From: Candidatus Thermoplasmatota archaeon
GTDB lineage: Archaea; Thermoplasmatota; SW-10-69-26; JACQPN01; JAJPHT01
Reading direction: 5' to 3'
Length of the DNA stretch: 38,688 nucleotides
Assembly (NCBI GenBank): GCA_035540375.1
Contig: DATLGO010000021.1
Span: forward strand, 1 to 38,688
Shown here piece by piece: positions 1 through 38,688 of the stretch. Positions within the stretch are counted from its first letter, which is position 1. Every line of letters starts with the position of its first letter. Below the pieces are notes generated by a model, which saw nothing but the letters and a program-made list of their open reading frames with translations, was not told the DNA's origin and ran no database searches. The position numbers and the translations under genes were made by a program.

Positions 1-48
1 GCCCGAGCCCCAACCCGCTCCGGCGCCGGAGCGGGTTGGGGCTCGGGC
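1..48. repeat. Perfect 48-bp palindrome at the left edge
   Basis: Bases 1-24 are the exact reverse complement of bases 25-48, with no spacer. The palindrome starts at the first base of the window and lies inside the coding region of a secreted protein on the reverse strand. Up to the axis that protein reads as a Pro/Glu low-complexity linker; past the axis it changes to a different composition (ERVGAR). That is what a fold-back assembly error at a contig end would produce, although a natural palindrome cannot be excluded. Confidence 0.85.
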
Positions 49-230
49 GGGGCCTCCTCCTTCTTCGGAGGCGCGGGCTCGGGCTCCGGAGCCGGCTCGC
101 TCGGCGGGTCGGGGGCCGGCTCCTCGCCGGGCTCCTCATCGAGCATCTCCTCCACCGGGTCCTCGGCCGAAGCGGTCGCGAGGAAACCCAGCGCGAGCAG
201 GAGGCCGAGAGCCAGGACGGCAGAGCGCAC
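1..230 (-). CDS. Secreted protein with Pro/Glu-rich linker, N-terminal part only
   Basis: A reverse-strand reading frame begins at a GTG at 228-230 and stays open to the left edge. The first 22 residues (VRSAVLALGLLLALGFLATASA) form a typical signal peptide with an AxA-like cleavage site. They are followed by an acidic stretch (EDPVEEMLDEE) and then Pro-Glu-Pro repeats typical of a flexible surface linker. The rest of the protein is outside the window, so no function can be given. The gene is divergent from rnhC, with about 85 bp between them. The last dozen codons overlap the edge palindrome and may be artefactual. Confidence 0.6.
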   Translation of the reverse strand, partial: MRSAVLALGLLLALGFLATASAEDPVEEMLDEEPGEEPAPDPPSEPAPEPEPAPPKKEEAPPEPQPAPAPERVGAR

Positions 231-315
231 GCGGGACGACTCGGAAGGGAGGCGGGAAAGCCGGTCTGTAACGGACCTCGAAAAACGTTTGACTCCCGGC
301 CGCCCTTCCGCCCGC

Positions 316-1212
316 ATGGCCGGTTCCGTCGTCCTTGTCGTCGACCCCGCGCGGGCGGGCGAGGTGCGACGGTTCCTCGAATCGGACGGATTCGTTTTCG
401 AGCGCCGACCGCACGCTTTCTTCCTCGCCCGCTCGCGCGGCGTCACGGCGACGTTCTACGAGAGCGGCAAGCTCCTCGCGACCGGTCCTCGAGCCGAGGC
501 GTTCGCGGCGGATCTCGCGCGACGCCTCGGGCTCGCCGCGGGCGCGCCACGTCCGGAGCCCCCGGCGGGCCGGATCTTCGTTCCGCGCGCCGGCCTCGAC
601 GAGAGCGGGAAAGGGGACTACTTCGGGCCGCTCGTCGTCGCCGCCGTCGCGATCCCGACCCACGCCGTCGAACGCGATCTCGTCGCGCGCGGCGTCGCCG
701 ACTCGAAGACGGTGGAAGACGCGAGGTGTCTTGCGCTCGACGAGGCCATCCGCGCCTCGGCGCCCGCGGAGGTGGTCGTCTTCGAGCCCGAGGACTACAA
801 CGCGCGCCACGCGCGTTCGAGGAACCTGAACCTGATCCTCGCGGAAGGCCACGCGCGCGCTCTCGAAGGTCTCCTCGCGAGGCATCCCGTCGACGTCGCG
901 ATCGCCGACCAGTTCGGGGCGGCAAGCCTCATCGAGAACGCCCTTCTCGAGCGCGGCCGACGCGTGACGTTGGAGCAGCGCGTGCGCGCGGAATCGGATC
1001 CCGCCGTCGCCGCGGCGAGCCTCGTGGCGCGCGCGACCTTTCTCCGCGCCCTCGCCGACCTCTCCGACCGCTGGGGCGTCCGCCTCGCGAAGGGCGCGGG
1101 GCCGCCTGTCATCGAGTCCGGCCGCGCGTTCGTGCGGCGCCACGGTCGCGACGCGCTCGCGAAGGTGGCGAAGGTCCACTTCGCGACGACCGGCTCGCTC
1201 GGGAAGCCTTAA
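316..1212 (+). CDS. rnhC: Ribonuclease HIII
   Basis: This 298-residue enzyme hydrolyses the RNA strand of RNA-DNA hybrids. Residues 1-75 match the N-terminal TBP-like substrate-binding domain found in RNase HIII but not in RNase HII. The catalytic domain opens with LDESGKGDYFGPL (residues 94-106), the HIII form of the signature. The likely DEDE active site is D95, E96, D198 and E226. The C-terminal KVAKVHFATT also fits HIII. ATG 316 is chosen because the TTG at 289 would add nine residues before the conserved MAGSVVLVV strand. Archaea usually rely on RNase HII, so HIII is notable. Pcm follows on the same strand with its own promoter. Confidence 0.9.
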   Translation: MAGSVVLVVDPARAGEVRRFLESDGFVFERRPHAFFLARSRGVTATFYESGKLLATGPRAEAFAADLARRLGLAAGAPRPEPPAGRIFVPRAGLDESGKGDYFGPLVVAAVAIPTHAVERDLVARGVADSKTVEDARCLALDEAIRASAPAEVVVFEPEDYNARHARSRNLNLILAEGHARALEGLLARHPVDVAIADQFGAASLIENALLERGRRVTLEQRVRAESDPAVAAASLVARATFLRALADLSDRWGVRLAKGAGPPVIESGRAFVRRHGRDALAKVAKVHFATTGSLGKP

Positions 1213-1214
1213 GC
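1207..1214 (+). promoter_or_regulatory. TATA box for pcm, inside the rnhC stop region
   Basis: CCTTAAGC overlaps the last codon and stop of rnhC and is centred about 28 bp before the pcm ATG at 1239. This spacing fits archaeal TBP/TFB initiation at or next to the start codon, giving a leaderless transcript. Confidence 0.5.
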
Positions 1215-1238
1215 TCGGCGGACCCCGGATCGGGATCC

Positions 1239-1898
1239 ATGGATGCGTGGCGCGAGCGTCAGGCCCTCGTGGGTAGGCTCGTCTCCCAGGGCCTCGTGCG
1301 CTCCGAGCGCGTGCGCGCGGCGATGCTGAAGGTGCCGCGCGAGCGCTTCCTTCCCGGCGACGTCGCCGGCGACGCGTATCTCGATGCGCCGCTTTCGATC
1401 GGTTCCGGACAGACGGTGAGCGCGCCCCACATGGTCGCGATCATGGCCGAGGCGCTGCTTTGCGAGGGCGGCGAGAAGCTCCTCGAAATCGGGACCGGCT
1501 CGGGCTATCACGCGGCCGTGCTCGCCGACCTCGTGTCGCCGGGCCGCGTCGTGACGCTCGAGCGCATCCCGGAGCTCGCGGAGCGCGCGGAGCGGGCCCT
1601 CGCCGCCACCGGCTACGCGGACCGCGTGCGGGTCTTCGTCGCGGACGGATCGCGCGGATATCCCGAGGAGGCGCCGTTCGACCGCATCTCCGTCGCGGCC
1701 GCCGCCCCGCGCGTTCCGGGTCCGCTCGTGGACGCGCTCGCGCCCGGCGGCATCCTCGTCGCGCCGATCGGTGATGCGACGGGCCAGACCCTCATGCGGG
1801 TGCGGAAGCGGCGGGACGGCGCGGTGGCGCGCGAGGACCTCGGACCCGTCCGTTTCGTTCCCCTCGTGGGCGAGTTCGGCTATCCCGCAGGGTTTTAG
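1239..1898 (+). CDS. pcm: Protein-L-isoaspartate O-methyltransferase
   Basis: This 219-residue cytosolic enzyme methylates L-isoaspartyl residues in age-damaged proteins using S-adenosylmethionine, which starts their repair. The family motif GSGQTVSAPHMVA is at residues 55-67. The SAM-binding motif LLEIGTGSGYHAAVL starts at residue 81, and the later strands VVTLERIPELAERA and FDRISVAAAAP are in order. Length matches the family (about 210-230). The ATG lies 26 bp after the rnhC stop and about 28 bp after a TATA-like element, so no Shine-Dalgarno site is expected. Confidence 0.95.
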   Translation: MDAWRERQALVGRLVSQGLVRSERVRAAMLKVPRERFLPGDVAGDAYLDAPLSIGSGQTVSAPHMVAIMAEALLCEGGEKLLEIGTGSGYHAAVLADLVSPGRVVTLERIPELAERAERALAATGYADRVRVFVADGSRGYPEEAPFDRISVAAAAPRVPGPLVDALAPGGILVAPIGDATGQTLMRVRKRRDGAVAREDLGPVRFVPLVGEFGYPAGF

Positions 1899-1899
1899 C
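1893..1899 (+). promoter_or_regulatory. TATA-like element overlapping the pcm stop
   Basis: TTTTAGC is centred 27 bp before the ATG at 1923 and contains the pcm stop codon. The geometry matches the other leaderless starts in this window. Confidence 0.4.
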
Positions 1900-1922
1900 G
1901 TCGACCCGCCCTCGCCCGCACG

Positions 1923-2258
1923 ATGGCTGCCCGCAAGGCCCGCCGCGCGCGGGCGAAGTCGCCCGCATTCCCGCTTGCGTACGTGAAATACCACGACCAC
2001 TGCTGGCTCGAGAGCAAGGATCTCAAGTCCATCGCAAAGGCCAAGCCTTACGTCATCGAGGAGTCGGGTTTCCTCCTGCAGGAAACGCCCCGCTTCATCA
2101 CGCTCGCGAAGCAGCGGTCGAAGGACGGGGAGAAGGGGCGGACCCAGTACGAGGACGTCACGATCATCATGAGGAGCGACATCCTCGACATGCGGACGTT
2201 CGGCCTCGCGCCCGCGCCACGTCGCCGCGCCACCCGCGCTTCGAGGAACCGGCCATAG
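1923..2258 (+). CDS. Small hypothetical protein
   Basis: The 111-residue product has a basic N-terminus ([12 protein letters not shown]), a compact middle ([14 protein letters not shown], then [20 protein letters not shown]) and a very basic tail after DMRTFG. The middle resembles small single-domain proteins with alternating beta strands, in which an aromatic/His-Cys segment is followed by EESGFLL and a FITLAxQ strand. I do not recognise a named family. Codon third positions are strongly GC-biased, as in real genes here. The start sits 27 bp after a TATA-like element. Confidence 0.7.
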
Positions 2259-2290
2259 ATCACTTCAAGGAAGCGGGGCCACGGCCGCCC

Positions 2291-2500
2291 ATGGCCGTGG
2301 ACGAGCGAAGGCGTCCGACCGAGGAAGGAGAGACGCGCGCGAAGGAGAAGAACCCCGGGCAATCGCCCGACCTGCACATCCTTGCCGAGCAGAACCTGGT
2401 CGGCGAGCGCAAGAGCGAGCCTCGCCTTGCGGGTGGCATGGCGGAGAGTCCGGTCGAGAAGCGCCGGGCCCGGAAGGACGAGACGCCCCCGGAGGAGTGA
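2291..2500 (+). CDS. Small charged, probably disordered protein
   Basis: The 69-residue frame has about 85% G or C at third codon positions, which argues that it is translated. The product is almost entirely charged or small residues ([13 protein letters not shown]... RKDETPPEE), with no hydrophobic core and no cysteine, so it is probably disordered. It ends in Glu-Glu. No family is recognised. A TATA-like CATAGATC lies at 2254-2261. It sits alone in the 330-bp gap between the hypothetical gene at 1923 and hutU; otherwise the gap holds nothing I can name. Confidence 0.45.
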
Positions 2501-2586
2501 GGGGAGCCTCTAAGAAGCCGGGTCGCGTTCGCCCGCTTGGTGAGCGACTGACCGGCGGACCGAGCGCGCTCTGGCGCGACGAGTTC

Positions 2587-4233
2587 ATGGGCGCGCCCAC
2601 GGGAACGCGCCGCTCGACGAAGGGATGGGCCCAGGAGGCCGCCCTTCGTCTCCTCAACAACAACCTCGACCCGAACGTGGCCGAGGATCCCGAACGACTC
2701 GTGGTCTACGGCGGGATCGGCAAGGCCGCGCGGGACTGGAAGAGCTACGACGCGATCGTCGCGGCCCTGCGGGCGCTCGAAGGCGACGAGACGTTGCTCG
2801 TCGCGAGCGGCAAGCCCGTCGCCGTGTTCCGCACGCACGCGATGGCGCCACGCGTCCTCATCGCGAACTCGCTACTCGTCCCGAAATGGGCGACGTGGGA
2901 GCATTTCTACGAGCTCGAATCGAAGGGACTCATGATGTACGGCCAGATGACCGCGGGGTCGTGGGCCTACATCGGCACGCAGGGCATCATCCAGGGAACG
3001 TACGAGACGTTCGCCGCGTGCGCCGCGAGGCATTTCGGCGGCACGCTCGCGGGACGCTGGACGCTCACGGGCGGCCTCGGCGGGATGGGCGGCGCGCAGC
3101 CGCTCGCGGTCACCATGAATGGCGGGGTCGCGATCGCGGTCGAGGTGGATGAGCGCCGTGTCGACCGGCGCATCGAAACCGGCTATTGCATGACGAAGGC
3201 GCGAAGCGTCGACGAGGCGTGGCGTCTCGCGGAGCGCGCGCTCGCCGCGAAGGAGCCCCTCTCCATCGGTCTCGTCGGCAACTGCGCCGACACCCACCCG
3301 GAATTCCTCCGCCGGGGGCTCGTACCCGACGTGGTCACGGACCAGACGTCGGCCCACGACGAGCTGAACGGTTACGTGCCGCACGGGATGACGCTTGCGG
3401 AGGCGGTCGAGCTCCGCGCGAAGGATCCGACCGCGTACCGTCATGCGGCCTGGCAATCCATGGGAGCCCACGTCGAGGCGATGCTGGAGATGCGCCGCCG
3501 CGGCGCGATCGCGTTCGACTACGGCAACAACATCCGCGCTCAGGCCCGCGACCACGCGGGCGTGCGCGACGCCTTCGACATCCCCGGATTCGTTCCCGAA
3601 TACATCCGCCCGCTCTTCTGCGAAGGCAAGGGCCCGTTCCGCTGGGTCGCGCTTTCGGGCGACAAGGCGGACATCGCGGCGACCGACCGCGCCCTCCTCG
3701 AGCTCTTCCCGGAAAACGCGTCGATGAGGCGCTGGCTCACGCTCGCCGCCAAGCACGTCCACTTCCAGGGCCTCCCCGCCCGCGTTTGCTGGCTCGGTTA
3801 CGGCGAGCGCGACAAGGCCGCGCTCCGGTTCAACGAGATGGTGCGCTCGGGCGAGGTGAGCGGCCCGCTCGTCATCACGCGCGACCATCTCGACGCCGGG
3901 AGCGTCGCCTCGCCGAACCGCGAGACGGAGGCGATGCGCGACGGGTCCGACGCCGTCGCCGACTGGCCCATCCTGAACGCACTCGTGAACGTGGCCGCCG
4001 GGGCCGACATCGTCTCCGTCCATCACGGCGGCGGCGTGGGCATGGGCTACAGCATCCACGCGAACATGCACGTCGTCCTCGACGGGACCGAGCTCGCCGC
4101 GGAGAAGGCGAAGCGCGCCTTCCTGACCGACCCCGGGATGGGCGTCGTGAGGCACGCGGACGCGGGCTACGACGAAGCGGTCGCGGTCGCGCGCTCGACC
4201 GGCCTCAAGATGCCGATGCTGGAGAGATCCTGA
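2587..4233 (+). CDS. hutU: Urocanate hydratase
   Basis: This enzyme performs the second step of histidine degradation, converting urocanate to 4-imidazolone-5-propionate with tightly bound NAD. The 548-residue length is normal. Clear family blocks are LNNNLDP (about residue 24), [13 protein letters not shown] (39-51), the NAD-binding [13 protein letters not shown] (162-174), [10 protein letters not shown] (231-240) and [17 protein letters not shown] with the conserved Cys345. ATG 2587 places the conserved WAQEAALR at the usual distance from the N-terminus; the GTG at 2497 would add 30 unsupported residues. The stop overlaps the hutG start by one base, so the genes are translationally coupled. 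Histidine ammonia-lyase, which supplies the substrate, is not in the window. Confidence 0.97.
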
Positions 4234-5159
4234 TGGAACGGACGTCCTTCGTCTCGACCGACCACCTCTGGAACGCGCGCCCGCAGGACCCGAACGACGT
4301 GTTCTTCGCGCAGGTGGTCGAAAAGGGCCCGAGGCCCGCGCGCTTCGCGCTCTTCGGCGTGCCGTTCGACGGCGCCGTCCTCGGGCGTCCCGGCGCGCGC
4401 GCCGGGCCGGACGCGATCCGCCACGAGATGGCGAAGCTCAAGCCGTGGACGGTGGCGCGGGGCGCCGCAGACATCTCCGTCGCGGACTGGGGAAACGTCC
4501 GCATCCCGCACGGAAGCGTCGCGGAGGCGCACCAGGCGATCGAGACGGCCGCCCTCGAGGTCGTCGCATCGGGATCGATTCCCATGACGCTCGGCGGCGA
4601 CCACTCGATCACGTTCCCGCTCGTGAAGGCGCACGAAGGCCGCCGCTCGCGGATCGGCGTCATCAACCTCGACGCGCACCTCGACGTGCGCGACGTCGTC
4701 GACGGCCGTCTCAACTCGGGGCAGTCGTTCGGCCGTCTCCTCGACCTCGGCATCGTCCAGGGCGCGAACCTCGTCGAGGTCGGCATCCGCGATTTCGCAA
4801 ACGCGCCCCGTTACGCGGAGAAGGCCGCGAAGCGCGGCGCGACCGTGATCGGCGCGGAAGAGTGGCGCGAGCGGGGCATCGCGGCGATCGACCGCGCGAT
4901 CGAGATCGCGGGGGACGGTACGGAGGGCGTCTACCTGAGCGTGGACCTCGACGTCCTCGACCAGGCCCACGGACCCGGCGTATCGGCCCCCACTCCGGGG
5001 GGCGTCGATTCGGGCACGCTCCTCACCGCCGTCCGGCGGATCGCCAAGCACGCGAAGCTCGTCGGCTGCGACTTCGTCGAGGTGGCGCCCCCGCTCGAGC
5101 GCGACCACCTCACGGCGCGGACCGCGGCCTGGGCCGCGATGACCGTGCTCTCGGCGTGA
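4233..5159 (+). CDS. hutG: Ureohydrolase, probable formimidoylglutamase
   Basis: This is a 308-residue arginase/agmatinase-fold hydrolase with a binuclear manganese site. The ligands are visible: H124 in GGDHS, D147/H149/D151 in NLDAHLDVRD, and D238/D240 in SVDLDVLD. SAPTPGG at 251-257 is also typical. Sequence alone does not separate formimidoylglutamase from agmatinase. The position between hutU and hutI makes cleavage of N-formimidoyl-glutamate to glutamate and formamide the best reading. The start ATG shares one base with the hutU stop, which fixes the start. Confidence 0.9.
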   Translation: MERTSFVSTDHLWNARPQDPNDVFFAQVVEKGPRPARFALFGVPFDGAVLGRPGARAGPDAIRHEMAKLKPWTVARGAADISVADWGNVRIPHGSVAEAHQAIETAALEVVASGSIPMTLGGDHSITFPLVKAHEGRRSRIGVINLDAHLDVRDVVDGRLNSGQSFGRLLDLGIVQGANLVEVGIRDFANAPRYAEKAAKRGATVIGAEEWRERGIAAIDRAIEIAGDGTEGVYLSVDLDVLDQAHGPGVSAPTPGGVDSGTLLTAVRRIAKHAKLVGCDFVEVAPPLERDHLTARTAAWAAMTVLSA

Positions 5160-5199
5160 CAGCGCAAGCGTCAAGCGGGGTCCGCGCCTTGCGCCGCTC

Positions 5200-6444
5200 G
5201 TGAGCGACCTCCTCGTCACGAACGTCGGCGAATGCGCGACCCTTGCGGGCGGCGTGCGCCGCGGCGCGGCCATGCGCGACGCCGCGATCCAGAAGGACGT
5301 CGCGATCGTCGTCGTCGACGGGCTCGTGAAGGAGATCGGTCCGACGGAGAAGGTCGCGCGGAAATGGCGCGGCGAGGTCGACCTCCGCATCAACGCGGGC
5401 GGGCGTGCCGTGGTTCCGGGTTTCGTCGACCCCCATACCCACGCAGTCTTCGCGGACGACCGCGCGCACGAGTATGATCTGAAGCTTCAGGGCCTCTCCT
5501 ACGGCGAGATCCTCGCGCGCGGCGGAGGCATCCACTACACGGTCGAGAGGACGCGGAAAGCGAGCCGCGCCGAGCTCCTCAAGCAGCTTCTCGGCCGCCT
5601 CGACCGGGCGCTCGACCACGGCACGACGACGATGGAGATCAAGACCGGGTACGGTCTCGACAAGGACACGGAATTGAGGCTGCTCGAAGTCGTCGGCGAC
5701 GCGACCGAGCGCCACGTGATGGACCTCGTGACGACCTTCATGGGCGCGCACGCGATCCCCAAGGATTCGGGCGGCCAGGAGGCGTACGCCGACTTCGTCA
5801 TCGACGAGGTCCTCCCCGAGGCGGCCGAGGGCGCGGAGTTCGTCGACGTGTTCTGCGAGGAGGGCGTGTTCGACGTGCCGACGTCGCGCCGCATCCTCGA
5901 GGCTGGGCGCGGCCTCGGCCTCAGCGTGAAGGTGCACGCGGACGAGCTCGCCCGCTCGGGGGGTTCGCGCCTCGCGGCCGAATTGCACGCGACGAGCGCC
6001 GATCACCTGCTCCACGCGACGAAGGAGGACATCGCGGGGCTTGTCGAGGCCGACGTCGTCCCGGTGCTCCTTCCGGGGACGGCCTTCAACCTGGGCGGCG
6101 GTTACGCCGACGCCCGCCAGATGATCGCGCTCGGCGCCCCCGTCGCGCTCGCGACGGACCTCAATCCGAACTGCTGGCTCGAGAGCATGCCGCTCGTCAT
6201 GAGCTTCGCGTGCACGGCGATGAGGATGACGCCCGCCGAGGCGCTCGCCGCGTGCACCATCAACGCCGCGGCCGCGCTCGGCCGCGAAGCCGAGGTGGGC
6301 TCGATCGAGCCCGGCAAGCGGGCCGATTTCGTCCTCCTCGACGCCCCGTCCCACGCCCACCTGCCCTACCGGCTCGGCGGCAACCTGGCGTGGCGCGTCG
6401 TGAAGGACGGCATCGTGGTCGTCGACCGCAGCGACCGTCGTTGA
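5200..6444 (+). CDS. hutI: Imidazolonepropionase
   Basis: This 414-residue amidohydrolase opens the imidazolone ring to give N-formimidoyl-glutamate. Metal ligands of the family are seen as H79 and H81 (DPHTHAVF), H246 (VKVHADEL) and D320 (ALATDLNPN). Other family blocks are KTGYGLD, FMGAHAIP and PGTAFNLGGGYADARQM. A GTG at 5200 is used because it immediately precedes the conserved first strand. It lies 40 bp after hutG on the same strand and is presumably co-transcribed. HutG, which acts on its product, is encoded just upstream. Confidence 0.97.
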   Translation: MSDLLVTNVGECATLAGGVRRGAAMRDAAIQKDVAIVVVDGLVKEIGPTEKVARKWRGEVDLRINAGGRAVVPGFVDPHTHAVFADDRAHEYDLKLQGLSYGEILARGGGIHYTVERTRKASRAELLKQLLGRLDRALDHGTTTMEIKTGYGLDKDTELRLLEVVGDATERHVMDLVTTFMGAHAIPKDSGGQEAYADFVIDEVLPEAAEGAEFVDVFCEEGVFDVPTSRRILEAGRGLGLSVKVHADELARSGGSRLAAELHATSADHLLHATKEDIAGLVEADVVPVLLPGTAFNLGGGYADARQMIALGAPVALATDLNPNCWLESMPLVMSFACTAMRMTPAEALAACTINAAAALGREAEVGSIEPGKRADFVLLDAPSHAHLPYRLGGNLAWRVVKDGIVVVDRSDRR

Positions 6445-6475
6445 ACTCGTCGCTCACGTCGCCCGTCGACCCTCG

Positions 6476-7495
6476 TCAGAAGAACGCGTCCAGGCTCCGC
6501 TGCTTCCCCGCCTCGTGGAGCGCCTGGTATCGGGCCACCGCAGCCTTCACGCGCTCCTCGCCGAAGGCGTGCTCCCCGACGAGGAGGCCGAGGACCCGGC
6601 GCTCGTCGGCCTTGCCCCACGCGAGGGTCACGTCGTCCGTGACGGGAGGATGGAGGAAGATCTCGATGATGGCGTCGAGGTTCGGGACCTCCTGGCCCAG
6701 GTCCCCGAGGACGCGCTTCACGTCGCCCTTGTCCTTGAGCGCCTTCACGCCCTTCTTGGGACCGATGCCCTTGATGCCCGCGTTGAAATCCGTGCCGACG
6801 AGGATGGCGACGCCGACGAGCTGCTCGCGCGTGAGGCCCGTCGCGGCGAGGGCCGCGTCGAGCGTGATCATCTCGGGCTCCACGTCCACCCACACGCTCT
6901 TGCCGGGAAGCTTGCGGCGCCCAGTGACGGTCATGTTGCGAACGAGACGCGGCGCGCCGAAAAGCAGGGAATCGAAGTCCTGCGACGAGGAGGCGTAGAC
7001 CAGTCCCCGCGCCGCCATGTGCGCGGCCTGCGCCTCGCCTTCGCCCGGGGCCTGGACGTGCGGGATGCCGAGGGCGTCGAGGAGCCGCTTCGACTGCCCG
7101 ACCATGTCCTGCGTGAGGCGCGCCGTCTGCTGCGACTTGCTGAAGGCGCGCTCGCGGTCGCCCGCCGCGACCGCCGCCGCGTAGTCGGCCTCCGCCTTCT
7201 CCTTGCGCTCGCGGCGTCCGGCGAGCGTCGCGGCCTTGAGCTCCGAGGGCTTGCCGTCGAAGACGTAGACGGGCTTGATGCCGGCCTCGGCGAGGTTCGC
7301 GGTGCGATAGAGCAAACCCGCGAGATGGCTCGTGACCCGGCCCTCGCGGTCCTTGAGCGGCGTGCCGTCCGGCTGCCGGATGATGGAGAGGAACTGGTAG
7401 ATGGCGTTGTAGGCGTCGATGGCGATGGCCTTGCCCTTGAAGTCCGTGAGCCTGCGTCCCTCGGTCGGGACGACGTCGCCCAGGTCGACGCCCAT
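6476..7495 (-). CDS. fen: Flap endonuclease 1
   Basis: This structure-specific 5' flap nuclease acts in Okazaki-fragment maturation and base-excision repair. The 339-residue length is typical of archaeal FEN-1. The N-terminus MGVDLGDVVP and the metal-binding acidic residues D27, D80, E152, E154, D173, D175 and D236 are all in place (VFDGKP, APGEGEAQAA, SSSQDFDSLLFG, LVGTDFN). IKGIGPKKG forms the helix-hairpin-helix. The last eight residues, QRSLDAFF (332-339), are a textbook PIP box for docking to PCNA. It is convergent with hutI. Confidence 0.97.
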   Translation of the reverse strand: MGVDLGDVVPTEGRRLTDFKGKAIAIDAYNAIYQFLSIIRQPDGTPLKDREGRVTSHLAGLLYRTANLAEAGIKPVYVFDGKPSELKAATLAGRRERKEKAEADYAAAVAAGDRERAFSKSQQTARLTQDMVGQSKRLLDALGIPHVQAPGEGEAQAAHMAARGLVYASSSQDFDSLLFGAPRLVRNMTVTGRRKLPGKSVWVDVEPEMITLDAALAATGLTREQLVGVAILVGTDFNAGIKGIGPKKGVKALKDKGDVKRVLGDLGQEVPNLDAIIEIFLHPPVTDDVTLAWGKADERRVLGLLVGEHAFGEERVKAAVARYQALHEAGKQRSLDAFF

Positions 7496-7537
7496 GCGCT
7501 CCCGAACCAGCCCCCGGAAGAAAAGGTTAGGGGTCGC

Positions 7538-8284
7538 TCACGCGCGCGCCGGGCGCAGCTTTTCCAGGGCGAACTTCACGATGACGGGCACGACGATGAG
7601 CGAGAGCGTGACCGCGGCGCTGATCTCCTTCGGGATGTCGAAGTCCTTGTAGCCGAGATTGTGCGCGCCTTCCACCGCGACGAGCTTCAGGCCGACGAAC
7701 CCGACCGCGACGTAGGCGAGCGTCTCGAGCGTCGGGAACCAGTCCATGATGCGCGTCATGTAGGCGGCGCTGACGCGGAGCGCGAGGATGGCCGTCATGG
7801 ACGCGAGAACGATGAGGGGGATCTTGTCCGTGAGGGCCACGGCCACGAGCACCTGGTCGAGCGCGAAGGCGAGGTCGGCGAGCTCGACCATGAGGACAAT
7901 GCCCCAGAAACCGGAGAGGCCGAGGAAGGAGGGGATCTTCTTCTCCTTCTCGTGGCCGTCGCCGCGCAGCTGGACGATGTGGCTCACCGAGAGGTAGATC
8001 AGGTACGCCCCGCCGACGAGCTTCAGGATCGGATTCGCGATGATGAACGCGACGCTGAGGATCGCGAGGACGCGAAGCACGTACGCGCCGCCGATGCCGT
8101 AGAGGAGCGCCTTGCGCCGCTGCTCGACCGGAAGCCGGCGCACGAGCGCCGCGAGGATGGCGGCGTTGTCGAAGCTCAGGACCCCTTCGAGCGCGACGAG
8201 CGTGACGAAGATGCCGATGTCGGTCGGCTCGAACTGGTAATCGAGAACCACGAAGGTCGAGGACGCAACGGAGCCATCGTTCAT
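7538..8284 (-). CDS. TerC-family integral membrane protein
   Basis: The 248-residue protein has about seven hydrophobic helices and the TerC signature LEGVLSFDNAAILA with D39 and N40, plus a second acidic membrane motif (MVELADLAFALDQVLVA). TerC proteins are implicated in tellurite resistance and, in better-studied members, manganese export or metal loading of exported enzymes. The substrate here is unknown. It is transcribed towards fen, 42 bp away, and divergently from the AAA ATPase gene. The 190-bp gap upstream carries the ATPase promoter and nothing else recognised. Confidence 0.9.
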   Translation of the reverse strand: MNDGSVASSTFVVLDYQFEPTDIGIFVTLVALEGVLSFDNAAILAALVRRLPVEQRRKALLYGIGGAYVLRVLAILSVAFIIANPILKLVGGAYLIYLSVSHIVQLRGDGHEKEKKIPSFLGLSGFWGIVLMVELADLAFALDQVLVAVALTDKIPLIVLASMTAILALRVSAAYMTRIMDWFPTLETLAYVAVGFVGLKLVAVEGAHNLGYKDFDIPKEISAAVTLSLIVVPVIVKFALEKLRPARA

Positions 8285-8407
8285 AAATCCGGACGGTTGA
8301 ACCCGAGTCGGTCGCCGTCCACGCGACCCAGGTTTCCGACGGCGTTGCTCGGCGCGCCGCGGCCTACCTGAAGGCGCGGTTGGGCGGGCTTCCTCTCTAA
8401 GCGGAAG

Positions 8408-8416
8408 GCTTAATGT
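8408..8416 (+). promoter_or_regulatory. Probable TATA box of the ARC-like ATPase gene
   Basis: GGCTTAATG lies in the divergent region upstream of the ATPase. It would start a transcript near 8438, leaving a leader of about 38 nt that ends in GGTGGA (8465-8470), five bases before the ATG at 8476. Confidence 0.45.
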
Positions 8417-8475
8417 AAGGCAGATACAAACCGGCCTACGCGGCCGGGACCCGCGGATTCACCCGGTGGACTTTC

Positions 8476-10020
8476 ATGGCGGACGAACACGAACGGCGCG
8501 GTCGGACGGGCCGAACGACGGATGACCAGGACGCGGACCGCCTCGCGGCGCGCCTCGCGGCGCAGAACCAGGAGATCGCCGAGCTGCAGGCGACGGTGAA
8601 GGCCTACGAGGAGAAGTTCAACCAGATCAAGGAGCCCCCGCTCCTTTCGGCCTACGTCCTCCGTCTCGGGGGCGCCGACCTCGACCAGCGCGAGTGCGTC
8701 GTCGCGCACGGCAGCCAGGTATTGAAGGTCAACACGGGCAACCTCGAGAAGAAGGCCCTCCGCCAGGGCCAGTACGTTTGGCTCCACCCGAAGACCTACG
8801 CGATCATCGCCGCCTCCCGGCAGTTCGAGCAGGGCGTCGTCGGCAAGGTGGTGGACATCTACGCCGAGAAGCTCGTCATCACCGTCGGCGACGGCTTCGA
8901 AAAGAAGATCATCGATCTCGACGCGTCGATCGCGGACGAGATCAAGATCGGTTACGAGCTGTCCCTCCTTCCGCCCTCGATGGAGATCCTCGAGGTGCGG
9001 CCTTCGAGCGAGATCCGCGACCTCTTCCTCGGCGAGACCCCGAACGTGCGCTACGCGCAGATCGGCGGGCTCTCCGAGACGATCGAGCGCATCCGCGACG
9101 TCGTCGAGCTGCCCTACCAGGAGCCGGAGCTCTTCGCGAAGATCCGGCTCAAGGCTCCGAAGGGTGTCCTCCTCTACGGCCCGCCCGGCTGCGGCAAGAC
9201 GCTCATCGGCAAGGCCGTCGCGACCGAGAACGAGATGACGTTCTTCAACGTCAAGGTGGCCGACATCCTGTCCAAGTGGGTCGGCGAATCCGAGAACATG
9301 ATCAAGGCGCTCTTCCGCAAAGCGCGCGAGAACGCCCCCTCGATCATCTTCTTCGACGAGTTCGACGCCCTGGGCACGACCCGCGGCCAGCAGGACTCGG
9401 CCGGGGTCCAGAAGAACATCATCGCGCAGATCCTCTCGGAGATGGACGGCATCGACACGCTGAAGGACGTCTACATCCTCGGCGCGACGAACCGCCCCGA
9501 CATGATCGACCCGGCGCTCCTGCGCCCGGGCCGCTTCGACGAGGTCATCGAGATCCCTCGCCCGGACCGGAAGGCCGCGGAGCAGATCATCTCGATCTAC
9601 CTCACGCCCGACCTGCCGATCCAGGAATCCTTCGTCAAGGAGCACGGCGGCGACAAGACCCGCGCCATGAACGCCATGCGGGAGATCCTCGTCGAGGAGC
9701 TCTACGGCGAGAACAAGTGGGTTGAGTTCAAGCTCGACTCCGAGGCGAAGGAGAGCGTCAAGACGATCAAGCGCAAGGACATCGTGTCCGGCGCCCTCGT
9801 CGAGAGCATCATCACCACGGCGAAGAAGAACTACGTGAAGCGCGTCCTCAACTTCCCGAAGGGGTCGCCCGACCGCGAGCGCGAAGGCCTTTCGGTGGAC
9901 GACATCCGCAAGGCCGCGGAAGAGGAGAGCAAGGAGCACGCGCTCGTCGAGTCCTCCGTGTACCACAAGCGCCAGCGCGAGCGGGCGCGGTTCCGCGAGG
10001 AAGGCGTCGAAGTGATGTAG
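8476..10020 (+). CDS. ARC/Mpa-like AAA ATPase, candidate proteasome-associated unfoldase
   Basis: The 514-residue protein has an N-terminal coiled coil (about 21-52), then two consecutive OB-like domains (about 55-115 and 116-178), then one AAA module. The AAA module has Walker A GPPGCGKT (235-242), aromatic pore loop KWVGES (267-272), Walker B IIFFDEFD (290-297), sensor N339 and arginine fingers R350/R353. Archaeal PAN has one OB domain and is about 400-430 residues. The double OB, the insert before IGGLSETIERIRD, and the C-terminal AAA subdomain (IYLTPDLPIQ, VSGALVESIITTAKKN) match actinobacterial ARC/Mpa. Those ATPases bind Pup with the coiled coil and feed substrates to the 20S proteasome. 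The C-terminus (EEGVEVM) lacks the HbYX or GQYL docking motif. A PafA-like ligase lies 4.4 kb downstream. It could be annotated as PAN by default; I consider the ARC class better supported. Confidence 0.85.
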   Translation: MADEHERRGRTGRTTDDQDADRLAARLAAQNQEIAELQATVKAYEEKFNQIKEPPLLSAYVLRLGGADLDQRECVVAHGSQVLKVNTGNLEKKALRQGQYVWLHPKTYAIIAASRQFEQGVVGKVVDIYAEKLVITVGDGFEKKIIDLDASIADEIKIGYELSLLPPSMEILEVRPSSEIRDLFLGETPNVRYAQIGGLSETIERIRDVVELPYQEPELFAKIRLKAPKGVLLYGPPGCGKTLIGKAVATENEMTFFNVKVADILSKWVGESENMIKALFRKARENAPSIIFFDEFDALGTTRGQQDSAGVQKNIIAQILSEMDGIDTLKDVYILGATNRPDMIDPALLRPGRFDEVIEIPRPDRKAAEQIISIYLTPDLPIQESFVKEHGGDKTRAMNAMREILVEELYGENKWVEFKLDSEAKESVKTIKRKDIVSGALVESIITTAKKNYVKRVLNFPKGSPDREREGLSVDDIRKAAEEESKEHALVESSVYHKRQRERARFREEGVEVM

Positions 10021-10108
10021 GCTCGCCCGCGCCGCCGGTCGCGGGCAACCGGACGAGGCGCCCTGCCGTCGGACCTTGATCCACAAGCCGCATGTCCAGC
10101 AAGCCGAC

Positions 10109-10114
10109 GGAGGG
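10109..10114 (+). promoter_or_regulatory. Shine-Dalgarno site selecting ATG 10122
   Basis: GGAGGG is seven bases before the ATG at 10122. It supports that start over the ATG at 10092, which would put ten polar residues in front of the signal peptide. Confidence 0.6.
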
Positions 10115-10121
10115 CGGCCTC

Positions 10122-10913
10122 ATGCGTCATGCCTGGTTCGCGGTCGCCCTCCTCGTCGCCCTCGTGGCCCCGTTCGCGCAGGCGGCGGGCTGCGACGTCG
10201 ACGAGGTGGACGTCTTCTTCGATCTCTTCCACGTCGACGGCACCTCGGAGGAGGTCGACGACCTCGCCCTCGTGGAGGCCGGCGACCGGGTTGCCTTGCG
10301 GGCGAACGGTCCGCTCCACTGCGAGGGCGTCGCTCTTTCGATCGTGACCTACGCCGACCCCGGAGGCGAGAGGCTCGTCTTCGACATCGGCTCGGCGAGC
10401 GGCCATCCGCCGCGTCCGGGCGCGGACTTCACCTTCTGGGAGGTCGACGTCTCGGTGCCCTCGTGCGACTTCCGCGTCGAGGTCTGGTGGGGAGAGCCCG
10501 GGACGGGTCAGCTGCTCGACGCCGCCGACGGGGACGCCGGGCCTTGCGAAGTCACCCCGCCAAGCTGCCCCGGCGACCTGCGGGCCTCCTCGGCCGACGG
10601 TCGGGTTCTCCTTGATTGGACCGCCGGCGAAGGCGCCTGGGAGTACAACGTGTATCGCGCCCGGGGCGACGCCCCCCTCGCGCTCTACCGGGTCGTTCCC
10701 GTCAACGAGACCGCGATGGTGGACGAGGACGTGACGGTGGGCGAAACCTACCGCTACCGTGTGACGTCCATCAGCGCGTACGGCGAGAGCGACGCCTGCG
10801 TCGTCGTCGAGGTCGCGGCAATCCCGCTGTTTCCGGACCTCGCGACGGGCGCGCTCGCGCTCGGGGCTTGCCTCGTCGGCTACGCGGGATTGCGACCCCG
10901 CCGTCGAGGCTGA
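10122..10913 (+). CDS. Secreted fibronectin-III protein with C-terminal membrane anchor
   Basis: The 263-residue product starts with a signal peptide (MRHAWFAVALLVALVAPFAQAAG). An acidic beta-rich domain with several cysteines follows (about 24-145), then one fibronectin type III domain (about 150-232; VLLDWTAGEGAWEYNVYR, GETYRYRVTSIS). The end is IPLFPDLATG, a hydrophobic stretch and RPRRRG. This layout resembles PEF/PGF-CTERM signals processed by archaeosortases, but the exact motif is not a standard one. The protein is expected at the cell surface. Function unknown. It sits directly after the ARC-like ATPase but has its own ribosome-binding site. Confidence 0.8.
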   Translation: MRHAWFAVALLVALVAPFAQAAGCDVDEVDVFFDLFHVDGTSEEVDDLALVEAGDRVALRANGPLHCEGVALSIVTYADPGGERLVFDIGSASGHPPRPGADFTFWEVDVSVPSCDFRVEVWWGEPGTGQLLDAADGDAGPCEVTPPSCPGDLRASSADGRVLLDWTAGEGAWEYNVYRARGDAPLALYRVVPVNETAMVDEDVTVGETYRYRVTSISAYGESDACVVVEVAAIPLFPDLATGALALGACLVGYAGLRPRRRG

Positions 10914-10962
10914 GCCCTCCGGGGTCCGGCGCGTCCTCGCGCGGGATACGGCGCCCCCCGCC

Positions 10963-11901
10963 CTAAGGCTCGCGCCGGGGGGCGGCCTCGGCGCGTCGAT
11001 CCGCCGCGCGCGGCAACGGATGGGCGCCGTAACCGTGGCGCAGGAGCGCGACGGCCTTCGCGGCGACCGAATCGGGATCACGGTAGCGATAGAACATCAT
11101 CTCGCTCAACACGAGGACCGGCGCGAAGGCCTCCTGCTCGAGCACGTGCCGCGCATACCATTTCCCCTCCTTCGTGTCGCTCACGCCGGCGGTCAGGGTC
11201 TCGGTGAAGCGCGGCTCGTCCCGCAGCGCCTCCTCCATGAGGTCAACGAGCCAACCGCGGACGACCGAGCCGTTCGACCAGCACGCCATCACGTCGGCGA
11301 GGTCGAGGTCGTACTCCGATCGATACAGCAGCTCGACGCCCTCGGCGAGCGCCTGCACCATGCCGAACTCGACCGCGTTGTGGATGAGCTTCACGTAATG
11401 GCCCGCCCCCGGGCCGCCCGCGTGCACGAAGCCGCCAGGGACGGCGAGGTCCCGTAGGAGCGGCGCGACGACGCGCACCGCGTCCCCCTCGCCCCCGACC
11501 ATGAAACACGCGCCCGTGCGCGCGCCCTCGACGCCGCCGCTCGTGCCCGCGTCGACGAACCGCAGCCCGCGCGCGGCGAGGTCGGCGTGCCTGCGCCTCG
11601 ATTCCCGCCAATGGCTGTTGCCGCCGTCGACCACGACGTCGCCGGCTTCGAGGACCCCGGAGAGCGCGCCGAGGACCGACTCGACGGCGTCGCCGTGGGG
11701 AACGTACACGAGGACGACGCGCGGCGGCGCGAGCGCGGCGGCGAGGTCTTCGTACGTGAACGTCGCGGTGACGCCCTCCCGCGCGAGGCGCCGCGTCGGC
11801 TCGGGCGAGCGGTTGAGGCCGACGACCTCGTGGCCTTTCTCGAGCGCCTGGAGCGCGAGGCTCGCGCCGATGCGCCCGAGACCGACGACCCCGAACCGCA
11901 C
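10963..11901 (-). CDS. gnd: 6-phosphogluconate dehydrogenase, short decarboxylating type
   Basis: The 312-residue protein has an N-terminal Rossmann motif GLGRIGASLA (7-16), the substrate motif GTSGGVEGARTGACFMVGG (119-137) and the catalytic lysine K171 in VKLIHNAVEFG, with E178 following. The length fits the short Gnd/YqeC class, which oxidises 6-phosphogluconate to ribulose 5-phosphate and CO2. Other beta-hydroxyacid dehydrogenases share the fold, but VDGGNSHW and the GG-containing substrate loop favour Gnd. The stop of the bactofilin-like gene lies 2 bp upstream, so it is probably the last gene of a three-gene reverse-strand operon. Confidence 0.88.
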   Translation of the reverse strand: MRFGVVGLGRIGASLALQALEKGHEVVGLNRSPEPTRRLAREGVTATFTYEDLAAALAPPRVVLVYVPHGDAVESVLGALSGVLEAGDVVVDGGNSHWRESRRRHADLAARGLRFVDAGTSGGVEGARTGACFMVGGEGDAVRVVAPLLRDLAVPGGFVHAGGPGAGHYVKLIHNAVEFGMVQALAEGVELLYRSEYDLDLADVMACWSNGSVVRGWLVDLMEEALRDEPRFTETLTAGVSDTKEGKWYARHVLEQEAFAPVLVLSEMMFYRYRDPDSVAAKAVALLRHGYGAHPLPRAADRRAEAAPRREP

Positions 11902-11903
11902 GG

Positions 11904-12305
11904 TCAGCCGCCCTTCGCGGGCAGAAGGAGCCGGCGACAGGTGAGGTCGCCGTCCACGCGGGCGCCCGAGGCGACGAACGCGTCGCCGCCCACCTCGGCG
12001 CCCTTCACGACGGCGCCGCTCTTGAGATGCAGGTTGCCGTGGACGGTCGCGACGTCCGGAAGCCTCGATCCTCGCCCGAGCGTGAGATCGCCCTCCACCG
12101 TCACGGGCCCCCGCAGCACCGTCTCGTCGCCGAGCTCGAGCGTGCCCTTCACGACGAGGCCTTCGGCGAACGTGGCGCGCTTCTCGAGCAGGATCGTGCC
12201 CGAGAGGACCGTCGGCCCGTCAGGGCCGTCGTAGACCACCTGCTCGGGGGGGATCGGAGACTTCGTGCCCTTCACGGCGCGGGTCTTCCTGCCGAAGAGC
12301 CCCAT
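11904..12305 (-). CDS. Bactofilin-like polymer-forming protein B
   Basis: The 133-residue protein starts MGLFGRKTRA. Residues 30-128 form a short beta-helix with regularly spaced Gly/Val pairs (GLVVKGTLELG, RGPVTVEGDLTLG, ATVHGNLHLKSG, ARVDGDLTCRR), as in bactofilins (polymer-forming cytoskeletal proteins). The ATG shares one base with the stop of the upstream gene, which fixes the start and implies coupled translation. Such proteins assemble into filaments, often at membranes. The archaeal role is not known. Confidence 0.8.
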   Translation of the reverse strand: MGLFGRKTRAVKGTKSPIPPEQVVYDGPDGPTVLSGTILLEKRATFAEGLVVKGTLELGDETVLRGPVTVEGDLTLGRGSRLPDVATVHGNLHLKSGAVVKGAEVGGDAFVASGARVDGDLTCRRLLLPAKGG

Positions 12306-12793
12306 CAGGCGCCACCCCCGAACGGCTTGGCCTCGTCGGTCACGACGCCGATCCCCGAGCGCGCGACGAGCTTCTTCGCGACCTCCCCGTCGACGGTGAC
12401 GAAGGGCGCCCCCTCCACGGCCTCGGTCGCGGTGGAGCCGAGCCCCCATTCGAGCCGGCCCTTCGCGCGGACCGAGCCCTCGATGAACGTTTCCGTGCCC
12501 ACGGAGGTCAGCCCGTCGGCGACGAGGTCGCCCCTGAGGCGGGACCCGGAGGCGATCTGCACCGATCCCGTGCACTGCGTGGTGTAGGCCCAGGTCGTCG
12601 CCTCCTGGATCGTGAGGTTGCCTTCCACGAGGATGCGAGGAGGACCAGCCTTCTCAAGGACGGGTGTCGGGGTCCCGGGCGCCACGTGGAACGGCTGCAC
12701 GTCGGCCTCGGGCGCGGGAACGGCATTCAAGCTCTCGTCGAGGACGAGGTCCCCGAGCTTCGCTCGCGTGGTCTCCGGCTTGGATCGGCCCAT
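12305..12793 (-). CDS. Bactofilin-like polymer-forming protein A
   Basis: The 162-residue protein has a charged, Pro-rich N-terminal tail (about 1-50) and then beta-helix repeats: ILVEGNLTIQEA, GSVQIASGSRLRGDLVADG, TFIEGSVRAKGRLEWG, FVTVDGEVAKKLVARSG. The repeats resemble those of its downstream neighbour, so the two are probably paralogues that co-assemble. It is the first gene of the reverse-strand set ending in gnd. The ATG at 12793 is divergent from the DGQHR gene, with 73 bp between. Confidence 0.75.
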   Translation of the reverse strand: MGRSKPETTRAKLGDLVLDESLNAVPAPEADVQPFHVAPGTPTPVLEKAGPPRILVEGNLTIQEATTWAYTTQCTGSVQIASGSRLRGDLVADGLTSVGTETFIEGSVRAKGRLEWGLGSTATEAVEGAPFVTVDGEVAKKLVARSGIGVVTDEAKPFGGGA

Positions 12794-12866
12794 GCGCGTC
12801 GCGGCGCCGGGAGGCGGGTTTCAAGGTTGACGTACATCGGTCGCGCGAGAGCGGATCGAAAATGAC

Positions 12867-14045
12867 TTGTCCTTCACCGCCCGTCGCGTGGTCACTCAGG
12901 GGTGTTCCCGGCTGCTTGCGACCCGCATCCGTCAGAAGGACGCCACGTTCTACTTCGTGAGCTTCCCCGCGCGCGAGATCATGGACCGCGTGCGCTTCGT
13001 GAGCCGCTTCTACTTCGAAGGCGAGGAGATCGCGCCGGAGGCGACCGCCGACGACGAGATCGGGAAGTTCATCAGCCGCGTCGAGCGATCCGACGCCGCT
13101 TTCCAGCGCCCCTTGAAGAAGCGCAAGGTGCGCGACCTCGTCCACTTCTACGAATCCGCGGCGGAGCAACCCGCGATCCCGGGGACGGTCCTCCTCATCA
13201 CGCGCGAGACCCTGCGCTTCACGCCCCAGCAGGGGAGCTTCGGGGTCCTCACGGAGCCGGGCGAAAAGTTCGACATCATCGATGGCCAGCACCGCCTCGC
13301 GGGGCTGCACTTCTTCTCGCGCCACCTCGAGGCCCGCGGACGCGCCGGCGTCCTCGACACGCTCGAGGTTCCCGCGCTCATCTTCGACGGCAAGTCCGCG
13401 GACTTCGCGGCCGAGATGTTCGTGACCATCAACGCTACGCAGACGCGCATCTCCCGCAGCCACCTCGTCGATCTCCTCGAGAAGGTCACGCTCGCGACGC
13501 CGGAGGAGAAGTTCGCCTCGAAGGTCGTGAAGATGCTCTACGGCGAGGATACGTCGCCCCTGAGATACCGCGTCAACATGCTCGGCGGTCGATCGAAGGG
13601 CGAGAAGTGGATCCTCCAGAGCGAGCTCTACAACGAGATCCTCCGGCTCGTCGGCGGGAAGGAACGCAAGGACGCGAAGCTGAGGAACCTCCTGGTCACG
13701 CGCTGGGACATGCGCGCCGACCGCGCGTTCCAGCTCATCGCGGACTACCTCAAGGCCGTAAAGGAGACCTTCGGTCGCGCATGGGGCGACCGCGAATACC
13801 AGGTGACGAGCGCGGTCGCGCTCAAGGCCTACCTCAGGGCCCTGCCGGCGGTCCTCTCGGACCGGCGCACGGTCGAACGATGGGAGCGCGAGCGCAGCGC
13901 CGCCGTCCTTCTCGAGCGCGTGCGACCCTGGGCCGGCATCGTCGAGGACCTCCGGACGGAGGGCTTCTTCAACCGGTTCCCCGCGAAGGGGCAGCTCGAG
14001 CGCGTCCGCCTCATCCAGAAGGACCTCGAAAAGGAACTCGCCTGA
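12867..14045 (+). CDS. DGQHR-domain protein (DndB-like fold)
   Basis: The 392-residue protein carries the diagnostic DGQHR at 139-143 and the companion segment FVTINATQTRISRSHLVDL (185-203). Both are hallmarks of the DGQHR superfamily, related to the phosphorothioation regulator DndB and to ParB/sulfiredoxin-like folds. The alpha-helical C-terminal half is less conserved. No other dnd genes are present, so a role in DNA phosphorothioation is not supported. The start is uncertain: TTG at 12867 is given, GTG at 12888 is an alternative. The conserved text begins near residue 13. It runs 62 bp ahead of the winged-helix gene and pafA-like gene on the same strand. Confidence 0.8.
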   Translation: MSFTARRVVTQGCSRLLATRIRQKDATFYFVSFPAREIMDRVRFVSRFYFEGEEIAPEATADDEIGKFISRVERSDAAFQRPLKKRKVRDLVHFYESAAEQPAIPGTVLLITRETLRFTPQQGSFGVLTEPGEKFDIIDGQHRLAGLHFFSRHLEARGRAGVLDTLEVPALIFDGKSADFAAEMFVTINATQTRISRSHLVDLLEKVTLATPEEKFASKVVKMLYGEDTSPLRYRVNMLGGRSKGEKWILQSELYNEILRLVGGKERKDAKLRNLLVTRWDMRADRAFQLIADYLKAVKETFGRAWGDREYQVTSAVALKAYLRALPAVLSDRRTVERWERERSAAVLLERVRPWAGIVEDLRTEGFFNRFPAKGQLERVRLIQKDLEKELA

Positions 14046-14107
14046 TGACGGGTCCATGTCGGAGCGAGGAGAAGACGGAACATTCAAACGGACCGCCGTC
14101 CACGTGA

Positions 14108-14428
14108 ATGACGGTGGTGTCAACGGCGTTTACGGAGTTGTTCGTCGGGTCCCCCCACGCGCGCGTCCTCGACTTCCTCGCGGAGCGCCCGGAGCTGGAC
14201 TACACCATCACGCAGCTCGCGGAGGGCGCGGGCGTCGCGCGGCCGACCGTCTACAAGGTCGTGCGCGATTTCGGCTCCCGGGGCCTCCTCGTGCCGAGCC
14301 GCGTCGTCGGCAACTCGCGCTTCTACCGGCTCGACCGCGGGTCGGCCGCCGTGCGCGAGCTCCTGCGCATCGAGCCGGCCCTCGCGACCGCCTCGCGCCG
14401 TCGCCGACGCGTCGCGCGGAGGTCCTGA
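14108..14428 (+). CDS. Winged helix-turn-helix protein upstream of the PafA-like gene
   Basis: This 106-residue protein has a winged-helix fold: an initial helix (ARVLDFLAERP), the HTH (TITQLAEGAGVARPTVYKVVRDFGSRGLL) and the wing (VPSRVVGNSRFYRLD). A very basic tail (ASRRRRRVARRS) ends it. It is separated from the PafA-like gene by one base, and that gene's ribosome-binding site lies inside this reading frame. The two are therefore surely co-transcribed, and this protein may autoregulate the pair. It is unrelated to the WYL-type PafB/PafC regulators of actinobacteria. Confidence 0.85.
   Translation: MTVVSTAFTELFVGSPHARVLDFLAERPELDYTITQLAEGAGVARPTVYKVVRDFGSRGLLVPSRVVGNSRFYRLDRGSAAVRELLRIEPALATASRRRRRVARRS
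14418..14423 (+). promoter_or_regulatory. Strong Shine-Dalgarno site for the PafA-like gene
   Basis: GGAGGT lies six bases before the ATG at 14430 and inside the last codons of the winged-helix gene. It fixes the start at MKPMIMGSEHEY and indicates coupled translation. Confidence 0.75.
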
Positions 14429-14429
14429 G

Positions 14430-15719
14430 ATGAAACCCATGATCATGGGGTCGGAGCATGAGTACACGCTCTACTCCCATCAGATGAACCCGCGCGGCAT
14501 CGACCCGCACCGGCTCGCGCTCGAGGTGCTCCGCAAGAGCCAGTTCGCGACGCAGGGCGAGTGGCTGAAGAACGGCAGCCGCGCGTATTTCGATGTCGGT
14601 CACCTCGAGATCTCGACGCCGGAGGTCCTCGACGCCTACCAGCTCGTCGTGTACGAGAAGGCCGGCGAGCGCATCGTCGACCTCGCGCGCACGAAGCTCG
14701 AGGAGTTCCACAACGTCAAGGTCAGCGCGTTCAAGAACAACACCGACCCCGACGGCGTCTCGTACGGCTCGCACGAGAACTACTGCGTGCCGCGGAGCAT
14801 CGAGTTCCCGGGCGCCTACGTGCGGAGCCTCGTCCCCCATCTCGTGAGCCGCCTCACGTTCTCGGGCGCGGGCGACTTCATCGACCGCCGCTACGTGCTC
14901 TCGCCGTGCGGCTACCTCACGAGCGAGCTCATCTCGGGCGGCAACCTCTCGAACACCGGCATCCTGCACACGCGGGACGAGCCGCACGCCGACCCGACGC
15001 GCTGGCGCCGCCTGCACGTCATCATCGGCGACGCGCTCATGTCGGAATGGAGCATCTACCTGCGCGCGTTCACGACGAGCGCCATCCTGCAGCTCATGGA
15101 GAAGGGCCTCGTCGACGACGCGCCGCAGCTGCGCGAGCCTTTGCGCGACATGTGGCACATGGTCGAGCAGGTCGCGCCCGAGCAATGGAAGCTCGAGCTC
15201 GTCGACGGGTCGTGGGTCTCACCGATGGAGATCCAGCGCTACTACCTCGCGAAGGTCGAGGAGGCGGGCCTCGTCGAGAACGCGCGCGAGAAGGAGGCGC
15301 TTTCCCAATGGGAATGGGTCCTCGACCGCCTCGACGCGGGCGACCTCACGAAGCTCAAGCGCAAGGTCGAGTGGATGACGCGCCTCATCGAGGTCGAGAA
15401 GATGATCGACCTCAAGGGCCGCGACGAGAACGTCGAGATCGCCGCGACGAAGCAGTACTCGGAACTCTCGCTCGCCTCGGGCCTCTACTACAAGCTCCAG
15501 GCCGCGGGCGAGGTGGACCGCGTCGTGACGGATGCGGAGATCAAGAAGGCGATCGTGGAGCCGCCGCCCACGCGGGCGCGCGCCCGCGTGAAGCTCCTCG
15601 AGGAGTACGAGATGGGCTCCATCGACTGGAGCGAGATGTCGATCCTCACGGAGGACGGCGGCTACGAGCGCATCCACCTGCCCGACCCGTACGATCCGAA
15701 GCACGAGATGGTGGACTGA
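14430..15719 (+). CDS. PafA/Dop-family carboxylate-amine ligase (Pup ligase-like)
   Basis: The 429-residue protein matches the Pup ligase/deamidase family along its length. Visible blocks are IMGSEHEYTL with E9 and E11, NGSRAYFDVG with the catalytic-base aspartate D55, VVYEKAGERIVDLA, FKNNTDPDGVSYGSHENY (101-118), HTRDEPHAD (180-188), RRLHVIIGD (193-201), EIQRYYL, QYSELSLASGLYYKL and EPPPTRARAR. In actinobacteria PafA attaches Pup to lysines and Dop deamidates or removes it. The roughly 40-residue Dop loop after the first glutamates is absent and the C-terminal piece (SIDW...LPDPYDP) resembles PafA, so ligase is favoured. The fold is shared with glutamine synthetase and gamma-glutamyl-cysteine ligase, but RDEPHAD/RRLHVIIGD is specific to PafA/Dop. 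Codon use is like the neighbours. Confidence 0.9.
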   Translation: MKPMIMGSEHEYTLYSHQMNPRGIDPHRLALEVLRKSQFATQGEWLKNGSRAYFDVGHLEISTPEVLDAYQLVVYEKAGERIVDLARTKLEEFHNVKVSAFKNNTDPDGVSYGSHENYCVPRSIEFPGAYVRSLVPHLVSRLTFSGAGDFIDRRYVLSPCGYLTSELISGGNLSNTGILHTRDEPHADPTRWRRLHVIIGDALMSEWSIYLRAFTTSAILQLMEKGLVDDAPQLREPLRDMWHMVEQVAPEQWKLELVDGSWVSPMEIQRYYLAKVEEAGLVENAREKEALSQWEWVLDRLDAGDLTKLKRKVEWMTRLIEVEKMIDLKGRDENVEIAATKQYSELSLASGLYYKLQAAGEVDRVVTDAEIKKAIVEPPPTRARARVKLLEEYEMGSIDWSEMSILTEDGGYERIHLPDPYDPKHEMVD

Positions 15720-15754
15720 GGGCCGGGCGAACCCGACCTCGCGCTCGACCGGGT

Positions 15755-17113
15755 CTAAAGGCCCAAGCGATCGTAGGAGCGCGAATCCGAGAGGGAGACG
15801 ATGCCGCCCGTCGCGCCGCGCACGTGGACGCTCGCCTTGGATTCGTGTCGGTTGCGGATCGCGATCCCGTCCGTGTCGATGTCGGTGTGTTGGTTCGTAA
15901 GGCTCGTCCTGCAGGCGACGTCGGAAAGCGCCGGCTCCACGCGGATCATGACCACCGTCTGGACCGATGCGAGAAGCCCGTCGTAGAGGCGCTCCTCGGC
16001 CAATTGGCGGGAATGCTCGCCGCAGGCGAACGGCCGACCGACGATTTCTTGTATGTCGGGGTAGGCCGTGGGGGCGACCAACTTCGTGAGGGTGATCGCG
16101 GGCGCGTGGGGGTCGAGGGAATTCCTCGAATGCTCGAGCGTGATCCGGAGGACGGCGGTGCCCTCCGCGTATTCGAGGAGCCAGGTCACGGTGCGCGTGT
16201 TGTCCTGGCCCACCGCGCTCACGAGATAGGCGTCAGGGTGCGCCTTCATCCAGTTCGCGACGGCCGCATTCTGGCGAGCCCGGTCGGCCGCCTCCTGGAG
16301 GGGCCATCGTTCGAGGAACGTCTCCTGGGGGCCGTCCCGGGTGTAGTTCGCCCGCGGCGCCCCCGCCCAGCTCGTTCTCGGCGGCAGGACGTCTTCCGTC
16401 CGCCAGGGGAGCGGGTCGCTCCCTTCGATCACCTCGCCGAGATGGAATGACCATTCGGGGGCCTCGGGGTAAATGACGTGGACGGGCCACGGGTAGGCCC
16501 CGTCGTAATGGAGCCGCGTGACGCCATCGTCGAGCACGATAGACCCGTCCATCGCGCGCGCCGTGATGCCTTTCGTCTCGGCAACGCCATCGGCGTCAAG
16601 GCGCGAAGCCGACGTGACCTCCTCCTCCGCGGCCCAGGTCCGACCCATGGCCGAGATCCACGCCACCACGAACGACGTTCGCTTCTCGTAGTCGCGGACT
16701 TCGGGGTGCCCGAGGAGAAACGGCTGGGAAAGGACATAGAGCCCGTAGCGTTCCTCGTCGTGACCGGTTCGCGCCACGACGGCCGTCGTGGCGGGATCCA
16801 CATGGTAGTTCTGCGTCAAGCTGTCGCAGCCCCACCCCTGCCAACAGATCGTCCAGACCTCCTCGAGGACGAGCGTCGAAAGGGGCTGGTCGAACGCATC
16901 CCGAACGCCTTCGACCCCAACCCATCGATACCTGAAATTGTAGGATTCGTTTTCTCCGAGACCTTGGAGGTGGTAGACGAATTGATCCCCCGCGCGCGGT
17001 CCGCGCAGGACGAGCGGTTCAGGTTGTCCCTCCGCCGCCACCGGCGCCGGGAGCGCGGCGGTGAGCGTCATCAGGGCCAGAAGCAGGAGCGGCAGGCGGG
17101 CGAGCGGGGTCAC
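15755..17113 (-). CDS. Secreted protein of unknown function
   Basis: The 452-residue product starts VTPLARLPLLLLALMTLTAALPAPVAA, a clear signal peptide. The mature part begins EGQPEPLVLRGPRAGDQFVYHL and is rich in beta structure and Trp/Tyr, with a GWGCDS segment and other scattered cysteines. No catalytic motif or named domain was recognised. GTG 17113 is preferred to the GTG at 17182 because GGTGA lies seven bases before it and the signal peptide then starts at once. It converges on the PafA-like gene. Codon bias is weaker than in housekeeping genes nearby. Confidence 0.75.
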   Translation of the reverse strand: MTPLARLPLLLLALMTLTAALPAPVAAEGQPEPLVLRGPRAGDQFVYHLQGLGENESYNFRYRWVGVEGVRDAFDQPLSTLVLEEVWTICWQGWGCDSLTQNYHVDPATTAVVARTGHDEERYGLYVLSQPFLLGHPEVRDYEKRTSFVVAWISAMGRTWAAEEEVTSASRLDADGVAETKGITARAMDGSIVLDDGVTRLHYDGAYPWPVHVIYPEAPEWSFHLGEVIEGSDPLPWRTEDVLPPRTSWAGAPRANYTRDGPQETFLERWPLQEAADRARQNAAVANWMKAHPDAYLVSAVGQDNTRTVTWLLEYAEGTAVLRITLEHSRNSLDPHAPAITLTKLVAPTAYPDIQEIVGRPFACGEHSRQLAEERLYDGLLASVQTVVMIRVEPALSDVACRTSLTNQHTDIDTDGIAIRNRHESKASVHVRGATGGIVSLSDSRSYDRLGL

Positions 17114-17120
17114 GAGGGGG

Positions 17121-17125
17121 TCACC
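17121..17125 (-). promoter_or_regulatory. Shine-Dalgarno site selecting GTG 17113
   Basis: On the reverse strand GGTGA is followed by seven bases and then GTG at 17113-17111. This supports the shorter signal peptide over an upstream start at 17182. Confidence 0.55.
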
Positions 17126-17215
17126 GGCGCGATCGACGCCGCGTGCGAGGCTTGAATTTTGCGACGCGGGCGAACCCGTCAAGGTCTGGCGCCCGCTCCG
17201 GCCGAACGCGAAGGG

Positions 17216-17223
17216 TTTATGCC
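17216..17223 (+). promoter_or_regulatory. TATA box of the ribbon-helix-helix gene
   Basis: TTTATGCC is centred about 28 bp before the ATG at 17248, consistent with a transcript that starts at or very near the start codon. Confidence 0.55.
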
Positions 17224-17226
17224 TTC

Positions 17227-17245
17227 GTAATACAAATGTAATACA
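17227..17245 (+). promoter_or_regulatory. Direct-repeat operator candidate
   Basis: GTAATACA occurs twice, at 17227-17234 and 17238-17245. The start-to-start distance of 11 bp is one turn of the helix. The pair fills the space between the TATA box and the start codon of a ribbon-helix-helix gene. RHH proteins bind tandem half-sites on one DNA face, so this is a likely autoregulatory operator. Confidence 0.6.
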
Positions 17246-17247
17246 GC

Positions 17248-17493
17248 ATGCCGGACGAGGAGATCGTGACGGTCCGCCTCCCCCCGCGGGACCGCGACGC
17301 GGTGCGTCGCCTCGTGGAGCAGGGAGTCTTCCGGAACCGCAGCGACTTCATCCGGCACGCCGTGAAGGCCGCCCTCGAACGGTATGGCGCCGCGCCCTCG
17401 GTGCCCGACCTCACGCTCGAGGGCGTGGAACTCCCCGCCGCCGACGCGCCGACGCGGTCGCGGGCCCGCGGGGCCCAACGCCAGGGGCGATGA
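17248..17493 (+). CDS. Ribbon-helix-helix (CopG-like) transcription regulator
   Basis: The 81-residue protein begins with the RHH strand IVTVRLPPRDRDAVRRLVEQG, followed by FRNRSDFIRHAVKAALERYG, the second and third elements of the MetJ/Arc fold. The tail after residue 45 is Pro-rich and probably flexible. It is expected to dimerise and bind tandem half-sites such as the GTAATACA repeat in its own promoter. Its TGA overlaps the ATG of the next small gene (ATGA), so the two form an operon. Confidence 0.85.
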   Translation: MPDEEIVTVRLPPRDRDAVRRLVEQGVFRNRSDFIRHAVKAALERYGAAPSVPDLTLEGVELPAADAPTRSRARGAQRQGR

Positions 17494-17681
17494 CGCTCAT
17501 GACCGAACGCAAGCTCAAGAAGAAGACGAAGCAGGAAAAGGCCACCGAGGTGAAGCTCGACATCGGCGACACCTTCGAGGTGGCGAACGCGAAGGACAAG
17601 GATTTCGACCTCGACCTCGACGCCGCCAAGTTCCAGGGCAAAAAGGGACAGGCCGGCACGCGGACGAAGGCCGTGAGCTGA
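17490..17681 (+). CDS. Small charged protein coupled to the RHH regulator
   Basis: The 63-residue product has a Lys-rich start (MTERKLKKKTKQEK), a central beta-like stretch (TEVKLDIGDTFEVA), an Asp-rich stretch (DKDFDLDLDAAKF) and a basic tail (KKGQAGTRTKAVS). It starts at an ATG overlapping the regulator stop by four bases, and a second in-frame ATG lies at 17499. No family recognised. An RHH protein followed by a small overlapping gene resembles toxin-antitoxin layout, but nothing in the sequence looks like a known toxin. Confidence 0.6.
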   Translation: MTLMTERKLKKKTKQEKATEVKLDIGDTFEVANAKDKDFDLDLDAAKFQGKKGQAGTRTKAVS

Positions 17682-17721
17682 AGCGACGCGGCTTCCCCTC
17701 GCGCCGCGCGCGCGAGACCCT

Positions 17722-17770
17722 CTCTGCCGGGGCGTCCGCAGAGGGCGCCCCGCGTTCATTTTCTTCTCGC
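17722..17770 (+). terminator. Possible terminator after the RHH operon
   Basis: CTCTGC at 17722-17727 pairs with GCAGAG at 17738-17743, and a pyrimidine-rich stretch with TTCATTTTCTTCT follows at 17756-17768. Archaeal termination responds to T-rich runs, so the T-rich part is the more relevant signal. The rest of the 200-bp gap to 17886 shows nothing else clear. Confidence 0.35.
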
Positions 17771-17885
17771 CCGATTTCCGGGGCCTTCCTGCACATGCAG
17801 GGTGCGGTGACAATGTATCAACACGGTTCCTGTATCGCCCGGTCCACGCTTTGTGGAGCGGCTCGACCGCGGGCCGGTGTATCCG

Positions 17886-18686
17886 ATGCGTTTCCTCGTT
17901 GCGACTGCCCTCCTCCTCGTGACCGCGATCCTCCCGACCGCCGCCGCGGCCCCCGACTGCGGCCTCGCTCCTTTCGTTCCGGTCTCGATCGCCCCCCTCG
18001 TTTCGCAGACGGGTGACGTTCGGGTCGAAGGCTCGTTTCTGGACCCCGACACTGCCTGCGGGCTCGTCGCGGCCCATGTAGAGTTCGACGGGCAACCGAT
18101 TCCAGGTCATCTCGTGACGAAAGCGACCAACGGCAACGTCTACACGTTCAGCTTCGAGCCGGAAACCACCCTCGCCCCGGGCTGGCACAGCGTGGATGTC
18201 ATGCTGTATGAGGCCTGCTGCCGAACGGCCTCCACGTCATCCAACTCCTGGCGCTACGAGTGGTCCTTCCGCGTCCTCCCATCGCTCGATCAGGGAGCGG
18301 GGCCGGGGCTCGACGAAACGATCCCCCGGACAGGCACGAATGTCTCTTTGCCTTCCGAAATCCGCCTTGGCGGACCTGTTTGTGACCTGACGACCACCGT
18401 GTGCGCGGGTCCTTTCCCGCCGATCCCGCTCCCGGCGCGTCTGCGCGCGGGCCTGTTCCTCGACGATACGGGCATCCAGGCGTGGAGCGACCCCACGGCC
18501 ACCACCCGCTACGGCCCGTATCGCGAGGAGGTCCCGACGCCCTACGGCCCCATCCCTGTCATCGTGTGCGCGTCCACGTGCATCCTCCCCGATCCACAGG
18601 CTAGCGCATCGGTGTCCACAAGCCTGACGATCCACATTGCGGCCGGACCCGTGAACGAAACGCGCTCCGTCCCGATTGAAGTCTGA
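17886..18686 (+). CDS. Secreted protein of unknown function
   Basis: The 266-residue product starts MRFLVATALLLVTAILPTAAAA, a clean signal peptide cut before PDCGLAPFV. The mature part has several cysteines and beta strands; GSFLDPDTACGLVAAHVEFDGQPI resembles an Ig-like or invasin-type fold. No catalytic motif is seen. The upstream in-frame start at 17853 is rejected because it would precede the signal peptide with polar residues. It is followed by another secreted protein 14 bp away, probably in one operon. Confidence 0.7.
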   Translation: MRFLVATALLLVTAILPTAAAAPDCGLAPFVPVSIAPLVSQTGDVRVEGSFLDPDTACGLVAAHVEFDGQPIPGHLVTKATNGNVYTFSFEPETTLAPGWHSVDVMLYEACCRTASTSSNSWRYEWSFRVLPSLDQGAGPGLDETIPRTGTNVSLPSEIRLGGPVCDLTTTVCAGPFPPIPLPARLRAGLFLDDTGIQAWSDPTATTRYGPYREEVPTPYGPIPVIVCASTCILPDPQASASVSTSLTIHIAAGPVNETRSVPIEV

Positions 18687-18700
18687 CCGAAGGTGTCCCC

Positions 18701-19444
18701 ATGCTGAAACCGATCCTGCTCTCGTGCCTGCTCGCGACCGCCGCGCTCGCCCTCGCGCTCCCCGCGCCCGTCCACGCGAATGGGGACGCGTGCGAAGACG
18801 CCACCTGGGATCTCGTCGCCGCGATCGACGAGAGCCGCGCGAACGGCGGGCTCTCGCCGGCCCTCGGCCCCGCGATCCACGACGTCGCGGAGGCCTGCGC
18901 GGAAAGCAACCGCTCCGACGAAAACAATGAGATCCTCGCGCGCCCGCCGCCGGAGCTCGATCCGCGCCGGCCCCTCGTCGAGGAGATCCCGAAGTGGGAG
19001 GAGTACGGTGAAGGTGTTCTCGCCAACAAGGCGCTGATGACGTGCAAGGCCGGGCGGGTCCAGAGTAATGATGCACGATTCAACATCCTGCTCGGCGTCG
19101 CCGACCCGAGCGGCGTTCTCCACGGCATCAACTCGACGACCACCACCGAACGCTTCGGTTCCGCAGCTTTCGAATTCAACCCCTTGAACTGGGACGAGGA
19201 TTACAGCGGTGTAAGCGAAGAGGTCGGGTTGCTCGTATGGCAATATCGCTACGGGTCAGGGGGAACGATCATTCTGTTCCCGAACGCTCCCTACGAAGTC
19301 CGACTCAACTCCGACGACGAAGACGTTGACGGCGCCTGCCAACCGATGGAACCCCCCTGCGGCGGATGGGCGTGGGCGACCGCGATCCGGCCACCCTTCG
19401 TGGTGAAGGTCGAAAGCGACTTCTCGAAGTGCCCGCCGACGTGA
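18701..19444 (+). CDS. Secreted protein of unknown function
   Basis: The 247-residue product has a signal peptide (MLKPILLSCLLATAALALALPAPVHA) followed by an acidic mature part (NGDACEDATWDLVAAIDESRANGG) with paired cysteines and a Gly/Trp-rich end (PPCGGWAWATAIRPPF). GGTG lies a few bases before the ATG. No domain recognised. From about 19.0 kb the GC bias of the third codon position weakens, as in the next gene. Confidence 0.7.
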   Translation: MLKPILLSCLLATAALALALPAPVHANGDACEDATWDLVAAIDESRANGGLSPALGPAIHDVAEACAESNRSDENNEILARPPPELDPRRPLVEEIPKWEEYGEGVLANKALMTCKAGRVQSNDARFNILLGVADPSGVLHGINSTTTTERFGSAAFEFNPLNWDEDYSGVSEEVGLLVWQYRYGSGGTIILFPNAPYEVRLNSDDEDVDGACQPMEPPCGGWAWATAIRPPFVVKVESDFSKCPPT

Positions 19445-19470
19445 GCGAAGGATCGGATTTCTCCCCTAAA

Positions 19471-19479
19471 CTATTTACA
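19471..19479 (+). promoter_or_regulatory. TATA box of the secreted-protein gene at 19511
   Basis: CTATTTACA stands out in an AT-rich patch (19467-19486). It predicts initiation near 19501, just upstream of ATG 19511 and downstream of the in-frame ATG at 19487, so the later start is used. Confidence 0.6.
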
Positions 19480-19510
19480 ATTTGAAATGTCCTCACGAGA
19501 GGAATCCCGG

Positions 19511-20437
19511 ATGTATGTAGCCATCCGCCTCATGGTCCTCCTTTCCCTGCTCGCCCCGCTCTCCACGGTGCGCGGCGACGAGCCGCCGGTTCGTCTCGAC
19601 ATCGCCGTGGAGACCCCGAGTGGAAGCCTCGTCTACGCGGTCCGCCTCCGTGAAGCGTCTCCAGTGCGCCTCGACTGGCACGCACGGGGTGATGATGATA
19701 GTCCGAGCCCCCTCGTCATCCACATGCTCGCGGTTGGGGTTGAACCCAAGAGCTTCCAAGCGGGAACCACCCTTTCGCGGCATACGGGTGAAGGCATTTT
19801 CTACGCGGGTGCTCGTGACCTGACTTTCGAAGCCGCGGATCCCGCTCCGGGGACCAGAGAACAGGGGAACGCGGGAATGATGGCGGTTCCCTCGAAGGAC
19901 CTCTTCCTCGTCATCACATGGGATCGCCAGATCGGGGGTTCCCGCCTCAACTTTACGTGGCCCGCGGGCAGTGAAATCACGCTTCTCGCAAATGGTACCG
20001 GAAAACACCACGAAATGGGGGACTTTCAGAACGGCGCCCGCCTCGGCTTGCCGGCCGCCTTCCGGGCAAACGTCCTCGACACGCTCGTCTTCAATCCCCC
20101 GGATGGCCGCCAGCTTTTCGGCTGGATGTATTTCCATCGAACAGACCTTTTAGGCGTCGGCGCGCTCAACATCACCCGCGGGGAGAGCTTCAGCCGCAAC
20201 ATGAGCTTCACCAAGGAATACGACGTGAGCGAGCGCTGCTTCTGCACGAGCCGACACTCCTGGACCTTCACGTCGACCGAAGAACTCAAGGTGCGGCTGA
20301 CCTCGATCGCCGAAGAAGAAACCGAACTCACGCTCTTCGTCGCCGAGCTTCCCGCGGTTGTGCTCCCAGACCGTTACTGGCACGAATACAATCTCTACAG
20401 TCCGTCGGACGAACGTCCCAAGAACGGCAAGGAATGA
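19511..20437 (+). CDS. Secreted protein of unknown function
   Basis: The 308-residue product starts MYVAIRLMVLLSLLAPLSTVRG, a signal peptide. The mature part begins DEPPVRLDIAVETPSGSLVYAV and is predicted mostly beta, with one Cys pair (RCFCTSRH). It has no recognised domain or membrane anchor. ATG 19511 is chosen because of the TATA box position and GAGAGGA just upstream. Codon use is less GC-biased than in neighbouring housekeeping genes, in line with a fast-evolving or acquired accessory gene. Confidence 0.7.
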   Translation: MYVAIRLMVLLSLLAPLSTVRGDEPPVRLDIAVETPSGSLVYAVRLREASPVRLDWHARGDDDSPSPLVIHMLAVGVEPKSFQAGTTLSRHTGEGIFYAGARDLTFEAADPAPGTREQGNAGMMAVPSKDLFLVITWDRQIGGSRLNFTWPAGSEITLLANGTGKHHEMGDFQNGARLGLPAAFRANVLDTLVFNPPDGRQLFGWMYFHRTDLLGVGALNITRGESFSRNMSFTKEYDVSERCFCTSRHSWTFTSTEELKVRLTSIAEEETELTLFVAELPAVVLPDRYWHEYNLYSPSDERPKNGKE

Positions 20438-20438
20438 C

Positions 20439-20765
20439 TTACGGCTTCATCGCCCGCTCGCGCGCCGCGACGCGGGCGCCGAGCGGCGTGATGTCGTAGC
20501 GGCGCGGGCCGCCGGCCTGGCCCGCGGAGGCTCGCACGAGACCGAGGGCGAGGAGCGATCGCTCGGGCGCGTACCGCTTACCGAGGCCTCGCAATGCCCC
20601 GACACAGGCGACGTCGTTGAGGCCCGTCGCGCGCGCGATCGCGGCGGCGTAGGAAGGCCCGCACGTCGCGAGGTATTCGAGGACGGCGCGTCGCGCCCGG
20701 CTGCGTCGGAGGACCCAATCGTACGCCGACGCATCCGAGGGCGATCCGGTTCCGTCGGCGACCAC
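20439..20765 (-). CDS. Winged-helix transcription regulator
   Basis: The 108-residue protein shows an archaeal winged-helix layout: a first helix (RARRAVLEYLATCGP), the HTH (SYAAAIARATGLNDVACVGALRGLG), a loop and the wing (GPRRYDITPLGARVA). The GTG at 20765 is 25 bp after a strong TATA box, so translation is leaderless. It abuts the end of the secreted-protein gene at 20437 in convergent orientation. Target unknown. Confidence 0.75.
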   Translation of the reverse strand: MVADGTGSPSDASAYDWVLRRSRARRAVLEYLATCGPSYAAAIARATGLNDVACVGALRGLGKRYAPERSLLALGLVRASAGQAGGPRRYDITPLGARVAARERAMKP

Positions 20766-20785
20766 GCGTCCGCAACGGCCTGAGC

Positions 20786-20793
20786 CTATAAAA
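20786..20793 (-). promoter_or_regulatory. TATA box of the winged-helix gene
   Basis: On the reverse strand an eight-T run leads into TTTATAGG. Its centre is 25 bp before the GTG at 20765, the geometry of a leaderless archaeal transcript. Confidence 0.6.
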
Positions 20794-20807
20794 AAAAATC
20801 GCTCCTG

Positions 20808-21092
20808 TCAACGTGTCGAGTCGTGAGGCCCCCGCCTCGCCCCCGCTTCCGCCATCGCGCCCGCGACGACGAGGAGGAGCGCCCACACGGCGAGCGCGCC
20901 GCCCGCGCCCGTTTCGCGCATCGCGAGGAGCGCCATCGCGACGACGGCCGCGCCGAAGGCGAGGCGCGCGACGAAGCGGCGCGCCTCGGGCGGCGCCTCG
21001 CGCGCGCGGACCCACCCGCGCGCGGCGGCGGCAAGCGTCGCGCCGGTGCCGAGCGCGACGGCGACGGCGACGGCCCACGCGAGGTCGGTCAC
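20808..21092 (-). CDS. Small three-helix membrane protein
   Basis: The 94-residue product has hydrophobic segments at about 4-22 (LAWAVAVAVALGTGATLAAAA), 40-57 and 62-80, and a polar C-terminus (GARRGPHDSTR). It probably spans the membrane three times. The start is a GTG at 21092; a longer upstream extension is polar and out of character, so it is rejected. Divergent from the small gene at 21159. No family recognised. Confidence 0.55.
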   Translation of the reverse strand: MTDLAWAVAVAVALGTGATLAAAARGWVRAREAPPEARRFVARLAFGAAVVAMALLAMRETGAGGALAVWALLLVVAGAMAEAGARRGPHDSTR

Positions 21093-21158
21093 GCGGGCGC
21101 GAGGCGCGCGCGCGGTCAAGTAGCTAGCGGAGCGCGGGCCACCGCCGTCGCAACATCC

Positions 21159-21392
21159 ATGCGCCGGCGGACCGCTCTTGACGGCATGCCCGAGGAGGCG
21201 TCGTTCGTCGCCGAGGAGGAGAGTCTCGCCTGGCTGCGCGCGCGCGGTCTCGACCCCGCGGATTTTGCGCGGGATGCCTTCCACCGGGCGATGCGCGGAG
21301 TGAGGGCCGAGGAGAAGGTGCGGCGACTCAAGCTCGTGCGCGCCGACGTCGCCGATCTCCCGGCGACGGTCCGAGCGATGCGGGACGGATGA
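21159..21392 (+). CDS. Small hypothetical protein, possibly helical
   Basis: The 77-residue product begins MRRRTALDGMPEEASFVAEE and continues with amphipathic helices (SLAWLRARGLDPADFARDAFHRAMRG, then AEEKVRRLKLVRADVADLPATVRAMRDG). It could be a small DNA- or protein-binding helical protein, but no family was recognised. An alternative ATG is at 21186. It shares a 66-bp divergent promoter region with the membrane protein gene at 20808-21092. Confidence 0.55.
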   Translation: MRRRTALDGMPEEASFVAEEESLAWLRARGLDPADFARDAFHRAMRGVRAEEKVRRLKLVRADVADLPATVRAMRDG

Positions 21393-21443
21393 AGCCGGCG
21401 CGCGGCGTCCGACGGACCCGCCGCGCAAGGCCGCCACCATAGA

Positions 21444-21450
21444 GCTTAAG
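21444..21450 (+). promoter_or_regulatory. TATA box of the LVIVD-repeat lipoprotein gene
   Basis: GCTTAAG predicts initiation near 21473. That excludes the in-frame GTG at 21470 and supports ATG 21482 as the start. Confidence 0.45.
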
Positions 21451-21481
21451 GCGCCCTCCCGGGCTTGCCGTGCCCGGGACC

Positions 21482-23098
21482 ATGACCGCTCCGTCCAAGA
21501 CCGCGTTCGCCCTCGTCGCGATCCTCGTCACCTCAGCCGTCCTTGCCGGCTGCCTCGGCCCGGGCGACCCGGGGGAAAAGCCGGTCGACCCCGGACCGGA
21601 TGCGAAGGGCCGCTTCCACCCCGAATGGTGGCTCCACGCGATCCCGATGGAGGGCCACAGCCACACGGACGTCGAGCAGCACCGCAACCTCTCGACGCCC
21701 AACTTCCAGCTCCTCGGCTGGGACCCGCTCCTCACGGAATACAAGGGCAAGGGGAGCGCGGGCGGCTACTTCTGCGGCGACGTGGCCTCGACGAAGGAGG
21801 GCCGACGCTTCGCGGTCGTGCACTCGTTCACGACGGACGTGGCCTTCGTCATCGCGGACGTGACGGACCCGACGAAGCCGATGACGGTCGGCGAGTACAT
21901 TCTCGAGAACGCGCACGTGTATGACGTCGCGCTCACGACGGACGGGCTGCACGTCATCGTCGGCACGGACCCGACGGACACGGGCCCCGACGAGTCGCCG
22001 ACGACGAAGCCGATCCTCGAAGCCGTCGAAGGCGACGCGACGAAGGCGCTCGCGATCACGTTCAAGGACGCCTGCACGGGCGAGACGCGCCGCGTGCAGG
22101 GCCCCGAGCAGAAGGCCCCCTTTGCCTCGGGCGCGCTCCTCGTGGGCATCAAGGATCCGAAGAACCCCGTCTTCGAGGACTTCCGCCCGCTCCCGATCCT
22201 CGGGCCGCACAGCGTCTCGACCGCGGAGGTCGGGGGCAAGCAGCTCGCGATCGCGTCCGTCACGAACCTCGTGCACAGCGCGACGTACTTCCACTTCCTC
22301 GAGGTGCAGGACACGCCCCTCGGGCCGAAGCTCGTCATGCTCTCGACGTACCAGGCCCCGCCCCAGCCCGCGGGGAGCCTCCCCGTGACGAACGGCCACG
22401 TGGACGCCTCGATCCAGAAGCACCCGATCACCAACAAGGTGTACGCTTATCTCGCGAACTGGGACGCGGGCGTCGTCATCGTGGACATCACGGACCCCCG
22501 CACGCCGACGTACGTCTCGAGCTGGACCGACTTCAAGGGCGGCCTCGGCTTCTTCGCGGGCGACGACGCGGGCGCGATCCACGAAGCGCTTCCGATCGAG
22601 GGCCTCTGGGACGGCAAGCACTACGTCATCGCCGGGCAGGAGCTCGGCGGCCACCCGAAGGGACGCCCGACGGGCTGGGTCAACATCATCGACACGACCG
22701 ACCCGACGAAGCCCACCCTCGCGGGCCGCTGGACGCTGCCCTTCGACGTGTCGTGGAAGGGCTTCCTCATGTTCAGCCCGCACTACGTCGAGATCGTGAA
22801 CCGCACGCTCTTCGTGACGCTCTACCACGGGGGCGTCTGGGCCGTCGACCTCTCGACGCCGGAGAAGATCGCCGCGCCCCCGTCGATCGGCGTCTTCATC
22901 CCCGACCAGGTCTCGCCTCGCCCGCCGAAGGCCGCGGGCGGCATGGACTGGACGCCCATCGTGCTCGACGTGCTCGGCTTCCCCGACGGCACGCTCGCCG
23001 TCTTCGACGGGACCTCCGGAGTCTACATGATCCGCTTCGACGACACGGATCCCGCGCCATCCCCGCCCGTGTGGCCGGGTTCCGAGGTCAAGGCCTAA
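21482..23098 (+). CDS. Surface lipoprotein with LVIVD-type beta-propeller repeats
   Basis: The 538-residue product has a lipoprotein signal (TSAVLAGC, lipidated Cys24) and then a Gly/Pro/Asp linker. Repeated strands of the form FVIADVTDPTKP, LLVGIKDPKNPVF, VVIVDITDPRTPTYV and VNIIDTTDPTKPTL mark LVIVD repeats, which fold as beta-propeller blades. His-rich segments (EGHSHTDVEQHR near the N-terminus) could bind metal. It is anchored outside the cell membrane; ligand and function are unknown. Similar proteins are common in halophilic and marine prokaryotes. Confidence 0.85.
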   Translation: MTAPSKTAFALVAILVTSAVLAGCLGPGDPGEKPVDPGPDAKGRFHPEWWLHAIPMEGHSHTDVEQHRNLSTPNFQLLGWDPLLTEYKGKGSAGGYFCGDVASTKEGRRFAVVHSFTTDVAFVIADVTDPTKPMTVGEYILENAHVYDVALTTDGLHVIVGTDPTDTGPDESPTTKPILEAVEGDATKALAITFKDACTGETRRVQGPEQKAPFASGALLVGIKDPKNPVFEDFRPLPILGPHSVSTAEVGGKQLAIASVTNLVHSATYFHFLEVQDTPLGPKLVMLSTYQAPPQPAGSLPVTNGHVDASIQKHPITNKVYAYLANWDAGVVIVDITDPRTPTYVSSWTDFKGGLGFFAGDDAGAIHEALPIEGLWDGKHYVIAGQELGGHPKGRPTGWVNIIDTTDPTKPTLAGRWTLPFDVSWKGFLMFSPHYVEIVNRTLFVTLYHGGVWAVDLSTPEKIAAPPSIGVFIPDQVSPRPPKAAGGMDWTPIVLDVLGFPDGTLAVFDGTSGVYMIRFDDTDPAPSPPVWPGSEVKA

Positions 23099-23123
23099 AA
23101 AGGGGAACGGGCATCCCGCGCGC

Positions 23124-23783
23124 GTGACGGTCCGCCTCGGCGTCCTCGCCTCCGGCAGGGGCTCCAACCTCCAGGCGCTCCTCGACGCCGAGCGCGCGGG
23201 GACGATGCCCGCGACCGTGGCCGTCGTCCTCGCGAACAAGGCCGACGCGCACGCGCTTGCCCGGGCGAAGGCGGCGGACGTCCCCGCGCACTTCGTCGAC
23301 CCGAAGGGGCTGACGCGCGAGGCGCACGAGGCCCTGATGACCGAGCGCCTGCGAGAAGCGCGCGTCGACTTCGTCTGCCTCGCGGGCTACATGCGCGTCC
23401 TCACGCCGTCGTTCGTCGCGACGTGGCGCGAACGTCTCATCAACATCCATCCGTCGCTCCTTCCCGCCTTTCCCGGGCTCGACGCGCAGCGTCAGGCCTT
23501 CGAGGCGGGCGTCCGCGTCGCGGGCGCGACGACGCACTTCGTCGACGACGGCGTCGATCAAGGCCCCATCATCCTCCAGGCCGCGGTCCCTGTCCTCGAA
23601 GGCGACACACGCGACGCGCTCGCGGCGCGCATCCTCGAAGTCGAGCACCGCCTGTATCCGCTGACCGTGAAGCTCCTCGCCGAGGGCCGCGTGCGCCTCG
23701 ACGGCCGCCGCGTCCGCATCTCGGGCGCGCTTCCCGCGGGCGTCTCGACGGCGTCCCTCTTCCCGCCGGACGTGACGAAGTGA
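23124..23783 (+). CDS. purN: Phosphoribosylglycinamide formyltransferase
   Basis: This 219-residue enzyme transfers a formyl group from 10-formyltetrahydrofolate to GAR in purine synthesis. The N-terminal LGVLASGRGSNLQALL binds the phosphate. The catalytic triad is N107 and H109 (INIHPSLLPAFPG) and D145 (DDGVDQGPII). It starts at GTG 23124. Its stop overlaps the folC start by four bases (GTGA), so a folate-consuming step and folate synthesis are encoded in one operon. Confidence 0.95.
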   Translation: MTVRLGVLASGRGSNLQALLDAERAGTMPATVAVVLANKADAHALARAKAADVPAHFVDPKGLTREAHEALMTERLREARVDFVCLAGYMRVLTPSFVATWRERLINIHPSLLPAFPGLDAQRQAFEAGVRVAGATTHFVDDGVDQGPIILQAAVPVLEGDTRDALAARILEVEHRLYPLTVKLLAEGRVRLDGRRVRISGALPAGVSTASLFPPDVTK

Positions 23784-25072
23784 ACTACGACCAGGCGATG
23801 GCGCTCCTCGCGCGCCACGAGCCCTTCGGGATGCGGATGCGCCTCGACGTCATGGAGGCGCTCCTTGCCCGATTCGGGAACTTCCACCACGCGATGAAGG
23901 TCGTCCACGTCGGGGGCACGAACGGCAAGGGAAGCGTGACCGCGATGGTCGCCGAGGCGTTGCGACGCGCGGGCCACCGCACGGGACGGTACATCTCTCC
24001 GCACCTCGCGGTCTTCGAGGAGCGCATCGTCGTCGAAGGCCGCATGATCGCCCGCGACGATGTCGCGCGGGGCGTCGCCGAGATCGAGCCCGCGCTAGAA
24101 GCCGTTGCCCGCGAGGTCGCGCCTCCCACGTATTTCGAGGCCGTGACGCTCCTCGCGCTCCGCCACTTCGCGCGCAAGCGCGTAGACGTCGCGGTGATCG
24201 AGGTCGGCCTCGGCGGGCGTCTCGACGCGACGAACGTTTTCCCGAAGCCGCTCGCGACCATCGTCACGAACGTGGACCTCGAGCACACGAAGGTCCTCGG
24301 CAAGGACGTCGCGTCGATCGCGCGCGAGAAGGTCGCGATCGCGCGAAAGGGCGTCCCGTTCGCGACCGCCTCGAAGGGCGAGGCCCTCGACGCGATCCTT
24401 GCGGGCGCGAGCGAACGCGGAGCCGCGCCGATCACGGTCGTGGGGCGCGACGTCGTCGTCGAGCCGGTGAACGAGGACGCGGCGGGCCAGACGTTCCGCT
24501 TGCGGGGAACGCGGCGCGATCACGGCATCCTCCGCACGAGCCTCGCGGGCGCGCACCAGATCGAGAACGCCGCCCTCGCGGTCGTCGCGCTCGACGCGGT
24601 GGACGCGGTCGGAATCGCGGTTCCGCTGCGGGCGGTCGCGGAAGGTCTCGCGACGACGCGCTGGCCGGGTCGACTCGAGCGCATCGAGGGCCCGCCCGCG
24701 CTCCTTCTCGACGGCGCCCACAATCCGGCGGGCATGGAGGCCCTCGCGCGCCACCTGGAGACCCGCGGCATCGCGCCCGTGCTGCTCTTCGGTTGCCTCG
24801 ACGACAAGGACTGGATGGCCATGATCCTCGAGATCGCGCCGCGCGTCAAGGCCGCCGTCATCACGCGCCCCCCCACGCCCCGCGCGCTCGCCCCGAACGA
24901 CGCGGCCCGCGCCTTCAGCCAGGCCGGCGTCGTCGCCACCATCGTCGAGGACCCGAGGCACGCGCTCGTCACGGCGATCGGCCAGGCCGGGGACGACGGC
25001 GTCGTGCTCGTCGCGGGGTCGCTCTATCTCGTCGGCGACGTCCTTCGCATTCTCGGGCGCGACACCGTTTGA
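23780..25072 (+). CDS. folC: Folylpolyglutamate / dihydrofolate synthase
   Basis: The 430-residue Mur-ligase-type enzyme joins glutamate to dihydropteroate or folates using ATP. Motifs in order are the P-loop VGGTNGKGSVT (44-54), YISPHL, the PTYFEAVTLLA helix, VGLGGRLDATN (142-152), TNVDLEHTKVLG (163-174) and LLDGAHNPAG. It begins at a GTG overlapping the purN stop by four bases. Whether it is mono- or bifunctional cannot be read from sequence. With folP next, the dihydrofolate synthase role is likely. Confidence 0.95.
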   Translation: MNYDQAMALLARHEPFGMRMRLDVMEALLARFGNFHHAMKVVHVGGTNGKGSVTAMVAEALRRAGHRTGRYISPHLAVFEERIVVEGRMIARDDVARGVAEIEPALEAVAREVAPPTYFEAVTLLALRHFARKRVDVAVIEVGLGGRLDATNVFPKPLATIVTNVDLEHTKVLGKDVASIAREKVAIARKGVPFATASKGEALDAILAGASERGAAPITVVGRDVVVEPVNEDAAGQTFRLRGTRRDHGILRTSLAGAHQIENAALAVVALDAVDAVGIAVPLRAVAEGLATTRWPGRLERIEGPPALLLDGAHNPAGMEALARHLETRGIAPVLLFGCLDDKDWMAMILEIAPRVKAAVITRPPTPRALAPNDAARAFSQAGVVATIVEDPRHALVTAIGQAGDDGVVLVAGSLYLVGDVLRILGRDTV

Positions 25073-25107
25073 GCGAACCTCTTTGACCCCGTCGCCCATC
25101 CGGGCGC

Positions 25108-25980
25108 GTGGAAAGGCTCTGGCGCTGCCGCGACCTCCGGCTCGAATGGGGCCGGCGCACGCTCGTCATGGGCATCGTCAACGTCACGCCGGACTCGTTC
25201 TCGGACGGCGGCGCGCACGCGACGGCCGAAGCCGCGCTCGCGCACGCGCGACGGCTTGCGCGCGACGGCGCGGACATCCTCGACGTCGGCGGCGAGTCGA
25301 CGCGGCCCGGCGCCGCGGACGTCTCCGCCGAGGACGAGAAGGCGCGCGTCGTCCCCGTCATCCGCGCCCTCGCCCGCGAGATGCCGGGACTCGCGCTCTC
25401 CGTGGACACGCGCAAGGCCGCTGTCGCGGAGGCCGCGCTCGAGGCGGGCGCGCACGTCGTGAACGACGTCACGGCCGGACGCCTCGACCCGCGCATCCTC
25501 GACGTCGCGGGCGCGGCGGGCGCGGGCGTCGTGCTCATGCACATGCCGACGACGTCGCCCGCGACCATGCAGGCCGCGGCCCGCTACGACGACGTCGTCG
25601 CGGAGGTTCGCGAGCACCTTCTCGACCGCGCGCTCGCCGCGACGGCCGCGGGCGTGAGGCGCGACGCGATCGCGGTGGATCCCGGCATCGGGTTCGGGAA
25701 GCTGCTCGAGCACAACCTCTCCCTCATCCGCGCGCTCCCCCATCTGACGTCGCTTGGTTTCCCCGTTCTTATGGGCGTCTCGCGAAAATCCTTCCTTGCG
25801 CGCCTCACCGAGCGGGGCGGCGAGACGCCCCCTCCCCTCGACCGCCGCGAAGCGACCGTCGCGGCCGAGACCGCGTGCATCCTCGGCGGCGCGGCCATCC
25901 TCCGCACGCACGACGTGAAGGCCGCGCGACGCGCCTCGGCCGTCGCCGACGCGCTCACGCCGCGGGAGGCGACGCCGTGA
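25108..25980 (+). CDS. folP: Dihydropteroate synthase
   Basis: The 290-residue TIM-barrel enzyme condenses 6-hydroxymethyl-7,8-dihydropterin pyrophosphate with p-aminobenzoate. Signatures are NVTPDSFSDGG (25-35), DVGGESTRPGA (59-69), LSVDTRK, DPGIGFGK (191-198) and GVSRKSF (223-229). The start is a GTG 35 bp after folC. Its stop overlaps folB by four bases. The enzyme is of bacterial type. Confidence 0.95.
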   Translation: MERLWRCRDLRLEWGRRTLVMGIVNVTPDSFSDGGAHATAEAALAHARRLARDGADILDVGGESTRPGAADVSAEDEKARVVPVIRALAREMPGLALSVDTRKAAVAEAALEAGAHVVNDVTAGRLDPRILDVAGAAGAGVVLMHMPTTSPATMQAAARYDDVVAEVREHLLDRALAATAAGVRRDAIAVDPGIGFGKLLEHNLSLIRALPHLTSLGFPVLMGVSRKSFLARLTERGGETPPPLDRREATVAAETACILGGAAILRTHDVKAARRASAVADALTPREATP

Positions 25981-26336
25981 CGGACCGCGTCGCTCTGCGG
26001 GGCGTCGAGCTCGCGGTCCGGGTCGGCGCGACGTCCGACGAGCGCGACGTCCCCCAGGTGCTCGTCGTCGACGTCGAATGCCTCGCCGACCTGCGGGCGG
26101 CCGGAGCGAGCGACCGGCTCGAGGACGCCGTCGACTACGCGGCCGTCCACGCGGCAATCGTCGCGGCGGTCCGCGATCGGCGGTTCAACCTCATCGAAGC
26201 CGTCGCCGAGGCCATCGCCCGGGCCGCCCTCGGCTTCTCGGCCGAGGTCAAGGTGCGAGTCGCGAAGCGCGCGCCGCCGATCCCCGGGGGCCGTGTCGCC
26301 CTCGCCGAGGTCGTCATCGAGCGGCGAAGGGCGTGA
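25977..26336 (+). CDS. folB: Dihydroneopterin aldolase family protein
   Basis: The 119-residue protein has the tunnelling-fold layout: VALRGVELAVRVGATSDERDVPQVLVVDVEC, a central DAVDYAAVHAAI segment and FNLIEAVAEAIARAAL containing the conserved catalytic-type Glu, then VKVRVAKRAPPIPG. This matches bacterial FolB, which cleaves dihydroneopterin to hydroxymethyl-dihydropterin. Most archaea use the unrelated MptD. The GTG start overlaps the folP stop (GTGA). It is the last gene of the purN-folC-folP-folB operon. Confidence 0.88.
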   Translation: MTDRVALRGVELAVRVGATSDERDVPQVLVVDVECLADLRAAGASDRLEDAVDYAAVHAAIVAAVRDRRFNLIEAVAEAIARAALGFSAEVKVRVAKRAPPIPGGRVALAEVVIERRRA

Positions 26337-26342
26337 CAAAAG

Positions 26343-26350
26343 CCATAAGA
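26343..26350 (+). promoter_or_regulatory. TATA box of the lipoprotein gene at 26374
   Basis: CCATAAGA is centred 27 bp before the ATG at 26374, giving a leaderless transcript that starts right after the folate operon. Confidence 0.5.
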
Positions 26351-26373
26351 GGGCCGAGACGGGTTCGGCGCCC

Positions 26374-26826
26374 ATGCGTCGGGGAAGGATCACCTGGCTC
26401 CTCCTCGTCGCGACGGTCGCCCCCCTCGCCGGATGCGCCGAGGCGCCCGTCACGAACCCGAACCTGCACGCGCCGAAGCTGGTCCTGGACCGCACCGTGG
26501 ACAACATGACGGAACTCTACATCCACAGCGCGTTCGGGGAACGCGCCTACGACCAGATCACGATCGCGCTCGACAATGAGACGCTCGGCCAGCGCTCCTT
26601 CGGCTACAGCCTCGACCTCACGACGCCCGCGACGCGGTTCTTCCTCACGGCGACGGTGCGTTCGGGAGAGTCGCGGTTCGCGTGGAACGGGATGGTGGAC
26701 CTCGACGTGGACCGGGACCGCGTCTCGATCGCGCCATGGCTCGAGAAGAAGAACGTGACCGAGGAGCCGCGCACGTTCGCGCTGCCCTTCGAGATGATCC
26801 TCGACAAGGCGAGGGTGACGTCGTGA
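26374..26826 (+). CDS. Small lipoprotein of unknown function
   Basis: The 150-residue product has a lipobox (VAPLAGC, Cys21). The mature part (AEAPVTNPNLHAPKLVLDRTVDNMTELYIHSAF) is beta-rich with no further cysteines, probably a single Ig-like domain facing outward. Function unknown. The next gene overlaps by four bases, so the lipoprotein and a two-helix membrane protein are made together. Confidence 0.75.
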   Translation: MRRGRITWLLLVATVAPLAGCAEAPVTNPNLHAPKLVLDRTVDNMTELYIHSAFGERAYDQITIALDNETLGQRSFGYSLDLTTPATRFFLTATVRSGESRFAWNGMVDLDVDRDRVSIAPWLEKKNVTEEPRTFALPFEMILDKARVTS

Positions 26827-27146
26827 GGGTCCCGAAGACGTACATCGCGATCCTCACGGTCCTCGGCCTGCTCGCGGGCCTCACGCTCCTTGTCTATCTG
26901 GGCGTTCCGCCTTTCGATTCGACGGGCGTTTTCGTCCTCGCGAACCTCGTGGGCGCCATCATCCTCATCGTGTTCGGCGTCATCGGGGGCGCGTTCGTCG
27001 GGATGCTGCTTGCGCACCGCGTGCTCTCGAACACCGAGTTCACGCCGTTCGAGCGGACGATGCTCTCGGGTCTCGACGAGATGCGGGAGCGGCTCGCGGC
27101 GATCGAGCGTCGCCTCGACCTCGAGGAGACGAAGCGCCTGCGCTGA
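26823..27146 (+). CDS. Two-helix membrane protein with cytosolic coiled coil
   Basis: The 107-residue product has transmembrane segments at about 7-25 (YIAILTVLGLLAGLTLLVY) and 38-64 (LANLVGAIILIVFGVIGGAFVGMLL), then a charged helix (GLDEMRERLAAIERRLDLEETKRLR) likely to form a coiled coil. The GTG start overlaps the lipoprotein stop (GTGA). Function unknown. Confidence 0.75.
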   Translation: MRVPKTYIAILTVLGLLAGLTLLVYLGVPPFDSTGVFVLANLVGAIILIVFGVIGGAFVGMLLAHRVLSNTEFTPFERTMLSGLDEMRERLAAIERRLDLEETKRLR

Positions 27147-27356
27147 TCAGGCGGACGGGCGGGGCCGGGCCGGCCGGGCCGCGCGGGGCATCAGCTCGGC
27201 GAGCGCGAAAAGGCTCGAAGCGAAACCCAGGAGGAGCAGATCGCGCGCGGCGAGGCCCCCGGCGACAAGGGCGCCGAGGAGGATGCGCTGTCGCGCGAGC
27301 GACGAGAGCGACGCCCAGCGGGCCGATGCGCGACGGAGAATTCTCACAAGGAACAT
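27147..27356 (-). CDS. Small basic membrane-associated protein
   Basis: The 69-residue product reads MFLVRILRRASARWASLSSLARQ, then hydrophobic ILLGALVAGGLAARDLLLLGFASSLFAL and a basic tail (PRAARPARPRPSA). Its stop abuts the stop of the convergent gene with no gap. CTTAAAG at 27372-27378 may be its TATA box, but it lies only about 19 bp before the ATG, so the exact start is uncertain. No family recognised. Confidence 0.5.
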   Translation of the reverse strand: MFLVRILRRASARWASLSSLARQRILLGALVAGGLAARDLLLLGFASSLFALAELMPRAARPARPRPSA

Positions 27357-27394
27357 TGGGCGCTCGGCGGACTTAAAGGCGTCGCCGAGGACCG

Positions 27395-28675
27395 TCAGGC
27401 TTGGGCGAGGACCCGGGCGGTCGCAGCCTCGGCCTCGGCGGCGAGACCGTCGGGCGTCAGGGTCCGCCAACCCGTCCCCGTGACGACGAGCCCCGGCATC
27501 CGGGCCTCCGCGGCCCGCGCGGCCGCAAGGAGCGCGCCGTGGCCGATCTCGATCTGCGGAACCGGCGGCGGCCTCACGACGCGCGAGAAGCGGGGCTCTC
27601 CCGCGACGAGGCCGAGCGAGGCGAGGTCGCGGTGCACCTCGTCGCGAAGCGTCGCGTCATCGAGGCGCGCGCGACCCGGATGGCGCACGCCTCCGACGAA
27701 CGCGCGGACGAGGACCCGCGACGCGGGGGCCCGGCCGGGAAGGAGATGCGAGTCGAACGTGGCGCCGAGCGCGAACCGTCCCTCGGAAGGGGACGCGACG
27801 TAGCCATGGCCCTGGACCCGTCGCGCATCGCCGGCGTCGTAGCCGAGCGCCACCACCGCGATCGAGGCCTCGCGCGGCGGCGTCCACGCGGCGCCGAGCA
27901 CGGCGGCGGCGCGCCCGGGCGGGATCGCGAGCACCACGCCGTCCGCTTTCCGCGTGGACTTCGTCGTCGCGATCGAGAAGACCTCCTGCTTTTTCTCGAG
28001 GGCGAGAACCTCCTCGCCGAGCGAGACCCGCGTGATGGCCGCGAGCGCCTCGACGAGCGAGCCGAGGCCGCGCTCGAGCGAGACGAACCGCGCTTCCCTC
28101 CTGAGCGACGCGAAATAGGCGAGCGGATCCCCGCCGCGACGGCCGAGATCCCTGAGCGGGGGGAAGGCGTGGTCGACCGAGAGGCGCTCGGCGTCGCCCG
28201 CGAAGAGGGCGACCGCGGCCGCATCCGCGATCGGCGCCACCGCTTCCCCGAACGTGCGCGTCGCCCAGGCCCTCAGGGATTCCTCGCCTCCGGACCAGCG
28301 CGCAGCCTTCGCGGCGCGGATCGCGCGGGCCTTCGCGGCAAGCGGCAGGATCGGCGAGGCCAGGAGCCCCGCGGGCGTCGAGGGGACGGCGAGCAACGTG
28401 CCACGCCGCGCAAGCATGAATGCGAGCCCGTCCCGGACCTCGCGCCGCTCGCGCGCGAGGCCCGCGGATTCGACGAGCCGCGCGATGGCGGGTCGGTCGA
28501 GGTAGGCGTGCGGCCCCGATTCGACGAGATAGCCGCGGTCGCGCGCCGTCGCGATCGCGCCGCCCGCGCGCGCGGCCGCCTCGACGACCTCGACGTCGAG
28601 ACCGGCCTCCGCAAGACCCTGCGCGACGGCGAGACCCGTGAGACCCGCTCCGACCACGACGATGCGCCGCGTCAC
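27395..28675 (-). CDS. Protoporphyrinogen/coproporphyrinogen oxidase-like FAD protein
   Basis: The 426-residue protein starts with the FAD dinucleotide-binding motif VVGAGLTGLAVAQGL (8-22), E32 at the ribose position and the GGAIATARDRGYLVESGPHAYL segment typical of HemY/HemG-like oxidases. The C-terminus has LVVTGTGWRTLTPDGLA. It probably oxidises protoporphyrinogen or coproporphyrinogen in haem synthesis; other amine-oxidase-fold desaturases cannot be excluded, and no haem genes are adjacent. The GTG start is two bases beyond the 3' end of tRNA-Thr, so the mRNA is expected to arise by tRNA 3' processing. Confidence 0.8.
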   Translation of the reverse strand: MTRRIVVVGAGLTGLAVAQGLAEAGLDVEVVEAAARAGGAIATARDRGYLVESGPHAYLDRPAIARLVESAGLARERREVRDGLAFMLARRGTLLAVPSTPAGLLASPILPLAAKARAIRAAKAARWSGGEESLRAWATRTFGEAVAPIADAAAVALFAGDAERLSVDHAFPPLRDLGRRGGDPLAYFASLRREARFVSLERGLGSLVEALAAITRVSLGEEVLALEKKQEVFSIATTKSTRKADGVVLAIPPGRAAAVLGAAWTPPREASIAVVALGYDAGDARRVQGHGYVASPSEGRFALGATFDSHLLPGRAPASRVLVRAFVGGVRHPGRARLDDATLRDEVHRDLASLGLVAGEPRFSRVVRPPPVPQIEIGHGALLAAARAAEARMPGLVVTGTGWRTLTPDGLAAEAEAATARVLAQA

Positions 28676-28677
28676 GA

Positions 28678-28750
28678 AGCCACCTGGGGGAATCGAACCC
28701 CCGACCTTCTGATTACAAGTCAGACGCTCTACCGTCTGAGCTAAGGTGGC
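28678..28750 (-). tRNA. tRNA-Thr (anticodon TGT)
   Basis: A complete 73-nt cloverleaf with canonical numbering and no intron. The acceptor stem GCCACCT pairs with AGGTGGC, the anticodon stem TCTGA pairs with TCAGA around loop CTTGTAA (anticodon TGT at 28717-28715), and the T arm is CGGGGG-TTCGATT-CCCCC. The discriminator is U, as expected for archaeal tRNA-Thr. CCA is not encoded. The next gene begins two bases after the mature 3' end. Confidence 0.97.
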
Positions 28751-28776
28751 AGGGCGCGCGGGGATTCCCGTTCCGC

Positions 28777-28785
28777 CCTATAGGC
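28777..28785 (-). promoter_or_regulatory. TATA box upstream of tRNA-Thr
   Basis: CCTATAGGG on the reverse strand is centred about 30 bp before the tRNA 5' end and would drive transcription of tRNA-Thr and the following FAD-protein gene. It lies in the 46-bp gap before the DUF131 stop. Confidence 0.5.
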
Positions 28786-28796
28786 TATGCGACCCG

Positions 28797-29243
28797 TCAC
28801 GCCCGCGGAAGGGCCCAGAGGACGAGGGCGACCGCGACGACGAGCGCGAGGGTCGCAAGGACCAGGCGCAGGAGCAGGCGGGGGTCGTTGCCGAAGACGA
28901 TGGGGATCGGCCCCAGGAGCACCACGCCCCCGCCCTTCGTCCCCCGCGCCTCGCGGGGCGATTCCCCTGGGCGGAGGTCCGTGGGCGGCGCGCGGTCCTC
29001 CGGGGCGGGGGAAGCCGCCACGCGCGAGAAGGCGAAGGCGACGAAGGCCGCCATGAGGAGCAGCATCCCGGCGAAGGCCCACGGCCCCTCGCCGTGGACG
29101 ACGGGGACGACGAGGAGAAGCGTCACGCGGACGTCGCCGTCGAGGACGCCCTTCGCGAGGGCGGCGAAACCCGCGAGGGCGAGCGCGAGCGCGACGAGGC
29201 TCGAACGGCGCACGCGCCGCGATGGGCGCCGGACGCGCATCAT
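28797..29243 (-). CDS. DUF131-family archaeal membrane protein
   Basis: The 148-residue product has hydrophobic helices near 16-33, 53-75 and at the C-terminus (LLLRLVLATLALVVAVALVLW). The hallmark GGGVVLLGPIPIVFGNDPR precedes the last helix and identifies the DUF131 (TIGR00304) family, known from archaea. Function unknown. Two adjacent ATG codons (29243 and 29240) are possible starts. It is divergent from the CoaD fusion gene, with about 50 bp between. Confidence 0.85.
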   Translation of the reverse strand: MMRVRRPSRRVRRSSLVALALALAGFAALAKGVLDGDVRVTLLLVVPVVHGEGPWAFAGMLLLMAAFVAFAFSRVAASPAPEDRAPPTDLRPGESPREARGTKGGGVVLLGPIPIVFGNDPRLLLRLVLATLALVVAVALVLWALPRA

Positions 29244-29292
29244 CCTTTCCCTTGTCCGAAAGCCTTTGAGGCGCGACCGCGTTCGCCCGGGC

Positions 29293-30285
29293 GTGACGCG
29301 CGTCTGCATGGGCGGCACCTTCGACGTCCTCCACCGTGGGCACCGCGCGCTCCTCGAGACGGCCTTCGCCGCGGGCGACGAGGGCGTTTTCATCGGCGTC
29401 ACGAGCGATGCCATGGCGCAGGCCTCGCGGTCGCGCAAGGTGCGGCCCCATGCGGAGCGGAAGGCCGCGCTCGAACGTTGGCTCGACGCGATGGGGTGGC
29501 TCCCCCGCGCGGAGGTCGCCGAGATCACCGACCCCGTCGGTCGCGCCCTCGAGCCGGCGTTCGACGCGATCGTCGCGACGCGCGAGACCGCGCGGACCGC
29601 CGAGGCGATCAACGCTTCGCGCGCCGGGCTCGGCCTCGCCCCGCTCGAGATCCTCATCGCGCCGTGGATCCTTGCCGACGACGGACGGCCCGTGAGCGCG
29701 ACGCGCGTGCGCGCGGGCGAGGTGGACGTCGAGGGGCGGCTCCAGCGTCCCGCGCGCGTCGCGGTGGGCTCGGAGAACCCCGTGAAGGTCGCCGCGACGG
29801 CGGAGGCGTGGAAGCGCGCCTTCGGCGGCGGCGACGTGCGCGGCGTCGCCGTGAAGACCGACGTCCCCGAGCAGCCGTTCAACGACGAGACGTGGCGCGG
29901 CGCGGAGTCGCGGGCGCGCGCGGCGCTCGAAGCGGCCGGCGACTTCGATTTCGGCGTCGGCATCGAGGCGGGCCTCGTGTGGGACCACGTGCTGAACGCG
30001 TGGCTCGACGTGCAGGCGTGCGTCGTCGTCGACCGAGCGGGTCGCGCAACGCGCGGACACGGGCCGGGCTTCGAGCATCCGCCGTTCGTCCTCGAGCGCG
30101 CGCTCCGCCACGGCGAGAGCGTGGGCGACGCGCTCGGGCGCCTTGCGGACCGGGCGACGCTCGGGCGCGAGGAGGGCGCGGTGGGGTTCCTGAGCCGCGG
30201 CGCGCTCGACCGGACGGAGCTCACGACCGCCGCGGTCCTCGCAGCGCTCCTGCCCCGGCTCCGGCCGGAGCTCTACGGACTCTGA
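29293..30285 (+). CDS. Phosphopantetheine adenylyltransferase fused to an inosine/xanthosine triphosphatase domain
   Basis: The 330-residue protein has two domains. Residues 1-150 are an archaeal-type CoaD nucleotidyltransferase (MGGTFDVLHRGH with HxGH 14-17, and VSATRVR at 134-140), which makes dephospho-CoA. From residue 155 on it is a YjjX/DUF84-like NTPase (VAVGSENPVKVAATAEAWKRAF, DVPEQPFNDET, FGVGIEAGL), a house-cleaning enzyme for deaminated purine nucleotides. The same fusion is known in Thermoplasma relatives and supports the taxonomic placement. The start is GTG 29293, directly before the first strand. Confidence 0.88.
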   Translation: MTRVCMGGTFDVLHRGHRALLETAFAAGDEGVFIGVTSDAMAQASRSRKVRPHAERKAALERWLDAMGWLPRAEVAEITDPVGRALEPAFDAIVATRETARTAEAINASRAGLGLAPLEILIAPWILADDGRPVSATRVRAGEVDVEGRLQRPARVAVGSENPVKVAATAEAWKRAFGGGDVRGVAVKTDVPEQPFNDETWRGAESRARAALEAAGDFDFGVGIEAGLVWDHVLNAWLDVQACVVVDRAGRATRGHGPGFEHPPFVLERALRHGESVGDALGRLADRATLGREEGAVGFLSRGALDRTELTTAAVLAALLPRLRPELYGL

Positions 30286-30399
30286 CGGAATTCGCAGGGG
30301 GTCGCGGAAATCCGCAAGCGACTCGAACAGGTCCAGTCGACGGAACTTCGAAGTTACGAAATCCAAAGCTTCATTCTCGCGCCGAAGCTCCTGGGAACC

Positions 30400-31734
30400 A
30401 TGCGCCGTCCGCTCATCAAGACCCCGCCCCCGGGCCCCGCCGCGAAAGCGATCGTGGCGCGCGACACCGCCGCCCTCATGACCACGACGAAGACGGCGCC
30501 CGTGGTCGCGGAGCGGGCGGAGGGCGTGTGGATCGAGGACGTGGACGGCAACCGCTTCCTCGACTTCACCTCGGGCGTCGGCGTCGTGAACACGGGCTAC
30601 GCGAACCCGCGGGTCGTCGAGGCGATCCAGCGCCAGGCGGCGAAGCTCATCCACTACGCGGGCACCGACTACTACTACCGCGAGCAGGTCGAGCTCGCCG
30701 AGCGCCTCGCGAAGGTCACCCCCGGCGCGTTCGCGAAGAAGGTCTTCTTCTCGAACTCGGGCACCGAGAGCAACGAGGCCGCGATCAAGATCGCGCGTTA
30801 CCACAAGCGCCGACCGCAGTTCATCGCGTTCGTGGGCGCTTTCCACGGCCGCTCGATGGGATCGCTCTCGCTCACGGCCTCGAAGATCGTCCACAAGCAG
30901 CGATTCTTCCCGACGATGCCGGGCGTCACGCACGTTCCGTACGCGAACCCCTACCGCAACCCGTGGGGCATCGACGGGTACGCCGACGGCGCGGAGCTCG
31001 TGAACCGCGTGATCGACCACGTCGAGAACCTCTTCTCCACGATGCTTCCGGCGGAGGAGATCGCCGCGCTCTTCGTCGAACCCGTGCAGGGCGAGGGCGG
31101 CTACGTCGTGCCGCCCAAGCAGTTCCTGCCCGCGCTCCGCAAGCTCTGCGACGCGCACGGCATCCTTCTCGCAGCGGACGAGGTCCAATCGGGCTTCGGT
31201 CGCACGGGCAAGATGTTCGCGCAGGACCATTTCGGCGTCGCGAGCGACCTCCTCTCGCTCGCGAAGGGCATCGCGAGCGGCGTCCCCATGGGGGCACAGG
31301 TCGCCCGGGCGGATCTCGACTTCGACGTCTCCGGCGCGCATTCGAACACGTTCGGCGGCAACGCGCTCGCCGCGGCGGCCGCGCTCGCGACGCTCGACTG
31401 CCTCGAAAAGGACGGCCTCGTCGAGAACGCCGCGAAGCAGGGCAAGCGCCTGCGCGAAGGTCTCGACGCGCTCAAGGCGAAGCACGACGCGATCGGCGAC
31501 GTGCGCGGCCTCGGCCTCATGCTCGCGACCGACTTCGTGAAGGACCGCGCCTCGCGCGAGCCCGACGCGAAGCTCCGCGACCGTGTCGCGGACGAAGCGT
31601 TCAGGCGCGGCCTCGTGCTCCTGCCGTGCGGCAAGTCGTCCCTGAGGTACATCCCGCCGCTCGTGGTGTCCGCGGAGGAGATCGACGCTGGGCTCGAGGT
31701 TCTCCGAGAGGCGATCACCGCAGCCTTGAAGTGA
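30400..31734 (+). CDS. Class III PLP aminotransferase/racemase (archaeal ornithine-GABA type)
   Basis: The 444-residue PLP enzyme has GTDYYYREQVELAERL, FFSNSGTESNEAAIKIAR (PLP phosphate loop), AFHGRSMGSLSLTASK, D260 in AADEVQSGFGRTG (pyridine nitrogen) and K289 in LLSLAKGIASGVPMGA (Schiff base). The text closely follows the Pyrococcus family that contains ornithine aminotransferase and amino-acid racemases. Ornithine, GABA, or racemisation of hydrophobic or small amino acids are all possible; the substrate cannot be set from motifs. It stands alone between the CoaD fusion (114 bp away) and the Kelch protein. Confidence 0.88.
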   Translation: MRRPLIKTPPPGPAAKAIVARDTAALMTTTKTAPVVAERAEGVWIEDVDGNRFLDFTSGVGVVNTGYANPRVVEAIQRQAAKLIHYAGTDYYYREQVELAERLAKVTPGAFAKKVFFSNSGTESNEAAIKIARYHKRRPQFIAFVGAFHGRSMGSLSLTASKIVHKQRFFPTMPGVTHVPYANPYRNPWGIDGYADGAELVNRVIDHVENLFSTMLPAEEIAALFVEPVQGEGGYVVPPKQFLPALRKLCDAHGILLAADEVQSGFGRTGKMFAQDHFGVASDLLSLAKGIASGVPMGAQVARADLDFDVSGAHSNTFGGNALAAAAALATLDCLEKDGLVENAAKQGKRLREGLDALKAKHDAIGDVRGLGLMLATDFVKDRASREPDAKLRDRVADEAFRRGLVLLPCGKSSLRYIPPLVVSAEEIDAGLEVLREAITAALK

Positions 31735-31752
31735 CGGGCAGGCTCCGAAGCC

Positions 31753-31760
31753 TTATATAT
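31753..31760 (+). promoter_or_regulatory. Strong TATA box of the Kelch surface-protein gene
   Basis: TTATATAT is the clearest TATA box in the window. Its centre is 27 bp before ATG 31783, so the transcript is leaderless. The in-frame ATG at 31759 overlaps the TATA box and cannot be the start. Confidence 0.75.
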
Positions 31761-31782
31761 GGCGGGCTTGAGTCATCGAGCC

Positions 31783-34482
31783 ATGGTCCCCCGCCCAGCC
31801 GGGCGGCTCCGTCCGCTCGGCCTCGCGGCGATCCTCCTCCTGGTCGCCCTCCCGGTCCTCGCCCCCTTCGCGGAGGGCGCGCGCGCCTCGACCGAGCATA
31901 TGCTCCCCACCGCCCGCCTCGGCGCGGCCGCGGTCCAGGCGAACGGCTTCATCTACCTCATCGGCGGCCGCACGGGCCACACCTCGTACCTCGACGAGAT
32001 CGTGAAGTTCGACCCCGCGACCGGCAAGAGCGAGGTCGTCGCCCGTCTTCCGCCGTCCACCGCGGGTCCGGCGGGACGGCAGAGCGCGTCCGCGGTCTAC
32101 AGCGGGTCGAAGATCTACGTCTTCGGCGGCGCGGTGATCGTGACCGCGACCTTCCCCGACGGCTCGCAGGGCCCCGTTCCCCAGTCCCTCCCCGACATCG
32201 TCGAATGGGATCCTCAGAACCCCTCGCAGGCGCCGACGCTCCTCGTCGACCGCCTGCCGCGCCCCGTCTGGGGCACGGGGGCGGCCTATTACAACGGTAA
32301 GGCGTACGTGTTCGGCGGCTTCCAGTTCGACATCAAGAAGCCGACCGACATCGGCCGCAACGACGAGATCTACGAGTTCTCGCCCGCGAAGTCCGTCGGC
32401 TCGCGCGTCGTGAAAGCCCCGGGCGCGCTCCCGTATCCGCTGCAGGACGCGGGCGTCGCGGTCGCGGGCCCCTATGCCTACCTCTTCGGCGGCCTCGCGA
32501 CGCTCACGCGCGAGCCCGACGCCGAAAGCGGCGCGTCGACGCAATCGACGGTCGTGGACACGATCATCCGCGTCTACCTGCCAACGACCGACGCGGAGAA
32601 CCTCACGGCGACGAAGCCGAAGGCGCGCCTCCCCGCGCGCCTCCAGTACCACAGCGCGGCGCTCGTGCCCGACACGAAGGACATGATCTACGTATTCGGC
32701 GGGCGGCAGGCCGACGGGACGCCGACCGCCGCCATCCACGCCTTCGACCCTTCGAGCCACGAGGCGTTCGCGCTTCCCTTCACGCTTCCCGGGGCCCGCT
32801 TCGCGGCCGCGGCCGCCGAGGTCGGCGGAAACGTGTACGTCCTCGGCGGTCGCGACACGGCCTCGCACGAGAACGGCATGCGCGACATCGTGAAGTTCGT
32901 CGCGGGCGCCACCGAGCCCGGCGCCCCGCGCGACGTGCGCGCCGACGCGGGCGAAACCATCCTCGTCTCGTGGTCCCCGCCCTTCTACGACGGCGGCGCG
33001 CCCATCACCGGCTACAAAGCGTATCGCATCGATCCGAGCGGCAACACGACGCTGCTTGCGACCCTCTCGGCGGGCGCGCTCACCCATCGCGACACGCCGC
33101 CCGCGAAGGGCGTTCTCTACACCTACCGCGTGACGGCGACGAACGAGAAGGGCGAAAGCCGCGCAGGCGGCGAGGTCCAGATTCGCTCGCCCACGACGCC
33201 GCCCTCCGCGCCCCGGGCGGTCGCCGTCTTCCCAAGCGACCGCGCGCTTCTCGTGCGGTGGGAGCCCCCCGCGGACGACGGCGGCCTTCCCATCGCGGCG
33301 TACCGGATCTACCGCGACGTCGCCGACGCCTCGGGCCGTCCGCACGCGACGTGCCCGGGCGACGCGAGCGGCGGCTGCATCGAGAACGGCTTCCGCGACG
33401 CGGGCCTCGTGAACGGCGTGAACCACACGTACCGCGTCGTCGCGGTCAACAGCCGCGGTCCTTCGCCCGCGAGCGAGGCCGCGACGGGTTCGGCGGCCGC
33501 GACGCCTCCGGCGCCGACGCGCCTCGCGGCGACGGTCGCCGGCACGAGCGTGTTCCTCACGTGGGACGCGGTCGATCGGCCCGGCGTCTCGTACCACGTC
33601 CATCGCGGCGTGGACGGCGCCGCCCCCGCGCGGATCGCGACGGTCCACGACCCCGCCTACACCGACGAGCGGCTCGAACGCGGCCGCGTCTACCGCTACT
33701 ACGTCCGCGCCGCCGACCAGGCCGGCGCGGGTCCCCCGTCGAACGTCGCGGAAGCGCCGCTGTTCGAGCGCCCCACGGCGCCGCGCAACCTTGTCGCGAA
33801 CGCGTCGGGCGGCGTCGTGCGGCTCACGTGGGACCCGCCCGTGTCGGGCGGCGGCGCCCCCGCGGTCCAGTATCTCGTCAAGCGCGAAGCCCCCGGCGCC
33901 GAGGCCGCCTACGTCGCCTCGGGCCTCACCGCCACGAGCTGGGAGGACGCGAACGTCGTCGCCGGCCTCACGTACCGCTATTTCGTCGAAGCCGCGAACG
34001 CGGCCGGGAAGAGCGCCGCGGCCGGGCCCGCGAGCGCCGCCCCGGGCGCCGTCGCGAACGCGAGACCGACGGCGTCGCTGACCGCGACGGCGGCGACGCT
34101 CCGCGTCGCCGAGAAGATCACCTTCGACGCCTCCTACTCGACGGACGCGGACGGGCGCGTGGTCGAGTACGCGTTCGATTTCGGGGACGGCGTCACGACG
34201 GGGTGGGTCAAGACGCCCACCGTCGAGCACACCTACGCGACGAACGGCAGCTACACCGCGAAGCTCGTGGTCCGCGACGACCGGGGCGCGGAGAGCGAGC
34301 GCGCGGCGAGCTGGAACCTCGTCGTCGGGGCCGTCAAGCGCGACGAGAACACGGACAATCCGCGCCCGCCGGTCGACGATCGGCCTGGCGTCGAGGCCGG
34401 CCGTCTCCCGCACCCGGGCATCGCCATGCTCGTCCTCGTCCTGTTCGGCGCGGCGCGCGCGCTCAAGCGGCGAAGAGATTGA
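31783..34482 (+). CDS. Large surface protein: Kelch propeller, four FN3 domains, PKD domain, C-terminal anchor
   Basis: The 899-residue product has a signal peptide (first 35 residues). Kelch-type repeats of a beta-propeller follow at about 40-370 (IYLIGGRTG, KIYVFGGAV, AYVFGGFQF, AYLFGGLAT, IYVFGGRQA, VYVLGGRD). Four fibronectin type III domains start near 376, 472, 573 and 662 (ILVSWSPP, LLVRWEPP, VFLTWDAV, VRLTWDPP). A PKD domain (YAFDFGDG, about 760-850) and a C-terminal hydrophobic helix flanked by PHPG and KRRRD, resembling an archaeosortase-type tail, complete it. It is exported and anchored; a role in adhesion or carbohydrate binding is plausible but unproven. Confidence 0.9.
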   Translation: MVPRPAGRLRPLGLAAILLLVALPVLAPFAEGARASTEHMLPTARLGAAAVQANGFIYLIGGRTGHTSYLDEIVKFDPATGKSEVVARLPPSTAGPAGRQSASAVYSGSKIYVFGGAVIVTATFPDGSQGPVPQSLPDIVEWDPQNPSQAPTLLVDRLPRPVWGTGAAYYNGKAYVFGGFQFDIKKPTDIGRNDEIYEFSPAKSVGSRVVKAPGALPYPLQDAGVAVAGPYAYLFGGLATLTREPDAESGASTQSTVVDTIIRVYLPTTDAENLTATKPKARLPARLQYHSAALVPDTKDMIYVFGGRQADGTPTAAIHAFDPSSHEAFALPFTLPGARFAAAAAEVGGNVYVLGGRDTASHENGMRDIVKFVAGATEPGAPRDVRADAGETILVSWSPPFYDGGAPITGYKAYRIDPSGNTTLLATLSAGALTHRDTPPAKGVLYTYRVTATNEKGESRAGGEVQIRSPTTPPSAPRAVAVFPSDRALLVRWEPPADDGGLPIAAYRIYRDVADASGRPHATCPGDASGGCIENGFRDAGLVNGVNHTYRVVAVNSRGPSPASEAATGSAAATPPAPTRLAATVAGTSVFLTWDAVDRPGVSYHVHRGVDGAAPARIATVHDPAYTDERLERGRVYRYYVRAADQAGAGPPSNVAEAPLFERPTAPRNLVANASGGVVRLTWDPPVSGGGAPAVQYLVKREAPGAEAAYVASGLTATSWEDANVVAGLTYRYFVEAANAAGKSAAAGPASAAPGAVANARPTASLTATAATLRVAEKITFDASYSTDADGRVVEYAFDFGDGVTTGWVKTPTVEHTYATNGSYTAKLVVRDDRGAESERAASWNLVVGAVKRDENTDNPRPPVDDRPGVEAGRLPHPGIAMLVLVLFGAARALKRRRD

Positions 34483-34514
34483 GAAAAACGGAAGCCGGCG
34501 GAGCGCCCGCCGGC
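34483..34514 (-). terminator. Hairpin plus T-run terminator for the small secreted gene at 34525
   Basis: GCCGGCGG at 34494-34501 pairs perfectly with CCGCCGGC at 34507-34514 around five bases. On the reverse strand the hairpin is followed by a five-T run (34485-34489). It lies 10 bp after the small gene's stop. The hairpin could also serve the convergent Kelch gene. Confidence 0.6.
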
Positions 34515-34524
34515 GGACGGATGC

Positions 34525-34779
34525 TCACGATCCGAGAAGGTTGTCCTTCTCGCACTTCTTCTTCGTCTTGATGTTGACGAAGTCCTTCAGTTGGAGGCCA
34601 CGACACTTGTGGTTCTCCTCCCAGAGCGACCCGTCGCTCATCACGTAGATGATGCGTTGGTCGTCGTCCTTTCCGATCTGGTAGACGATCGTGGGATCCT
34701 TCGGAGCGGCCGAGACCGAAACGGTCCCGAAGACCAAGAGACCGACTCCGACGAGCGCATACAACGTCCTGGGTTTCAC
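34525..34779 (-). CDS. Tiny secreted protein, paralogue 1
   Basis: The 84-residue product has a signal peptide (MKPRTLYALVGVGLLVFGTVSVSA) and a 60-residue mature part: KDPTIVYQIGKDDDQRIIYV, MSDGSLWEENHKCRGLQLKD, then a Lys-rich end with a second Cys. The YVxxDGxxxEE...GLQ pattern is shared with the next reverse-strand gene (35023-35286), so they are probably duplicates. AGGTG lies eight bases before the GTG start. Function unknown; the two cysteines could form one disulphide. Confidence 0.75.
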   Translation of the reverse strand: MKPRTLYALVGVGLLVFGTVSVSAAPKDPTIVYQIGKDDDQRIIYVMSDGSLWEENHKCRGLQLKDFVNIKTKKKCEKDNLLGS

Positions 34780-34846
34780 TGTGGCAACACCTACCTGACT
34801 CTCCAGCGCCGCGGGCGGAGCCTGCGGCCATGATCCCCGGCAACAG

Positions 34847-34879
34847 GGGAACGGTCACCTGTTCCCGGGAGGTTATAGG
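34847..34879 (-). promoter_or_regulatory. Promoter with inverted repeat for the gene at 34525-34779
   Basis: The reverse-strand TATA box CCTATAACC (34871-34879) predicts initiation near 34849. GGGAAC at 34847-34852 and GTTCCC at 34861-34866 form an inverted repeat across that position, a possible operator. The leader is then about 70 nt long, unlike the leaderless genes nearby. Confidence 0.45.
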
Positions 34880-34973
34880 AAGGGTTCCCCGTCACCCGAG
34901 GCAGTGACGGATCGCCACCGGGGTCGAACGGGCCGGGACCGCCGCGATTTCCGCTCGGCGGCGCGTCGTGGAC

Positions 34974-35013
34974 AAAAAAGGAGATGCGCGGAGGGGGCGG
35001 GGCCCCCTCCGCG
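34974..35013 (-). terminator. Strong hairpin plus T6 terminator for the gene at 35023
   Basis: A perfect 12-bp stem (34987-34998 with 35002-35013) and 3-nt loop starts 10 bp after the stop codon. On the reverse strand it is followed seven bases later by six T residues (34979-34974). This looks like a bacterial-style intrinsic terminator, unusual in archaea. Confidence 0.7.
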
Positions 35014-35022
35014 GGGGCGTGG

Positions 35023-35286
35023 TCACGCGAGGACGTCCGTGTCGGCGTCCCAGCAGTGCCAGATCGGCGTGATGCCGTCTTCCTCGTAACCGTCGATGTG
35101 GCAGCCGCCGGTCGTCTGGAGGCCGGCTTCCTGGCCGGTCTCCTCGAACACGCGGCCGTCTTCGGTCACGTAGAGGTCGTTCTCGAGGTCGAGCACGAGG
35201 AGCGCGTCCTCGGCGGGCGCCGGGGCCGCCGTGGCGATCCCGAGGCCGACGATCGCGACGAGCGCGAGCGCAAGGGTCTTGTTCAT
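35023..35286 (-). CDS. Tiny secreted protein, paralogue 2
   Basis: The 87-residue product has a signal peptide (MNKTLALALVAIVGLGIATAAPA) and a very acidic mature part (DALLVLDLENDLYVTEDGRVFEETGQEAGL), ending in two Cys near Trp/His (GGCHIDGYEEDG, WHCWDADTD). The segment LYVTEDGRVFEE...GLQ resembles IYVMSDGSLWEE...GLQ of its neighbour. GGAGG lies eight bases before the ATG, with a leader of at least 100 nt. Function unknown. Confidence 0.75.
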   Translation of the reverse strand: MNKTLALALVAIVGLGIATAAPAPAEDALLVLDLENDLYVTEDGRVFEETGQEAGLQTTGGCHIDGYEEDGITPIWHCWDADTDVLA

Positions 35287-35358
35287 TTGTTTTTCCTCCG
35301 TTCACTGCGAAGATGCGGAGCCTCCGCTCGCGCGGATGCTTCGCAACCTCCCTTTTCG

Positions 35359-35382
35359 CGCCCGCGACCTGCGCCGCGGGCG
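35359..35382 (-). promoter_or_regulatory. Stem-loop in the leader of the small secreted gene
   Basis: CGCCCGCG (35359-35366) pairs with CGCGGGCG (35375-35382) across eight bases. It sits about 75 bp upstream of the ATG at 35286. The surrounding 275-bp gap to glyS has no gene and no clear TATA box; I see nothing else in it. Confidence 0.35.
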
Positions 35383-35561
35383 ACACATCCACACACCACA
35401 GGTGCATGATACAAGCTGTCGTCCATCGCTTGATTTGATGACGAGACCGTATGCATCGACGTGAACGAGTCACGCCGCGGGACACGGGCTCGCCAGGAAT
35501 GAAGACGGCAAATCGCGCCTTCCGACCTTCTACATGAACGGTCCGCGATGGACCCTCGGGG

Positions 35562-37511
35562 TCACAGGTCAGCGAACGTCGCGCGCCCGCGCGCGAGGCG
35601 CTCGAGCGCGTCGACGACGGCGTCGAGCGGGATGCGCTTCTGTTCCGCGGAGTCGCGGTCGCGGATCGTGACGCTTTTCTCCGAGAGCGTGTCGTAGTCC
35701 ACCGTCACGCAGAACGGGACGCCGATCTCGTCCGCGCGGGCGTAGCGCCGGCCGATGGAGCCGCCGTCGTCGTACTGCGAGAGCACGCCGCGCTCGCGCA
35801 GGTCGACGTCGATCTTCTTCGCGACGACATCGAGGCCGTCCTTCGCCATGAGCGGGAAAACGCCCGCCTTGATGGGCGCGACGCGCGCGGGCAGCTTCAG
35901 CGTCGCCCACTCCTTCTCCTCGTACGCGCCTTCGAGCACCGCGTAGAAGATGCGGTCGATGCCGTACGACGGCTCGACGACGTGGGGGACGTACGATTCG
36001 CCGTCCAACCGCTCCGTGATGCGCTCGACGCGGTACGCATCCGCGGGAACCTCGTAGTCCTGTCCGTCCGCGCTCACGCGGATCGGTTGCCCCGGCGTGA
36101 TCGCGTCGGGGCTCAAGGCCTTCACGGCCTCCATCACGGCGCCGGCCTTGCCCTTGTAGAGCGGGCCGAGCTTCGCGCCGTTCGGCACGACGCGATTGAC
36201 CTCGACGTCGCGCGGCGAGGGGAATCGGCGCAGGGCGAGGAGATTCGCGCCCGAAACGCGCGCGTGCGCCTTGAGGTCGTAGTCGGTGCGGTCCGCGATG
36301 CCGACGATCTCGACCCAGCCGAAGCGCGGCGAGAGGAACTCCGCGTCCCATGTGTCCGTGCTGTAGTGCGCCTTCTCCGTCGAAAGATGCTGACGGAAGC
36401 GCAGCTTCGCGGGCGAGACGCCGGCCAGATCGAGGAAGCGATCCGTGAGCGCGATGAAGTATCCGAGCGCGCCGTTCGCGATGATTCCCTTCGCGACGGC
36501 CTCGCCCATCGGGAGGCGCACGACGTCCTCGGTGCCGCGCTCCTGCGCCTCGCGCGTGAGAAGCGCGAGCTCGCGACCGGCGAGCGCCTCGAACCGGGGC
36601 CACGTCTTGTTCTCCGGGTCGAAGAAGACTTCGGCCTCCATCTGGTGGAACTCGCGGAGGCGCAGGAGCGACTGCCGCGGGCTGATCTCGTTGCGGTACG
36701 CCTTCCCGATCTGGACGGCGCCGAACGGCATCTCCTCGCGGAAGTAGCGGTAGAGCCACGTGAAGTCCATGAACATGCCCTGCGCGGTCTCGGGCCTGAG
36801 ATACCCGGCGCGGCCGGATCCGGGTCCGACCTGGGTCTTGAACATGAGGTTGAACGCGGTGATCTTCGTCTGCTCGTCGAACGCCTTCGAGCACCCGGGG
36901 CACGTGAGCGTCGCCTCGTACACGGGCTTTCCGGCGACGGCAAGCGCCACGCGCGACGTCGAGAATGCGCCCGTCAGCGGGCCAGCCTCCGTCTTGCGGT
37001 CCTCCTTGGGGCGCATGAGGCGCGTCACGTTCTCCGGCGACGGGTCCTGATCGGCGCTCGCGCGCGCCGTTTCGTAGAAGGGCGTCAGCGTCGCGAGGAC
37101 GATCGAACGCGTCGCGGCGTCGATGGCCTTCGACTTCGCGAGCGCCGCCGCGGCCCCGTCGAGGAAACGCTTGAACTCGCCCTTCAGGAGGTGGTCGCCG
37201 CGGAATCCGCCGCCGCATTGCGCGCATTCGACGACCGTGTCCGCGAACTTCTCGAGGTGGCCGGAAGCGCGGAACACCTGCTCGGGCGAGATCGTCGGGC
37301 ACTGGATCTCCGCCATGCCCTCGCCGTGCACGTAGAGGGAGCGCCAGAGATTCTCGAGGTTCGTCTTGAGCCCCGCGCCGAGCGGACCGTAATCGAAGAA
37401 ACCCGCCACGCCGCCGTAGATCTCGTAGCTCGGAGCGAGGTAGCCGCGGCGCTTCAGGAGGGCCATGAGCTTCTCGTGGACGTCGGGGGCGGGCTCGGCC
37501 AAGGGGGGCAC
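35562..37511 (-). CDS. glyS: Glycyl-tRNA synthetase, archaeal/eukaryotic type
   Basis: The 649-residue class II synthetase charges tRNA-Gly. Motif 1 region YGGVAGFFDYGPLGAGLK is followed by a Cys-rich part (CAQCGGGF and CPGC). LRPETAQGMF, motif 2 (KAYRNEISPRQSLLRLREFHQMEAE) and motif 3 (VVEPSYGIDRIFYAVLEGAY) follow. The C-terminal anticodon-binding domain runs from VAPIKAGVFPL to GVPFCVTVDYDTL. Length fits the homodimeric archaeal enzyme. The GTG start is 27 bp after a TATA box, so it is leaderless. Confidence 0.97.
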   Translation of the reverse strand: MPPLAEPAPDVHEKLMALLKRRGYLAPSYEIYGGVAGFFDYGPLGAGLKTNLENLWRSLYVHGEGMAEIQCPTISPEQVFRASGHLEKFADTVVECAQCGGGFRGDHLLKGEFKRFLDGAAAALAKSKAIDAATRSIVLATLTPFYETARASADQDPSPENVTRLMRPKEDRKTEAGPLTGAFSTSRVALAVAGKPVYEATLTCPGCSKAFDEQTKITAFNLMFKTQVGPGSGRAGYLRPETAQGMFMDFTWLYRYFREEMPFGAVQIGKAYRNEISPRQSLLRLREFHQMEAEVFFDPENKTWPRFEALAGRELALLTREAQERGTEDVVRLPMGEAVAKGIIANGALGYFIALTDRFLDLAGVSPAKLRFRQHLSTEKAHYSTDTWDAEFLSPRFGWVEIVGIADRTDYDLKAHARVSGANLLALRRFPSPRDVEVNRVVPNGAKLGPLYKGKAGAVMEAVKALSPDAITPGQPIRVSADGQDYEVPADAYRVERITERLDGESYVPHVVEPSYGIDRIFYAVLEGAYEEKEWATLKLPARVAPIKAGVFPLMAKDGLDVVAKKIDVDLRERGVLSQYDDGGSIGRRYARADEIGVPFCVTVDYDTLSEKSVTIRDRDSAEQKRIPLDAVVDALERLARGRATFADL

Positions 37512-37532
37512 CGCGGCTCACTAAGGCGGGGC

Positions 37533-37542
37533 GGTATTTAAC
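37533..37542 (-). promoter_or_regulatory. TATA box of glyS
   Basis: GTTAAATACC on the reverse strand is centred 27 bp before the GTG at 37511 and implies a leaderless transcript. Confidence 0.65.
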
Positions 37543-37569
37543 GGAAACGACCCCGGGATCGGCGTTCGT

Positions 37570-37734
37570 TCAGAGACCGCGGCGCGCGAGGTCGAGCGTC
37601 TTCAACTGGTCGCGGACGTCCGCGAGGAGGCCGAGCGCCTGCTCGATGTTCCGGATGCGCTCGCGGAGGTTCTCGCTCTCGCGCGCCCACGCGAGGAGCG
37701 TCTCCACGTCCACGAGATTCTTGTTCGTGGCCAT
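37570..37734 (-). CDS. Small coiled-coil protein
   Basis: The 54-residue product (MATNKNLVDVETLLAWARES, then ENLRERIRNIEQALGLLADV) is one long amphipathic helix, probably a coiled coil. GAGGAGG (37743-37749) lies eight bases before this ATG, so it is preferred. A GTG at 37776, only 4 bp after the metalloprotease stop, would give a 68-residue version in the same frame. It is probably co-transcribed with the metalloprotease gene. No family recognised. Confidence 0.6.
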   Translation of the reverse strand: MATNKNLVDVETLLAWARESENLRERIRNIEQALGLLADVRDQLKTLDLARRGL

Positions 37735-37780
37735 GATGAGGGCCTCCTCGTAGAGGCCGTCCGGGTTGGACGGCACCGCG

Positions 37781-38566
37781 TCACGTCCCCTTGAGCGCGG
37801 CGAGGTCCGCCTTGTCGTTCGAGTCGAATCTCCACGGGATGTCGCTCCCGCCCGAGAGGAGCGACGCGAGGCCCGCCGAGCTCTCGACGGCCCAGTACAT
37901 GACGCTCTGGCGGTTCGAGGAGTGGCCCTTGTGCTCGCCGTCCTCGTGGTTGCGCTGCATCGGCGTGCCGAGGTTCACGAGCCCGAGCGCGTGGCCGAGC
38001 TCGTGGATGAGCACCGCGCGCTCCACGAACCGCTCCTCCGCCTTCGAGCCGGGGAGCGTGAGAAGGCCGCCGTCGCCCGAGGTGGCCTTCCGGATGTTGC
38101 CCTTGAAGATGACGAGGCTCGACCCGGCGTACGCCGCGCCGAGGACGGCCGAGTCGCTCTTGTCGTCCTCGGATCCGCCATCGAGGTACAGGATGTGGAG
38201 CACCGCGGTGTCGCCGCCCGTGAAGCCCTTGCGGACCTTCGACTCGAGCGAAGCGATCTCCTTCCAGCCGTACTTCTTCCCGTTCCCCGCGGGCACGTCC
38301 TGGTGCGTCTGGATCTGGATCGAATCCTTGTCGAGGACCTCGTTCAGCGTCTGCTGAAACGCCGCGAGCGCCTCCGCGTTCGGGCCCGCGCCGGAGGGGT
38401 GGTGGATCTCCACGACCATCTTCTTGTACGTCTTGTCCGACACGTAATCCCGCGCCTTCGACCCGGGCGCGGAGGCCGAATTCGCGAGCCCGGGGGCGAA
38501 GGAATCCAGGCAGCCCGCCGCCACGAGGGCGACGACCGCGAGGAGGACCATCCGGTGGGCGGCCAT
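37781..38566 (-). CDS. Metzincin-like metalloprotease lipoprotein
   Basis: The 261-residue lipoprotein has a lipobox (LVAAGC, Cys19). It carries HELGHALGLVNLG at 188-200, the zinc motif HExxHxxGxx with Asn198 where metzincins have His or Asp, and a Met-turn-like VMYW at 222-225. A further histidine cluster (QRNHEDGEHKGH, 204-215) may supply the third ligand. It probably acts on extracellular peptides. The ATG is about 28 bp after a TATA box. A small coiled-coil gene follows. Confidence 0.82.
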   Translation of the reverse strand: MAAHRMVLLAVVALVAAGCLDSFAPGLANSASAPGSKARDYVSDKTYKKMVVEIHHPSGAGPNAEALAAFQQTLNEVLDKDSIQIQTHQDVPAGNGKKYGWKEIASLESKVRKGFTGGDTAVLHILYLDGGSEDDKSDSAVLGAAYAGSSLVIFKGNIRKATSGDGGLLTLPGSKAEERFVERAVLIHELGHALGLVNLGTPMQRNHEDGEHKGHSSNRQSVMYWAVESSAGLASLLSGGSDIPWRFDSNDKADLAALKGT

Positions 38567-38589
38567 GGTTCCGCATGAGGGGCTGCCGG

Positions 38590-38598
38590 GCTTAACGG
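38590..38598 (-). promoter_or_regulatory. TATA box of the metalloprotease gene
   Basis: Reverse-strand CCGTTAAGC is centred about 28 bp before ATG 38566 and includes the stop codon of the preceding partial gene, the same arrangement as at pcm. Confidence 0.5.
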
Positions 38599-38688
38599 TT
38601 GCTTTTCCGGCGCCGCGCCCGGGCGGCCCCGGCGCGGGAGGGGCCGGGGGGCCCAGGCGCCATCTCCTCCGCTTCGGGGGTCACGGGG
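38592..38688 (-). CDS. C-terminal end of a gene cut by the right edge
   Basis: The reverse strand is open from the right edge to a TAA at 38594-38592. The 31 visible residues are PVTPEAEEMAPGPPGPSRAG, then AARARRRKSNR: a Pro/Gly-rich, disordered stretch with a basic tail. Third codon positions are almost all G or C. Function cannot be judged. Confidence 0.45.
   Translation of the reverse strand, partial: PVTPEAEEMAPGPPGPSRAGAARARRRKSNR

Follow-up and report, generated by a model that had tools for sequence, protein, structure and literature searches.

Does an archaeal genome encode a Pup-type protein-tagging system? Within the literature searched (open-access papers, with preprints outside its scope), pupylation is described in bacteria only and no archaeal Pup system is reported, and in one published scenario it arose in Actinobacteria and was then transferred outwards (PMC7947786). 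An earlier note on the window, by which we mean the whole stretch of 38,688 nucleotides of thermoplasmatotal DNA analyzed here, had proposed that it carries the genes of an ARC/Mpa-type ATPase and of a PafA-type ligase on one strand. Both open reading frames are indeed present, and Table 1 lists them with the other features discussed below.

Table 1. Positions of the features considered in the window, with the basis of each assignment
Feature	Position	Strand	Basis
ARC/Mpa-type AAA ATPase	8476..10020	+	TIGR03689 match, tree, OB spacing
Small winged-helix protein, 1 nt upstream of ligase	14108..14428	+	Beside ligase in 6 genomes
PafA/Dop-family Pup ligase-like enzyme, 429 aa	14430..15719	+	PF03136, fold, catalytic residues
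Ribbon-helix-helix (RHH; CopG/CdrS-like) gene	17248..17493	+	Stop overlaps tag ATG
Candidate archaeal Pup (tag), 60-63 aa	17490..17681	+	Conservation, co-occurrence, predicted disorder
Gln codon (Q51 counted from 17499), G[E/Q] position, presumed conjugation residue	17649..17651	+	Column E/Q in all homologues

The predicted ligase matches the Pfam Pup_ligase model (PF03136) with 295 bits and shows a near tie between the models for PafA (243 bits) and Dop (240 bits), and Dop and PafA are its only sequence matches among solved structures. All of the PafA/Dop motifs named in the earlier note were found, and the residues that it had described as retained, E9, E11 and D55, are invariant in 20/20 archaeal sequences. 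In searches with the AlphaFold model of the protein (pLDDT 90), the nearest PDB folds were Dop, Dop-Pup and PafA-Pup, with TM scores to the query of 0.80-0.90, and YbdK and glutamate-cysteine ligases were far poorer matches. The note had named placement among glutamine synthetases or glutamate-cysteine ligases as an outcome that would speak against its reading; with only distant matches to these enzymes, such an identity is ruled out by the fold. The archaeal ligases form one clade (support 100/100) that has a long stem and lies outside both PafA and Dop of Actinobacteria, in a tree that is unrooted and whose bacterial references are few, unstable and on very long branches.

Positions bearing on PafA versus Dop identity, including ones near the catalytic Asp and in the alpha-loop, were taken from a PafA-Dop exchange study (PMC7947786) and read in 20 archaeal ligases. 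A37, V65, G66, T73, S194 and D439 are PafA-like in 19-20/20, with V65, G66, S194 and D439 reaching 20/20, and the Dop-loop is absent from every archaeal ligase examined (n=20). V65 and G66 lie beside the catalytic Asp, at positions that are among those converting Dop into a ligase (PMC7947786). Two positions are Dop-like, namely S72 in 19/20 and E196 in 14/20.

The ATPase matches the NCBIfam pup_AAA model TIGR03689 over nearly its full length (372 bits, residues 19-489), a score that lies below the equivalog cut-off of 504.75, and it matches a PAN model in the AAA part only (277 bits). It is composed of an N-terminal coiled coil, two OB domains as judged by spacing, and the AAA domain. From the end of the coiled coil to the AAA domain there are 142 residues (P54 to I196), near the 155-159 residues of bacterial ARCs, whereas about 84 separate them in the PAN encoded by the window's genome; two OB domains therefore fit in the window ATPase, while the PAN spacing has room for one, in agreement with the tandem OB domains reported earlier. 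Archaeal ARCs group with bacterial ARCs (support 100/99), apart from PAN, Cdc48 and FtsH, and this placement upholds the ARC/Mpa assignment against the possibility, raised in the earlier note, that the protein might fall inside PAN. A PAN or Cdc48 identity is ruled out by the same tree; PAN and Cdc48 are also encoded in the window's genome. The archaeal ARCs lack the C-terminal GQYL on which docking of Mpa depends (PMC12288473), as well as any HbYX end; their C-termini are GVEVM, as in the window, or DPMVG. The PANs examined in these archaea also have odd C-termini, for example DAAFA, so the docking motifs may simply differ in these organisms.

A survey across 390 genomes from the phylum detected the ligase (Pup_ligase) in eight, as a single gene in each, including one genome (G037) in which that gene is split across two contig ends. 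Further relatives were sought by scanning the contigs of GTDB r220 for peptides conserved among archaeal ligases, a scan that ligases with different peptides at those sites would escape, and this yielded extra ligase-bearing MAGs from soil, sediment, groundwater and other sources. Survey and scan combined place the ligase in 27 archaeal genomes, almost all of them classed as Thermoplasmata or unclassified Euryarchaeota, and one distant Patescibacteria locus (L075) was found besides. The earlier note had named a lack of co-occurrence of the two genes across related genomes as refuting its reading, and they do co-occur: ARC is present in 5/390 surveyed genomes, all five among the eight with the ligase, and in 23/27 of the archaeal ligase genomes. 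SW_10_69_26 (95% complete) has the ligase and the tag, with ARC not found there or in its family relative (75% complete). A second PafA/Dop paralogue (Dop) was detected in none of the archaeal genomes tested, each having one gene, and the source genome of the window has exactly one Pup_ligase gene.

Cross-comparison of the ligase neighborhoods brought out a short open reading frame that lies repeatedly 3' of the ligase and encodes a protein of about 60 amino acids with an almost fixed C-terminal block; in the window this is the candidate tag, a gene missing from the list of the earlier note. Relatives from soil and sediment have all three in a single operon, in which ARC comes first and is separated by 3 bp from the ligase, which the tag gene overlaps by 17 nt. 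The window has the same three genes dispersed, with the tag 1.8 kb 3' of the ligase. Here and in the family relative G037 the tag stands apart from the ligase and adjoins an RHH gene in the same arrangement, and in G037 this RHH-tag pair lies about 129 kb along the contig from the ligase end. The tag start at 17490 overlaps the RHH stop as ATGA, with an alternative start at 17499, and the small winged-helix protein is a probable regulator of the ligase gene.

The tag was detected, beside the ligase or elsewhere in the genome, in 24 of the 27 ligase genomes, that is, in 24/24 where it is detectable, as the contig stops inside or just past the ligase in the remaining three. Within the survey it is present in seven of the eight ligase genomes, the eighth having a contig that terminates within the ligase, and absent from 382/382 genomes without the ligase (naive hypergeometric p of about 3e-14, with relatedness ignored). 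The protein is charged and predicted to be disordered (negative FoldIndex), and it is under purifying selection, with dN/dS of 0.08 in the soil clade and 0.35 in the window clade. Its motif is [F/Y/W]xx[K/R/Q/A]KG[E/Q][G/A]G[D/T]R. All homologues have Glu or Gln directly behind KG, and about half of them encode Glu; this column switches at least six times along the ligase tree, and in one pair of tags (L060 and L064) it is the sole difference. The column matches the conjugated Glu/Gln position of Pup and holds the presumed conjugation residue. In 24/24 tags, the G[E/Q] is followed by either six residues (GGDRR plus A, S or T) or nine, the window tag having the nine-residue tail AGTRTKAVS after Gln. 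A small disordered protein ending in Glu or Gln had been suggested earlier as a partner to look for, and a co-occurring one with G[E/Q] does exist, though its motif is internal. No match of the tag to the Pfam and NCBIfam Pup models was obtained up to E = 10. Standard annotation models would recognize the ligase and ATPase genes singly, and would not recognize the tag.

A read-through chain from one relative (L015), composed of the ligase, 40 read-through residues and the tag with TGA as Trp, was also modeled with AlphaFold to look for docking of the tag in the ligase groove. The ligase part was modeled well, and mean pLDDT in the C-terminal part of the tag was at most about 55, without confident placement. 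Among PDB entries, this chain was closest to the PafA-Pup complex 4bjr and no longer to Dop, but the query protein had changed as well, and we give this shift no weight.

Could these genes be a product of assembly contamination or of chance similarity? One relative with the operon, Centralia_MAG_189, is classed as a proteobacterium. Against this single case, the ligase comes from 27 archaeal genomes obtained in several studies, its archaeal clade is supported at 100/100, an archaeal FEN1 gene is close to ARC in four genomes, and the composition of the window ORFs (GC 0.65-0.66, GC3 0.95) is like that of their neighbors. Contamination, which the earlier note had judged unlikely from the same likeness in composition, is refuted by the recurrence in 27 archaeal MAGs, and we assign this explanation a negligible probability.

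The window probably carries an archaeal Pup-type conjugation system in dispersed form, which we describe as a variant of Pup conjugation rather than a plain member because the G[E/Q] is not terminal, there are not two paralogues, and the docking motif is missing. From the gene set, its linkage and strict co-occurrence, the fold and catalytic residues, the ATPase clade, the conservation of the tag and its Glu/Gln alternation, all computed here, we infer how such a system would operate. The small protein would serve as the tag, and the single PafA/Dop-type enzyme would activate the gamma-carboxylate of the tag Glu at KG[E/Q], after deamidation where Gln is encoded, and link it to lysine residues in other proteins. 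The coiled coil of the ARC-type ATPase would then grip the disordered tag, and the tagged protein would be unfolded and passed by the ATPase to the archaeal 20S proteasome. As there is no second paralogue and half of the tags encode Gln, one enzyme probably carries out both deamidation and ligation. A more specific version, in which the tag is conjugated via its internal Glu with the tail kept, by one enzyme both deamidating and ligating, is possible but less likely than not. PafA chemistry acts on the gamma-carboxylate, and a free alpha-carboxylate is therefore chemically unnecessary; if this version is true, a GGDRR/AGTR end would protrude from the mark, as in no Pup described so far. Counting against conjugation as the best explanation are the lack of a Pup-model match, the internal G[E/Q], the absence of Dop and of a GQYL/HbYX end, the genomes without ARC, and the lack of a confident position for the C-terminal part of the tag in the model of the read-through chain.

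The near-equal PafA and Dop scores, the Dop-like residues S72 and E196 and the internal G[E/Q] would also suit an enzyme that modifies only its small partner, either as a Dop-like deamidase or as a gamma-glutamyl ligase adding a small amine to Glu/Gln, in which case the small protein would be a regulator or signal peptide without any protein tagging. We consider this improbable, as the archaeal sequences have no Dop-loop and are PafA-like at V65 and G66 in 20/20, and an operon that also encodes an ARC-type motor suits tagging. In addition, the roughly half of homologues that already encode Glu would leave deamidation alone without a substrate there.

ARCs are proteasomal ATPases, and 20S genes, whose presence the earlier note had proposed to check, occur in all tested archaeal genomes (2-5 PF00227 genes each), with three proteasome-family genes in that of the window. 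These observations fit hand-over to the 20S proteasome and argue against conjugation without 20S degradation, in which ARC would work on tagged proteins by itself, as an unfoldase or segregase; this reading differs from conjugation with degradation in the last step only. In its favor, the 20S genes are unlinked to the operon, the ends GVEVM or DPMVG have no docking motif, and ARC is missing from one genome that keeps the ligase and tag; proteasome genes are likewise not linked to the Pup loci of Planctomycetes and Plesiocystis (PMC2588565). Since docking motifs may differ here, as the PAN ends such as DAAFA indicate, we regard a stand-alone ARC as rather unlikely.

The archaeal gene set is real and recurrent, and it most likely functions as a Pup-type tagging system. 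If this is true, a Pup-type system exists in a second domain of life, possibly in a form that predates the duplication giving the PafA/Dop pair, and cells already equipped with PAN and Cdc48 would have a second, non-ubiquitin way of marking proteins for the proteasome.

Known Pups are 50-90 amino acids long, are encoded adjacent to PafA, and have the G[EQ] signature at the very end (PMC2588565). In laboratory E. coli, many proteins become labeled by bacterial PafA when Pup-Glu is supplied (PMC7947786). With the actinobacterial Pup-proteasome system, the archaeal set shares the family, fold and catalytic residues of the ligase, the ARC-type ATPase, a gene for a small disordered protein by the ligase, the Glu/Gln alternation at G[E/Q], and a 20S proteasome in the genome. 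It differs in its archaeal host, in the 6-9 residues past G[E/Q], in having one PafA/Dop enzyme instead of two, in an ATPase without the GQYL end, in an operon without 20S genes, and in a tag that Pup models do not recognize. The Pup/UBact-type locus of Patescibacteria (L075) likewise combines ARC with adjacent genes of the PafA/Dop family and a gene for a small charged protein; unlike the archaea, it has two PafA/Dop paralogues, two linked proteasome-family genes, and a tag whose last residues are GE (SGE), and its ligases are only 27-33% identical to that of the window. The two paralogues were called PafA and Dop in the tree by gene order alone, and these labels may be swapped because the first has a Dop-loop-like insertion. 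Planctomycetes, with single-copy PafA/Dop homologues (PMC7947786), resemble the archaea in having one such enzyme only. The Plesiocystis and Rhodopirellula loci share the unlinked proteasome genes, and their ligases carry transmembrane insertions (PMC2588565), whereas the archaeal ligases are without these and sit with the ARC gene. Finally, PAN and SAMP/E1-type modification share archaeal hosts with the system described here, but the window ATPase is in a different clade from PAN, and, in contrast to SAMP/E1-type modification, the putative conjugating enzyme has the GS/PafA fold and the candidate tag is a disordered peptide.

Between the ARC/Mpa-type ATPase (ARC) and the PafA/Dop-family ligase, the window carries a gene for a DGQHR-domain protein, found adjoining the ligase in this genome only, and two overlapping open reading frames, one of which has a weak bactofilin match.

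Coordinates of genes between, beside or related to the presumed tagging genes
Sequence	Position	Strand	Feature
Window	12867-14045		DGQHR-domain (DndB/DpdB-like) protein, between ARC and ligase
Window	12305-12793		ORF, between ARC and ligase
Window	11904-12575	-	ORF (weak bactofilin match), between ARC and ligase
L057	6407-7552	same as ARC	Histone-deacetylase-family gene, upstream of ARC
L062	10663-11943	same as tag	M16 (insulinase-family) peptidase, 3' of tag
L075	8111-14601		Bacterial set, Patescibacteria contig

In the soil-type loci, relatives with a compact ARC-ligase-tag operon, a histone-deacetylase-family gene precedes ARC, in the same orientation, in 12 cases (L057 and 11 others). A lysine deacetylase adjoining a presumed lysine-tagging operon may reflect either a functional tie or chance. 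Downstream of the tag, the candidate archaeal Pup, 11 soil-type loci (L062 and 10 others) encode M16 peptidases in the tag's orientation, mostly two together and in several loci separated from the tag by a LAGLIDADG endonuclease gene. These peptidases are candidate trimmers of the tag's tail; none is encoded near the window's genes.

Both genomes of the SW_10_69_26 family (G022:C43, G043:C187, as genome:contig) encode the ligase, but an ARC gene was found in neither; the upstream position is taken by a CBS-domain protein gene. Several ligase-bearing archaea have an adjacent proteasome-family gene pair beyond the usual ones (G391:C42, G393:C48, G396:C117, G398:C88, G037:C49). Other such archaea have only two proteasome-family genes, so the tagging operon does not depend on this extra pair.

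Locus L074 (JAJPHT010000035.1) belongs to Centralia_MAG_189, filed under Proteobacteria. This locus and G037:C18 (17903 bases), the latter assigned to the window's own archaeal family, appear to be one and the same contig, and the public label looks wrong. The Patescibacteria contig of L075 encodes the full bacterial set, comprising ARC, two paralogues of the PafA/Dop family, two proteasome-family genes and a small protein of 64 amino acids with the C-terminal end SGE.
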